Below are positions 1-50,178 of a stretch of 50,178 bases of DNA, piece by piece. Under the pieces are notes generated by a model. It saw only the letters and a program-made list of their open reading frames with translations, did not search any database and was not told the origin of the DNA. The stretch lies in assembly GCA_020073665.1 (NCBI GenBank), contig JAIQEU010000021.1, positions 1 to 50,178 of the forward strand, read 5' to 3'. Position 1 is the first letter of the stretch. Each line of letters begins with the position of its first letter. This DNA comes from Terriglobia bacterium. Lineage in GTDB: Bacteria; Acidobacteriota; Terriglobia; Terriglobales; Acidobacteriaceae. A program made the position numbers and the translations under genes.

Positions 1-1
1 G

Positions 2-1130
<1,129 letters not shown>

Positions 1131-1314
1131 GGGCTGCCTGCAAAGCTGAATAGGATGAAACCAAGTATGAATTGGGCGGGCATGAAGTTCACAGGAATTT
1201 GTACCACAAACCGTGGGAGTTGGAGATAGGACGGCCATCACAGGAAGCAGTGAATGAGGCGTGGGTGAGGTCGCAGGTGGCAGGTCGCCGGTACAACCGG
1301 CCGGGATTTACGTT

Positions 1315-1413
1315 GGGTCGAACTTCACTTCGAACGATGGTCACCCTTCGCGTGGTACTTCGGTGTGGCAGAAGGTCGTGAGCTGGGACTCACTGTGGGT
1401 CGAACTTCACTTC
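1315..1413. repeat. 17-nt direct repeat copying the 3' end of the TonB-like gene
   Basis: The 17-mer GGGTCGAACTTCACTTC occurs at 1315-1331 and again at 1397-1413. The second copy encodes the last residues of the TonB-C protein (EVKFDPQ, minus strand). The first, 82 bases further downstream of that gene, reads FEVKFDPT followed by a stop. It looks like the remnant of a duplicated gene end. The rest of 1131-1389 holds no convincing gene. Confidence 0.5.
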
Positions 1414-1728
1414 AATGGGTTCTTTTGTCTCGTGGGTGGAGGGTGCCCACTTCCATTTGCGGACCGCGTTTTCAGCGGCCTGCACCAGCACGGGATGTCC
1501 GCCTCGAGCCTCAAGCGACTTGACCGTACCGTTGGCTGCTACCAGCGCCTCGACCCGTACAACCCCTCGCAAGTTCATAGTTCGGGCAAGCTCGGGATAA
1601 GTGGGTACGACGCGATTCAAGACTTTGCGCTTGGCTTCGGGTTGGTCTTGCTGGGCAGAACAAGGATAGGGCACCAGGACGCCTGTACAGCAGACCGCGA
1701 GAACCGCGACTGCAAACCAACGCCGCAT
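1390..1728 (-). CDS. Periplasmic TonB C-terminal-domain protein
   Basis: A 112-residue protein with a cleavable-looking signal peptide (MRRWFAVAVLAVCC, then a hydrophobic stretch ending CSAQQ). The rest is a single TonB C-terminal domain: VVPTYPELARTMNLRGVVRVEALV, then GTVKSLEARGGHPVLVQAAENAV and RKWKWAP. This is the YPxxAr...GxVxVxxxvxxdG...sGhp.L..aA..avr.WkF pattern of the family. It lacks the inner-membrane anchor and proline-rich linker of a true TonB, so it probably is not an energy transducer by itself. Acidobacteria carry many such short secreted TonB-C proteins whose role is unknown. It stands alone, and an imperfect copy of its gene end lies just downstream. Confidence 0.8.
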   Translation of the reverse strand: MRRWFAVAVLAVCCTGVLVPYPCSAQQDQPEAKRKVLNRVVPTYPELARTMNLRGVVRVEALVAANGTVKSLEARGGHPVLVQAAENAVRKWKWAPSTHETKEPIEVKFDPQ

Positions 1729-1826
1729 GGGAAATCTCCCCTACCGCTCCGAGCTTACTGCAAGCGGAGCGGTGCGAAAGGTAACGATAGTCGTGTGTGG
1801 GGTAATACTTCAGTGTGAGAGCAGGT

Positions 1827-1943
1827 CTAGTCCGCCTTGGACTTAGCTTTGTGACTGCCATCACAGAACGGCTTCTTGCCGCAGGCGGGACGGTCTCCGT
1901 GTGCGCAGGCCGGTCGAGCTCGGCTATTCCAGGTAGGTGTCAT
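1827..1943 (-). CDS. Possible CDGSH-like mini-protein (38 aa)
   Basis: A 38-codon frame starting at an ATG inside the end of the UBP zinc-finger gene (20-base overlap). An in-frame ATG lies 6 bases further upstream. It reads PACAHGDRPACGKKPFC and then DGSHKAKSKAD, ending at TAG. PFCDGSH is the hallmark of CDGSH [2Fe-2S] (mitoNEET-type) domains. The spacing is not canonical, however: the usual C-x-C-x2-S-x3-P-x-C pattern is replaced by C-x7-C-x3-P-x-C. It may be a degenerate or eroded CDGSH domain, a short metal-binding peptide translated by coupling to the upstream gene, or chance. The cysteine- and histidine-rich composition and the overlap argue mildly for a real gene. Confidence 0.4.
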   Translation of the reverse strand: MTPTWNSRARPACAHGDRPACGKKPFCDGSHKAKSKAD

Positions 1944-2190
1944 CCACATAGCACCAGCGCCAGGACTCGCCCGGCTCAAACGACTGAATGATGGGATGCC
2001 TGGTGTGTTGAAAATGGGCGCGGGCGTGGCGATTCTTGGAAGAATCGCAGCAGCCGATATGACCGCAGCTTAGACATTCTCGGAGATGGACCCAGGTGTC
2101 GCCCATCTCCAGGCATTCCTTGCAGCCCTTGCCGCTAGGAGTGACGTCGTGGATTTCCTTAATGTGGGAGCAAGCTTGTGTTTTTGCCAT
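1924..2190 (-). CDS. UBP-type zinc-finger protein
   Basis: An 88-residue protein that is essentially one ZnF-UBP domain, the zinc finger found in ubiquitin proteases and as a stand-alone protein in many bacteria. The metal-binding pattern is clear: ACSHIKEI, GCKECLEMGDTWVHLRECLSC, GHIGCCDSSKNRHARAHF and HTRHPIIQSFEPG. The ending WRWCYVDDTYLE also matches the family. In bacteria there is no ubiquitin, and the function of these proteins is unsettled. The start ATG at 2190 follows a GAAAGG-type ribosome site. The 3' end overlaps the CDGSH-like mini-frame, suggesting coupled translation if that frame is real. Confidence 0.88.
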   Translation of the reverse strand: MAKTQACSHIKEIHDVTPSGKGCKECLEMGDTWVHLRECLSCGHIGCCDSSKNRHARAHFQHTRHPIIQSFEPGESWRWCYVDDTYLE

Positions 2191-2239
2191 ATGCCTTTCG
2201 ACGCGACGGAGTGTTCTTGAGATTCACAAATAAAAGCTT

Positions 2240-2272
2240 GACCACAGAGGACACGGAGGACACAGAGGAAGC
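2240..2272. repeat. Dispersed repeat, 'CACAGAGGACACGGAGG' class
   Basis: An intergenic purine-rich motif (ACCACAGAGGACACGGAGG followed by ACACAGAGGAA) between the aldo/keto reductase and the zinc-finger gene. Related copies lie at 3380-3412, 9044-9066 and, inside a coding region, 46718-46746. Confidence 0.65.
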
Positions 2273-2307
2273 TGGTCGGCCGCGCACTCGGTACCCGGTG
2301 CGGACGT

Positions 2308-3303
2308 TCATAGTCCAGTGCGCAAGGCACGCAGATAGGGGTCGCGGCGCCAGACATCTTGCACAGCGGCTACCTGATCTTTGGGCAGGGGCGCGCCCGC
2401 GGAGGCGGCACAGTTTTTCTCCGCCTGCTGCGGGTTGCGCGCGCCGGGGATGACGGTGGAAACCGCTGGGTTGGCCAGGATGAATTTCAGCGACCACTGG
2501 CCGAAGGCGGCGGAGTCTCCGGGTGCGATGTGTGCGAGGTCACGCAGGCGGTCGGCGCGCGGCACCAGTTCGCGCATGGTCTCCGGCGGCAAGGTGTGCG
2601 AGCGGTGATCGTTTAGCGGGAATATCGCGTCGGGTTTGAACTTGCCGGCAAGAATACCGTAGTAGAGCGGCACCCGGGCGATGATGCCGACGTTTTTCTT
2701 CTGCGCGAGGGGCAGGACGCTCTCCTCCATCTCCAGGCGGAGGGCGTTGTAGGCAAGCTGGATGACCTGGCCTTTGCCGCGTTCCAGTACGGCCATGGCT
2801 TCCTCCGGCAAAAATACCGAGACACCGTACCAGCGGATCTTTCCCTGCTGCTGCAGTAGCTCCAAGGTTTCAGGCCAATCGCCATGGCGGATGTCGTGCT
2901 CGACGGGGTTATGCAGTTGGTACACGTCGATCACATCCTTATTCAAGCGCTTCAGGCTGGCTTCGCAGGAGCGGACGATGTGCGCCCGGCTCCAATCTTT
3001 GGCGCCGACGCCGTTGCGGACCACGTTGCCGACCTTGGAGGCAACCATGGCCTTGCCCCAATCCGAAGCCAGGGCCTTGCCGAGAATCTGCTCGCTGCGG
3101 CCGTTGCCGTAGACGTCGGCGGTATCGAAGAAATTGACGCCCAGTTCGAAGGCGCGGCGCACGGCGGCAATCGCGTCACGCTCGGGTGTTTCACCCCATC
3201 CCCATTGCGTACCGGCGGCTTCACTGGTGCCTCCGATGGCCCACGCGCCGAAACTGATTTCGCTGACTTTGAGGCCGGTCTGGCCTAAGGTCCGGTATTG
3301 CAT
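2308..3303 (-). CDS. Aldo/keto reductase
   Basis: A 331-residue NADPH-dependent aldo/keto reductase, a (beta/alpha)8 barrel that reduces aldehydes or ketones. The start MQYRTLGQTGLKVSEISFG is the standard N terminus. The catalytic tetrad is visible as Asp and Tyr in NFFDTADVYGNG, Lys in VASKVGN and His in DVYQLHNP. The cofactor end matches VSTVIPGARNPQQAEKN. Length and order fit the bacterial AKR groups related to YhdN/PdxI-like enzymes, but the substrate cannot be told. It is a single gene, transcribed away from the acyl-CoA ligase, with repeat elements on both sides. Confidence 0.93.
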   Translation of the reverse strand: MQYRTLGQTGLKVSEISFGAWAIGGTSEAAGTQWGWGETPERDAIAAVRRAFELGVNFFDTADVYGNGRSEQILGKALASDWGKAMVASKVGNVVRNGVGAKDWSRAHIVRSCEASLKRLNKDVIDVYQLHNPVEHDIRHGDWPETLELLQQQGKIRWYGVSVFLPEEAMAVLERGKGQVIQLAYNALRLEMEESVLPLAQKKNVGIIARVPLYYGILAGKFKPDAIFPLNDHRSHTLPPETMRELVPRADRLRDLAHIAPGDSAAFGQWSLKFILANPAVSTVIPGARNPQQAEKNCAASAGAPLPKDQVAAVQDVWRRDPYLRALRTGL

Positions 3304-3379
3304 GAAGGCTCCTTGGGGACGGCTACCAATATAAGGATAGGCAGCAGTTTACACTGCCCCGCGCACGCCAAAACTCTCA

Positions 3380-3412
3380 ACACGGAGGACGCCGAGGTCA
3401 CAGAGGAAAGCT
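3380..3412. repeat. Dispersed repeat, 'CACGGAGGACGCCGAGG' class
   Basis: A second copy of the 2240-2272 motif (ACACGGAGGACGCCGAGG followed by TCACAGAGGAAAG), in the 156-base gap between the divergent aldo/keto reductase and acyl-CoA ligase. Any promoters for these two genes must sit in the same gap; I see no clear -35/-10 pair. Confidence 0.6.
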
Positions 3413-3459
3413 AGGTCTGTTTGTGCTAGCATCCAGCGCCGGTAGCAGAGGGAGGCGTG

Positions 3460-5085
3460 ATGGATGGGCTAATGATGAATTATCCGCTTAGCCTGGTGCA
3501 CCTGCTGGAGCGGGTGAACCAGCTTTTCGGGAAGGTGGAAGTGGTTTCCCGGCTGCCGGACCGCTCCATCCATCGTTACACCTACGCCGAGTTCTACCGG
3601 CGATCGCGGCAGTTGGCCAAAGCGCTGACGGATGCCGGGGTGCAGCGCGGTGACCGTGTGGCCACCCTCATGTGGAACAGTTACCGGCACCTGGAGGCGT
3701 ACTTCGGCATTCCAGCCTGCGGCGGGGTGGTACACACGCTCAACCTGCGGCTGCATCCGAGCGACCTGGGCTACATCGCCAAGCACGCGGGCGACCGCAT
3801 CCTGATCGTGGACGACGTTCTGCTTCCGTTATACGAACAATTTAAGGAGCAGGCGGGGTTCGAGCGGGTAGTAGTGGTGGGGCACGGCGGGCAAGGTGCG
3901 AAGACCGGATTGGATGACTATGAGGAGTTCATCGCCCGGGGCGAGGGAGACTTCGAGTATCCGAAGCTGGACGAAAACGAAGCGGCGGCCATGTGTTACA
4001 CGTCTGGCACCACGGGCAAACCCAAGGGTGTGCTGTATTCGCACCGCGCGCTGGTACTGCACTCGTTCGCTTTCGCGCTGCCTGACGCTTTCGGCGTGGC
4101 GCAGAAGGACGTGCTGATGGCACTCGCGCCCATGTTTCATGCCAACTCGCACGGCATTCCCTACGTGGCAGTGATGCTGGGAACAAAGCTGGTGTTGCCG
4201 GGCTCGCAAGTGGACGCGGAGAACCTGCTGGAATTGATGGATTCGGAGCGGGTCACGGTGACCACCGCCGTCCCCACCGTGTGGGGGATTATCCTTGAAG
4301 GCCTGGAGAAGAATCCGGGGCGGTGGAAATTGGCTCCGAACTTTCGCGGCCTGGCCGGAGGCTCAGCGCCCCCCGAAAGCCTGCTCCGCCGGCTCGATGC
4401 CCAGGGTGTGAGCTTGCTTCACCTGTGGGGCATGACAGAGACCACGCCCGCAGCCACCGTCAGCCGCCTGAAATCCTACATGCGGAAGTTGCCCATCAAA
4501 CAAAAGTACGCGGTGCGCTGCCGGCAAGGATGGCCGCTGCCCTTTGTGGAGATGCGCGCGATGGCGCCAAGGGGAGAGGCTCCCTGGGATGGCGAGACGG
4601 CGGGTGAGTTGCAAGTGCGCGGGCCCTGGGTCGCAGCCAGTTATTACAACATGCCGGAAGAAGCCCGGCGTTGGACCAAAGACGGCTGGTTCTGCACCGG
4701 AGACGTGTGCACCATCGATGCGGAAGGCTTCATGAAGATCATGGACCGCAGCAAAGACATGATCAAGTCGGGCGGTGAGTGGATCAGTTCCGTAGACCTG
4801 GAGAGCGCGCTGATGGACCATCCCGCGGTGCGCCAGGCAGCGGTGGTGGCGGTGCCGCATCCCAAGTGGGACGAACGGCCGCTGGCGGTGATCGTCCGCA
4901 AGGAAGGGGTCGTGGTTGCGGCAGACGATTTGCGCAGCTTTCTCAGCCAGAAATTCTCCAAATGGCAACTGCCGGATGCATTTGTATTTGTAGAAACCCT
5001 GCCGCACACTTCCACCGGCAAGTTGTTGAAGAGCTCGCTGCGGGAGCAGTACAAGGCGTGGAAGTGGGAGACACCTGGCTCCTGA
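3460..5085 (+). CDS. Acyl-CoA synthetase (AMP-forming, long-chain fatty acid type)
   Basis: A 541-residue member of the ANL superfamily, which activates a carboxylic acid to acyl-AMP and then to acyl-CoA. The P-loop-like motif YTSGTTGKPKG lies near residue 180, the LWGMTET motif near 325, GWFCTGDV near 410, and the hinge region DRSKDMIKSGGEWIS near 435. The catalytic lysine motif TGKLLKSSLR closes the protein. The overall sequence resembles medium/long-chain fatty-acyl-CoA ligases (FadD3/AlkK-like); substrate length is inference. I favour ATG 3460, preceded by GGGAGG. A GTG directly upstream and an ATG at 3472 are alternatives. It is a single gene with no fatty-acid oxidation neighbours. Confidence 0.93.
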   Translation: MDGLMMNYPLSLVHLLERVNQLFGKVEVVSRLPDRSIHRYTYAEFYRRSRQLAKALTDAGVQRGDRVATLMWNSYRHLEAYFGIPACGGVVHTLNLRLHPSDLGYIAKHAGDRILIVDDVLLPLYEQFKEQAGFERVVVVGHGGQGAKTGLDDYEEFIARGEGDFEYPKLDENEAAAMCYTSGTTGKPKGVLYSHRALVLHSFAFALPDAFGVAQKDVLMALAPMFHANSHGIPYVAVMLGTKLVLPGSQVDAENLLELMDSERVTVTTAVPTVWGIILEGLEKNPGRWKLAPNFRGLAGGSAPPESLLRRLDAQGVSLLHLWGMTETTPAATVSRLKSYMRKLPIKQKYAVRCRQGWPLPFVEMRAMAPRGEAPWDGETAGELQVRGPWVAASYYNMPEEARRWTKDGWFCTGDVCTIDAEGFMKIMDRSKDMIKSGGEWISSVDLESALMDHPAVRQAAVVAVPHPKWDERPLAVIVRKEGVVVAADDLRSFLSQKFSKWQLPDAFVFVETLPHTSTGKLLKSSLREQYKAWKWETPGS

Positions 5086-5265
5086 TTTCTCAGAGGCTGA
5101 AAATCGTGTGCCGCCTGGCACGAACAGACTAAGGCAGTGAAGAACTTAGCTACAGGGGGCGCGGTGGGCGTCTCCCCGCACAGGGCCAGCGATGGCCTGG
5201 TCCACGCTGCCGCTGAGACGCCCTACACCTTGGTAACTAGAGCCAAACACTCCCCATCCATCAAA

Positions 5266-5943
5266 ATGAAATGTCCAATGGATCCGGAGCACATCGCACG
5301 ACTTCGCCTGCAAGCGACTCGACTCTACGAACAGGGACGCGAACGCTGGCTTCGCATTCCGGTCAAGGCCCGCTTCATGCTGGGGTTATTTCTGTTTGCG
5401 GGGGTGCTGATGGCGCTGCACACCGCCCTGTCCGGCGCAGATTCGACTTTGCATCTTAAGGTGCAACACAGCTTTCGCAGCGCGGATCTTTCCGTATGGA
5501 TTGACGGCGACCTAGTCTACAGCGGCAAGCTCGCAGGCTCGCTCAAGAAGCGGTTCGGCCTGATACCGGATTCAGTGCAGGGCAGCCTCTCACAGATCAT
5601 GCCGGTCTCTTCGGGGACCCACCAGGTGCGGGTGCGGGTGGTGCCGGACGAAGGCGCGGCCCAGGAAGACAGCGTGACCGGAGACTTCGCTCGCAACACC
5701 GAGCGCGATCTTTCCGTTTCCGCCCGGCGCAGCGGACTCACCCTCGCCTGGCAAGCGACCAACACCACCGAATCGTCGCCCGGTTCGGGCTGGTTCGGGC
5801 GATACGCCGGTTCGTTGTTGTTGACCATTGCAGGTTCGATCATCTCTGCCCTGACTGGATTCGCCCTCCGAGAAGTGCCCGCGCACATCCGCGCGCGCCA
5901 GAACGCCGAACCAAAAGCACAGTCAACCGCGGCCGGTCAGTAG
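5266..5943 (+). CDS. Two-helix membrane protein with extracytoplasmic domain, unknown
   Basis: I do not recognise this 225-residue protein. From ATG 5266 it has a short charged N terminus and a membrane helix (FMLGLFLFAGVLMALHTAL). A beta-rich domain of about 120 residues follows (VWIDGDLVYSGKL, then SSGTHQVRVRVVPDEG), a pattern reminiscent of PEGA-like or similar extracytoplasmic domains. A second helix (YAGSLLLTIAGSIISALTGFAL) comes before a cytoplasmic tail. The frame is open back to 5137, but the extra residues look non-coding, so I take the internal ATG. It precedes the kinase-TPR gene on the same strand, and a link to signalling is only a guess. Confidence 0.75.
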   Translation: MKCPMDPEHIARLRLQATRLYEQGRERWLRIPVKARFMLGLFLFAGVLMALHTALSGADSTLHLKVQHSFRSADLSVWIDGDLVYSGKLAGSLKKRFGLIPDSVQGSLSQIMPVSSGTHQVRVRVVPDEGAAQEDSVTGDFARNTERDLSVSARRSGLTLAWQATNTTESSPGSGWFGRYAGSLLLTIAGSIISALTGFALREVPAHIRARQNAEPKAQSTAAGQ

Positions 5944-6084
5944 AGGAAGCCAAGCCCAAGAAAACTCCTGCTGCTTACCTCGTTCGGCAGGGTTTCGACA
6001 GTGTCAGGGAATACCCGCGTTCTTTGACTTCTTTGGGGACTGGTCCTACCATGGCTTTCCGAAAAGGGTGGGGGCCCTCTCCAA

Positions 6085-9027
6085 CTGCTTAATCAAACCA
6101 TCTCGCACTATCGCATCATCGAGAAGCTCGGCGGCGGCGGCATGGGTGTGGTTTTCAAGGCAGAAGACACCCGGCTGCACCGTTTTGTAGCCCTCAAGTT
6201 CCTGCCCGACGAGGTAGCCCGCGATCCCCAGGCTTTGAGCCGTTTCCAGCGTGAAGCGCAAGCGGCGTCCGCCCTGAATCATCCCGCCATTTGCACCATT
6301 TACGACATCGGTGAAGAGGGTGGCCGGGCGTACATCGTCATGGAATTCCTGGACGGGGTGACGTTGAAGCATCGCATTGCCGGTCGTCCGCTCGATCTTG
6401 AAGTGCTGTTGGCGCTGGGTATTGAGATCGCCGACGCGCTCGACGCCGCCCACGCCGAAGGCATCGTGCACCGCGACATCAAGCCCGCCAACCTTTTCGT
6501 GACCAAGCGCGGCCACGCCAAGATTCTGGACTTCGGGCTGGCCAAAGTGGCCAGCGGCCCCGATCGCCGCCCCGATGCCACCGGCGTGACCGCGGCCGCG
6601 ACGGCAGCCGTCGACCTGGAGCACCTCACCAGCCCGGGAGCAGCGCTGGGCACGATTGCATACATGTCGCCGGAGCAGGCGCGCGGCAAGGAACTCGATC
6701 ACCGCACCGATCTGTTTTCCTTCGGCGCAGTTCTCTACGAGATGGCGACGGGCACGGTCCCGTTCCGCGGCGACACCTCGGCCGTGATTTTTGAGTCCAT
6801 TCTCAGCCGGGCACCGGTGTCTCCCATACGCTTAAATCCCGACTTGCCGATGGAGTTGGAGCGCATCATCAACCGCGCCCTGGAGAAGGACCGCGACCTG
6901 CGTTACCAGCACGCTTCGGAGATGCGAGCAGAGCTGCAGCGACTAAAGCGCGACACCGATTCCGGCCGCCGGGTTCTCGCCGCCGTCGATGAACCGGTGC
7001 CGGCGAGCAGCAGCGCCAACATGGCAGTACGCCCCTCGAGCGGGTCCGTCGCTGCTGCGCCTTCGGCGCAAGTTCCTGCTCAAGCCGCTTCGACGGCAAC
7101 GCGTGCGCCGGGGAAAAGGCGCTGGCTGGTTCCCGCTGCGGTTCTCCTGATCCTGGCCCTGCTGGCCGGGGGAGCCTACTTCTTCTACCAGCACCGGGCG
7201 CAGGCGCTGACCGGGAAGGACTCCATCCTGCTGGCCGATTTCGTCAACACCACGGGGGATGCGGTCTTTGACGGAACCCTGAAGCAGGCGCTGGCGGTGC
7301 AACTGGAGCAGTCTCCCTACCTGAACCTGTTGCCGGAATCCCGCATCCACGAAGCCCTGCGCTTCATGGGCCGCTCGCCCGATGAACGGATTAGCAACGA
7401 CATCGCCCGCGAGATCTGCGTGCGCGAAGGCGTCAAGGCCATGCTGACCGGCTCGATCGCCAGTCTAGGCAGTCACTACGTAATCACGCTTTCCGCTGTG
7501 AATGCTCAAACCGGCGATGTGCTGGCCCAGGAAGAGATCGAGGCCGAGAGCAAAGAACAGGTTCTGAAGTCGCTGGACCGAGCTGCGTCCAACCTGAGGA
7601 ACAAGCTGGGCGAGTCCATCGGCTCGGTGCAGAAGTTCGCGACTCCGCTGGAGCAGGCCACGACCTCGTCGCTCGAAGCCCTGCAGGCCTTCAGCCTGGG
7701 CCAAGCCGCGCACCAGAGATTGGACGATGACAAGGCCGTTCCCTATCTCAAGCGCGCCGTCGAGCTCGATCCCAACTTCGCCATGGCGCACGCCACCCTG
7801 GGCGTGGCCTATAGCAATCTCACGCAGGGAGAGCTGGCCTCGAGTTTTATTCGAAAGGCCTTCGACTTGAAGGACCGAGCCAGCGAGCGCGAACGGCTCT
7901 ATATTTCGTCGCACTACTATGACATTGTCACGCGGGAACTAGAGAAGGCCATCGAGATCTACGAACAGTGGGTGCAAACCTACCCGCGTGACACTTCGCC
8001 TCGCGATAATCTCGCCTTGCGCTACCAGTCCATTGGGCAGCAGGAAAAGGCGCTGGCCAGTTCCAGCGAGGCCATGCGCATCGACCCCAAGGACGTGTTC
8101 GCCTACCAGAATGTCGCCGATGCCTACGAACGGCTCAATCGCTTCGATGAGGCCAGGACGGTGGCCGAGAAAGCGGCCGCGCAGAACATGGGCCGGTCGA
8201 TTTATTTCACCCTGTTCGATCTTGCCTTCATTCGCGGTGACGAAGCCACGCAGCGGCACGAACTGGAATTAGCGGCCGGGAAGCCGGACGAACCCATTTT
8301 GGTCTGGTTTCACGCCCGGGGAGAGTGCTCGCTGGGCAGGTTGCAGGCGGCTCGCGCCGCGTACGCGCAAAGCGAAACTGCTTCCCAGCACCTGGGATAC
8401 AAGGAATTTAGTGGCGTTATTCTAGCTGACCAGGCCTGGTGCGAAATGGAACTGGGCAACCTTACCGAAGCGCGCCGCAAAATATCCGATGCTCTGGCTA
8501 CATCGCAGGACCGCGACACACAGACGATTGTCATGCAAATGCTGGCCCTGACCGGAGATGCCGCGCGCAGCCAGAAAATCGCCGAAGAGCGAGTCCGCCA
8601 GGATCCCACCGATACCCTGCTCAACAAGGTGTTCGTTCCGCTCACCCAGGCCACCAGCGACCTGCAACGCAACCAGCCGGCACAGGCTGTGGCGCGACTG
8701 GAAGTGGCCGCGCCCTACGAACTCGGCTCCGGTCCCGGCGCCGCCGGCTACTCGGTGAACTATCTTCGCGGCGAAGCCTTTCTGCGCTTGAAGGACGGCA
8801 CCAAGGCAGCGGTCGAGTACCAGAGAATTCTCGACCATCGTGGCATTGACCCGCTCGATGTTTCCTACACTCTGTCCCACCTGGGTCTGGGGCGGGCTTA
8901 TGCCCTGCAGGGCAATACCGCGGCGGCGAAGGCCGCTTACCAGGACTTTTTTGCGGTGTGGAAAGACGCCGACCCCGACATCCCCGTTCTGAAGCAAGCC
9001 AAGGCCGAGTACGCGAAGCTGCAATAG
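6085..9027 (+). CDS. Ser/Thr protein kinase with membrane anchor and TPR sensor region
   Basis: About 980 residues. The kinase domain comes first: glycine-rich loop [21 protein letters not shown] with the ATP-anchoring Lys, [11 protein letters not shown] catalytic loop, DFGLA, an activation segment ending [13 protein letters not shown], and [14 protein letters not shown] linker and one membrane helix ([21 protein letters not shown]) follow. Then comes an extracytoplasmic part with a TolB-like region ([13 protein letters not shown]) and TPR repeats. This is a common acidobacterial Hanks-kinase architecture. The start is a problem: the homology [16 protein letters not shown] begins upstream of the first ATG (6142), yet no ATG, GTG or TTG occurs in frame after the stop at 6025. 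CTG 6085 is my placeholder. The gene may have lost its start or carry an indel in the G-run at 6067-6074. Confidence 0.9.
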
Positions 9028-9043
9028 GCGGGGGAAGAATTTC

Positions 9044-9066
9044 CACCACAGAGGACGCAGAGCAAG
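9044..9066. repeat. Dispersed repeat, 'CCACAGAGGACGCAGAG' class
   Basis: A third copy of the motif seen at 2240 and 3380 (CACCACAGAGGACGCAGAG), between the convergent kinase and thioredoxin reductase genes. It is followed by a short run of GGTACT/CTCGGTACT units (about 9072-9097). Confidence 0.6.
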
Positions 9067-9095
9067 ACTGCTCGGTACTGGGTACTCGGTACTAC

Positions 9096-10028
9096 CTACT
9101 GTCCTTGCTCTTCCAGGAATTTCTCTGCTTCCAACGCGGCCATGCAGGCGGTGCCAGCGGCGGTGATGGCCTGGCGGTAGCGGCGGTCCTGCACGTCGCC
9201 GCACGCATAGACTCCGGGCACGCGGGTAAAAACATAGTTTGTGGTCTTGAGATAGCCGTCGGCGTCGGTGTCGAGCTGGCCCTGGAACATTTTGGCGTTG
9301 GGGATGTGCCCGATTCCCAGGAACATGGCGCTGGTGGGGAAGTCCCACACTTTACTCGTCTTCACGTGGCGCAATTTGAGGGCGGTTACTTCTTTCTTGG
9401 AGGCGTCGAGCACATCGTCGACGACGGTGTCGGTCAGGAACTCGATCTTGGGATTGTGCCGGGCGCGGTCCAGCATGATTTTCGAAGCGCGAAACTGATC
9501 GCGGCGATGAATAAGCGTCACCTTGTTGGCAAAGCGAGTGAGGAAAGTGGCCTCTTCCATGGCGGAGTCGCCGCCGCCGATCACCGCGATTTCCTTGCCG
9601 GAAAAAAAGAAGCCATCGCAGGTGGCGCAGGAGGAGACGCCGTGTCCGATGAGGGCCTGCTCGTTGGGCAGTCCCAGCCAGCGGGCCGAGGCGCCACTGG
9701 CGATGATGAGAGTACGGGTTAGGATCGTATCCTTGCCGACCTGCAGGAAGAACGGACGCTGGCTGAGATCGGCCTTGTCGAGGTGGCCAAGCCGGTACTC
9801 CGCCCCGAAGCGGGCCGCCTGCTTGCGCATGTTCTCGATCAGTTCGGGACCCTGGATGCCTTCCGGAAAGCCGGGAAAGTTCTCGACCAGGGTGGTGAGG
9901 GAAAGCTGGCCGCCAGGTTCATGGCCCTCCAGCACCAGCGGTTTCAGGTTGGCGCGCGCAGTGTAGAGAGCGGCGGTGTGTCCGGCGCAGCCTGAGCCCA
10001 GGATTACGACATTGCGAATGTTATCCAT
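9096..10028 (-). CDS. trxB: Thioredoxin-disulfide reductase
   Basis: A 310-residue low-molecular-weight thioredoxin reductase, which passes electrons from NADPH through FAD to thioredoxin in the cytoplasm. The FAD fold is seen in VVILGSGCAGHTAALYTARA, with the family motif GGQLSLTTLVENFPGF. The redox-active pair is C134-A-T-C137 in SSCATCDGFFF, and the NADP site is VIGGGDSAMEEATFLT. The C-terminal FAD motif is VYACGDVQDRRYRQAITAAGTG-like, here ending in GTACMAALEAEKF. It is the standard length with an unambiguous ATG. It stands alone, and its start faces the secreted unknown gene on the same strand, 64 bases upstream. Confidence 0.95.
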   Translation of the reverse strand: MDNIRNVVILGSGCAGHTAALYTARANLKPLVLEGHEPGGQLSLTTLVENFPGFPEGIQGPELIENMRKQAARFGAEYRLGHLDKADLSQRPFFLQVGKDTILTRTLIIASGASARWLGLPNEQALIGHGVSSCATCDGFFFSGKEIAVIGGGDSAMEEATFLTRFANKVTLIHRRDQFRASKIMLDRARHNPKIEFLTDTVVDDVLDASKKEVTALKLRHVKTSKVWDFPTSAMFLGIGHIPNAKMFQGQLDTDADGYLKTTNYVFTRVPGVYACGDVQDRRYRQAITAAGTACMAALEAEKFLEEQGQ

Positions 10029-10092
10029 AATTTTGTGTGCAGTTCTTTAGATGGCTAATTTCCGATTTGGTTGCGACCTGGGACGCCGGGCG

Positions 10093-10815
10093 CTACTTCT
10101 TAGGTGCGGGCTTCGGTTTCGAAGGGCGCCTCCCCGCGATACGCGACAACTCGTCCGGCACGGTTTGGCGCGCGCCCAGCAAGGCACGATAGTTGCCAAC
10201 GATGGCCGACGCGGTCTGGAACAGCGGCTCGTAGGCTGCCTGGTCGGGCGAGGGAGTTCCCTCGGCGGCAAAACACCGTGCCAGCACGACCGACGATTTG
10301 CCAAAGCGCTCCAACTGGATGCGGCTGGCGGGTGTACTGGTGCCCAACATAGCCGCGGGCGCGGTCACGGCGGAGGCGTTGTCTTCAATCGAGACTTGCA
10401 GCAAGTCCTTGGGATCGCGCACGCGAAAAACCAGGGTCTCGACCATGCTCTTAGGGTCGGTACTGAACGAATACTGCACGGTGGAGAACAGGGCTTGCAC
10501 GGAGAATTCGCGGCGAATGCGCACCCAGGTAGCGGTGGCGGCGTCGGGGGAGAACTGGGCGCCCGCCCCGGCCTGCAGGAAATCAGGCTTTTGCTCCAGG
10601 CTGGAGCGTCCGCGGGCTACTTCGAAATCCGCGCTGAACAGCGGCTGCTTGGGAATGCGGGAGAGGGCGGAGACAATCTCCTGCTTCTCCTCGGGCGAGG
10701 GCGAACAGACGTTCAGCATGTTCACCTTCACCTGCGGCTGGGCCGGAGCTTGTTGGGCGGGCAGCAGGGGTACAAGACCAATGCTGATCAGGGAAACCAG
10801 GATGTTTCGGAGCAC
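10093..10815 (-). CDS. Secreted protein of unknown function
   Basis: A 240-residue protein I cannot assign. It begins with a signal peptide (MLRNILVSLISIGLVPLLPAQQ). The mature part has VNMLNVCSPSPEEKQEIVSALSRIP, an alternating beta region (TWVRIRREFSVQALFSTVQYSFSTD), VFRVRDPKDLLQVSIEDNASA, and a lysine/proline-rich tail (RRPSKPKPAPKK). No catalytic motif stands out. It lies upstream of trxB on the same strand with a 64-base gap, so the two could be co-transcribed. It is convincing as a gene from its signal peptide, codon use and lack of competing frames, but the role is unknown. Confidence 0.72.
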   Translation of the reverse strand: MLRNILVSLISIGLVPLLPAQQAPAQPQVKVNMLNVCSPSPEEKQEIVSALSRIPKQPLFSADFEVARGRSSLEQKPDFLQAGAGAQFSPDAATATWVRIRREFSVQALFSTVQYSFSTDPKSMVETLVFRVRDPKDLLQVSIEDNASAVTAPAAMLGTSTPASRIQLERFGKSSVVLARCFAAEGTPSPDQAAYEPLFQTASAIVGNYRALLGARQTVPDELSRIAGRRPSKPKPAPKK

Positions 10816-10830
10816 GGAGGGATTTTATCA

Positions 10831-10892
10831 GGTGGCAGGGAGCAGATCGCAGGAAGCAGGTGGCAGGTTGCAGGTGGCAGGTTGGAAATGCT
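10831..10892. repeat. Degenerate tandem 'GCAGGTGGCAGGTT' repeat
   Basis: Short direct units GCAGG(T/A)(G/A)GCAGGTTGCAGG run through the gap between the divergent secreted-protein gene and the small + strand gene. Related text occurs on the other strand at 10976-11000 (CTCCCTGCAACCTGCCGCC) and near 1270-1290, so this is another family of dispersed intergenic repeat. Confidence 0.5.
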
Positions 10893-11016
10893 TCAGGACA
10901 ACCGGCCACCCTTCGTTTCATGGTTGCGGATGCAAAACGCGAGGGATCGCCGCGATCTGCGAGCCGAGTCCTGCTCCCTGCAACCTGCCGCCTGCTCCTG
11001 GCGGTAGAATCTCCTC

Positions 11017-11220
11017 ATGGCGAATCTTACCCTTGTTTATGGAATGCGGCTGCTGCCGGCGGACGAAGTGGTGGAGGTTGGCGACGCTACCCTCAAGCTA
11101 AAGAACGGACGCGAGGCCCACGTGACCATGCATCTGCTGGAAGGCAGCAAGGAAGACATCGAGAAGCAGCTGAAAACCAGTGTGGATGCGTTCTTCGACC
11201 TGTTCTACACCGAGCTGTGA
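11017..11220 (+). CDS. Small conserved-looking protein, unknown (67 aa)
   Basis: A 67-residue acidic protein starting MANLTLVYGMRLLPADEVVEVG. It is predicted by eye as two or three beta strands (ATLKLKNGREAHVTMHLLEG) followed by one helix (KEDIEKQLKTSVDAFFDLFYTEL). It has no signal peptide, membrane segment or metal motif. Its codon use matches its neighbours, and it starts after a repeat-filled gap. It sits 103 bases upstream of the PP2C phosphatase gene on the same strand. I do not recognise the family and give no function. Confidence 0.65.
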   Translation: MANLTLVYGMRLLPADEVVEVGDATLKLKNGREAHVTMHLLEGSKEDIEKQLKTSVDAFFDLFYTEL

Positions 11221-11263
11221 GAGAGCGAACACCGGACTGCGGACCTCGGACCTGAGCAGGCCT

Positions 11264-11313
11264 GGGTCTGGGGCCAAGATCCGGGTCTGGGGTCAGAGAT
11301 CCGGCTCTATAAT
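11264..11313 (+). promoter_or_regulatory. Tandem 20-nt repeat ending in a TATAAT box before the PP2C gene
   Basis: Two near-identical units (GGGTCTGGGGCCAAGATCC, then GGGTCTGGGGTCAGAGATCC) run up to a perfect TATAAT at 11308-11313, only 10 bases before the ATG at 11324. No good -35 is seen. If the TATAAT is used, the transcript would have almost no leader. The repeat may be an activator site or simply a duplicated spacer. Confidence 0.35.
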
Positions 11314-11323
11314 CGTCTAAATC

Positions 11324-13507
11324 ATGTCTCTGTCCTACCGCAACTTAGGTGCGCGTCTGAGTGCTTACGGCCTGTTGCCCACGAGCAAGGTGGCGTACGC
11401 GGCCTGGTACCTGGTAGCGGTGGACCTGCTGGCTTTCGGGCTGCAGTTGGTGCTGGGCCTGTTTAAGGCTTCTTACGGCCAGAGCCTGGGTGGATGGGTC
11501 ACGTTTCTTAGTTTTGTGGCTTCCCTGCTGCTGGCGATTCTCGCTTATCGCTGGCTGAAGGCCAAACTGCTGTGGCGGCTGCGCAACCGGCTGATCGTCA
11601 CCTACGTCTTCATCGGGGTAATTCCGGCAGTGTTGCTTTTGGCGATGGCAGGGGCCTCGCTTTACCTGTTCTCCGGACAGTTCGCCAACTTCGTAGTGAT
11701 TTCGGAATTGCGCACGCATCTGCGGAGCAACCAAGGTGTAAATGCAGCCATCGCCAATGAACTGGCGGCGCGGATGGAGCGCGGCGAGAAGCCGGTGGCC
11801 GATTCCCTGATCGGCCTGAAACAACGTGATCGCGAGTGGGCCGACCGCGAGGTCTGCAGCTGGTATGGAAGCAACCCGCTCCCCATGTGCGCAAAGGGCA
11901 CACCGGCACACCCGGCCCTGACTCTGCCTTCGAAACTTCCCGAGCAGTTCGAGGAGACCGTCCGCGACCACGGCAACCTGTATCTGCGGGCGGCAACCAC
12001 GCTCACAGTCGGTTCGCAGAAGCTGGTAGTGCTCTCCAGTGAGCCGCTGGACAAAGACCTGGTAGCGAAGCTGGCCGACGGCCTGGGCGTGATTACCCTG
12101 TACAGTTCGGGAATCGATTTGGACGAAGACCAGGCGAAGCCATCTGCCGGCGAGGCTCCCGGCAAGTCGGGGCTGTCGGTGAACATCGGGCCGCAGCAAT
12201 CCACCGGTGGGAGAATCAATGTCAAGCGCGGGAAAGAAGCACTGCATCCTGCGTTTAGCGTGGGGACGTTGGCATCGGCCAGCGGCAGCTTGGATCGCGA
12301 GATCACCTTCGGCACCCCGCTGCCGGTGGTGGATTGGGAAACCGGCCAGCGGAGGAAGGCTGGGGCTCTGCTGCTGGTACAGACGCGCCCGTCCCTGCTC
12401 TATGCCCGCCTGTTCGCCGCGCTGGCTGACTTCGCCAAGGGCGTGGAATCTGTCCTCTTCTTTATAGCGATTGTATTTGCCGTGATCGAGTTGCTGGCGC
12501 TGCTGATTGGCACGCGCCTGACGCGCACCATTACGGGAGCGGTGGCCCAGCTCTACGATGCCACCAAGCACATCAACCGCGGCGACTTCAAACACCGCAT
12601 CCCGGTGAAATCGAACGACCAGCTGGCCACGCTGTCGAACTCCTTCAACCTGATGACGGAGTCGATCGAGAAGCTGATCGTGGAACAGAAGGAAAAGCAA
12701 CGGCTGGAAGGCGAGTTGGCCATTGCCCAGGAAGTGCAGGCACAGCTGTATCCGCGGCAGACTTCGCAATTGGAATCACTGGAAGTGCACGGCTTCTGCC
12801 GGCCGGCACGCACGGTGAGCGGCGATTACTACGACTTCCTCACCTTGGACTCCGAGAAGTTAATTCTGGCGGTGGGCGATATCAGCGGGAAGGGCATCTC
12901 GGCGGCGCTGCTGATGGCGACGATTCACTCTGCGGTACGGGCCTACAGCCTGGAAGGGATGCCGGTGTTGCGCGAGCCGCTGGCCGTGGGCGCGGCCACC
13001 GGCACCGATGTGATGCTGGCCGCCGGCCTGCACGGGGCGGAGGTTTCTCCTGGAACCATGCTTTCGCTGCTCAACCACCAGCTTTACGAAAGCACGCCCT
13101 CGGAAAAGTATGCGACCTTGTTCCTGGGCACCTACGACGGGAAATCGCGCATTCTGCACTACAGCAACGGCGGACATCTGCCACCAATCATCCTGGCCGA
13201 AGACGGTTCGCTGCGCCGCCTGGAAGATGGAGGAACCGTGGTCGGGCTGTTTGACCACCAGAGCTACGACGAAGGTTCGGTCCAGCTACGCCGCGGAGAA
13301 ATCTTCCTGGCATACAGCGACGGAGTCACGGAGCCAGAGAACGATTTCGGCGAATTCGGCGAGCAGCGGCTGATTGATCTGGTGCAAGAAAACCGCGACC
13401 TGCCGCTGCCGAGAATCAGCGAACTGGTGACTGCGGCGGTGGATGACTGGATCGGCGCCAAAGAGCAACCGGATGACATCACGCTGGTGCTGGCCCGGGT
13501 GCGGTGA
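11324..13507 (+). CDS. HAMP-PP2C (RsbU/SpoIIE-type) membrane phosphatase
   Basis: A 727-residue sensor phosphatase. The N-terminal third holds about three membrane helices (AAWYLVAVDLLAFGLQLVL; LSFVASLLLAILAYRWL; YVFIGVIPAVLLLAMAGASLYL). A large extracytoplasmic domain follows, then a further helix (GVESVLFFIAIVFAVIELLALLIG). The cytoplasmic part is a HAMP linker (LYDATKHINRGDFKHRIPV), a coiled coil ending EVQAQLYPRQ, and a PP2C domain. Its motifs are VSGDYYDF, AVGDISGKGISAALLMA, YSNGGHLPP and AYSDGVTEPEN, with metal-binding Asp residues. Such proteins dephosphorylate anti-anti-sigma factors in partner-switching pathways. No partner genes are adjacent, so the target is unknown. Confidence 0.93.
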   Translation: MSLSYRNLGARLSAYGLLPTSKVAYAAWYLVAVDLLAFGLQLVLGLFKASYGQSLGGWVTFLSFVASLLLAILAYRWLKAKLLWRLRNRLIVTYVFIGVIPAVLLLAMAGASLYLFSGQFANFVVISELRTHLRSNQGVNAAIANELAARMERGEKPVADSLIGLKQRDREWADREVCSWYGSNPLPMCAKGTPAHPALTLPSKLPEQFEETVRDHGNLYLRAATTLTVGSQKLVVLSSEPLDKDLVAKLADGLGVITLYSSGIDLDEDQAKPSAGEAPGKSGLSVNIGPQQSTGGRINVKRGKEALHPAFSVGTLASASGSLDREITFGTPLPVVDWETGQRRKAGALLLVQTRPSLLYARLFAALADFAKGVESVLFFIAIVFAVIELLALLIGTRLTRTITGAVAQLYDATKHINRGDFKHRIPVKSNDQLATLSNSFNLMTESIEKLIVEQKEKQRLEGELAIAQEVQAQLYPRQTSQLESLEVHGFCRPARTVSGDYYDFLTLDSEKLILAVGDISGKGISAALLMATIHSAVRAYSLEGMPVLREPLAVGAATGTDVMLAAGLHGAEVSPGTMLSLLNHQLYESTPSEKYATLFLGTYDGKSRILHYSNGGHLPPIILAEDGSLRRLEDGGTVVGLFDHQSYDEGSVQLRRGEIFLAYSDGVTEPENDFGEFGEQRLIDLVQENRDLPLPRISELVTAAVDDWIGAKEQPDDITLVLARVR

Positions 13508-13553
13508 GAAGCTTCTAGCTTCCAGCTGTGAGCTCTCAGCTTTCAGCTCTCAC
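13508..13553. repeat. Dispersed repeat, 'AGCTTTCAGCTCTCAGC' class
   Basis: A run of AGCTTCTAGCTTCCAGCTG / AGCTCTCAGCTTTCAGCTC units directly after the PP2C stop codon. The same text occurs inside imuA (47015-47043) and, inverted, just before imuB (47243-47268). Confidence 0.6.
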
Positions 13554-13793
13554 CTCCAGGCGTTTGCGCCCATCTCTGCCAATCTCAAGGCTGAGGGCGG
13601 AGTGCTTCTTCTCGAGGCAGCCGCTTCACAGTTAGGGACCGAGCCTCCTGATGGGAGGCACAGTGCGCGACCGCAACCGGTGCGGCTGCCCCGAAGGCCC
13701 CGCGCACCCGCATCGCATAAGCAGGCACGCCCCGCGCGGGGCAAACTTCAAACAATCACATGGAAAAAGGGGGTCCGGACCCGGCGAAAATGG

Positions 13794-14078
13794 CTAGCAG
13801 ACCAGGGTGCAAAGCAAGGAGAGACGACTCGTCGAGGTGGGAGAAGCGGTAGTACTTCCGAAGTCGAACCGTGGTTCAAACAAATCGGCCGGAGTGGGTG
13901 GTCGGAACGCCACTGCGCCCGGCAATCGCGCCGGGGCCGAAGAGGCTCGAAGCTTGATGGTGATCGGGGCGGTGCCACTGTGGAAGGTGAAATCCGGCAG
14001 ATCCACCTGGGGCAGAATCAGGATGATGGCAAACAACGCCAACTCGAAAATTAGCAGTGTCCACTTCCAGCGGTTCAT
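13794..14078 (-). CDS. Small single-helix membrane protein, unknown
   Basis: A 94-residue protein that begins MNRWKWTLLIFELALFAIILILP, one strong N-terminal membrane helix or uncleaved signal. A short extracytoplasmic part follows (DFTFHSGTAPITIKLRASSAPARLPG). The last third is low-complexity (Ser/Thr/Leu) and less convincing. I do not recognise the family. The 13554-13793 stretch downstream shows no gene I can support. It is transcribed away from the NADH-linked operon. Confidence 0.55.
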   Translation of the reverse strand: MNRWKWTLLIFELALFAIILILPQVDLPDFTFHSGTAPITIKLRASSAPARLPGAVAFRPPTPADLFEPRFDFGSTTASPTSTSRLSLLCTLVC

Positions 14079-14417
14079 CCGTGATTCCCCGAAACCTGCA
14101 GGAGCTTAGGAGATTGGAATCGGCCCTGTCAAGGAGTCGGAATTCTCTATTCCCGAGGGCGATCCTTCCCTGTCCTGCCTTATCCCTTTAGATACAAGGC
14201 CCCGGCGGCGTCGCAGGGCGGATTCGCCATGATCCGCGGGTTAGGGACTATGGTTTCTGAGTTTGCTGGTAGCCGCGCACACCCCCGTGTGAGGCGGCTC
14301 ACCATGAGAGGTGGTTCGAATCACTGCCCGCGCGCCCAAGAAGCTTTCTAATCAAGCGTTGATCAGAGTGCGCGGCGGACGCGGTTAAGCAAGAGAATCC
14401 GCCAACCGGAGCGAATC
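14079..14417. other. 339-base gap upstream of the NADH-linked operon
   Basis: No protein gene is supported here. The gap holds a stable hairpin (14267-14304) followed by a T-arm-like GGTTCGAATCAC (14313-14324). Promoter elements for the operon are probably here but are not obvious. A clean tRNA cannot be folded from it. Confidence 0.5.
14267..14304 (+). other. Long imperfect hairpin in the operon leader region
   Basis: TGGT-AGCCGC-G-CACAC, loop CCCC, GTGTG-AG-GCGGCT-C-ACCA gives 15 paired positions with small bulges, about 115 bases before the small CxxC gene. No U-run follows, so it is not a simple intrinsic terminator. It could be a leader structure, a processed RNA or a repeat. Confidence 0.45.
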
Positions 14418-14663
14418 ATGGCAGACCACGAAATGCTCACATGCCCCTTGTGCCAAGGGTACGCCAAAGTAAGCCGCTCCGACCTGATTGGCCTGCTCAG
14501 CGATCGCGCGCTGCGGGAGAAAATCGAGAAGTACCTGGCTGAACTCACCGGAACGCAACCCGAGTTGGCTGGAGTGGGCGTCAAGGGATCGCGAGACTTC
14601 GAGAAGGATGTACACAGCTGGAATCCACAGCTACCCATGTGGAACCGAAGTCCGAAGGAGTAA
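14418..14663 (+). CDS. Small CPLCQG protein at head of NADH-linked operon
   Basis: An 81-residue protein reading MADHEMLTCPLCQGYAKVSR, followed by a predicted helix (LIGLLSDRALREKIEKYLAELT). It ends in a polar tail with WNPQLPMWNRSPKE. The single CPLCQG motif is the half-site of a CxxCxG zinc-knuckle type element, so it could bind zinc as a dimer; that is inference. The ATG follows GGAG with normal spacing. The next gene starts 47 bases later on the same strand, so co-transcription with the NuoE/F-like genes is likely. I do not recognise the family. Possible roles are a small accessory or regulatory protein. Confidence 0.65.
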   Translation: MADHEMLTCPLCQGYAKVSRSDLIGLLSDRALREKIEKYLAELTGTQPELAGVGVKGSRDFEKDVHSWNPQLPMWNRSPKE

Positions 14664-14709
14664 CTCCGGTCTTGGACAAGATTTCATAATTCGAATAAAG
14701 GCTGCCACC

Positions 14710-15231
14710 ATGCCGCAAGTCGAAATGGAAAAAGTGGAACCGCTGCTGGAGCAGTTCGAAGATCAGCGCATCAACCTTATCCCTATTCTCCAGGAAGTTC
14801 AGGACACCTACCGCTATTTGCCGCAAGAGGTGTTAAAGCGGATCTCGCGCAAGCTGCGGGTACCGCTGACCGAGGTGTACCAGGTGGCGACCTTCTACCG
14901 TTGCTTCAGCCTGGTTCCCCGGGGCAAACACGTGGTGCAGGTCTGCCTGGGCACGGCTTGCCACGTGCGCGGGGCGCCGCGGGTGCTGGACCGCATGCTG
15001 CGCGACCTGAAACTGGCAGGCCCGGGCACCACCCCCGATTTGCAGTTCACGGTGGAAACCGTGCGCTGCATCGGCTGCTGCGGACTGGCGCCAGTGGCGC
15101 GGGTGGATAACGCCAACACTCACCCCCACTTGACGCAAGCCAAGGTGGGTGGGCTGCTCAAGAAATATCAGGAAAAGGCCGAGGCGCCCAAGGCAGCCAA
15201 GCCGGACGAGGCGAGCCATGCTAAAGCTTAA
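14710..15231 (+). CDS. NuoE/HydC-like thioredoxin-fold [2Fe-2S] subunit
   Basis: A 173-residue 24-kDa-type subunit of NADH-linked oxidoreductases. The N-terminal helical part (LIPILQEVQDTYRYLPQEVL, then VPLTEVYQVATFY) is the family's signature. The [2Fe-2S] ligands are C79-x4-C84 and C120-x3-C124 (VCLGTACHVRG and VRCIGCCGLAP). The ATG at 14710 is the first start compatible with the family N terminus. The gene overlaps the next start by 14 bases, implying coupled translation. A C-terminal Ala/Lys-rich tail (about 20 residues) is extra. In complex I and in HydC this subunit pairs with the NADH/FMN subunit encoded next. The remaining complex I genes are absent here. Confidence 0.92.
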   Translation: MPQVEMEKVEPLLEQFEDQRINLIPILQEVQDTYRYLPQEVLKRISRKLRVPLTEVYQVATFYRCFSLVPRGKHVVQVCLGTACHVRGAPRVLDRMLRDLKLAGPGTTPDLQFTVETVRCIGCCGLAPVARVDNANTHPHLTQAKVGGLLKKYQEKAEAPKAAKPDEASHAKA

Positions 15232-17068
15232 GTCGCCCTACGAAATCAAGGAATTGCAACTGTGCCTGGAAGCCAGCGAAACCGCGCGGCCATGCATTTC
15301 GGTATGCGACGGCAGCGGCTGCAAGGCCTCCGGCGCCGACAACGTGATTAAGTCCCTGCGCGCGGAACTGGATAAGCGCGGGCTGCAGGGAACTATTGAC
15401 CTGAAGAGCACCGGTTGCCACGGCTTCTGCGAGAAGGGCCCGGTCATGATCGTATGGCCGGAGAAGGTCTTCTACAACGGAGTGAGCCTGAGCGACGCCA
15501 AGGACATCGTGAACAGCGTCAGCAACGGGCACAAGCCCGTGGAACGCCTGTTGTACAAAGACCCAGCTACGGGTGAACGCATCCTGCACGAGCACGATGT
15601 TCCCTTCTACGCGCGGCAGCAACGGATCCTTTTCGGCAACAACGGCAAACTGGATCCCAAAGACATCCGCGACTACATCAAGGTCGGCGGCTACAGCGCG
15701 CTGGGCAAGGCGCTGACCGATTTCTCGCCCGAGCAGGTAGTGGAGGCGGTCAAGCGCTCCGGCCTGCGTGGACGCGGCGGGGCCGGCTTCCCCACCGGGG
15801 TCAAGTGGGAAGCGCTGCGGAACAGCGCGGTTCGTCCGCGCTACATCGTGTGCAACGCCGACGAGGGCGATCCCGGCGCTTTCATGGATCGCAGCTTGCT
15901 GGAGGGTAATCCGCACAGCGTGATTGAGGGCATCATCATCGGCGCCTACGCGCTCGAGGCCAAGGAGGCGTACGTATACGTGCGCGCCGAATATCCGCTG
16001 GCGGTCGAGCACCTGACTGTGGCGATTCAGCAGGCGGAGAAAGCCGGACTGCTGGGCGACAACATTCTGGGCTCGAAAATGAGCTTCCGCATTCACCTGG
16101 TGCAAGGCGCGGGCGCGTTTGTTTGCGGCGAAGAGACTGCGCTGCTGGCCTCGATTGAAGGCAGGGTCGGCGAGCCGCATCCCCGGCCGCCCTATCCGGT
16201 GCAGAAGGGTCTCTGGGGCAAGCCGACGGTCATCAACAACGTGAAGACCTGGGCCAGCGTGCCGGTCATCATTAATAAGGGCGCGGACTGGTACGCGTCG
16301 ATCGGCACCGAACGCAGCAAGGGCACCATGGTTTTCTCCCTGGTGGGCAAGATCAACAACACCGGCCTGGTGGAAGTGCCCATGGGCATCACCCTGCGGG
16401 AGATGATCTACGAAATCGGCGGCGGCATCCCCAAAGGCAAGAAGCTCAAAGCCATCCAGATTGGCGGGCCGTCGGGCGGCTGCATTCCCGCCAGCATGAT
16501 TGACCTGCCCATCGACTACGAAGCCCTCACCCAAGCGGGCTCAATGATGGGCTCGGGCGGCATGGTGGTGATGGACGAAGACACCTGCATGGTGGACGTG
16601 GCCCGGTACTTCATGGAGTTTCTGGAAGAAGAGTCCTGCGGCAAGTGCTTCCCCTGCCGGGAAGGCACGCAGCAGATGAAGGGCATTCTCAACCGCATTG
16701 CGCAAGGCAAGGGTGAGGAGAGCGACCTGGAATTGCTGGACGATGCGGGCTGGATGATCAAGGAGACTTCGCTGTGTGGCTTGGGCCAGACGGCGCCGAA
16801 TCCGGTGCTGTCCACGCTGCGCTACTTCCGCGACGAGTACGAAGCCCACATCCGCGACAAGAAGTGCCCCGCGAAAGTGTGCCGCGAACTGATTGTGTAC
16901 CAGATTGACGAGACCATTTGCGACGGTTGCCACGCCTGCGTGCGGGTGTGCGCCTCCGAAGCCATTCTCGGCGAGAAAGACAAAGCCCATGAGATTGAGT
17001 CCGCCAAGTGCATCAAGTGCGGCGCCTGTCTCGAAGTCTGTCAACCCAAAGCCGTACTGGTTCACTAA
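15218..17068 (+). CDS. HydB/NuoF-like NADH:FMN subunit with extra Fe-S domains
   Basis: A 616-residue protein with HydB-type layout. It has an N-terminal thioredoxin-like [2Fe-2S] domain (C30, C35, C67, C71) and the FMN/NADH domain with GRGGAGFPTGVKW (186-197) and NADEGDPGAFMDR. A SLBB region follows, then the [4Fe-4S] site C474-x2-C477-x2-C480 with C520. The C-terminal 2x[4Fe-4S] ferredoxin domain has C568, C571, C574, C578 and C598, C601, C604, C608. NuoF of respiratory complex I lacks the first and last domains; bifurcating HydB and related soluble enzymes have them. I use ATG 15218, which overlaps the NuoE-like stop. Predicted role: exchange electrons with NAD(P)H in the cytoplasm and pass them to the two following subunits. 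Confidence 0.93.
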   Translation: MLKLKSPYEIKELQLCLEASETARPCISVCDGSGCKASGADNVIKSLRAELDKRGLQGTIDLKSTGCHGFCEKGPVMIVWPEKVFYNGVSLSDAKDIVNSVSNGHKPVERLLYKDPATGERILHEHDVPFYARQQRILFGNNGKLDPKDIRDYIKVGGYSALGKALTDFSPEQVVEAVKRSGLRGRGGAGFPTGVKWEALRNSAVRPRYIVCNADEGDPGAFMDRSLLEGNPHSVIEGIIIGAYALEAKEAYVYVRAEYPLAVEHLTVAIQQAEKAGLLGDNILGSKMSFRIHLVQGAGAFVCGEETALLASIEGRVGEPHPRPPYPVQKGLWGKPTVINNVKTWASVPVIINKGADWYASIGTERSKGTMVFSLVGKINNTGLVEVPMGITLREMIYEIGGGIPKGKKLKAIQIGGPSGGCIPASMIDLPIDYEALTQAGSMMGSGGMVVMDEDTCMVDVARYFMEFLEEESCGKCFPCREGTQQMKGILNRIAQGKGEESDLELLDDAGWMIKETSLCGLGQTAPNPVLSTLRYFRDEYEAHIRDKKCPAKVCRELIVYQIDETICDGCHACVRVCASEAILGEKDKAHEIESAKCIKCGACLEVCQPKAVLVH

Positions 17069-17079
17069 AGGAGAATGCC

Positions 17080-17811
17080 GTGCCTACGCTGACGATCAAC
17101 GGCATCGAAGTCCAAGTCGAAAAGGGGACGACGGTCCTGGAAGCTGCGCGCTTCCTGGGAATCCCCATTCCCACGCTGTGCCATGACGACGGCCTGGTGC
17201 CCTATGGCGCGTGCCGGCTGTGCCTGGTGGAGGTCTCGAACGGCAGAAAGCAGACGCTGCAGGCGTCGTGCTGCCTGCCGGCGGAAGACGGCCTGAAGGT
17301 GCTCACGCATTCGGCGCGGGTAGAGCGGGCGCGACGGCTGCTGGTGGAGATGTATGTGGCCGTGTGCCCGTCGTCCAAGCGCATTCAGGACATGGCGTCG
17401 GCCATGGGCGTGCGCCAGGTCCGCTACCAGGCCAAGCACGAGACCTGCATCCAGTGCGGTCTGTGCGTGCGCACCTGCGAGCAGCAGATGATGGCCGGGG
17501 CGATCGGCTTTTCCGGACGCGGGCTGAACCGCAGCGTCTCGCGCCCCTTCGACATGACCAGCGAGTTGTGCCGCCAGTGCGGTGCGTGCCTGTACGTCTG
17601 CCCGGTATGCGAGTCGCGCTGCCAGGGGCCGCAGGCCGAGAGCACGCTGTGCAACGGCTGCCTCAATATTTCGACCGTGTGCTTCCAGAGTTACGACAAT
17701 GCAATGTGTTTCCTCGAACCGTGCCATGCCTGCGAGATCGGCGGACCATTTCGTGCCGACGTCCAGGTAAAGCCTCGGTCGAAAGACTTTACCCGCATAG
17801 GGGAGAAATAG
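17080..17811 (+). CDS. HoxU/NuoG-N-like iron-sulfur subunit
   Basis: 243 residues from a GTG preceded by AAAGGAG. It carries a [2Fe-2S] plant-type domain (TLTINGIEVQVEKGTTVLEA; ligands C34, C45, C48 and C64 or C65). Two [4Fe-4S] sites follow: C123, C126, C129, C133 and C164, C167, C170, C174. The H-x3-C-x2-C-x5-C site normally found between these regions in NuoG/HoxU is not present; only C96 lies there. After the second ferredoxin site the protein has eight more cysteines (C177, C181, C191, C194, C201, C210, C215, C218), ending in CHACEIGG, which I cannot match to a known cluster. It has no hydrogenase or molybdopterin domain. It is probably the electron wire between the NADH subunit and the FMN protein encoded next. 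Confidence 0.88.
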   Translation: MPTLTINGIEVQVEKGTTVLEAARFLGIPIPTLCHDDGLVPYGACRLCLVEVSNGRKQTLQASCCLPAEDGLKVLTHSARVERARRLLVEMYVAVCPSSKRIQDMASAMGVRQVRYQAKHETCIQCGLCVRTCEQQMMAGAIGFSGRGLNRSVSRPFDMTSELCRQCGACLYVCPVCESRCQGPQAESTLCNGCLNISTVCFQSYDNAMCFLEPCHACEIGGPFRADVQVKPRSKDFTRIGEK

Positions 17812-17824
17812 TGGAGAAACTGTC

Positions 17825-19402
17825 ATGACCTTTACGCACCTGAATGCCTCCGCCGCCACGCTGACCAAGAATCGCACCGAGGATTCGGTCAGCCCGTTCA
17901 GTGGAATGTGTGCAACCTGTGTCGATGGCTGTATCGGCATGTGCGAGATCGGCAAGAGTGCCTATCGCGGTGCCGAAATGATTTATCCGCAGCCGTTCGG
18001 CATCATCACCACCGCGTCCCAGAAGGACTACCCGGTGGATTTGTCGCACTTCACCATCCTGGGACGGGCCGCGGGCGCCTGGGGTATAGAGGAAGACTCC
18101 AACCGTGCCCTGTTCCCCGCCGTGGACCTGGAAACCACGATCGGCGCCGATAACGGCATCAAGTACAAACTGCCGTTCACAGTCGCGGCCATGGGCTCGA
18201 CCAATGTGGCCAAGAACAACTGGCCCGGCCTGGCGGTAGGGGCAGCCATCACCGGCACCGGCATCGCCGTCGGCGAGAACGTGGTCGGCATGGACATGGA
18301 CTCGAGATTTGACAACGGCAAGGTCATCTCCAGTTCCGACCTGGAATGGCGCATCCAGTGCTTCCGGGAGTGGCAGACCGACGGCTACGGCGAAGTGTTC
18401 GTGCAAGCCAACGTGGAGGACACCATGCTGGGCGTGCAGGAATATGCCATCAAGAAACTGGGCGTCAAGGCAGTCGAGTTGAAGTGGGGACAGGGCGCGA
18501 AAGACATCGGCGGCGAAGTGAAAATCAAGGACCTGGCCAAGGCGCAGGAACTGCATCGCCGCGGCTACGTCGTGCTGCCCAACCCAACCAACCATGTAGT
18601 GATTGAGGCTTTTAAGAAGGGTGCATTCCACGAGTTCGAGCGCCACTCGCGTGTCGGTATGGTCACGAAGGATGGGTTCCTCAAGCGGGTCGAGGAACTG
18701 CGCAAAGCTGGCGCTCGTTGGATTACGTTGAAGACCGGGGCCTATCGCCCGGTGGACCTGGCCCGCGCGGTGAAGTTCGCCTCGCTAGCCAAGCTTGACC
18801 TGCTCACCGTGGATGCGGCCGGCGGCGGCACCGGCATGAGCCCCTGGCGCATGATGAACGAGTGGGGCATCCCGGGAATCGAACTGCACTCGCTGCTGCG
18901 TCAGTACCTGGATGAGCTCAAGGGCAGGGGCGAGTACGTTCCGCCGATCGCACTGGCTGGTGGATTCACCTTCGAAGATCAGATCTTCAAGGGATTCGCA
19001 CTCTGCGCTCCATACGTGAAGATGATTGCCTGGGCGCGCAGCCCGCTGGCGGCGGCCATGGTGGCCAAGACCATCGGCAAGGCCATCGAAGGCCAGTCGC
19101 TGCCCATCTACATAGAGCGGTTCGGCACCACGGTGGACGAGATCTTCGTCAGTTCCACCGAGTTGCGCGAGAAGTACGGCGACCGCTTCAACAAACTGCC
19201 GACCGGAGCCATCGGGTTCTACACCTACTACCAGCGTGTAGCCCAGGGGCTGCGGCAACTGATGGCGGGAGCACGCAAGTTCGGGTGCAAGTACATCGAT
19301 CGCTCCGACATCGCATCGCTCACGCCGGAAGCGACGCGCATCAGCGGCATCCCGCTGGTAAGCGATATCGACAAGGAAGAAGCAGCAGCAATCCTGGCTT
19401 AG
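17825..19402 (+). CDS. Glutamate-synthase-like FMN protein, catalytic candidate
   Basis: A 525-residue protein built on the FMN-binding barrel of glutamate synthase: WGQGAKDIGGEVK, LKTGAYRPVDLARAV and DAAGGGTGMSPW are recognisable. It lacks the N-terminal amidotransferase domain and the C-terminal beta-helix of full GltB. The Cys triad of the GOGAT [3Fe-4S] cluster is also missing, with a lone Cys in ALCAPYVKM. Instead an N-terminal C29-x2-C32-x3-C36-x3-C40 motif (CATCVDGCIGMCEIG) could hold a cluster; its CEIG echoes the end of the preceding subunit. No GltD or glutamine-hydrolysing partner is nearby. Start ATG 17825 follows GGAGA, 14 bases after the upstream stop. It could be an ammonia-dependent glutamate synthase or an oxidoreductase for another substrate. 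Confidence 0.85.
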   Translation: MTFTHLNASAATLTKNRTEDSVSPFSGMCATCVDGCIGMCEIGKSAYRGAEMIYPQPFGIITTASQKDYPVDLSHFTILGRAAGAWGIEEDSNRALFPAVDLETTIGADNGIKYKLPFTVAAMGSTNVAKNNWPGLAVGAAITGTGIAVGENVVGMDMDSRFDNGKVISSSDLEWRIQCFREWQTDGYGEVFVQANVEDTMLGVQEYAIKKLGVKAVELKWGQGAKDIGGEVKIKDLAKAQELHRRGYVVLPNPTNHVVIEAFKKGAFHEFERHSRVGMVTKDGFLKRVEELRKAGARWITLKTGAYRPVDLARAVKFASLAKLDLLTVDAAGGGTGMSPWRMMNEWGIPGIELHSLLRQYLDELKGRGEYVPPIALAGGFTFEDQIFKGFALCAPYVKMIAWARSPLAAAMVAKTIGKAIEGQSLPIYIERFGTTVDEIFVSSTELREKYGDRFNKLPTGAIGFYTYYQRVAQGLRQLMAGARKFGCKYIDRSDIASLTPEATRISGIPLVSDIDKEEAAAILA

Positions 19403-19427
19403 TTCTGCTCAGCATACTTAGCCAGCC

Positions 19428-19470
19428 AAGGCGGGCCGCCATAACCGTGGCGGCCCGCCTTCAAGTTTTC
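19428..19470 (+). terminator. Strong hairpin terminator after the NADH-linked operon
   Basis: A perfect 14-bp stem, AAGGCGGGCCGCCA / TGGCGGCCCGCCTT, with loop TAACCG at 19428-19461, followed by CAAGTTTT. It lies between the operon end and the convergent kelch gene and could stop transcription from both sides. Confidence 0.85.
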
Positions 19471-19513
19471 AGGAGGCGCACACAGCAAAAGCCATTGCTA
19501 GACAGCTCGCGAC

Positions 19514-20575
19514 TTACTTCCCTTTCGCTTGCTTTGGTACGACGGCCACGTGCGCCGTCACCTGTTGGCTCTTCTCCATCCCGCCGATCACCACCAGGCC
19601 TTGCGGCATCACCAGCAATCCGCGATGGTCCATGGTCGGGCTGGGTGTGTTCTGATCAATGGTTTCCCACTTGGCGGTGCGCAGATTGAAGGCGAAGGTG
19701 AACGGTGACGGCTCGGAAGGTTTGCCGTCGTAGCCGATACCATCATAGTTGTAGGGATTGTCGGTGCCTCCGGAGAAGTAAACCTTCTGGTCTTTCTCCG
19801 AACCTCCGGCGGCGATGCGGTAGCGCGCGCTGCCGGGATGATTGGCCAGCTTGCTCCACTGGATCTTCGTGGGATCGTGGTGATCGATTTTGCCCATCCA
19901 GCATTCATCGGAGGCAACGTACTTGGGCTGAGCGCCCGCAGGATTCCTGTGGGCACCGTCTACGTAAATAATGGTGTCGTCCACCAGCGTGCCGGCGTGT
20001 CCGAACACCGGGGTACCGGGAATCGGCGTGGCCTGGAGCCATCTGTCTTTTTCGGCGTCGTAAATCTGGACATTGTGCACCGCATCGGTCTTCGACCAGC
20101 CGCTGGTCAGGTAGATGTAGCGGTCGCGGTAGAGACCGATGACCGAATCATCCACCGGCACTGGAATGTCGGCGCCGCGGAACCACCGTCCCGCCAGCGG
20201 CTCGTAGACATTGACGTCGGGGACAGTGGTCTCGCCGCCTTGCGCGTCGACCACATAGCCTCCAAACAAGAACACGTGGTCGCGCGCCCCGACGGCCACA
20301 GCCGCGAGACGACCGGCCGTCCCGGGAACGGGATGGAGTTCGGTCCACTTTCCGGTGTCGACGTCGAGGGCAAAGGCGGCGTTGGTAATGGCGTCCCAAG
20401 TCTTCTTCGGCCCCATGCCCATGAAAGAAAACAGCTGCAGGCCGACGTGCGACTTCAGGATCGCGACAGCGTTGTTGGAAACCGGCGCCGGCAGCGGCTG
20501 AAATTTGGCTTCCGCCGCAGCCCATAGCAGGCCGCCGGCAGTGATCACGAGCAGGAAGGCTAGGAATCTTTTCAT
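19514..20575 (-). CDS. Secreted kelch-repeat protein
   Basis: About 353 residues from the ATG at 20575, which starts a signal peptide (MKRFLAFLLVITAGGLLWAAAEA). The rest is a beta-propeller of kelch type. Recurrent blades are GARDHVFLFGGYV, YRDRYIYLTSGWS and VYFSGGTDN, each followed by a strand with a Trp such as GKWTEL, DRWLQATPIP and AKWETID. The protein ends with GLVVIGGMEKSQQ and a basic tail. Kelch propellers bind proteins or sugars; no catalytic residues can be named. A longer frame extends upstream to 20653, but its extra N terminus lacks signal-peptide logic. It is probably in one transcription direction with the membrane protein and peptidase genes upstream. Confidence 0.8.
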   Translation of the reverse strand: MKRFLAFLLVITAGGLLWAAAEAKFQPLPAPVSNNAVAILKSHVGLQLFSFMGMGPKKTWDAITNAAFALDVDTGKWTELHPVPGTAGRLAAVAVGARDHVFLFGGYVVDAQGGETTVPDVNVYEPLAGRWFRGADIPVPVDDSVIGLYRDRYIYLTSGWSKTDAVHNVQIYDAEKDRWLQATPIPGTPVFGHAGTLVDDTIIYVDGAHRNPAGAQPKYVASDECWMGKIDHHDPTKIQWSKLANHPGSARYRIAAGGSEKDQKVYFSGGTDNPYNYDGIGYDGKPSEPSPFTFAFNLRTAKWETIDQNTPSPTMDHRGLLVMPQGLVVIGGMEKSQQVTAHVAVVPKQAKGK

Positions 20576-20652
20576 CGCTTCAGACATGAGTGTGGAGGCC
20601 GCCATGACAAAATACCACGGCGACAAGGGAAAGCAGCGCAGAAGCGCCGACA

Positions 20653-21603
20653 TTAACCCACGGGTGGCGACTCAGGCGGGGGCGGCACTTCCAGGGCGGG
20701 GGCCACAGTTTCCGGCATAGGCACAGGCGCCATGACCAGCACGGGTGCGAGTGCACGCCGCTCGTACCACACGGTCTCGCTGGCGCGCTGCCATAGCCGG
20801 GTTCCGATCCACCACAACAGCACGACTTCGAACAAGAAGAAGGACAATCCCACGTCTTGCGCGGGAACCTTGAGCCAGAGCCACAACCCGGCCGCCAGGA
20901 CACACCAAGCCAGGAAGCTGATGCGGAAATAGAGCCAGAACAGCGAACCAAGATTTCCGAAGGTCAGGCGAAAAGCTCGAGCCAGCGCGCGGCGCATGGG
21001 TCTTTCGTTCTCGGCCACGGTACGCACTTGCGCCATATCAAACCACAGGCGAACCAGCATCGCGAGCAACAGCACCAGCAGCATGCCGGCCACGTCCACC
21101 CAGAAACCAAGCTTCTCCTGGGGAGCGTCGTCCGACAGTGTCCCCGACCATTTGATGATGCTCGAAGCCAGGATGGCGATGGGCGTAAGTACGATCAGCA
21201 TGAAGATCAGAAGACGGACCCAGCGCCAGAAGAACGCGCCGCAAGCCTGAAAGAATTCCCCGGTGGCGGGCTTGCCGCTGGAACGGTAGGCCTCGAGAAT
21301 CCCTCCGGTCAGGAAAAACGCGAACGCAAAGAAAACGACGGCAAACAGGGTGGACCCGGTGAATTTTGACCACAATGCGACATCGGGGTTGTTTGCCAGG
21401 TCGAGAAACGTAGGGACATCGAAAGTCCGGTACAGGTTCTGCGAGTGCAGGCTGTGATCGGCTACGCGTCCGACCGCGCTGGTCACCGGCAAGGTCCCGA
21501 AAGCAGCGAGCAGCAGGTTTACGGCAAATAGCCACCACAGCACTCGCTGATACCGCCACACCCGGCGCGCGCCCTCGGAAAGGATTCCAGTTCGTTCTTG
21601 CAT
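20653..21603 (-). CDS. Multi-pass membrane protein, unknown
   Basis: A 316-residue protein starting MQERTGILSEGARRVWRYQRVLWWLFAVNLLL. I see about six membrane helices, for example LFAVVFFAFAFFLTGGILEA, WVRLLIFMLIVLTPIAILA, VAGMLLVLLLAMLVRLWFD and YFRISFLAWCVLAAGLWLWL. A cytoplasmic loop lies between (AENERPMRRALARAFRLTFGN), and the C-terminal tail is proline-rich (PPPPESPPVG). The layout resembles membrane proteins of the DUF4013/glycerophosphoryl-diester-esterase membrane-region type, but I cannot assign a function. The frame stays open to 22017 inside the peptidase gene; ATG 21603, 56 bases after the peptidase stop, is the sensible start. Confidence 0.78.
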   Translation of the reverse strand: MQERTGILSEGARRVWRYQRVLWWLFAVNLLLAAFGTLPVTSAVGRVADHSLHSQNLYRTFDVPTFLDLANNPDVALWSKFTGSTLFAVVFFAFAFFLTGGILEAYRSSGKPATGEFFQACGAFFWRWVRLLIFMLIVLTPIAILASSIIKWSGTLSDDAPQEKLGFWVDVAGMLLVLLLAMLVRLWFDMAQVRTVAENERPMRRALARAFRLTFGNLGSLFWLYFRISFLAWCVLAAGLWLWLKVPAQDVGLSFFLFEVVLLWWIGTRLWQRASETVWYERRALAPVLVMAPVPMPETVAPALEVPPPPESPPVG

Positions 21604-21659
21604 TCTCAGTTCTCGGTACTCAGCTGCTGGCGACTGACTACTTGCACCCGGACACTCCT

Positions 21660-23606
21660 TCACACCAACCAGGCCAGACACTGCGCCAAGAATTGGGTGA
21701 AGACCAACCAGTAGGCAGACAGCTTGCGCCTGGCGCCGCTGGCCGGATCGGCCACATAGCTGTTGTTGAACCAGACTTTGTCCAGGCCGATGGCGTGATC
21801 GGGATCGATTTCCGCTGACACCAACTGGGCTTTCTTGTTGTAGGTGTAACGCACCCAGCGGTCGCGGCCATCCCAGTGTTCTCGAACCTGTTCGCCGTTG
21901 TCGAACTTTACCAGCACATCCACGGGGAAAACGAAGTCGCCCTTGCGGTGAACCAGCACGCGGGTGGTGTACACCGTCTCGCCCTTCTTTTCCTTGGGCG
22001 GGTTCTTCATCGCCCAATCATCGCGATCGGAGGCGGCGCTCAAAATCTCATAGTCGAGGACCTGGGTCCCGTAAACAGCCTGGTCGAAATACCAGCGCAG
22101 ATTCTGCCCCGAGACCTCCTCGACGGTCTTCAGAAAATCCTCGCCGGTGGGGTGCTTGAAGCGATAGCGCATGAAGTAGGTTCGCAAGGCGCGGCGCAAT
22201 GTATCTTCGCCGATAATTTTCTCCAGGGTGTAGAGCACGGTGGCGGTCTTGGAGTAGGTGATATCGCCATACGTGCCCGAGTTCATGAACTTGTAGCCGA
22301 AGCGGGTGAGCGGGTCGGTGTCGGCGACAGAAACGACGCTATGCCGGTTCATGCCGGGTTCGCCTGCGGTCATGCCCGCCAGATCAAGTTCGGAACGGTC
22401 GGGTCCGTAAATATCGTCCAGCACCTTGCCTTCGGTGTAGCTGTTGATGCCTTCATCGAGCCAAGCTTCTTCGAACTCATTGGTGGCCACCATGGCGTAC
22501 CAGTACTGGTGACCAAACTCGTGTTCGACCACGACCTCCACAAAACGCAACCCTTCGGGCATCCACCAGGCGGTGTCGGCGGTGATGATCATGGGGTATT
22601 CCATGCCACCGGCACGCAAACCGCCATGCGGCGGGTCCACTACAGTGATCTGTTTGTAGGGATAAGGCCCATACCACTGGTCGAAGCGCTTCATGGTTTC
22701 TTTCATGATGCGCATGTGGCGTTGGGCCTGGTCCACGTGCCCGGGCTGCATTAAGAGAATGATCTTCACCATGCCGGCGCTGCCGGTGAAGTAGTCGGTG
22801 AAGATGCGGTACTGTGGTTCCACGGTCCAGGCGAAATCGTGGATGTCTTCTCCGTGGAAGGTCACGGTCTTGGTGCCATCGGGATGATTCACGCTGGAAA
22901 CTTCTTCCCCGCTGGCTCCGACCACCTCGTTTTGCGGCAGGGTGAGGCTGACATCGAAGGTGCCGAAATCAGCAAAGAACTCGGTGGTGGAGTGGAACTG
23001 ATGGCAGTTCCAGGAGTTCTTCCACCACACGCCAATCTTGGGGAACCATTGCGCTCCCATGACGAAGTCGCGCTTGTAGCCGGTGCGCGCGAAAACTTCG
23101 CCCAGCTTGTCGTGAAATGCGATTTTGAACTGCACCGAGCTACCAGGGAGCACGGGGCGGGGCAGCTTCACCTGGAAGACGGTGTGGTCGTCGGCGTTGC
23201 CGTCATCGGGAGCAATGAAATGGATCTGCTGGGTCAAGTCGCCGACGCCGACGACTTCAAAAGACCGGATTTCGGCAGACGCAAAGTACTTGTCCTTCCA
23301 TTCGAAACTGGAATGATCCCGGTGTACTTCCCGCATGAAGGTGGACTTGGGCTGGAATCCGTTCAGGTAGAGGTGGAACGGGAACGTGTCCTGCGGTTGG
23401 CCGGTCAGATTGCGATAGGTAAGGGTTTCGGTGGCGTCAACGGTCTTCTTGGCGGCATCGAAACGCGCGTCGATCTGATAAGCCACCACGCGCTCGGACA
23501 ACGGCTGGCTGGCAACAGGCGCGGCCAGCGGGGCCACATTCTGGGCCACGGCGACCAGGGACACAACAAGAAAGAAAGCGAGCAGAGGAACGGGGAAGCG
23601 GCACAT
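21660..23606 (-). CDS. M1-family zinc metallopeptidase, secreted
   Basis: A 648-residue gluzincin aminopeptidase-like enzyme. The start ATG 23606 has GAGGAG upstream and opens a signal peptide (MCRFPVPLLAFFLVVSLVAVAQ). A beta-sheet N-terminal domain follows. The catalytic domain has a GGMEYP motif equivalent to GxMEN, and the zinc site H362-E-F-G-H366 with the third ligand E385 eighteen residues later (EAWLDEGINSY). The usual catalytic Tyr region is plausible in the DITYSKTATVLYTLE segment. The protein ends with a hydrophobic helix (YWLVFTQFLAQCLAWLV), so the C terminus may be membrane-bound. It is probably an envelope peptidase releasing N-terminal residues from peptides. It lies upstream of the membrane protein on the same strand. 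Confidence 0.92.
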   Translation of the reverse strand: MCRFPVPLLAFFLVVSLVAVAQNVAPLAAPVASQPLSERVVAYQIDARFDAAKKTVDATETLTYRNLTGQPQDTFPFHLYLNGFQPKSTFMREVHRDHSSFEWKDKYFASAEIRSFEVVGVGDLTQQIHFIAPDDGNADDHTVFQVKLPRPVLPGSSVQFKIAFHDKLGEVFARTGYKRDFVMGAQWFPKIGVWWKNSWNCHQFHSTTEFFADFGTFDVSLTLPQNEVVGASGEEVSSVNHPDGTKTVTFHGEDIHDFAWTVEPQYRIFTDYFTGSAGMVKIILLMQPGHVDQAQRHMRIMKETMKRFDQWYGPYPYKQITVVDPPHGGLRAGGMEYPMIITADTAWWMPEGLRFVEVVVEHEFGHQYWYAMVATNEFEEAWLDEGINSYTEGKVLDDIYGPDRSELDLAGMTAGEPGMNRHSVVSVADTDPLTRFGYKFMNSGTYGDITYSKTATVLYTLEKIIGEDTLRRALRTYFMRYRFKHPTGEDFLKTVEEVSGQNLRWYFDQAVYGTQVLDYEILSAASDRDDWAMKNPPKEKKGETVYTTRVLVHRKGDFVFPVDVLVKFDNGEQVREHWDGRDRWVRYTYNKKAQLVSAEIDPDHAIGLDKVWFNNSYVADPASGARRKLSAYWLVFTQFLAQCLAWLV

Positions 23607-23683
23607 CGGGGCTCCTCGAAGACCGCCAAAGGTGTGCATTTTGCGAAAAGGAAGCTTACACCCAGGCCGTGGCGGTTTCCAAG

Positions 23684-24133
23684 CTAGAACCAGGTTCCCT
23701 CGCGGTATTCCTGATAGGCAGTCCCGAACTTGGCTTCTAGAGCGCGCGCTTCGCGGCGAGCTCGAACTATCTGCAGCGGGACCAGTGCAGCGGGAATCAG
23801 CAGGAAGATGGGCCTCTGGAATGCAATCACGGCACCCAGAATCATGAGAGCGCTGAAAAAGTACATGGGGTTGCGAATGCGCGAGTAGACTCCGCGGACC
23901 ACCAGCTGCCTGGCTTGAGGAGTCACAGAAAATGAGCGTCCCAGCTGATACCTGGCGGTCAGGAAAAAGATGACAGAAACCGTGGTGAGCGCGAATCCAG
24001 ACCAGAAGGCAACGTCGTGCGGCTGTGCATACTGGCGGATCATCCCGATCAGGACTGAGGAAGCCACCAATTGGGGCAGCATGTGAAACACGGAACCTTT
24101 CCTCTGTTCTTCAGTCATTTGTTCTTCAGTCAT
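23684..24133 (-). CDS. Isoprenylcysteine-methyltransferase-like membrane protein
   Basis: A 149-residue integral membrane protein of the ICMT/PEMT-like methyltransferase group. The helices are FWSGFALTTVSVIFFLTARY, MYFFSALMILGAVIAF and PIFLLIPAALVPLQIV. The conserved region is LVVRGVYSRIRNPMYF and, near the end, EARALEAKFGTAYQEYREG, which form the S-adenosylmethionine site in the family. The substrate in bacteria is unknown. The start is odd: the first 15 bases (ATGACTGAAGAACAA) are repeated almost exactly, giving MTEEQMTEEQ and two in-frame ATGs. The gene overlaps the DinB-like gene upstream by the four bases ATGA, so it is translationally coupled. Confidence 0.85.
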   Translation of the reverse strand: MTEEQMTEEQRKGSVFHMLPQLVASSVLIGMIRQYAQPHDVAFWSGFALTTVSVIFFLTARYQLGRSFSVTPQARQLVVRGVYSRIRNPMYFFSALMILGAVIAFQRPIFLLIPAALVPLQIVRARREARALEAKFGTAYQEYREGTWF

Positions 24134-24600
24134 TCCACAAGGCCTTGACGAACGGCATGAATAAAATCGGTGTACGCCGGGGTAGATCCCGCGGCTCGTA
24201 GGTCCATGGCGATCTGGCCGCGATGATACATCGAATGCATGACTACGTGGAGCAGCACGTCTTCCCTACGGCTGTCCCAAGTCTCGCCCTTGCTGTTCTG
24301 GTAGTGCACCAGGCCGGACAGAGTATCTTGCGTGGCTGCGCCCAGATACTTCCTCCACAAGGCCGGCAACTCCATCGCTTGCGCCTCACATTGTTCCACC
24401 GTTAACTCGGGCCAGACCGGAAGGCTCTGCTTTTGCCCCTGCAGGCGTTCCAGCCACAGCCGCTCGGCGGAGAAGATGTGTGCCAGCAACCCGAGAGAGC
24501 GTGACGGCGGCGGACTGGCGGAGCGCAGGGAGCGAAGGGCTTCGCGGTTCGCCCACTCGTCATAGGCAAAGAGTCGTTGCAGGTGGCTGACAAGGTTCAT
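24130..24600 (-). CDS. DinB-family protein (copy 1)
   Basis: 156 residues of the DinB/YfiT-like four-helix fold, a putative metal-dependent group with transferase members such as bacillithiol transferases. The pattern is HLQRLFAYDEWANREALRSL at the N terminus, LLAHIFSAERLWLERL with the first metal His, and the C-terminal helix DVLLHVVMHSMYHRGQIAMDLRA with two more His residues. The function in Acidobacteria is unknown; thiol transfer is possible. It overlaps the methyltransferase-like gene by ATGA. It is one of three DinB-like genes in this window (others at 39.7 and 43.6 kb), all divergent in sequence. Confidence 0.88.
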   Translation of the reverse strand: MNLVSHLQRLFAYDEWANREALRSLRSASPPPSRSLGLLAHIFSAERLWLERLQGQKQSLPVWPELTVEQCEAQAMELPALWRKYLGAATQDTLSGLVHYQNSKGETWDSRREDVLLHVVMHSMYHRGQIAMDLRAAGSTPAYTDFIHAVRQGLVE

Positions 24601-24747
24601 GTTTGGCCTCGCGCAAATGATGCGATGGATTCTTCAAATGTAAGGCGGGTGAAGGCGGAATCGCAACAGAAAGGGGCGGGAGGACCGACAAAAAAGGGTT
24701 CCGCTGAACCGCGCGGAACCCCAGGAGCCGCTGCGAAGAGTCTGAGA

Positions 24748-25182
24748 TCAGACGTTCAGGTTAATGGGAGTGGGGACCGGGCCCCCATCTCGAATCTGCT
24801 TCACATCGCCACGGATTTCCGTTTGGATCTTGCCAAGGGCCTCGAAAGCCTGCTTCGCAGCCGACTTATCATTGTTCCGGATAGCGGTCCGCAAGTCTTT
24901 CAAGTCCTGGCTGCGCTCCACAAAGTCGGCACGCAGTTCGTGAACGTTGTTGCGGAGGTCCGTCAGTTGGGCGCGGTCGGCCAAAACGTTCTTTTGGGCG
25001 TCGAGGGCCGCTGCTTTTTCTTGCGTGGCACCCGCCACGTCGCCGGATTCCATGTCTTTTTGCATCTGGGCTATGTGGTCGTTGCGGATGCTGATGTCAC
25101 CCGCCAGCTGCTTCAAATCGGTCTGGCGGAGCTGGTTGAGATGGTTGTGCAGGTTGCTGGTTGAGAGTGAGTTGATGGTCAT
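24748..25182 (-). CDS. Helical (coiled-coil-like) protein of unknown function
   Basis: A 144-residue, Ala/Gln/Asp-rich, almost wholly helical protein: MTINSLSTSNLHNHLNQLRQ, then DISIRNDHIAQMQKDMESGD and LADRAQLTDLRNNVHELRA. It ends KQIRDGGPVPTPINLNV. ATG 25182 has GGAG about nine bases upstream. An alternative start at 25251 would add a non-conserved-looking tail. There is no signal peptide or membrane segment. It may be a small assembly or stress protein, but I cannot name a family. Confidence 0.65.
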   Translation of the reverse strand: MTINSLSTSNLHNHLNQLRQTDLKQLAGDISIRNDHIAQMQKDMESGDVAGATQEKAAALDAQKNVLADRAQLTDLRNNVHELRADFVERSQDLKDLRTAIRNNDKSAAKQAFEALGKIQTEIRGDVKQIRDGGPVPTPINLNV

Positions 25183-25526
25183 CGAGGTTTCTCCGGAAGG
25201 TGCCTTCAATGTGGATGGGCCCACGGCACCGGCCAACTGAGTTAACGGCAAGTGTGGGGCCGGACTTTAGGGCGAATAGTTCAGTCAGGATCGACATAAG
25301 GCCATGTCCATCTGGAACTGCGAAGAGCGCAAACTGCGCGCGAAGTATGAGGTTACAGAAGACCCGCACAAAGTTCCCGGCATTGGAGGGCATCGTCCGG
25401 CGGTGTGCAGCGGCCAGGAAGCGGAAGATTTTGCCGGGTAAGGTTTTCCTATTGCTCGGTTTCAGCAACCGCCCGTCATTGCGCCCTGCTTCCGAGACCG
25501 TTTAGGATGCGGATGAGATTCCTCTC
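25183..25526. other. 344-base gap, no gene seen
   Basis: The region between the divergent helical-protein gene and the TPR gene should carry both promoters. I see no convincing -35/-10 pair, hairpin or tRNA in it. Confidence 0.5.
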
Positions 25527-26633
25527 ATGCTTTCCGGCAAGCCACGATTGCTCGCGCGCCACGGTGCGGCTTTGTCTGCGCGGGGAGGCTTGCATCTGGC
25601 CAGAGGTTTGGTTTTCGCCTGGCTGCTTGGCTCGGGCCTATGCCTGATGGCAACTGCCCAGTCGCCGCCGGCGGAAGTGCAGAATCTAATGCGCCAGGGC
25701 CAGGCCGCGCTCGATGCGGGACGGTTTCCCCAGGCGGTGAGAGATTTCCAGCGGGCCCGGGAACTTGCCCCGCAAAGCCTGGAAGCCAACCGGGGATTGT
25801 TGCTCAGCTATCTGCAAGCCGGTCAACTGGCAGAAGCGGAACAGTTGGGACGAGAGGCCACGGGCCGTTGGCCACGGGATGCGGAACTGCAGCATTGGCT
25901 GGGGCTGGTGTATTTCAAGTCCGGGCGCAACGCCGAAGCGCTGGAGACGCTGCGGCGGGCCGAGAAGCTGGGCCGGAGCGGATTCGCAATTCACTACGAC
26001 CTTGCGCTGGTACTGCTGGCGCAAGACCAGGATTCCCCGGCTGCGGACGAATTAGAAGCAGCCATAAAACACGACGCCTCAGACGCAATCACCCACGTCC
26101 TGCTGGGGCGCGCTTATCAGAACACCAACCGCACCCTTCAGGCAGTGGGACAATTTCAGGCCGCGTTGCGCCTCGATCCCAACACACCGCTGGGGCACTA
26201 TCATCTGGGCTTTGCCTATGCCAGCCTGGGCCGCAACCCGGAAGCCATCGCAGAATATGAGAAGGAAGTAGTCCGCTCGCCCGGCAATGCCTCGGTCTTG
26301 TACCAACTCGGACACTGTCTGCTGGAGACGGGCGACTGGAAATCCGCGATCGTCGATTTGCAGAAAGCGACAGAACTCGACCCGCAGAACCCGAATGCGG
26401 CTTACGATCTGGGCAAAGCCCTGCTTCTGGGCGGCGACACGCCCGCCGCGATTACGGCGCTGCAGCGAGCGATTGAACTGAAGCCTACGGACCCCAGCCC
26501 GCACTACCAGTTAGCGCGCGCTTTGGAAAAAACCGGCAAAGCGGCGGAAGCGAAACAGGAGTGGCAGCGATTTGCGGAGCTAAAGAAATTGCAGCCGCAA
26601 ACGGGAGGCATGGCCACCGGCCGAAACCAGTGA
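25527..26633 (+). CDS. Exported TPR-repeat protein
   Basis: 368 residues. A long N-region precedes a hydrophobic export signal (GLVFAWLLGSGLCLMATAQS). The rest is about nine TPR units, for example LMRQGQAALDAGRFPQAVRDF, ELQHWLGLVYFKSGRNAEALE, THVLLGRAYQNTNRTLQAVG, GHYHLGFAYASLGRNPEAIA and AAYDLGKALLLGGDTPAAIT. TPR solenoids serve as protein-binding scaffolds. The stop overlaps the GTG start of the next gene (GTGA), so it is tightly coupled to the FG-GAP/ASPIC-UnbV protein, a pairing that suggests a shared envelope function. The ATG lacks an evident Shine-Dalgarno. Confidence 0.88.
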   Translation: MLSGKPRLLARHGAALSARGGLHLARGLVFAWLLGSGLCLMATAQSPPAEVQNLMRQGQAALDAGRFPQAVRDFQRARELAPQSLEANRGLLLSYLQAGQLAEAEQLGREATGRWPRDAELQHWLGLVYFKSGRNAEALETLRRAEKLGRSGFAIHYDLALVLLAQDQDSPAADELEAAIKHDASDAITHVLLGRAYQNTNRTLQAVGQFQAALRLDPNTPLGHYHLGFAYASLGRNPEAIAEYEKEVVRSPGNASVLYQLGHCLLETGDWKSAIVDLQKATELDPQNPNAAYDLGKALLLGGDTPAAITALQRAIELKPTDPSPHYQLARALEKTGKAAEAKQEWQRFAELKKLQPQTGGMATGRNQ

Positions 26634-28393
26634 CAAATCTCCTCCGATCCTCCCTGCGCCTGGTGGTGGCCATTGCCTGCCTGGCCGCCGTGGCGGCAAC
26701 TGCGCAGGGGAAGAAACCGACGGCCGCGTCCGGCACATTGTTCGCGGACGTGACCCGGGCTTCGGGCATCGACTTCCACCTCACCTGCGGCAGCAGCGAC
26801 AAGCGCTATATCATGGACTCGATGTGTGGCGGCGTCGCCGTCTTCGATTACGACAACGACGGCTGGATGGATATCTACCTGGTCAATGGATCTACGCTGG
26901 AGGACCTGCGCACCGGCAAATGTCATCCCGGCAAGCTTTTTCACAATAACAAGGACGGCACGTTCACCGACGTAACCGCCAAATCGGGGCTCACGCACTG
27001 TGGCTGGGGATTCGGCGCGGCCGTGGGCGACTATGACAACGATGGCTGGGAAGATCTTTACGTTACTTACCTCGACGGCGGCGTGCTCTATCACAACAAT
27101 CACGACGGCACATTCACCGATGTCACCGGGAAGGCGGGCGTAGGCAATACGGGGAGATGGGGGACGAGCGCGGCATTTGGCGACTATGACAATGACGGCT
27201 ACCTGGATTTGTACGTAGCCAACTACGTCGATCTCGACCTCGACCACCTGCCGGAATTCGGCAAAGGCCCTTTCTGCCAGTACCGCGGGATTCCCGTTTC
27301 CTGCGGTCCGCGCGGGTTGAAGGGAGGACGCGACCGCCTCTACCACAATAACGGGGACGGCACCTTCACCGATGTCACCGAAAAACTGAACATCGATCCC
27401 GGTGGATATTACGGCCTGGGCGTGCTGTGGCTGGACTATGACCAGGACGGCTGCCTGGATCTTTACGTGGCCAATGATTCCTCCCCCAGCCTGCTGTATC
27501 ACAATGACTGCAAGGGCGGATTCACCGAATCCGGCGCCGAGGCCGGGGTGGCCTACAGTTCCGACGGGCGGGAGCAGGCCGGTATGGGGATCGATTCGGC
27601 TGACTACGATAATGACGGCTCCCCGGACATCGTCAAAACAAATTTCTCCGATGACGCTAACAATCTCTACCACAACGATCATGACGGCCAGTTCACTGAC
27701 ATGGCCGGCCCCGCTGGATTCGGCCCAATCAGCATCCCGTTCCTGGGTTTCGGGGTGAAGTTTCTCGATTTCGACAACGATGGCTGGAAAGATATCTTCG
27801 TCGCCGATGGCCACGTGAACCCGCAAGTGGACCAGCATTCGTTCGGCGTAACCTACGCGCAACGGCCATTGCTCTTCCACAACCTGCAGCAGGGAAAATT
27901 CGAGGAGATTGGCACCAGGTCGGGGGCCGCGCTGACCCGCCGATACGTGGCGCGAGCCGCCGCCAGCGCCGATTTCTGGAACCGTGGCAGCCAGGACTTG
28001 CTGATCAGCGTTCTGGATGGCTCTCCGGTGCTGTTGCGGAACACGGCGGTCAAGGGCGGGCACTGGCTGCGCATCAAGGCGGTGGGAAACCGCTCCAACC
28101 GCGATGGCTTCGGGGCGCGGGTGGAGGTCAAGGCCGGCGGCCTGACCCAAAAGTTGGAAATGCGGGCCAACAGCAGTTTCGAGACCGCGTGCGACCCTCG
28201 GTTGCACTTCGGCCTGGGAAAGGCCACGGTGGTCGATGCGGTGGTGGTGCGGTGGCCCTCGGGGAAAGTGGACACGGTAGCGGCCGAAGCCGCCGACCAG
28301 GAACTGGTGATCGAGGAGGGGCGAGGGGTAGTGGCCCGGCACGCCAGTCCCCGGGCGATTTCCGGGAAACACCCTGCCACCGCAGGGCACTGA
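26630..28393 (+). CDS. FG-GAP/VCBS propeller with ASPIC-UnbV domain (CRTAC1-like), secreted
   Basis: 587 residues from GTG 26630, which overlaps the stop of the TPR gene (GTGA) and begins a signal peptide (LRLVVAIACLAAVAATAQG). At least six FG-GAP blades have calcium-binding DxDxDG loops, such as FDYDNDGWMDIYLVNG, GDYDNDGWEDLYVTY, GDYDNDGYLDLYVANY and LDYDQDGCLDLYVAND. These alternate with LFHNNKDGTFTDVTAKSG-type strands. The C-terminal ASPIC/UnbV module is GHWLRIKAVGNRSNRDGFG then HFGLGKATVVDAVVVRWPSG. The family is related to animal CRTAC1. Its bacterial members are secreted and often sit beside TPR and TonB-receptor genes, but the ligand is unknown. Confidence 0.92.
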   Translation: MTNLLRSSLRLVVAIACLAAVAATAQGKKPTAASGTLFADVTRASGIDFHLTCGSSDKRYIMDSMCGGVAVFDYDNDGWMDIYLVNGSTLEDLRTGKCHPGKLFHNNKDGTFTDVTAKSGLTHCGWGFGAAVGDYDNDGWEDLYVTYLDGGVLYHNNHDGTFTDVTGKAGVGNTGRWGTSAAFGDYDNDGYLDLYVANYVDLDLDHLPEFGKGPFCQYRGIPVSCGPRGLKGGRDRLYHNNGDGTFTDVTEKLNIDPGGYYGLGVLWLDYDQDGCLDLYVANDSSPSLLYHNDCKGGFTESGAEAGVAYSSDGREQAGMGIDSADYDNDGSPDIVKTNFSDDANNLYHNDHDGQFTDMAGPAGFGPISIPFLGFGVKFLDFDNDGWKDIFVADGHVNPQVDQHSFGVTYAQRPLLFHNLQQGKFEEIGTRSGAALTRRYVARAAASADFWNRGSQDLLISVLDGSPVLLRNTAVKGGHWLRIKAVGNRSNRDGFGARVEVKAGGLTQKLEMRANSSFETACDPRLHFGLGKATVVDAVVVRWPSGKVDTVAAEAADQELVIEEGRGVVARHASPRAISGKHPATAGH

Positions 28394-28732
28394 TGCGAAA
28401 CCACTTATCACAACACAGTTGTGACCCAGAGCACCTTCGGGTGTGACAATCTTCCAAATTCGGGAACCTTGCTCTCGCGGGTCTACGGTTCGTCATAGGA
28501 GCAAATGCTCCATCGCTCCTAAGCCATTGACCTGATTACGCAGATACTTTGGAGGACTACGTGCGCCTGTGGCCACGATATTGTCGCTTGACAGGCTGGT
28601 AGAGGGGGCGCAAAATGTTGCGCACTTCACATAGCTATATGATGCCGGTCACATGCTGGCGTGAGCTTTACAGCAAGATCCGTTTGCACGCACTTCGGTT
28701 GAACACATCCCACAGTTCGAGAGGGTAGCTGG
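28394..28732. other. 339-base gap upstream of the TonB receptor
   Basis: No gene is seen. It holds small inverted repeats (GGAGCA-AA-TGCTCC near 28498; GCGCAA-AATG-TTGCGC at 28608-28623) and a plausible promoter, described separately. Confidence 0.5.
28588..28623 (+). promoter_or_regulatory. Putative promoter with overlapping operator, TonB receptor
   Basis: A perfect TTGACA (28588-28593), a 17-base spacer and CAAAAT (28611-28616, four of six matches to TATAAT) lie about 117 bases before the ATG. The -10 is embedded in the inverted repeat GCGCAA-N4-TTGCGC (28608-28623), the position expected for a repressor site. This is inference from sequence only. Confidence 0.4.
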
Positions 28733-31700
28733 ATGAAGAAGCTGCAGTTCTGCCTCGTGTTGTTGTCGTTGCTGGTGCTGGCGCTGGGCGCGGTAGCGCA
28801 GGTCCAGAATGGCCAGTTCACCGGCAGTGTGACCGACCCGTCTGGGGCGGCCATCACCAATGCCAAGGTCACGGTAACCAACCTCGCGACCAATTTTTCA
28901 GTTTCCGCCACTACCAACCAATCCGGATTGTTCGCCGCCAAGGAACTGCCCGTCGGTACGTACAAGATCACGGCGGAAGCCGCAGGATTTAAGACAGCCA
29001 CCAGCACCAACCTGACCCTGAATGCCGGCTCCACCTTGCACACCGACTTCAAAATGCAACTGGGCGAAGCCAGAGAAATAGTGGAAGTAAGCGGCCAAGT
29101 GGCGGAGGTCAACACCGAAGATTCCAAGCTCGCCAGTACCGTGGGGGCAACGGAAGTGGCCAACCTGCCCCTCAACGGCCGTAATATTTATGACCTGATC
29201 CAGTTGTCGCCAGGCGCGGTCAACGTCCGCGGCGTAGTTTCGGAGAACGGCGCCAACACGGTGGTCAACGGCCTGCGCGAAAACTTCAATGGCTTCCTGA
29301 TCAACGGCTCTTCGAACAAGGGTCTGAGCGGCGGCGTAATTACGCAGCCCGTCGAGGATACGGTGCAGGAATTCCAGGAACTGACGCTGAATATGTCGGC
29401 GCAATACGGCAACAGCGCCGGTTCGGTGACCAACCTGGTCACCAAGAGCGGCACCAACAGCTTCCACGGAAGTGCGTGGGAATTCAACCGCAACGACGTG
29501 TTCGACGCCAACAATTTCTTCCTGAATCAGTCCAACACGCCGCGGCAAGCGTTGCGTTTCAATCAGTTCGGCGGAACGTTTGGTGGCCCAATCATTAAGG
29601 ACAAGCTGTTCTTCTTCCTGTCCTACCAGGGGGACCACTTCCGGGAATCCGCTCCACCGACCACGGTGCAGGCGGAATCGAAAGATTGGCGCGACGCGGT
29701 GATCAGTGCTCTGCCAAATTCTACCGCCGCCTTGCTGTATAGCAACTTTGCGCCGACCGCTGGCAAAATTTCGGATGCGGTATTTTTGGGTTCCGATCTT
29801 ACGAACTACCTGTGTGCGGATACTCCCAATTCGACCAATAATTTCGTGAACGGTCCCCTGTTTGCATCCCGGATGCAGGCTGTTCTAGGAGTGACTCCCC
29901 AAGACCAGGCAAACGCAACAGCAGCTAACTGCCTCACCCCTCTCACGTTACAGCCGGTCGTGTTTGACCGGACGAAGGCTCTAGAGATAAACACAATCGC
30001 CCTCAACGGCTCCCAGAACCAGACCTACACCGGGGAGGGCAACCTGTTCAATGGCTGGGAAACTTCGGCACGTATTGACTACAATCCGACTTCGAAGGAC
30101 CGGCTGCTCTTCCAGCTCAACTGGAATCGCCTGACCGACATGTTCGGCTTCCCGAACACTGTTTCCAATAGCAACGGTCGGGGGCCAGGGTTCCTGAATC
30201 CCGCCCTCGCCAAGAGTCCAAACGGGCAGATCAGTTTTATCCACACCTTCAGCCCGTCAATTCTGAACGAGTTCCGCGCGGGCTATGCGCTGAACATCAC
30301 GGGTGATGTGTCCACGGCGCTCCCGGGAGTTCCGGACATCCGTTTTGATGACGGCTCCATGGGATTCGGTTCTTATTCCGGATACCCGCAAGTCTTCCAC
30401 GAGAACATCTACACCTATTCGGACATGGTCTCCATCTCGCATGGAAAACACAACATGAAGGTGGGTGTGGATTTTCGCCGGAATATCGAAAACAGCGAAT
30501 TCAATGTAGCGCGGCCGTCGTATTACTTCTTCGACCCGGTGTACTTTGCCGCTGATGCTCCGTACACCCAATCTGCCGGCGTGGATCCGGGGATTCTCAG
30601 TGGGCAACCGGGGCGCCTGGCCAGCAATTTCCGTCACTGGCGCAACCTGGAAATGGGAGCCTATTTCCAGGATGACTGGAAGGTCAGCCGCAACCTGACG
30701 CTGAACCTGGGCATGCGCTACGACCTGTTTAAACGTCACAATGAACTCAACAACCTAGTCACCACGTTTATCAAGGGACCAGGCAACAACTTCCTGGACA
30801 GCCTGGTGACGGGCAACGGGCAGATTCAGCAGGCCAGCGTTCCAGGTGGGTCCAGCGGCACCATCGGGGGCACTACCTACGACTGCACTTCCACTGCTTC
30901 AATTGGAGTGGCGCAACTGGCTCCCTCGGCTGTTCCTTCGGGCACATCCCCCTGCGGACCGGGCGGTTTCGCTACGGCCAGCTCGCTGGGTGCCGGCGAC
31001 CATAACAACTTCGGGCCTCGTGTCGGGTTCGCATGGGATGTGTTTGGCGATGCCAAAACATCTCTCCGTGGCGGCTTCGGCGTATCGTACGAAGGTACGC
31101 TCTACAATCCGCTCTCCAACTCGCGTTGGAATCTGCCGTATTATTCCTTCAACAGCGCAACTAACTTCCTAAGTGGGGACGTAAACACAGTGATTTACGG
31201 CCCATACACCGGTCCCTGCACCGTGGGCAACACCTGTACTCCGGATCTGGTGACACCTCCCACCTACCTTGGAGGCCCAACCAATCCCAACCAGGGTACA
31301 GGTGCTCAGGCCGTCGGAAACCTTACCGGCTGGGACGCGAACAACCCCAACCTCGCGATCCTGACGGGTATCGTCTTCCCGACTGGCATTAAAGATCCTT
31401 ACGTTTACAACTACTTCCTCGGCATTCAGCGGGAGATCATGCCCAAGTTAGTAGTGGAAGCCAATTACGTAGGGACGACGGCTCACAAACTGTTCCGGGC
31501 GGAAAACGTGAACCGGCAGCCGGGTGAACGGCTGCCCCAAGGGCTGTGCGCCACGGATAACTTCGGAAGGCGGGTTTGCAGCCGCGTAGATTCGACTCTA
31601 GATCCAGCCGGACGTTTGAATCCCAACTTCGGCACGCTGCGGGTTTGGGAAAACGTAGTCAACTCCAACTACAACGCGTTGCAGCTCTCGCTGCGCAAGC

Positions 31701-32542
31701 AGGCCAGCCACGGCATTACCTTCAACGTGAACTATACTTGGAGCCATGCCATTGACGGGGGGTCGACCTGGCATAGCGGCTCCACCAGTTCGAACGGCGC
31801 GGGCGGCGGCGAAGGCTACACCACCGACGCAACTCTGCCCGGCCTGGACCGCGGCAACTCCATCTTCGACGTCCGCCAACGCCTGGTGGCGAATTATGTG
31901 TGGGAGTTACCCTGGTACAAGAACCAGGAAGGTGTGATCGGACACATCCTGGGCGGCTGGCAGTACAACGGGATTATCTCCTGGCAGTCCGGAGCCCACT
32001 GGGAACCCTGGACCTTCACCAACGGCGGGGATCCCTCGGGCACAATTGTGAACGGCTCTGGCGGCGCCTGCTCGCAGGCTGATATCGACGCCCATAATTG
32101 CTTCAACACGGGTGGCGATTTCAACCTGGACGGCGTTCGCAACGACCGGCCCAACGTAGCTGCCAACAACTTCAGTCCGAGCCATGATCAGTGGGCTAAT
32201 GGCTGGGGCAGCGGTTTCAAATTCAACGGTACCGGTGGCGCCAGCGCCAACGGCTTCTTCACCTCTCCCTGCCTGGCTTGCGTGGGAAACGAGGGCCGCA
32301 ACACCTTTGTCGGTCCCAGCTTTGTTTCCTATGAGGCCTCTCTGTTCAAGAACATCAAGATTACAGAGCGGTTCAGCGCCCAGTTCCGTGCTGAGGCATT
32401 CAATGTCCTCAACCACACGAACTTCCAACTGCCCGGCGCAGGTGGTGCAACTAACTACCGAACCAACTCCAGCAGCTTTGGTCAAGCCGGCGGAGTATTC
32501 AACCCTCGGCAGTTGCAGCTCGGATTGAAGGTGTCGTTCTAG
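28733..32542 (+). CDS. TonB-dependent outer-membrane receptor, carboxypeptidase-regulatory (Oar-like)
   Basis: A 1269-residue outer-membrane protein. A signal peptide (MKKLQFCLVLLSLLVLALGAVAQ) leads into a carboxypeptidase-regulatory beta-sandwich (GQFTGSVTDPSGAAITNAKV, GLFAAKELPVGTYKITAEAAGF). The plug domain follows (LPLNGRNIYDLIQLSPGAV, then VNGLRENFNGFLING). The rest is a very long beta-barrel ending in a Phe (QLGLKVSF), as outer-membrane proteins do. A GAGAGG ribosome site precedes the ATG. Large receptors of this class are numerous in Acidobacteria and are thought to import oligomers or polymers. A terminator follows directly. Neighbouring FG-GAP/ASPIC, TPR and sulfatase-fold genes suggest an envelope-polymer uptake locus; the substrate is unknown. 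Confidence 0.92.
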   Translation: MKKLQFCLVLLSLLVLALGAVAQVQNGQFTGSVTDPSGAAITNAKVTVTNLATNFSVSATTNQSGLFAAKELPVGTYKITAEAAGFKTATSTNLTLNAGSTLHTDFKMQLGEAREIVEVSGQVAEVNTEDSKLASTVGATEVANLPLNGRNIYDLIQLSPGAVNVRGVVSENGANTVVNGLRENFNGFLINGSSNKGLSGGVITQPVEDTVQEFQELTLNMSAQYGNSAGSVTNLVTKSGTNSFHGSAWEFNRNDVFDANNFFLNQSNTPRQALRFNQFGGTFGGPIIKDKLFFFLSYQGDHFRESAPPTTVQAESKDWRDAVISALPNSTAALLYSNFAPTAGKISDAVFLGSDLTNYLCADTPNSTNNFVNGPLFASRMQAVLGVTPQDQANATAANCLTPLTLQPVVFDRTKALEINTIALNGSQNQTYTGEGNLFNGWETSARIDYNPTSKDRLLFQLNWNRLTDMFGFPNTVSNSNGRGPGFLNPALAKSPNGQISFIHTFSPSILNEFRAGYALNITGDVSTALPGVPDIRFDDGSMGFGSYSGYPQVFHENIYTYSDMVSISHGKHNMKVGVDFRRNIENSEFNVARPSYYFFDPVYFAADAPYTQSAGVDPGILSGQPGRLASNFRHWRNLEMGAYFQDDWKVSRNLTLNLGMRYDLFKRHNELNNLVTTFIKGPGNNFLDSLVTGNGQIQQASVPGGSSGTIGGTTYDCTSTASIGVAQLAPSAVPSGTSPCGPGGFATASSLGAGDHNNFGPRVGFAWDVFGDAKTSLRGGFGVSYEGTLYNPLSNSRWNLPYYSFNSATNFLSGDVNTVIYGPYTGPCTVGNTCTPDLVTPPTYLGGPTNPNQGTGAQAVGNLTGWDANNPNLAILTGIVFPTGIKDPYVYNYFLGIQREIMPKLVVEANYVGTTAHKLFRAENVNRQPGERLPQGLCATDNFGRRVCSRVDSTLDPAGRLNPNFGTLRVWENVVNSNYNALQLSLRKQASHGITFNVNYTWSHAIDGGSTWHSGSTSSNGAGGGEGYTTDATLPGLDRGNSIFDVRQRLVANYVWELPWYKNQEGVIGHILGGWQYNGIISWQSGAHWEPWTFTNGGDPSGTIVNGSGGACSQADIDAHNCFNTGGDFNLDGVRNDRPNVAANNFSPSHDQWANGWGSGFKFNGTGGASANGFFTSPCLACVGNEGRNTFVGPSFVSYEASLFKNIKITERFSAQFRAEAFNVLNHTNFQLPGAGGATNYRTNSSSFGQAGGVFNPRQLQLGLKVSF

Positions 32543-32561
32543 GTCTGGCTGCGTGCTCATC

Positions 32562-32599
32562 GGGGTCTGCTCCCTGCAGGAAGGGAACAGACCCCGTTT
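32562..32599 (+). terminator. Rho-independent terminator after the TonB receptor
   Basis: GGGGTCTG-C-TCCC, loop TGCAGGAA, GGGA-A-CAGACCCC (32562-32595) followed by GTTTT. The stem has 12 pairs with one mismatch. It lies 20 bases after the receptor stop and before the TPR gene start, which rules out the longer frame starting at 32553. Confidence 0.8.
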
Positions 32600-32609
32600 T
32601 GGTGTTGCT

Positions 32610-33644
32610 ATGCATCGTTACTCCCTCGCCTGGTTCCTCTCTCCCTCGCTGCTGCTTTGTCTGATGACCCTCTGGTGTGCTGCGGCTTACCCACAGGCCA
32701 GCGGCGGCAGCGTGATTGGCCAGATCCTGGTCGTCCCGGGAAATTTTCTGCCGAGTCCCGTCCTGGTCTCGTTGGAGGGACGCGGCGCGGTGGTGGGATC
32801 GGTTTATACCGATGGGGAAGGACATTTCACTTTTAACCAGCTGCCCGGAAACATCTATCACATCGTCATCAACGAAAGGGAATATCAACCGGTCAACGAG
32901 CAGGTGGTAGTCGACCCGGATTCTGCTCCGATGCGGCTGGTGAATATTTATCTAACACCCAAGCCAGATGAAAAGCCGAAGCCCTCCTCCTCGGTCACGG
33001 GTGGCAACCCGAATCTCACGAACTCCTCCGAATACACGAAAGCAATTCCCAAGGCCGCGCTGAAGGAATACGACAAGGGAGTAAAGTCCGACCAGGAGGG
33101 CAAAGCTGCGCAGGCTATCGAACATTACGAGAAGGCACTCCACCTGCACCCCGATTTTTATGCGGCGCGTAACAACCTGGGTTCGGACTACATGAGCGCA
33201 TCCAAGTTCGCCGAGGCCCAAGAACAATTTGAAACAGTCCTTAAGATCAACCCCAGCGATGCGCAGGCGTACTTCAATATGGGTAATTTGCACCTGCTCA
33301 GCAAGAACTACGAGGACGCACAGCACTGGGTGGATCAGGGATTGAGCCGGCAGCCCGACTCGGCGTTTGGGCACTTCCTGCAAGGCTCGATCTACGCCCG
33401 TTTAGGAGCGCTGGGAAAGGCTGAGGCGGCACTCCATAAGTGTCTCGAACTCGACCCGATGATGGCGAAGGCACACTTGGCCCTGGTGAATCTTTACTTG
33501 CAGCAGCAGCGCACTGACGAGGCGGTTTCAGAACTCAAGGTTTTTGTGAAGAGCTTTCCAGGAGACCCTCTGGCCGCTCACGCCAAGGAATTGATCGGCA
33601 AACTCGGTGGCGGGGCGGCGGCGGCATCCTCGCCGGAGCGGTAA
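32610..33644 (+). CDS. Exported carboxypeptidase-regulatory/TPR protein
   Basis: 344 residues from ATG 32610, opening a signal peptide (MHRYSLAWFLSPSLLLCLMTLWCAAAY). Residues of about 30-110 form a carboxypeptidase-regulatory-like beta-sandwich: VIGQILVVPGNFLPSPVLVSL, DGEGHFTFNQLPGNIYHIV. A proline/serine-rich linker follows (KPDEKPKPSSSVTGG). Four or more TPR units fill the C-terminal half (AIEHYEKALHLHPDFYAARN, AEAQEQFETVLKINPSDAQAY, YEDAQHWVDQGLSRQPDSA, AEAALHKCLELDPMMAKAH). It may form a periplasmic partner to the receptor upstream, but that is inference. The terminator before it suggests a separate transcript. Confidence 0.88.
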   Translation: MHRYSLAWFLSPSLLLCLMTLWCAAAYPQASGGSVIGQILVVPGNFLPSPVLVSLEGRGAVVGSVYTDGEGHFTFNQLPGNIYHIVINEREYQPVNEQVVVDPDSAPMRLVNIYLTPKPDEKPKPSSSVTGGNPNLTNSSEYTKAIPKAALKEYDKGVKSDQEGKAAQAIEHYEKALHLHPDFYAARNNLGSDYMSASKFAEAQEQFETVLKINPSDAQAYFNMGNLHLLSKNYEDAQHWVDQGLSRQPDSAFGHFLQGSIYARLGALGKAEAALHKCLELDPMMAKAHLALVNLYLQQQRTDEAVSELKVFVKSFPGDPLAAHAKELIGKLGGGAAAASSPER

Positions 33645-33650
33645 CGCTAA

Positions 33651-35738
33651 CTACTGCCGACCGGGCACGTACTCGCAATACTTCTCTTCCAACCGGCAGG
33701 CTTCCGCGTACTCCTTCTGCGCTTCGGCCCCCTGATTCAAGCGTTGATAGGCGTAGGCAAGGTTCAGGTGGATTTCAGCACGGTTGGGCTCGAGTTTCAA
33801 CGCCCGCTGATAGGATGCGACTGCTTTCTGGAGTTGGCCGGTGCGGCTGTAGGAGATGCCAAGGAAGTTGTGGAGCCTGGACTCGTCCACACCCAACTCG
33901 ATGGCCTTACCCAGTTGCTTGGCCGCCTCCGCGAAGTTCTGTTCCTGGAAGTAGATCATTCCCAGATCGCGGCGCAGAGGGGCGAAGTCTGGCTGGATGG
34001 TGATCGCCTTCTGGTAGTCGGCGATGGCCGTTTTCGGGTCTCCCTTCTTGGCGTCGATGTAGCCAAGCTCATACCAGGCGCGGTAGTTCTGGGGATTGAG
34101 CTCCAGGGCTTTGTTTGCCCACGTTCTTGCTTCTTCGAGATTTTCCCCGTACATCAGAGCGCGCGCCAGGCCGGTCATGGCCTGATCGAAATTGGGATTT
34201 AGGGCCAATGCCTTGCGGAATTCGGTGGCGGCCTCGTCCCACTTCTGCACGCCCAGGGCAGCTTCGGCAAGCAGGAACGGAACGATGTACATCCGCGCGT
34301 CTTTTTCAGAAACCTGCGCCAGCAGGGCCTGGCCGGTGGGAATGTCACCGGCGTGGAGGGCGTCAGTAGCCGCCAACACAGTATTGAATTCCCACAGTTT
34401 GGTCTTGGGATCGGGCAAGCCTGCGGCCAAGGCATCGGCAGAAACCGGCGAGCGGTACGCGACGTAACCCAACGCGCGCAGTTTGTCGAGCGCGTCAGGA
34501 CTCATGGTGGTTGTGCCGGTGGCAGACGGCTTGAAAGGATCAACCTTCATCAGTTGCTGCAGCTTGTCTTTAAGCACAGCGACCGTGGCGGTTTGCTGCG
34601 CAACCAGGTTGGTCTCTTCTTTGGGATCGGTAGTCAGGTCGTATAGTTCTGGCTGAGGAGCTTCGATGTAGTGATAGCGACTGGTCTCGATGGCGTGCAG
34701 CGGGCTCCAGCCATACGAACTGAAGGTGTAAAAGGTCTCGCTGTAGGCTGCGTCCTCTTTCTCGGCGGCATCTCCGAACAAGCCAGGGGAATGGAACTGC
34801 CGGGTAATCGGATCCTTCAATCCAGCCAGCGCGAGCAGCGTTGGGGCAACGGCTGCAGTTTCAACCGGCCGGGCGACGTGCCCGGGCCGAAGACGGCTTC
34901 CGGCGGGTGGTTTCACGATCAGCGGAACTTGTACCGTGGAGTTGTAGATGAAAAAACCATGCTCCTTCTCGCCGTGTTCCCCGAGGGATTCGCCATGATC
35001 GCTGAGAAAGACGATCAGGCTGCGGTCGTAGAGGCGGTTGCTCTTAAGCCAGCCCATGAAGCGTCCCAGTTCGCGGTCAGCATAGGCGATTTCTCCGTCA
35101 TAGAGGTGTCCCTGATACTGGGTATGAAACGGCTCTGGTGGATCATAGGAGCTGTGCGGATCGTACAAGTGCAGCCAGAAGAAGAACGGCCGGCGCGGGT
35201 TCTTCTTCATCCAGTCGATGGCGCGGGTGACGCTCTCGCCGGCTTTACGCTCCACCAGGCCCAAGTCCCGACTCTCGAATTGTTCCGGCGAGAATGCGTC
35301 GTCATAGAAATCGAAACCGCGGGCCAGTCCCCAACTCTTGTCGAGCACGAATGAACTCACCACCGCCCCGGTACTGTAGCCGTGTTGCTTAAACGCCTGG
35401 GCCACCGAACGGAAGCGGGGTTCGAGGGGCGCACCGGTGAAGTCCTGCACTCCGTTTTGGAAGGGATAAGTCCCTGTCAGGATGACGGCGTGCGAAGGCC
35501 AGGTCAGGGGGACCTGCGAGATGGCCCGGTCAAAGACGATGCCGTCGTGGGCCAGAGCGTCCAGAGTGGGGGTTTGGATATCCGTGGCGCCGTAGCAGCC
35601 CACGTGATCGGCACGGACTGTATCGAGGGTTATCAGAATGACATTGGGTGGCGCTGGACGCCGCACCGGCGCGGGGTTCGCGGCCAGGGCGCCGGCGCAA
35701 AGTGCGCTCATACACGCGAACAGCACAACTGATTTCAT
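33651..35738 (-). CDS. Sulfatase-fold/TPR protein with Thr nucleophile (copy 1)
   Basis: 695 residues: signal peptide (MKSVVLFACMSALCAGALAA), an alkaline-phosphatase/sulfatase domain of about 400 residues, then TPR repeats. The first metal motif is LDTVRADH (D39, D44, H45), and the second is FLSDHGESLGEHGE. At the position of the sulfatase Cys/Ser the sequence is V-P-L-T79-W-P-S-H83, so formylglycine cannot form. Thr is the nucleophile in phosphotransferase and phosphodiesterase members of this superfamily. It is probably an envelope hydrolase or transferase acting on a phosphate ester; sulfate ester action is unlikely. The TPRs (for example LRRDLGMIYFQEQNFAEAAKQL) may tether it to partners. 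It is in tandem with the next copy, 33 bases apart. Confidence 0.88.
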   Translation of the reverse strand: MKSVVLFACMSALCAGALAANPAPVRRPAPPNVILITLDTVRADHVGCYGATDIQTPTLDALAHDGIVFDRAISQVPLTWPSHAVILTGTYPFQNGVQDFTGAPLEPRFRSVAQAFKQHGYSTGAVVSSFVLDKSWGLARGFDFYDDAFSPEQFESRDLGLVERKAGESVTRAIDWMKKNPRRPFFFWLHLYDPHSSYDPPEPFHTQYQGHLYDGEIAYADRELGRFMGWLKSNRLYDRSLIVFLSDHGESLGEHGEKEHGFFIYNSTVQVPLIVKPPAGSRLRPGHVARPVETAAVAPTLLALAGLKDPITRQFHSPGLFGDAAEKEDAAYSETFYTFSSYGWSPLHAIETSRYHYIEAPQPELYDLTTDPKEETNLVAQQTATVAVLKDKLQQLMKVDPFKPSATGTTTMSPDALDKLRALGYVAYRSPVSADALAAGLPDPKTKLWEFNTVLAATDALHAGDIPTGQALLAQVSEKDARMYIVPFLLAEAALGVQKWDEAATEFRKALALNPNFDQAMTGLARALMYGENLEEARTWANKALELNPQNYRAWYELGYIDAKKGDPKTAIADYQKAITIQPDFAPLRRDLGMIYFQEQNFAEAAKQLGKAIELGVDESRLHNFLGISYSRTGQLQKAVASYQRALKLEPNRAEIHLNLAYAYQRLNQGAEAQKEYAEACRLEEKYCEYVPGRQ

Positions 35739-35771
35739 GGAGAAATTCGTACCGTCACCTCGTTATGCTGC

Positions 35772-37724
35772 TTACTGCGGACGCGCCTGCTGTGCTTTAC
35801 GCATCTCTTCCTGGGCTTCTTCGTTCAGTCCCTTGGCCGTCAGCGCCTTGGCCAACGCCATGTGCATGCCGGGATTCTCCGGCGCCAACTGGGCGGCCTG
35901 CCGCAGGTGAATCAGCGCCTCGTCCACCTGGCCCTGGTACAACAACATTTCACCCAAGGCGCGCTGGCCGTCTACGTACTCAGGATTGATGGCGATGGCC
36001 TGACGAAAGGCTGCCACACTCTCGGGGAACATCTGCTTCTTCGCGTAGGCAGCGCCCAGGTTATAGGCCGCGGCAAAGTTGCTGGAATCCAGTTCCAGAG
36101 CCCGTTTCAGAGTGGTAATGGCTTGATCAAAATCGCCGACCCGAGCGCAGGACAGCCCCAGATAAAACACGGCCAAGGTGTAATCCGGGCTCAGTTGCAA
36201 CACTTTCTGAAATTGCTCGACCGCCTTGGGAAATTCCTGCGTCCGGTAATAATTCAGCCCCAACAGATAATGCACGGGGATGGAGTCAGGATCGCTTTTG
36301 AGCGCGGCGGTGAGTTTATCGGTGGAATCGGCGTACTCGCCGTGCTGACTCTCGTCCATCGCGGCGGAAACCAACTCGTAGACCTGGACGCGATCTTTGG
36401 GATCAGGCAGCGCACGGTCGGTGATGGTGGGGCTGCCGCCGCCGGAAAAACCAGCATATCCCAGGGATTTCAAACGCTCCATCAGGGCCGGATCCAGACC
36501 GGTCTTCTGGGCCAGTTCCTGCCCGGCGCTGTATTGGCGGATGAGGGCGGTGAGCTTGGCGCGCATCTCTTCGGCAACCGCTTTCTTCTCCGCGAACAGG
36601 TTTTGAGTTTCGCCAGGATCTTTCGTCAAATCGTAGAGCTCAGGCTTGGGCGCATCGATGAAATGGTAGTTCTCGGTCTCCACGCCGCGCAGTTCGCTCC
36701 AGTTGAAGTGCAGGCGCGGCAGAAAAGTTTCAGCGTAGAGGCCGCGCGCCTCACCGGGCTTCGCCATCATAAGCGGCAGCAGGCTACGGCCCTGGACCTG
36801 CGACGGGACATCCACTTTCAGAACCTGGAGAATCGTGGGCATCAGGTCGGCCAGGTTAACGATCTCCGACACAGCGTGCGACGTGGGTTGTCCCGGCAGA
36901 TGGAAGATCAGCGGGACATGCAGGGTCGCGTTGTAGATGAAAAAGCCGTGGGTCTGTTCGCCGTGCTCGCCCAGGCTCTCGCCGTGATCTCCGCTGAGCA
37001 CGATTAACGTGTTCTTGTACAGACCTTTGTCTTTGAGGAATTGAATCAGGCGGCCGACCTGCGCGTCAGCGAACGCGATTTCCCCGTCATACGGGCGGCC
37101 CTTGTACTCCTCGCTGTACGGGGCCGGCGGATGGTAGGGAGAGTGGGGATCGTACAGGTGCATCCAGAGGAAGAATTTCTTCTGGTAGTTCTGGGCCAGC
37201 CAGTCGAGGGTCACATCGGCCACGACGTTGCCGGGACGTTCCATCTGTTCGAGATTCGTTTCCAGCAGTCGGCTGAAATCAAAGTGATCGTAGTAGAAGT
37301 CGAAGCCGTGATTCAGTCCAAAACGCGAGTCGAGCACAGCGGAAGCGATCACCGCCCCAGTGGTGTACCCCTGCTCTTTCAGCACCGACGCCAGCGTGGG
37401 CTGGGTCGGGCTCAGCTTGTTAGCGGCAAAATCGTGCATGCCGCTGAACATGGGATAGGTCCCAGTGAAGATCACGCTGTGGGAAGGCAGGGTGACCGGC
37501 ACGGAAGTGTAGGCGCGTTCGAAGCGCGCTCCATCAGCGGCGAGCGCATCGATATTGGGAGTGCGAATCTGCTTGTACCCGTAGCAGCCGAGATGGTCAG
37601 CGCGCAACGTGTCGATAGTGATGACCACCACGTTGGGCGAAGCATTGGGCGCACCTGCCGCGGGCCATGGGGACGCCAGAACACCTGTAATCAGCAGGAA
37701 TGCGAACCGCCGGGAGAAAGCCAT
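35772..37724 (-). CDS. Sulfatase-fold/TPR protein with Thr nucleophile (copy 2)
   Basis: 650 residues. Signal peptide MAFSRRFAFLLITGVLASPWPA, then the same two-part design as copy 1. Metal residues are ITIDTLRADH (D38, D43, H44) and VLSGDHGESLGEHGEQ. The nucleophile site is V-P-V-T78-L-P-S-H82. Both copies share the WMHLYDPHSPY-type segment, and this one has EYKGRPYDGEIAFADAQVG. The TPR region has about six units (LLGLNYYRTQEFPKAVEQF, AAYNLGAAYAKKQMFPESVA). It is in the same direction as copy 1 and upstream of it, so probably in one operon. It is divergent from copy 3. An arrangement of three paralogues suggests substrate diversification after tandem duplication. Confidence 0.88.
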   Translation of the reverse strand: MAFSRRFAFLLITGVLASPWPAAGAPNASPNVVVITIDTLRADHLGCYGYKQIRTPNIDALAADGARFERAYTSVPVTLPSHSVIFTGTYPMFSGMHDFAANKLSPTQPTLASVLKEQGYTTGAVIASAVLDSRFGLNHGFDFYYDHFDFSRLLETNLEQMERPGNVVADVTLDWLAQNYQKKFFLWMHLYDPHSPYHPPAPYSEEYKGRPYDGEIAFADAQVGRLIQFLKDKGLYKNTLIVLSGDHGESLGEHGEQTHGFFIYNATLHVPLIFHLPGQPTSHAVSEIVNLADLMPTILQVLKVDVPSQVQGRSLLPLMMAKPGEARGLYAETFLPRLHFNWSELRGVETENYHFIDAPKPELYDLTKDPGETQNLFAEKKAVAEEMRAKLTALIRQYSAGQELAQKTGLDPALMERLKSLGYAGFSGGGSPTITDRALPDPKDRVQVYELVSAAMDESQHGEYADSTDKLTAALKSDPDSIPVHYLLGLNYYRTQEFPKAVEQFQKVLQLSPDYTLAVFYLGLSCARVGDFDQAITTLKRALELDSSNFAAAYNLGAAYAKKQMFPESVAAFRQAIAINPEYVDGQRALGEMLLYQGQVDEALIHLRQAAQLAPENPGMHMALAKALTAKGLNEEAQEEMRKAQQARPQ

Positions 37725-37801
37725 GGGATAACAAAATTATATCCCACGAGGCGGGGTGGGGCCGGCAGCGTCGGGCCGCGATTATGCTAGTCTGATTGGC
37801 C

Positions 37802-39658
37802 ATGAGAGTCCCCCGAATTTTGCTGTTTTTGGCGCTAGGCGCGGCCAGTTTCGCGGCCGGACCTCCGCCCAGGAAGGCAGCGCCGCCCGACGTTTTCCTA
37901 ATCACTATCGATACGCTGCGCGCCGACCATGTTCACTGCTATGGGGATGAACACATCCAGACGTCGGCGCTAGACAGCGTAGCCAAAGACGGGGTACGCT
38001 TCACGCAGGCGTTCACTCCCAGCCCGATTACCAACACTTCGCATACCAGCATCCTGACCGGCCTGTTGCCCAGTTCGCATGGCGTGACCGATTTTGCCAT
38101 TCCCCTGGCTGAGTCGCATGCCACCTGGGCCGGGTTGCTCAAGGCCAAGGGCTACCACACGGCGGGCTTCATTGGGGCGGTGATTCTCGACAGCAAGAGC
38201 TTGTCGCCAGGGCTGGATCGGGGATTCGACTTCTACGATAACTTTCCCGAGCACTCGCAAACCAAGTCACGTTGGGGACGGGTGGAGCGCCGCGGCGCGG
38301 AGGTGGTTCAGCATGCCGAGACCTGGCTGAGCGCGCATCCGGGAGGCCCACATTTTGTCTGGGTACATCTCTACGACCCGCACGATCCCTACGAGCCACC
38401 GCCACCGTTCTCCGAGACATACAAAGATCGGCTGTATGACGGGGAGATCGCATACGCCGACTCAGTGCTTGGCAATTTTGTTGCCTACCTGAAGCAGAAG
38501 GGCTGGTACGAGAACTCGGTGGTGGTGGTGGTGGGAGACCACGGGGAGGGATTGGGTGAACACAACGAAGATACCCACGGAATTTTTCTGTATGACTCCA
38601 CTACCCACGTCCCGTTGATGGTGAAATTGCCGGGAAACAACTCCGCCGGCAAGGTGATTGACGCGCAGGTGCGAACCATCGACATTCTGCCCACCGTGCT
38701 CGACCTAGTGCGGGTTGCGGCACCGGATCAGTTGGACGGCAAATCGCTGAAACCGTATTTCGCCGGCAAAGAAACGGCGAGCCTTACGGCCATTGGCCAG
38801 ACCGACTATCCCCTGCGTTTTGGGTGGGCGCCGTTGCGGTCGGTGCGGGGGGATGGGTTCAAGTTTATTCAGGCGCCGCGGCCGGAGCTTTACGATCTGC
38901 ACGCTGATCCGGGCGAGCTGAAGAATGTCTATGATGCGCAGAACGCGGCGGTGGTGAAGTCTCAGGCTGCGCTGGCCGAAATTAAAGATGCGACCGTGGC
39001 TGCAGGCGCTTCCCTGCCCGACCCTAAAGACAAGATCGTCGAACAAAACCTGCTGCACAATGCGATGCTCGCTTCGGACGACAACCGTCCGGCGGACGAG
39101 CGCGGCGCGCTGGAGAAAGTTCTGCAGCTGGACCCGAAGTCTCCTACGGCATTGCGGCAACTGGGAGAGTTGGAGCTTAATTCTGGCAACTACGCAAAAG
39201 CTGCGGAGTATCTGAAGGGTGCGCGCGAGGTGCGTCCTGATGACGCGACGGCCGCGTTCTACGAGGGGCAGGCGCGGGAGAAGATTGGCGACCTGGCTGG
39301 CGCGCGCGATGCGCTCGAAGCCAGTCTGAAACTTACTCCCGGACAGTTGCCGGCCCGTCTGCTGCTGGGAAAAGTTTACTTAGGGCTGAAAGATCCCAAG
39401 GCGGCGGAAGATCAGTTCGAGGCGGCGTCGCTGGTGGACTCGAACAGCGTCGAGGCCCAGCTGGGGGTGGCACAGGCACAGATCGCTCAGGGTAACTTCG
39501 CGGAGGCAGTTACGCAGCTGGAGGCGCTGGTGAAGGCGAATCCGAAGAATGCGGAGGTTTTTGAGGCGCTGGCACAGGGCTATCGCGGGCTGGGGAAGCA
39601 AGCGGACGCGGAACGGGCGGAGGGTCAGGCCAAGGCTTTGCGCGAGAAGAAGCCTTAG
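37802..39658 (+). CDS. Sulfatase-fold/TPR protein with Thr nucleophile (copy 3)
   Basis: 618 residues from ATG 37802; a TTG two codons earlier is unlikely. Signal peptide MRVPRILLFLALGAASFAAG. Metal motifs are LITIDTLRADH (D37, D42, H43) and VVGDHGEGLGEHNE. The nucleophile site diverges further: S-P-I-T77-N-T-S-H81, where the usual Pro after the nucleophile is Thr. The VWVHLYDPHDPYEPP and DGEIAYADSVLG segments match the other copies. Five or so TPRs follow (PTALRQLGELELNSGNYAKAA, ARLLLGKVYLGLKDPKAAED). It is transcribed divergently from copies 1 and 2 over a 77-base shared promoter gap, which contains the possible -10 element TATGCT at 37783. Confidence 0.88.
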   Translation: MRVPRILLFLALGAASFAAGPPPRKAAPPDVFLITIDTLRADHVHCYGDEHIQTSALDSVAKDGVRFTQAFTPSPITNTSHTSILTGLLPSSHGVTDFAIPLAESHATWAGLLKAKGYHTAGFIGAVILDSKSLSPGLDRGFDFYDNFPEHSQTKSRWGRVERRGAEVVQHAETWLSAHPGGPHFVWVHLYDPHDPYEPPPPFSETYKDRLYDGEIAYADSVLGNFVAYLKQKGWYENSVVVVVGDHGEGLGEHNEDTHGIFLYDSTTHVPLMVKLPGNNSAGKVIDAQVRTIDILPTVLDLVRVAAPDQLDGKSLKPYFAGKETASLTAIGQTDYPLRFGWAPLRSVRGDGFKFIQAPRPELYDLHADPGELKNVYDAQNAAVVKSQAALAEIKDATVAAGASLPDPKDKIVEQNLLHNAMLASDDNRPADERGALEKVLQLDPKSPTALRQLGELELNSGNYAKAAEYLKGAREVRPDDATAAFYEGQAREKIGDLAGARDALEASLKLTPGQLPARLLLGKVYLGLKDPKAAEDQFEAASLVDSNSVEAQLGVAQAQIAQGNFAEAVTQLEALVKANPKNAEVFEALAQGYRGLGKQADAERAEGQAKALREKKP

Positions 39659-39701
39659 CAGTGCCAGCCGGCGTAAGCGCCTGCTTCAGGAGGTATGCAT
39701 C

Positions 39702-40220
39702 ATGAGCGAAGTTGTGCCCTGGCTGGATCGGAGATTCAACTTTGATTTTCCCGCGAGTCTGTATCCCAACATCCTCGCAAGAGTACGGGGCACCCCGCCG
39801 CGCATGGAGGATGCGGTTCACGGGCTTTCGCGCGAGCAACTGGTCGTAAAGCACGGCGGAAGATGGTCGATTCAGGAGAATGCGGGGCACCTGCTTGATG
39901 AAGAGGACCTCTTCTGGCGCCGCTTGAAGGAATACCACGCTGGAGTGGAGACGCTGACTCCTGCTCCCTACCAGGATATCGAGCTTAAACACAACGACGG
40001 GCAGATCGAAACGATCCTTCGTGATTTCCGTGCAGCCCGCGAACGTCAAGTTCAGCTGCTGACAGGGTTCCGGCCTGACGACTTTGCGCGTACAGCCTGG
40101 CATGCCAGGCTGAAAGTATCCATGCGATTGGTAGACCATCTGCTCTTCATGGCTGAGCATGACGATCATCATTTAGCACGTATCTGGGAGTTGGCGGGTG
40201 GCCCGCCCGTGGCGGGCTAA
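39702..40220 (+). CDS. DinB-family protein (copy 2)
   Basis: 172 residues from ATG 39702, preceded by a textbook AGGAGGT. The DinB-like four-helix pattern is visible in RMEDAVHGLSREQLVVKHG, WSIQENAGHLLDEEDLFW with the first His, and the C-terminal LVDHLLFMAEHDDHHLARI with clustered metal His residues. Thiol- or metal-dependent transferase chemistry is known for relatives, but the substrate here is unknown. The last seven codons and the stop are part of the 86-nt repeat at 40201-40286. It follows copy 3 of the sulfatase-fold gene by 43 bases and may be co-transcribed with it. Confidence 0.88.
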   Translation: MSEVVPWLDRRFNFDFPASLYPNILARVRGTPPRMEDAVHGLSREQLVVKHGGRWSIQENAGHLLDEEDLFWRRLKEYHAGVETLTPAPYQDIELKHNDGQIETILRDFRAARERQVQLLTGFRPDDFARTAWHARLKVSMRLVDHLLFMAEHDDHHLARIWELAGGPPVAG

Positions 40221-40286
40221 TTGTAAGCCGGGAGAAGATTGTGGGTGCCCCGTTCCGTACAGGTGAGTTACAGTGACTGCGCAGAA
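40201..40286. repeat. 86-nt dispersed direct repeat, copy A
   Basis: Begins GCCCGCCCGTGGCGGGC and ends TTACAGTGACTGCGCAGAA. It matches 41366-41451 over its full 86-nt length in the same orientation, roughly 80 percent identical by eye. Its 5' part overlaps the end of the DinB gene (copy 2) and can form a GGCGGG/CCCGCC hairpin with the preceding bases. Confidence 0.75.
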
Positions 40287-40314
40287 GCGGCCCACCCGCA
40301 AGCCCAACTCACAA

Positions 40315-41316
40315 CTACCACGCCGAGGTATCCCACCAACGCAGAACTCGGAGAGTGCGCAGGGTGTTCCAGCGGCTGGCGCTGGCGACGGAGGTTTCCA
40401 TCTTCAAGGGAATGTATTCGGGATGCAGGAGGTTGAGCGGCCAGCGTCCGTTCTGGTGGCGGCGCTCGATCACGACTTCGATGGCGTCACGGACGCGGCG
40501 GTCAGGTTTGATTCCGGCATTCCGCAGATAATCGAGTCCGCGCAAGACGTCGTAGTGCCAAAACGTCGGGAACGAGAAGCGCAGCCACCGTTTGTCGATG
40601 ACTTTGCCGGTTCGAAGCGAGCGGAACATGCGGCGCTCGAGCAGATAGTTTTCGGCGCGCTTGCGGGCCCGGGTGACGGACTTAGTCACGGACTTAGTGG
40701 CGGACTTGGTCACCCCGGCCGATTTGCCCTTGGCTCGTTCGTATTCGAGCAGTCCTTCGAGCACGCAGATGGTGGTATGGAACGAAGAGCGCCGGCTTTT
40801 GGGGGCTTCGCAGTTCCAGCCGCCATCTTCGAGTTGCTCGGCCAGGAGTTGCTTGGCCAGTGCGTGGTTCGGTTGCTTGAAATACGCGCCGATGCCGAGG
40901 ATTCTGCCGTTGATGCAGGGCTCGGTTTCTCCGTGAAGGTAAGGCCGGTGGTTGAGCCGCTTGAACACCAGCCGCTGGTCGACGCGGTCGATCATTCTGC
41001 GGGCCTGCTGGCTGGCGGGGTCGAGACCGAGGTCCATCAAGACGGTGAGACTGTAGAGGGCAATCAGCAAGCCTCGGTCGTCGTTCGGCAAATCGACTCT
41101 CCACCCGCGGGGGCCCTCGCCCCAGTGGCCGGCAGGTGATTGGCGGGCGAGAAGCTGGGCTCCCCAACCCTCGGTTGCGACGCGCGACCGCTCGGCGGCA
41201 ATCGTGTTGGGGGCTTCATCGGTGAGGTCCCGCATAACCTGCCAACGGATGGCCGGGTCAGAATCGAGGAGCCATTTGAGGTGCGCGGGCCGGGGGGAGT
41301 AGGCGGGTGGGGGCAT
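40315..41316 (-). CDS. Terpene-cyclase/prenyltransferase-fold protein, unknown
   Basis: 333 residues from ATG 41316, or 12 codons upstream. The sequence looks like an alpha-toroid of the squalene-hopene cyclase/prenyltransferase type. QW-like repeats are seen in LLARQSPAGHWGEG, LAEQLEDGGWNCE and ERRHQNGRWPLN, with helices between. The DxDD catalytic motif of cyclases is not evident, and the protein is half the length of squalene-hopene cyclase, so activity is doubtful. A linker of tandem TKS units (SATKSVTKSVTRARKR) comes from a 12-nt tandem repeat at 40672-40713. The gene is flanked on both sides by the 86-nt repeat. It resembles proteins annotated only as hypothetical or nitrogen-fixation-associated prenyltransferase-like. 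Confidence 0.7.
   Translation of the reverse strand: MPPPAYSPRPAHLKWLLDSDPAIRWQVMRDLTDEAPNTIAAERSRVATEGWGAQLLARQSPAGHWGEGPRGWRVDLPNDDRGLLIALYSLTVLMDLGLDPASQQARRMIDRVDQRLVFKRLNHRPYLHGETEPCINGRILGIGAYFKQPNHALAKQLLAEQLEDGGWNCEAPKSRRSSFHTTICVLEGLLEYERAKGKSAGVTKSATKSVTKSVTRARKRAENYLLERRMFRSLRTGKVIDKRWLRFSFPTFWHYDVLRGLDYLRNAGIKPDRRVRDAIEVVIERRHQNGRWPLNLLHPEYIPLKMETSVASASRWNTLRTLRVLRWWDTSAW
40672..40713. repeat. 12-nt tandem repeat inside the terpene-cyclase-fold gene
   Basis: About three and a half copies of CACGGACTTAGT-like units, encoding repeated TKS(V/A) on the minus strand. It is in frame and expands a linker, and copy number could vary between strains. Confidence 0.6.
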
Positions 41317-41365
41317 GGGGATGTTATAGCAAAGGGGTGGGTAAGTTTTCATCAGTGCGCGGCTG

Positions 41366-41451
41366 GCCCGCCCGTGGCGTGCCGATTGTCAGCAAGAAAG
41401 ATTGGGATTGCCCCCGGTTCCGCCCAGATGACTTACAATGACTGCGCAGAA
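41366..41451. repeat. 86-nt dispersed direct repeat, copy B
   Basis: The partner of 40201-40286, starting GCCCGCCCGTGGCG and ending TTACAATGACTGCGCAGAA. It lies in the gap between the terpene-cyclase-fold gene and the 93-residue gene. The 3' half (GTTCCGCCCAGATGACTTACAA) is well conserved between copies. Confidence 0.75.
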
Positions 41452-41510
41452 ATGCGCAACCGGCCTGTGACGCACTCCAATCACCTTGTCCAGTGAGAAA
41501 ACGGACCCTA

Positions 41511-41792
41511 ATGAACAATGATCTAAGAGCAAACCTCAGTATTACGCTTTCTAAAGCAGCGTGGCTTGTATTGTTTGAGTTGCTGGCGACATCGAACGCA
41601 GAATGGAGCAAGGCCAACCCTGATTCCTACAGCGCATCGGCTAAGCCATTGCATCTGACTGCTGAACACCCGGAGCGAGTTGCGCTGTGGTGGTTAGAAA
41701 ACGCAATTGAAAACCTCCTTCCGGAACTGTTCTTGAGCAACTACCCCGAATTGTTGGAGGAATCAAAGCGTCTGCTTGCGAGCAGCAATTAA
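41511..41792 (+). CDS. Small protein of unknown function (93 aa)
   Basis: A 93-residue, mainly helical protein: MNNDLRANLSITLSKAAWLV, then LLATSNAEWSKANPDSYSAS and WWLENAIENLLPELFLSNYP. No metal motif, signal peptide or membrane segment. The base composition is plainly less GC-rich than the surroundings and uses codons such as ATT, AAT and TTA more often. Together with the DUF2695-like gene downstream this suggests recently acquired DNA. I do not recognise it. Confidence 0.6.
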   Translation: MNNDLRANLSITLSKAAWLVLFELLATSNAEWSKANPDSYSASAKPLHLTAEHPERVALWWLENAIENLLPELFLSNYPELLEESKRLLASSN

Positions 41793-41803
41793 GCGGATTA
41801 GGC

Positions 41804-42169
41804 TCATTGAGCGGGTCGTGAGTGCGGAAGGTGCGTGGCCTGAACTTCCAGGCCCTTCGCCCGATCGCGCCAGTACTCAGTTTTCAATCTGCTCGTCTCG
41901 GCCACGTTGTAGAGAGCCTCGCAGTCACAACATCCTCCCCGTGATTTGAGCACGTTGAAGATGTCCGTTAACTCTGTTGAATCGAATCCGGCTGCTCGCA
42001 AGATGGCTTCCGAGACCTTGTAGTCTCCGCCGCAACCTTCGCGTGGCATTGAACCTTCCTTCGGGCAAAGCACGTCATCTAATTTCTCGAAGAATTGTGA
42101 ACGATCAAGGCACCTCATCACATCCGGCGCGATCGACGAGATTAAGTCATGATCTGGGCCATAATCCAT
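41804..42169 (-). CDS. DUF2695-like protein
   Basis: A 121-residue protein whose core matches my memory of DUF2695: GCGGDYKVSEAILRAAGFDS, then LTDIFNVLKSRGGCCDCEAL and YNVAE. The GGxCDCExLxNV motif is distinctive and could bind a metal. The N-terminal part (MDYGPDHDLISSIAPDVMRC) is unlike anything I know. It is convergent with the 93-residue gene and shares its lower GC content. Function unknown. A toxin/antitoxin or immunity role would be speculation. Confidence 0.65.
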   Translation of the reverse strand: MDYGPDHDLISSIAPDVMRCLDRSQFFEKLDDVLCPKEGSMPREGCGGDYKVSEAILRAAGFDSTELTDIFNVLKSRGGCCDCEALYNVAETSRLKTEYWRDRAKGLEVQATHLPHSRPAQ

Positions 42170-42318
42170 GCAAGTGAAAATATCATCCGGGCCCTACGTT
42201 CACAAGGATGGCCTAGCATGCTAACTATCGTAAGATCGCAATTTCACCAACAGTTCACCGAAGCGGACGTTTCCAAGCCGCAATGATAGAGTGCTTTGCA
42301 TCAACTGGAGGGGGCGGC

Positions 42319-43596
42319 ATGCACAAGCTGATCGCGTGGCTAGTCGTTGTGTTATGTGCAGCAGGGACGACGTTCGGACAAGTACCCGCCGCGCCCGCGC
42401 AGACCGAAACCGACGAGTACACGCGCTACGAACTGCTGTCGCCGGAGAGTGCGAGTTTTGCCATTCGCTATGAAGTGACGGCCACTGCCGCCGGGGCGAA
42501 GTATTACTTCAATCCGATCCGCAAGGGCAGCGTGGCCAGCGGCGAGTCGGTGATTGACCAGATGACCGGGCAGGCGCTGCGGTTTGAAGTGGTGAGCGGC
42601 GCGGAGGCGGTGAAAGACCCGCTGATGAAGGGCGAAGACGCGTCGGTGGACTACATCAAGGTGTCGCTGGCGCGTCCGGTGCCGCCTGAAGGTGGGGCGC
42701 GGCTGCTGATCCTGAAGACTTACAAAGATGCCAAGAGTTACTACCGCGAGGGCGACGCGATCGTGTTCAACCGGTCGCTGAGCATTCCGCGGAACAGCGT
42801 GGTGCTGCCCGCGGGATACGAACTGGTCGGGTGCAACCTGTCGTCGCAGGTGCTGGCGGAGCCGGATGGGCGGATTGCCATCAGCTTTATGAATGGCAGC
42901 GGGGCAGAAGCGCCGCTGGTGGTGAAAGCCAAGTCGGGCGCGCAGACGGGCGCTGCCGCCGCGCCACGGGCTCCGGGCAAGGCGAAGAGTTGGGAGGCTC
43001 CGTTCGAGGGAGAGACCGAGCAGGAGCGGCTTTCAGAGCGGGCGCACCAGGACCGCGAGATTGTTTACTTCCTGCAACAGCCGGAAACCCACGCCTTCAG
43101 CCTGTATCACGACTACACCGAGTCGACTCCGGGAGTGGACAAGTATTTCAACGTGGTGCGCTCGGGCAGCAAAGTGTCGGACCCGTCGGCCTACGTGCTC
43201 GATACTGGGGAAAAGCTGGCGACCAAAATAATGACCGGAGCAGAACTGGCAGTCGCGAAGCTTGACGCTGGGGAGCCGGTTGATGCAGCGGCGCAAGTGG
43301 TGGTGATTCCCTTCTCTGCGGAGAAGGCGGGGCAGTCGGTGCGCTTGCGAATTGCGGAGACCTATACTGCGCCGGCGAGCTACCGGCTGGAGGGAGACGA
43401 ACTGGTGTTTGACCGGAGCCTGGGGCGTCCGCGGAACGCGGTGGTGCTGCCGGAAGGATGGTACCTGACGGCCAGTTCAATTCCGGCGACGGTCACACAG
43501 ATGGCGGACGGGCGCATCCGGATGGATTTTTGGGATGGGAGGCCGGACCCGGTCGATGTGCTGATCAAGGCCAAGCGCCGGGCGCGGGCTCGTTAG
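42319..43596 (+). CDS. Secreted protein with internal duplication, unknown
   Basis: 425 residues from ATG 42319, which has GGAGGGGG upstream and opens a signal peptide (MHKLIAWLVVVLCAAGTTFG). The mature protein contains two homologous halves. ILKTYKDAKSYYREGDAIVF..RSLSIPRNSVVLPAGYEL in the first corresponds to IAETYTAPASYRLEGDELVF..RSLGRPRNAVVLPEGWYL in the second; both end with ADGRI..(S/D)F and a basic VKAK/IKAK. The halves are joined by an Ala/Pro linker (GAAAAPRAPGKAKS). An upstream in-frame start at 42283 is less likely. Beta-rich, possibly carbohydrate- or protein-binding, with no catalytic motif recognised. Confidence 0.78.
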   Translation: MHKLIAWLVVVLCAAGTTFGQVPAAPAQTETDEYTRYELLSPESASFAIRYEVTATAAGAKYYFNPIRKGSVASGESVIDQMTGQALRFEVVSGAEAVKDPLMKGEDASVDYIKVSLARPVPPEGGARLLILKTYKDAKSYYREGDAIVFNRSLSIPRNSVVLPAGYELVGCNLSSQVLAEPDGRIAISFMNGSGAEAPLVVKAKSGAQTGAAAAPRAPGKAKSWEAPFEGETEQERLSERAHQDREIVYFLQQPETHAFSLYHDYTESTPGVDKYFNVVRSGSKVSDPSAYVLDTGEKLATKIMTGAELAVAKLDAGEPVDAAAQVVVIPFSAEKAGQSVRLRIAETYTAPASYRLEGDELVFDRSLGRPRNAVVLPEGWYLTASSIPATVTQMADGRIRMDFWDGRPDPVDVLIKAKRRARAR

Positions 43597-43643
43597 CCCG
43601 CAACTACTGTCGCAGGACGGTTCATCTACGATCTGGCTTTCAG

Positions 43644-44159
43644 CTACTTTCTGCGGGCTTCTTTCACGATCTTTTCCAACTGTTGCAGATGGTTCAGGTC
43701 GTGTCCGGCGACCATGTTGACGATGTGGGCCACGGTCTCTTTTCCCCGTTCCTGGTGCATGCCATAGTTCTCCCACAGACTCTTGGGGACGGTTTTCAGC
43801 AGTGCGAGGTTGCTCTCGCGCAGCACGCGGAAGGTCTCGAGTGAAGCTTTGGGATCGCGGCGGCTGTATTGAAAGGTCTGGGCCCACACGTCCTGATCGT
43901 AGGCCTGGACGGGGTTTCCGCTGGCGCCCAGGACCGAACGCAAGCGCCAGCCGATGACCAGTTCCGCATCAGCGAGATGAGCCAGGATCTCAGCTACCGA
44001 CCACTTCCCGGGCTGGGGACGGCGCGTCATCTTCTTCTTGTCCATGCGCCGGGTCAAAGCGGCAAGTTTCTTTGGCGTGGCTCGCTGCACGCTCAAGGGT
44101 TGCTTTCCGTCCGCATAACCCAGCAGGCGCTGGGTATACTGCTGCGCTGTTTCCTGCAT
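43644..44159 (-). CDS. DinB-family protein (copy 3)
   Basis: 171 residues. The DinB pattern is GKWSVAEILAHLADAELVIG with the first His, and the C-terminal ETVAHIVNMVAGHDLNHLQQL with the other two. The middle has KASLETFRVLRESNLALLKT. It is more like copy 2 than copy 1 in length, and all three differ strongly. The ATG at 44159 is clear, although a strong Shine-Dalgarno is not visible. It is a single gene, convergent with the duplicated secreted protein. Confidence 0.85.
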   Translation of the reverse strand: MQETAQQYTQRLLGYADGKQPLSVQRATPKKLAALTRRMDKKKMTRRPQPGKWSVAEILAHLADAELVIGWRLRSVLGASGNPVQAYDQDVWAQTFQYSRRDPKASLETFRVLRESNLALLKTVPKSLWENYGMHQERGKETVAHIVNMVAGHDLNHLQQLEKIVKEARRK

Positions 44160-44383
44160 GTGTCCCTCGCAATGAGTGCTCGTTAAAGCGGAATTTTGAA
44201 AATTCGGGGTTTGTTAGGCAGATTATATCCCCCGGAATGTTGTCATCGCCAGAGTTGATCAAGGCATCCAAACAAAAACATCGTGGTACCGTTGTGGCAA
44301 GCTGGCGGTGGTGGCGAAAGCTGGCGGGTGAGGACTAGAATCGCGCCATCCGTCTTCTACCATTCTCACGCCAGGAGGGTTTT

Positions 44384-44728
44384 GTGAGGAGAACGCGTTT
44401 CCGGATTCTTTCGCTCATGCTGCTTGGGTTGTGCCTGGGCCTGGTGGGTTGTCCGCACACCAGCATTGCCGACATCAATCGTGACCCCGGGCGATTTACC
44501 AACAAAGACGTCACCATCGCCGGCCGGGTGAGCACTTCATTCGGCGCGCTGGGCACCGGGGTGTTCGAAGTGGATGACGGCACCGGCCGGATGTGGGTTT
44601 ACAGCCAGAACTTCGGCGTACCCAGCAACGGCGCCAAGGTAGCCGTCACCGGACGAATTGAACAAGGATTCAGCGTCGGCGGCCGCAGCTTCGCAATCAT
44701 TCTCAAGGAGTCGGAACGCCGCCACTGA
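44384..44728 (+). CDS. Putative lipoprotein with OB-fold-like domain
   Basis: 114 residues from GTG 44384, preceded by AGGAGG. The signal sequence ends in a lipobox-like LGLVGC, so the Cys could be lipidated. The mature part reads INRDPGRFTNKDVTIAGRVS, then GTGVFEVDDGTGRMWVYSQN and GAKVAVTGRIEQGF. This is the pattern of small OB-fold (tRNA-anti-like) envelope proteins: V.vaG.V, a DxTG turn, G.v..V.G. It could bind oligosaccharides, nucleic acids or proteins; no further assignment is possible. The next gene is 111 bases away on the same strand. Confidence 0.78.
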   Translation: MRRTRFRILSLMLLGLCLGLVGCPHTSIADINRDPGRFTNKDVTIAGRVSTSFGALGTGVFEVDDGTGRMWVYSQNFGVPSNGAKVAVTGRIEQGFSVGGRSFAIILKESERRH

Positions 44729-44839
44729 ACTGGTCCGCGCGGCTTCGACCGGCATTGCCTTCTGTGAGGGACGTCACAGTTCTATGTGATGTAACCCACT
44801 ACCAGGCAGGGCCTTACCCTGTACTAAACTAGGCAGAAC

Positions 44840-45232
44840 ATGCCGGACTTCGCCATACTCACAAACCGCAAGCGCGCCGGGATTGCCCTGGTGCATTCGA
44901 TGGCATTCCTGCTGCTGGCGCTGCGCGGATTTGCCTCTCCCAAGCTTGGCATTTCGCTTCGCTCCGGGACCACAGCCGACTTCCTTCTCTTGATGATGTA
45001 TCTGACGGTGGCGTCCATTCTGCTGTGGCTGGCCGGAATTGCGCGTTGCACCAAGGAGCGCACCTACTTCGGCTTCTGCGCCGGCAGCGCCAGCTTCGGA
45101 CTGCTGCGCACCCTTTTCGGCGATACGACCCTGCCCGCCGCCCAGTACTTGCGCGTGCTGATGCTGATCTGCGCGGTGTTTGTCGGGACGCTGATCTGGC
45201 GATTCCACAGCGACGAACTGCTGCCCGAGTAA
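44840..45232 (+). CDS. Four-helix membrane protein, unknown
   Basis: 130 residues: a short basic N terminus (MPDFAILTNRKRAG) and four hydrophobic helices (IALVHSMAFLLLALRGFA; FLLLMMYLTVASILLWLAGI; FGFCAGSASFGLLRTLFG; LRVLMLICAVFVGTLIWRF), with an acidic C terminus (HSDELLPE). No family recognised. It sits between the lipoprotein gene and the tRNA, with its stop 33 bases from the tRNA 3' end. Confidence 0.7.
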   Translation: MPDFAILTNRKRAGIALVHSMAFLLLALRGFASPKLGISLRSGTTADFLLLMMYLTVASILLWLAGIARCTKERTYFGFCAGSASFGLLRTLFGDTTLPAAQYLRVLMLICAVFVGTLIWRFHSDELLPE

Positions 45233-45265
45233 ACCCGGATAGAATTCCTGCCTCGTCGGGAGATT

Positions 45266-45340
45266 TGGTAGCGCTACCGGGAATCGAACCCGGGTTTGAA
45301 GATTGAGAATCTTCCGTCCTAACCCCTAGACGATAGCGCC
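45266..45340 (-). tRNA. tRNA-Glu (anticodon CTC)
   Basis: Read on the minus strand it begins GGCGCTATCGTCTAGGGG and ends TAGCGCTACCA, with a 7-bp acceptor stem (one G-T pair). The anticodon stem GAAGA/TCTTC encloses loop TTCTCAA, giving anticodon CTC. The T-arm is CCGGG-TTCGATT-CCCGG. The CCA end is encoded, and the length is 75 bases. Confidence 0.95.
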
Positions 45341-45400
45341 GCCGGGCAGAGTGTGATTATAACAAAGCCCGCTGTGCGTGGGCATGCGCGGGCCTTGCGC

Positions 45401-45760
45401 TTACCCGCGGCGGAAGGCGGCAGCATCCATCTTGCGCAGTTCGGCTTCTTCATAGCGTTTGCGTACCACTGGTCGCAGGGCGGCAAACAGAATCGTCAGC
45501 AGCCCTCCGATCAGCACCAGCGGATACCAGATGCCATACGGCTGCCGCGTGTACAAGGCGTAGGCTCCAACCAGCAAATGAGCCACACCGACGAATATCA
45601 TCAGTGTGAACGCGCCCAAAACCAGGCCCCGGCCTTTTCCCTTGGGTGCCAGCGTGCCCGCGGCCGCTCCTAGAATTCCGCCGAGCGAACCCAGCAAGCC
45701 TCCACCAATGCCGCCGTACAGCGCGCCAAAACGGATCGGATCAAACCATGGTTGGGTCAT
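45401..45760 (-). CDS. Small membrane protein coupled to DUF2089 regulator
   Basis: 119 residues with an N-terminal glycine-rich helix (FGALYGGIGGGLLGSLGGILG), then two further helices (LVLGAFTLMIFVGVAHLLVGAY; YPLVLIGGLLTILFAALRPVV) and a charged C-terminal tail. It overlaps the DUF2089 gene by ATGA, so the two are translationally coupled. In other genomes DUF2089-type regulators are often paired with a small membrane protein of this sort. Function unknown. Confidence 0.78.
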   Translation of the reverse strand: MTQPWFDPIRFGALYGGIGGGLLGSLGGILGAAAGTLAPKGKGRGLVLGAFTLMIFVGVAHLLVGAYALYTRQPYGIWYPLVLIGGLLTILFAALRPVVRKRYEEAELRKMDAAAFRRG

Positions 45761-46092
45761 AAACTCTCCTTTGGTTCGGTTCTCTGCTGGCGATACAAGT
45801 CGCGCAGCGAGCGCGCGGCGGAAACTGTGATCTCGCCGCGTTCCACCAGTTCGGCCAGCAGTTGCATCATCGGATCTGGCGGCGCCCCTCCGACGATCTG
45901 CTGCACCCGCTGAATCAGCCGGTCTACGCGCACGCGGATCGTGGGATAGCTGACCTGATAAATGCGCGCCAGGTCTTTAAACGACCCCGAAGTCAGCACC
46001 AATTGCAGCACCAAATCCAGTTCTTCCTCAGTCAGCGAAAACAGAGGATGCCCGACTGGCGGATGCGATTGAGATGCAGATTCAGAGGTCAT
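45757..46092 (-). CDS. DUF2089-family DNA-binding regulator
   Basis: A 111-residue protein. The DUF2089-type helix-turn-helix is FSLTEEELDLVLQLVLTSGS, then FKDLARIYQVSYPTIRVRVD and RLIQRV. A second helical part follows (MMQLLAELVERGEITVSAAR, SLRDLYRQQR). The SYPTxR recognition helix is typical. It probably controls its own operon and the coupled membrane protein. The upstream region is strongly AT-rich with a palindrome (46136-46150), a natural candidate site. Start ATG 46092 is unambiguous. Confidence 0.85.
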   Translation of the reverse strand: MTSESASQSHPPVGHPLFSLTEEELDLVLQLVLTSGSFKDLARIYQVSYPTIRVRVDRLIQRVQQIVGGAPPDPMMQLLAELVERGEITVSAARSLRDLYRQQRTEPKESL

Positions 46093-46135
46093 CAGGTGTC
46101 ACTTTACGGTTAGCTTTAATAAATGTAAAGATTAC

Positions 46136-46150
46136 TTAAATAATATTTAA
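46136..46150. promoter_or_regulatory. AT-rich palindrome upstream of DUF2089 regulator
   Basis: TTAAATA-A-TATTTAA is a perfect 7+7 palindrome around a central base, in an AT-rich stretch (about 46117-46197) in an otherwise GC-rich chromosome. It lies 44 bases upstream of the regulator gene. It may be an operator or an AT-rich promoter element; this is inference. Confidence 0.4.
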
Positions 46151-46198
46151 CTACTTACAAGTAATTGAAAACAGATAGTTTAAAAAGTTACTGAACGC

Positions 46199-46227
46199 TT
46201 GACAGGATGGCTCTCCAGTAGCACAAT
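46199..46227 (+). promoter_or_regulatory. Putative imuA promoter
   Basis: TTGACA at 46199-46204, a 17-base spacer and CACAAT at 46222-46227 (four of six matches to TATAAT). The ATG of imuA is 90 bases downstream. I see no recognisable LexA box, but the acidobacterial consensus is not known to me. Confidence 0.45.
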
Positions 46228-46317
46228 CACACCTTAGGCGAATAAAAAGCGAAACTACACTCGCCTTCGCCGCAAGGCTTTTCGGCCTTGAGTTCCCTGA
46301 AAACTCCGAGGTCCCTT

Positions 46318-47178
46318 ATGTCTTCCCTGTGTGCCCAGACGCTGGGCCATGGCGTTGCATTTGTTTCCACGCCCGCGTCTGTGCTTTTAAAGCGCCTCGC
46401 GGAAGCAGCCAAGCTTGCCAGCGTGACGCCGGCAGCGCAGATGGCAGTGCGGCCGGTGCCGGAAATGGTTCCCAGCGGGATCGCCGAACTCGACACCCTT
46501 ACTGGCGGACTGCCGCGCGGTTGCCTCTCCGAAATTTGCGGGGCAGCTTCTTCGGGACGCACCAGTGTTTTGCTGGCAGCGTTGGCTTCCGCTACCCAAC
46601 GGCAGGAAGTGTGCGCCCTGGTAGATACCAGCGATGCTTTCGATCCGGTGTCGGCTGCGGCGGCAGGAGTGGATTTCGAAAAACTGCTTTGGGTACGGTG
46701 CGGGGCAAAGGCAAATTCACCACAGAGACATAGTGACACGGAGAAAACAAAACATCATGAACGCAAGAAAGAAGATCCTCTGGCGCAAGCGTTGCGGGTC
46801 ACCGATCTGCTGTTGCAAAGCGGCGGCTTTGGGATGGTGGCCGTCGATCTGGGCGATGTTCCGTTGAGGGCGGCGCGACGGATTCCGCTGACCTCGTGGT
46901 TTCGCTTTCAACGTGCGGTGGAGAACACGCCCACGGTATTGCTGGTGGTGGCAGAAAGTCCCTTTGCGCCGGCCTGTGCGGCTCTGCTGGTGAAACTGCA
47001 GTCTGGAAAACAGCGGTCAGCTTTCAGCTCTCAGCTTTCAGCCACGAACAAAACCTTGCCGGCTCACGCGCTGCTGTTTGATGGATTGCATGTGGAAGGG
47101 GAAATTCTTCGTTCACGGATGGAGCGTAAACCGGTGCGAGCTGCAACCACTCGATTTGCCACCCGCGCTGTGGGTTGA
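46318..47178 (+). CDS. imuA: ImuA-like RecA-fold protein (mutasome)
   Basis: 286 residues from ATG 46318; a TTG at 46288 is possible. It is the RecA-like partner of ImuB in damage-tolerance mutagenesis. The RecA-fold core begins SGIAELDTLTGGLPRGCLSE, with a P-loop GAASSGRTS where the usual Lys is Arg. LVDTSDAFDPVSAAAAGVDF is the Walker B neighbourhood seen in relatives. Two stretches look out of place in the fold: NSPQRHSDTEKTKHHERKKE and SGKQRSAFSSQLSATN. Both are encoded by dispersed repeats (46718-46746 and 47015-47043) that elsewhere lie between genes, and both keep the frame. Whether the protein tolerates them is unknown. It is followed by imuB, 95 bases later. Confidence 0.82.
   Translation: MSSLCAQTLGHGVAFVSTPASVLLKRLAEAAKLASVTPAAQMAVRPVPEMVPSGIAELDTLTGGLPRGCLSEICGAASSGRTSVLLAALASATQRQEVCALVDTSDAFDPVSAAAAGVDFEKLLWVRCGAKANSPQRHSDTEKTKHHERKKEDPLAQALRVTDLLLQSGGFGMVAVDLGDVPLRAARRIPLTSWFRFQRAVENTPTVLLVVAESPFAPACAALLVKLQSGKQRSAFSSQLSATNKTLPAHALLFDGLHVEGEILRSRMERKPVRAATTRFATRAVG
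46718..46746. repeat. 'CACAGAG..GACACGGAG' repeat inside imuA coding region
   Basis: CACCACAGAGACATAGTGACACGGAGAA is a diverged copy of the 2240/3380/9044 intergenic motif, here in frame within imuA, where it encodes part of a charged insertion. Confidence 0.6.
47015..47043. repeat. 'TCAGCTTTCAGCTCTCAGC' repeat inside imuA coding region
   Basis: Matches the 13508-13553 repeat class. It encodes the Ser/Gln-rich SAFSSQLSAT stretch of imuA. Confidence 0.6.
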
Positions 47179-47204
47179 GAGTTCGTGCTTCAGATACTGC
47201 GGGC

Positions 47205-47268
47205 AGCCCTCCCGACAGCCGGCGAGACGCCGGCGCTACGCACTGATAGCTGAAAGCTGACAGCTTTT
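47205..47268. repeat. Composite dispersed repeat between imuA and imuB
   Basis: GCCCTCCCGACAGCCGGCGA leads into GACGCCGGCGCTACGC, an inverted GCCGGCG/CGCCGGC unit. It is followed by CTGATAGCTGAAAGCTGACA GCT, an inverted copy of the 47015 repeat. A T-run follows (47264-47270), so the unit could also form a weak terminator within the operon. Confidence 0.6.
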
Positions 47269-47273
47269 TTCTC

Positions 47274-48737
47274 ATGACTGCTTTTGCTTGCATCTTCGTT
47301 CCCGATTTTCCCGTAGAGGCGCTGCTGCGGTCAGAGCCGGAGTTGCGTTCGCAGGCGGTTGCAGTGCTCGAGGGTAAAGCGCCTTTACAGAAAGTTCTTG
47401 CCGCAAACGAAAAAGCCCGCCGGGCCGGAATCGAGCCGGGGATGTCCCGGTTGCAGGTTGAAGCTTGCACCGACCTGGCGCTGCGTGCCCGCTCGCTGCT
47501 GCAAGAGGATGCCGCTCACGCCGCGCTGCTGGATTGTGCGCAGTCTTTTTCGCCGCGGGTGGAAGACGCAGGCTGCGACACCATCCTGCTTGATCTCGCT
47601 GGCCTGGAGCCGCTTTTTGGTTCATTGCCAAGGATCGCGCGGGAGATCGCGCGCCGGGCCTGGGACCTGGGCCTGGAAGCAAATGTGGCGGTGGCGTTTA
47701 ATCCTGATACCGCCGTGCTCGCGGCGCGCGGGTTTTCCGGGGTGACCGTCATTCCATCCGGGCGGGAAGCCGAGCAACTGGGCAGCCTGCCATTGCCCGT
47801 GCTGTGGGCTGGCAGTTCGATGGAAGCAGCAGGCTTGCTCGAAACCTTCGACCGCTGGGGCGTGCGCAACCTGCGCGCTCTGGCCGCCCTGCCGGAGGTT
47901 GCGCTCAGCGAGCGCCTGGGGCAGGAGGGTGTGCATCTGCAGCAACTGGCGCGCGGCGCTACGTCTCGCACGCTGGTTCCGGTCGAGCCGCCCCTTGGGT
48001 TTGAAGAGGCGATTGAACTGGAGTACCCGCTGGTGCTGCTGGAACCGTTGGCATTCTTGCTGGGCCGGTTGCTGGAGCAACTTTGCGCTCGCTTGGCGGC
48101 GCGCGCACTGGCGACGCAGGAGCTGCGGTTGCGGTTGGAATTGGAGAACGGGTATCGCGAAGAACTGGACACGCGCGCGGCCGAGGACGAGCGTCCCAAC
48201 AGCCGCTGGTTTCAGCGCACGCTGCGGCTGCCGGTCCCGCTGCTCGATGCCAAAGTCTTTCTCAAGCTGCTGCAGCTCGATCTGAAAGCGCATCCGCCGG
48301 GCGCGCCAATCGTTAAAATTCAGCTGGCGGCGGAGCCGGTGCGGCCACGCGCGGCCCAGAGCGGGCTCTTCCTTCCACCTTCGCCAGAACCGGAAAAACT
48401 CGAGCTCACGCTGGCCAGGATTGCTGGCATCGTCGGTGAAGGCAAGCTGGGTTCGCTGGAGTTACTGGATACGCACCGTCCCGAGGGTTTTCGCATGCAG
48501 CACTTCGCGCCGGATGCAACTCATGGGCTAAAGCCCTCTTTAAAAAATGCATTCAATGCAGGGCTGAAACCCTGCGCCACCCAGAAACAATCTGCCGTAA
48601 ACCCGCCGGGACTGAAGCTCCACGGACTTACGTCCGTGGGATCCAACTTTCGCAGGCTTTGGAGCGCCTGTCCCCGAAGCGAGGATTCGCTATTCCTCCA
48701 CGGAGTCATGTCCGAGGAATCCCGCGAAGGGGATTGA
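47274..48737 (+). CDS. imuB: ImuB-like catalytically inactive Y-family polymerase, run into a repeat
   Basis: 487 residues. The Y-polymerase-like region begins FACIFVPDFPVEALLRSEPE, where the catalytic DxD of true Y polymerases is absent, as in ImuB. Further family segments are LAANEKARRAGIEPGMSRLQ, SPRVEDAGCDTILLDLAGLE, LFGSLPRIAREIARR, GVRNLRALAALPEVALSERL, VEPPLGFEEAIELEYPL and ELLDTHRPEGFRMQHFAP. After that point (about residue 415) the frame runs through a dispersed hairpin repeat for ~70 codons (HGLKPSLKNAFNAGLKPCA and onward) before a chance stop. So the natural C terminus, which binds the clamp and DnaE2 in the family, appears lost or replaced. ATG 47274 has no clear Shine-Dalgarno. 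Confidence 0.82.
   Translation: MTAFACIFVPDFPVEALLRSEPELRSQAVAVLEGKAPLQKVLAANEKARRAGIEPGMSRLQVEACTDLALRARSLLQEDAAHAALLDCAQSFSPRVEDAGCDTILLDLAGLEPLFGSLPRIAREIARRAWDLGLEANVAVAFNPDTAVLAARGFSGVTVIPSGREAEQLGSLPLPVLWAGSSMEAAGLLETFDRWGVRNLRALAALPEVALSERLGQEGVHLQQLARGATSRTLVPVEPPLGFEEAIELEYPLVLLEPLAFLLGRLLEQLCARLAARALATQELRLRLELENGYREELDTRAAEDERPNSRWFQRTLRLPVPLLDAKVFLKLLQLDLKAHPPGAPIVKIQLAAEPVRPRAAQSGLFLPPSPEPEKLELTLARIAGIVGEGKLGSLELLDTHRPEGFRMQHFAPDATHGLKPSLKNAFNAGLKPCATQKQSAVNPPGLKLHGLTSVGSNFRRLWSACPRSEDSLFLHGVMSEESREGD
48525..48650. repeat. Multi-hairpin dispersed repeat at the imuB 3' end
   Basis: Contains GGGCTAAAGCCC (48528), CAGGGCTGAAACCCTG (48559) and CCACGGACTTACGTCCGTGG (48621), three short stem-loops in about 110 bases. 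Strings of this kind (gggctGAAgccct, ccacggACTTACgtccgtgg) are frequent intergenic elements in Koribacter-like genomes as I remember them. Here the element forms the open 3' end of imuB. Confidence 0.7.
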
Positions 48738-48806
48738 TTTAATAAAGTACAATAATCATGCCAACCCCCGGGCGGACCCGTCCGTCTAAGGAGATGAAAG
48801 GCGGAG

Positions 48807-49421
48807 ATGGACTTTATGGATGAACAGGCGCTCGTCGACGGACTGTCCAGTGGAGACCAGACGGCCTTCCGCGAGTTCGTCGAGCGGTACAAGAGAAGAA
48901 TCTATTACCTGGCCCTGGACATGGTCGGCAACCCGGTCGACGCCGAAGACGTGTCCCAGGAGGTTTTCCTCAAGGTTTTCCGATCGTTCGGGACGTTCAA
49001 GAAGGACGCCAAGATCAGTTCCTGGCTGTATCGAGTCACCTACAACGCCTGTATCGACCACTTGAGGAAAAAGGAGCTGACTCCGGAGGCCGTCGGCGAC
49101 GAGGCCCTGGAGGCCCGGACGAAAAGCGACGCCCCGTTGTCGGGATCGTCCTCGGTCCAGGACCCCCACCGCTCCCTCGAAACGGGCCAGCTCCAGGCCA
49201 GGATCGCCCGGGCCCTGGAAAACGTCTCGCCCCAGGAGAAAGCCGTCTTCCTCCTCCGCCACTATGATCAGCTCATGCTCAAGGAAATCGCCGAGGTCCT
49301 GCACCTATCCGTCGGGTCGGTCAAGAGCTACCTGTTCCGGGCCGTCCGGAAACTGCAGATAGAGCTCGGCGCTTCGGGCATGGCTCCGGGGATGGAGGTC
49401 TCCCATGATGAATTGCCGTAA
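48807..49421 (+). CDS. ECF-type RNA polymerase sigma factor
   Basis: 204 residues. Region 2 is seen in FREFVERYKRRIYYLALDMV, then GNPVDAEDVSQEVFLKVFRS and SWLYRVTYNACIDHLRK. Region 4 is VSPQEKAVFLLRHYDQLMLK, EIAEVLHLSVGSVKSYLFRA. A GGAG-containing leader precedes the ATG. It overlaps the start of the next gene, a putative anti-sigma factor, so the pair is translationally coupled. Codon use differs from everything upstream (CTC and GTC favoured over CTG and GTG; many CGG), and the gene begins just after the repeat at the end of imuB. It may come from another lineage or from a join in the assembly. The pair reminds me of Aminicenantes-type sequences, from memory only. Confidence 0.9.
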   Translation: MDFMDEQALVDGLSSGDQTAFREFVERYKRRIYYLALDMVGNPVDAEDVSQEVFLKVFRSFGTFKKDAKISSWLYRVTYNACIDHLRKKELTPEAVGDEALEARTKSDAPLSGSSSVQDPHRSLETGQLQARIARALENVSPQEKAVFLLRHYDQLMLKEIAEVLHLSVGSVKSYLFRAVRKLQIELGASGMAPGMEVSHDELP

Positions 49422-50178
49422 ATGCAAAGATCTGATGATCGAGGCGCTCTACGGGGAACTCCGGCCCGCCGAAAGAAACCTCTTCGACACGCATCTCGGT
49501 TCCTGCCCGGACTGCGCCTCCGAGTATTCCATCATGGGCGCCACGCTCCGGGTCATGGACAAAAAACAGACGCCCGACCCGGGTCCCGAATTCTGGGACG
49601 GCTATTGGGCGAGGCTCGCGGCGCGGATGGACGCGGAGGGCGGGGCCGGCCCGGCCCGGCTCCCGCTCGCGGCCCGCGCCGTCCGCTTCTTTGCGCTCTT
49701 GCCGCGCTGGTCGTACCGGCTGGCCGCGGCTGCCGCTCTGGTCGCGGTCGGGATCCTGATCGGGCGGTCGCTTCTCTCGCCTCCCCTTACGATTTCCCAA
49801 CTTCAGATGAATCCGGCGACGTCCTCGGCCGTGCCCGTTTCAAATGACCCGGCCGTCAGGGCCCAGCAGTACATTGATCGCTCGCAGATCCTGCTCCTGG
49901 GCCTGGTCAACTTTAACCCCAAGACCGAGGACATCTATGCCCTCGACCTGCCACGGAAGAAGGAGATCTCGCGCGAAATGGTCATCCAGGCCGCGGACAT
50001 CCGGGGCGCGCTGACCGACCCCCGGCAGAAGCGGCTCCGGGAGCTCGTTTCCGACCTGCAGGTCATCATGATGCAGATCGCCAACCTTGGCGCCGGGAAA
50101 GACCTCGACGGGGTGGAAATCGTCAAGGGGGGCATCGAGCAGAAGGGGATCTTCCTCAAAATCGACCTGACCCGGATG
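49405..50178 (+). CDS. Anti-sigma factor with zinc-finger N terminus (3' end missing)
   Basis: The frame is open to the window end (258 codons, no stop). It starts at ATG 49405, 17 bases inside the sigma gene. The N-terminal zinc-finger reads NCRKCKDLMIEALYGELRPA and then HLGSCPDCASEY, the H-x3-C-x2-C motif of ZAS anti-sigma factors. A proline-rich linker and one membrane helix follow (LAAAAALVAVGILIGRSLL). The C-terminal part, with QQYIDRSQILLLGLVNFNP, EDIYALDLPRKKEISREMV and GALTDPRQKRLRELVSDLQV, is a helical extracytoplasmic region. It would hold the sigma factor at the membrane. Codon use is as for the sigma gene. Confidence 0.85.
   Translation, partial: MMNCRKCKDLMIEALYGELRPAERNLFDTHLGSCPDCASEYSIMGATLRVMDKKQTPDPGPEFWDGYWARLAARMDAEGGAGPARLPLAARAVRFFALLPRWSYRLAAAAALVAVGILIGRSLLSPPLTISQLQMNPATSSAVPVSNDPAVRAQQYIDRSQILLLGLVNFNPKTEDIYALDLPRKKEISREMVIQAADIRGALTDPRQKRLRELVSDLQVIMMQIANLGAGKDLDGVEIVKGGIEQKGIFLKIDLTRM

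Follow-up and report, generated by a model that had tools for sequence, protein, structure and literature searches.

How do repeats that otherwise lie between genes come to stand within the reading frames of conserved mutasome genes, and are these genes decaying? The question is raised by the imuA-imuB locus of a Terriglobia bacterium, which lies near the end of the stretch of DNA analysed here (the window, one whole contig of 50,178 nt). The explanation that we consider likely is recurrent, tolerated insertion of repeats, in frame, into exposed linkers of the encoded proteins, together with an ImuB 'truncation' that comes from a contig join.

The contig end and the completion of imuB

A sequence-only reading of the window had assigned the final ~70 codons of imuB to a multi-hairpin element and had judged the C-terminal region of ImuB to be missing; neither proved to be the case. 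The genuine imuB part of the window spans 47274..48597 (+), as judged by the Pfam IMS profile, an alignment of 58 relatives and an exact overlap with a second contig, C6: window positions 48407-48597 (+) are identical to C6:1-191, the first 191 bases of that contig. There imuB runs on in frame to C6:502 and is followed by dnaE2. The gene is completed by C6:192-502 and encodes 544 aa in all; RecA-like ImuA, Y-family-like ImuB and DnaE2 form one cassette here, with dnaE2 lying past the overlap. In the mutasome ImuB described in passages of PMC6511836, a C-terminal region follows a RecA-NT-like motif. This region is present on C6 and in relatives, and it is absent from the window because of the contig join alone.

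From 48598 to the end of the contig (48598..50178), the sequence is that of another Acidobacteriota class. The first 47 codons past 48597, up to a stop at 48737, merely extend the imuB frame, and when 60 relatives were searched with the sequence past this point just short pieces were matched, in 14 genomes. The multi-hairpin element (48609..48746) is a dispersed repeat of a foreign lineage, G282; its two closest copies there, at G282:C12 and C8, show 90% and 91% identity, further places in that genome match in part, and no other place was found in the genome studied here at E<=0.001. Downstream, and likewise of the foreign lineage, lie an ECF sigma factor gene (48807..49421, +), within a segment (48754-49440) 76% identical to G282:C88, and an anti-sigma (zf-HC2) gene (49405..50178, +) that is cut by the contig end. 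The full-length best matches of the anti-sigma protein (61%, 55% and 54%) are in a family marked 'same phylum', f51; within the family and class of the genome studied here, the best match has an E of just 4.5e-9 and covers part of the protein. Judged from such matches, the contig enters the DNA of another organism at 48598, probably by misassembly, with the true end of imuB on C6. If some of the cells had truly undergone a rearrangement or transfer, this would fit a contig that is unbroken at 48597, and the hairpin-type repeats that flank the join on both sides could recombine. This reading is improbable given the normal imuB continuation from an exact overlap, the match of the whole tail (repeat plus two genes) to another class, and four other contig pairs joined by similar exact overlaps of 126-196 bases. 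Contig ends inside repeats can fake gene truncations.

Repeats within the imuA-imuB locus

The imuA gene (46318..47178, +) is intact and encodes a RecA-like protein of 286 aa, with matches to Pfam RecA (8.7e-15) and to NCBIfam ImuA_translesion (1.6e-10, under that model's cut-off) and an alignment with 57 relatives. Two repeat classes had been proposed to lie in frame within it, and both were confirmed. Repeat 1 (46718..46752, +), of the CCACAGAGACATAGTGACACGGAG type and recognized by its dispersed copies, corresponds to the CCACAGAG..CACGGAG type found at 2240, 3380 and 9044 of the window, and encodes the peptide PQRHSDTEK at ImuA residues ~134-145. Window positions 46700-46790 match this genome at 6 additional places (E<=0.001), more than expected by chance. 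The same repeat type occupies this site in L042, L077 and L051; elsewhere it is occupied by different repeats or has none that can be recognized. Repeat 2 (47010..47046, +), identified by array mapping, is an array of the heptamers CAGCTTT/CAGCTCT, also found at 13508 of the window; it encodes SAFSSQLSA at residues ~231-243. When projected onto the ImuA of the window, the arrays of this genome and of 21 relatives fall at residues 229-238, and all 7 other places listed in the sample of this genome lie between called genes.

The third composite repeat that had been placed between imuA and imuB is likewise there, in a gap (47179..47273) with dispersed copies; at 47243-47271 it includes the inverted partner of imuA repeat 2 (pair I4, 29 nt, 90% complementary). 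Within the coding region of imuB itself the proposal of inserted repeats stood in part: the multi-hairpin element is foreign, and a palindromic, REP-like element, GGGCTAAAGCCC..AGGGCTGAAACCCT..GCGCCACCC, lies in frame at 48518..48591 (+), before the ImuB C-terminal domain. It was recognized by dispersed matches. In its own genome these are the C6 overlap and one weak match (C42, 77%, E=0.0048); at E<=0.01, matches occur in 30 of 120 genomes, this one included, and many are partial. The ImuB of L042 has the same palindrome type at the same site, and that of a closer relative, L041, is without it. Just 3 of 57 segments of this linker match the dispersed-repeat pool of four genomes. When six segments of the operon were compared with 803 kb sampled from this genome, 3, 11, 10, 2, 17 and 14 aligned pieces were obtained (self-matches counted), as against 1, 1, 0, 0, 0 and 0 with reversed sequence. 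The structure model of ImuA is poor (pLDDT 60.6, with 102 of 286 residues under 50), and therefore its loops tell little; predicted models of both ImuA and ImuB have low confidence at the repeat sites.

Heptamer arrays at fixed sites and between genes

Of 57 relatives, 26 have degenerate tandem heptamers within imuA, and internal period-7 arrays were found in 9 of 58 imuB and 27 of 52 dnaE2 genes (21 of the 29 full-length ones). Each of the other periods from 5 to 10 was seen in 0-2 of the imuA, imuB or dnaE2 genes; the exception was period 8 in dnaE2 (12/52). Arrays were also present in the primase gene dnaG (7/30) and in a ribonucleotide reductase (10/30), this genome included; there were no internal heptamer arrays in the 30 ileS or the 30 dnaE1 genes examined. 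Heptamers 'inside' dnaE1 were discarded, as their position precedes the likely true start. The N-terminal part of IF-2 is variable, and for this reason infB was chosen as a control unrelated to DNA. Arrays were detected in 2 of 30 infB genes; both were set aside: one starts the frame almost at once, at residue 13, whereas the other resembles ordinary GC-rich coding sequence. This near absence counts against tolerance as an explanation. The array host genes found so far all belong to DNA metabolism.

The sites are fixed, with few linkers per protein and heptamers that differ by lineage: ~130-150 and ~230-245 in ImuA, ~297-308 and the linker preceding the C-terminal domain in ImuB, ~72, ~807-866 and ~919-942 in DnaE2, one linker in DnaG and one site near the end of ribonucleotide reductase. 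The coding copies are for the most part arrays of heptamers, about 28-160 nt long and of many unit types, and the inserted peptides are short (roughly 10-55 residues) and of low complexity. Non-heptamer repeats at the same sites are REP-like, of the CACGGAG type, or of a type, CCTTCGAC..CCGAAGGG, nested in CACGGAG. We found no relatives carrying the same peptides without repeat origin; the sites hold other repeats, the same type, or none recognizable. The idea that repeats have landed in mutasome genes without loss of the frame, and are tolerated in loops, is supported, and more widely than the window by itself could show.

In 1.58 Mb from four genomes, at 16/21 matches, 82 period-7 arrays lay between called genes (some of these may be in genes, the simple gene caller having missed imuA itself) and 9 in called genes; 7 of 9 'genic' arrays of random samples were <=25 bases from a gene end. 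Arrays of periods 6 (48) and 9 (22) in the same sample were mainly in genes, with 2 and 3 between them. The 235 kb of DNA beside the operon contained just 1 array at 18/21 matches and 3 at 16/21, and arrays of period 6-8 were absent from 15 kb of a plasmid of Granulicella tundricola, which its taxonomy line places in the same order. When 303 linker segments were searched against a pool of 1.52 Mb from four genomes, 92 matched dispersed repeats; 280 of the matching places lay between called genes and 33 within them. By comparison, 2 of 139 core segments had matches, as did 6 of 303 linkers with the pool reversed. The mutasome arrays of this genome had 35 matches per Mb in its own sample versus 8-27 elsewhere; the corresponding values were 30 versus 15-22 for G045, 22 versus 0-7 for G001 and 8 versus 8-16 for G049, which suggests a weak match between the mutasome arrays of a genome and its own repeat pool.

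Arrays were also present in the gaps of the operon (imuA-imuB 12/56, imuB-dnaE2 21/52), compared with 33 of 507 co-directional gaps of <=200 nt in four genomes, an excess with p=6e-4 and 2e-10, respectively, in statistics that ignore relatedness. Array density is 2.9 and 4.8 per kb in the two operon gaps, 1.0 in short co-directional gaps, 1.3 in convergent gaps and 0.03 in divergent gaps of 201-600 nt. A first impression of more than tenfold operon enrichment over intergenic DNA was reduced once gaps were matched by type: throughout the genomes, arrays are concentrated where gaps are short and co-directional or convergent. If tolerance were the whole explanation, no excess would be expected in the non-coding gaps of the operon, yet an excess was found there.

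Selection, origin and meaning of the insertions

The codons outside the arrays have dN/dS values of 0.08-0.29 in 26 comparisons, that is, they are under strong purifying selection. Arrays of >=29 codons have values of 0.26-1.03 in seven comparisons and change more rapidly than the remainder of the protein; some look constrained, such as the imuA array compared between L023 and L059 (0.26). The imuA, imuB and dnaE2 frames are open here and in the aligned relatives, and among the DnaE2 frames that end prematurely within a locus, two (L059 and L064) stop at runs of N. Decay, in which mutasome genes turn into pseudogenes and collect repeats, had been left as a possibility and could be read from the repeats inside genes, the seemingly truncated ImuB of the window and one listed ImuB match with a stop (G107, of another family). 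With the truncation a contig artefact, we reject decay as very improbable, because the frames are open and purifying selection on the codons beyond the arrays is strong.

Seven is no multiple of three, and arrays might let the mutasome be switched by frameshift, or the peptides might have a function of their own. At ImuA site 2, CAGCTNT arrays do recur in similar form across many lineages, and so do peptides resembling ..LSAxSxQLS... However, no array frameshift was seen in the DnaE2 frames examined, where the linkers of L059 and L064 are masked by N runs, and frameshift switching was dropped for want of support in these frames. The arrays are degenerate, the longer ones outpace the rest of the protein in evolution, and many relatives are without arrays, all of which makes an adaptive role quite unlikely; the inserts would then do nothing for the protein.

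Alternatively, heptamers could be expanded in place at loops by polymerase slippage, with no copying from elsewhere. The dominance of period 7, the variation of array types at one site by lineage and the weak match to each genome's own pool agree with this, as does a proposed link of heptamers to polymerase slippage that is reported in PMC4692102. Inverted partner arrays nearby, matches to dispersed repeats and non-heptamer repeats at the same sites speak against it, and we consider local origin rather unlikely; the repeats would instead have arrived by copying from repeats elsewhere.

The known systems offer partial parallels. As described in portions of PMC10969869, Rickettsia palindromic elements (Ogata et al. 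2000, 2002) are ~150 bp long, of ten families, and occur in many metabolic genes; like the repeats here, they are interspersed repeats found in frame in unrelated protein genes and seemingly tolerated. Here the repeats, found in another phylum, are mostly heptamer arrays of many types, located at few fixed linkers in proteins of DNA repair and replication; no palindromic unit of ~150 bp and definite family was seen, the imuB element being palindromic but about 75 nt. The heptameric repeats of Xanthomonas (GGGAATC) and Nostoc (GGGGATT), G-rich and of one main type in the account excerpted from PMC4692102, share with ours tandem period-7 structure and dispersal mainly between genes, whereas here there are several non-G-rich types per genome, often in inverted pairs and recurrently within conserved genes. 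REP palindromes, in the extract of PMC3733652, are also short, dispersed and mostly between genes; the imuB copy is coding, and is REP-like in its palindrome. REP elements with RAYT are marked by a GTAG or CGTC tag and a RAYT transposase. Among open-licence PMC papers, nothing relevant was found on heptamers in Acidobacteria or Terriglobales, nor, by title or abstract start among the matches listed, any paper on repeat insertion in ImuA, ImuB or DnaE2.

Under the explanation favoured here, recurrent tolerated insertion, short interspersed repeats of Terriglobales-type Acidobacteriota would spread round the genome and survive mostly between genes; they would consist chiefly of degenerate arrays of heptamers, which are often paired in inverted orientation, along with CACGGAG-type repeats and REP-like palindromes. 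In coding DNA they would survive at a few linkers, presumably exposed, of ImuA, ImuB, DnaE2, DnaG and ribonucleotide reductase. Where an insertion keeps the frame and brings no stop, it would persist as a flexible translated peptide, drift under weak constraint and over time be replaced by other repeats. The weak own-pool matching, the 3 of 57 matches at the palindrome linker, the poor ImuA model and the constrained arrays count against this explanation. Instead of landing wherever they are tolerated, the repeats might enter these five DNA-metabolism genes recurrently at fixed sites, like inteins, through replication- or repair-coupled copying to which the loci would be exposed, and in which the mutasome itself may take part. 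Unlike inteins as portrayed in passages of PMC5874633, the inserts have no splicing domain, are roughly 10-55 residues long and lie in variable linkers; Pfam scans of ImuA, the window ImuB, DnaE2, DnaG and a 611-aa part of ribonucleotide reductase gave no self-splicing domain at E<=0.001. We regard such targeting as unlikely.

Tolerance versus targeting is a testable question, and the relatives provide dozens of natural insertion experiments at identical sites. Short interspersed repeats can shape the linkers of conserved DNA-repair and replication enzymes throughout a bacterial family.

The imuB end and the contig tail

In the mutasome cassette imuA-imuB-dnaE2, imuA spans 46318-47178, with the start of imuB at 47274. 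All 50,178 of the 50,178 bases of contig C35 make up the window, and a search of the source genome found that the first 191 bases of another contig, C6, are an exact copy of 48407-48597. The imuB reading frame goes on in C6 (THGLKPSLKNAFNAGLKPCATQKQSA followed by EEHSATDASS...WFVEGTYD) to a stop at C6:502, with dnaE2 after it. The complete ImuB from C35 and C6 has 544 residues, as in many relatives; the C-terminal region that a sequence-only reading took to be missing is present on C6, by way of the exact 191-base overlap.

Beyond 48597, C35 differs from the C6 continuation, and 48598-50178 is a foreign contig end from another class of Acidobacteriota, with an ECF sigma factor and a zf-HC2 anti-sigma factor. 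The zf-HC2 protein was searched against 396 genomes, 239 of which gave some match; among the matches listed, three from one family of the same phylum (f51) cover its full length at 61%, 55% and 54%, weaker ones come from further families, all of the same phylum, and the family and class of the source genome give a best match of E=4.5e-9 with partial coverage only. DNA at 48754-49440 is 76% identical to contig C88 of genome G282, and the multi-hairpin element at 48609-48746 matches two places in G282 at 90-91%, with more partial places there; no second copy was found in the source genome at E<=0.001. From the tail matches to G282 and f51 and from the C6 continuation, we infer that C35 crosses into another organism's DNA between 48598 and 48609. 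Since this tail is foreign, the 47 codons past 48597 are not imuB of this organism, and the multi-hairpin element, formerly read as the last ~70 codons of imuB, is G282-type DNA. On these sequence comparisons, the assembled C35 has a chimeric end, probably through misassembly. Four other contig pairs (C9/C18, C2/C8, C4/C17, C27/C5) have exact overlaps of 126-196 bases in a survey of 28 contig ends, in which one end, a run of N, was unusable; such overlaps fit assembly forks. C18 extends ~3 kb beyond the point where C9 starts, so its end may be chimeric as well.

Repeats in the linkers of the mutasome proteins

Six operon segments were searched against 803 kb of the source genome. Aligned pieces, self-matches included, numbered 3 for imuA site 1 (46718-46752, CACGGAG type), 11 for imuA site 2 (47010-47046, a heptamer array), 10 for the imuA-imuB gap, 2 for the in-frame REP-like palindrome of imuB (48518-48591), 17 for the imuB-dnaE2 gap and 14 for DnaE2; the reversed-sequence control gave 1, 1, 0, 0, 0 and 0 in that order. 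The DnaE2 array is in frame (VVRRPSSVVREGVGRSSLVVGP), and the imuB-dnaE2 gap holds a further array. As the sequence-only reading had it, copies outside the operon lie mostly between genes: 31 of 33 listed places (excluding the imuB element, and with a few entered under two families) in a sample that is 83% called coding, these fractions being rough because the gene caller, a simple codon-usage script, missed imuA. The remaining two places start at most 30 bases from a called gene start. Elsewhere in the window, CAGGTGG-type heptamer arrays at 10848-11003 form a 34-nt inverted pair (spacing 88 nt, 82% complementary), and two repeated segments, 40189-40299 and 41354-41464, are 77-83% identical and 1165 bases apart.

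Relatives that bear names are metagenome-assembled Terriglobia, Acidobacteriaceae or Sulfotelmatobacter genomes. Once duplicates had been removed, 57 ImuA and 58 ImuB sequences were aligned; wherever a sequence spans an insert site, that site is a variable linker, and the repeat-derived peptides differ from relative to relative. When the loci were compared at the DNA level, CACGGAG-type repeats were found in ImuA of L042, L077 and L051, and in L050 and L052 with a second palindrome (CCTTCGAC..CCGAAGGG) nested within. ImuB of L042 has the REP-like type of the window, but that of L041, a closer relative, has none; L026 has half of the element and L046 a different palindrome. In a 1.52 Mb pool from four genomes, dispersed repeats matched 92 of 303 linker segments versus 2 of 139 core segments, and the reversed pool matched 6 of the 303; rates per site ran from 3/57 (the ImuB linker of the palindrome) to 18/26 (DnaE2 807).

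Codons outside arrays have dN/dS of 0.08-0.29 (26 gene comparisons, ten genome pairs), as expected of purifying selection around the inserts. Seven array comparisons of at least 29 codons gave 1.0, 0.26, 0.67, 1.03, 0.86, 0.55 and 0.49; shorter arrays spread from 0.2 to >1, with alignment inside arrays uncertain. A poor AlphaFold2 model of ImuA (mean pLDDT 60.6) has both inserts in loops of low confidence that link secondary-structure elements. The L042 ImuB model (74.5) has the REP-like peptide inside a low-confidence stretch, 363-455, followed by a more confident beta domain. PMC6511836 places a RecA-NT-like motif before ImuB-C, and by the alignment the imuB palindrome would sit between the two.

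Heptamer arrays in the cassette and in further genes

In the relatives' loci, strict heptamer arrays (18/21 matches) numbered 18 in imuA, 10 in imuB, 43 in dnaE2 and 16 in operon gaps, with 1 in the remaining 235 kb. At 16/21 matches, source genome included, 36 of 38 ImuA arrays lie at own residues 136-148 and 229-238. ImuB has 11 of 17 at own residues 297-308, and those of DnaE2 cluster at ~72, 807-866 and 919-942. The heptamer at DnaE2 807 varies with lineage (GTCGTCC, GTTTCAA, GTACCGA, TTGCCAG, GTTCTCA or AGCTGTC).

A period census of strict arrays (18/21) in four genomes (1.58 Mb) found, between called genes, 19 of period 7, 2 of period 6, 3 of period 8, 1 of period 10 and none of period 5 or 9; within called genes, period 6 accounted for 7 and period 7 for 3. 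In the four-genome sample, heptamer arrays are frequent in short co-directional and convergent gaps; divergent gaps 201-600 nt long have few (0.03 per kb), as if promoters excluded them. With gap type matched, the excess in operon gaps falls to about 3-5 fold per kb.

Internal arrays (16/21 matches, with the midpoint 20 or more codons away from the gene ends) occur in 26/57 imuA, 9/58 imuB and 27/52 dnaE2 genes, partial sequences counted (21/29 when full-length). None was found in the control genes ileS (0/30) and dnaE1 (0/30), and infB had 2/30, both doubtful. Among 678 randomly sampled own genes, only DnaG primase and ribonucleotide reductase had arrays well inside; 637 genes from three other genomes had none. 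In the own DnaG gene (L141:4563-6491) the array lies in the N-terminal part, and 7 of 30 DnaG genes, own included, have one at residues 192-222. In the own ribonucleotide reductase gene (L115:18168-20000) it lies past the TSCPD domain; 10 of 30 genes, own included, have an array, which in nine cases is 57-76 residues short of the frame end; one gene has it elsewhere and one has a second array. Fisher tests against 0/60 (ileS plus dnaE1) gave p=1e-3 (imuB) to 7e-12 (dnaE2), uncorrected for relatedness; dnaG and ribonucleotide reductase had been picked for the array in their own copy.

Probable tolerated insertion and fixed sites

Recurrent tolerated insertion of repeats into linkers fits the nesting, the sharing of linkers by several unrelated repeat classes and the weak constraint in longer arrays, as well as the open frames and the conserved flanks; this supports the tolerated insertion into loops that was one of two options raised from the sequence. 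Three things speak for more than tolerance: operon gaps have an excess of arrays, IF-2 has almost none, and every host identified so far serves DNA metabolism. This reading is weakened by the few hosts and by a search confined to part of four genomes. What seems new is a family-wide occupancy of fixed sites by heptamer arrays, in linkers of the mutasome, primase and ribonucleotide reductase.
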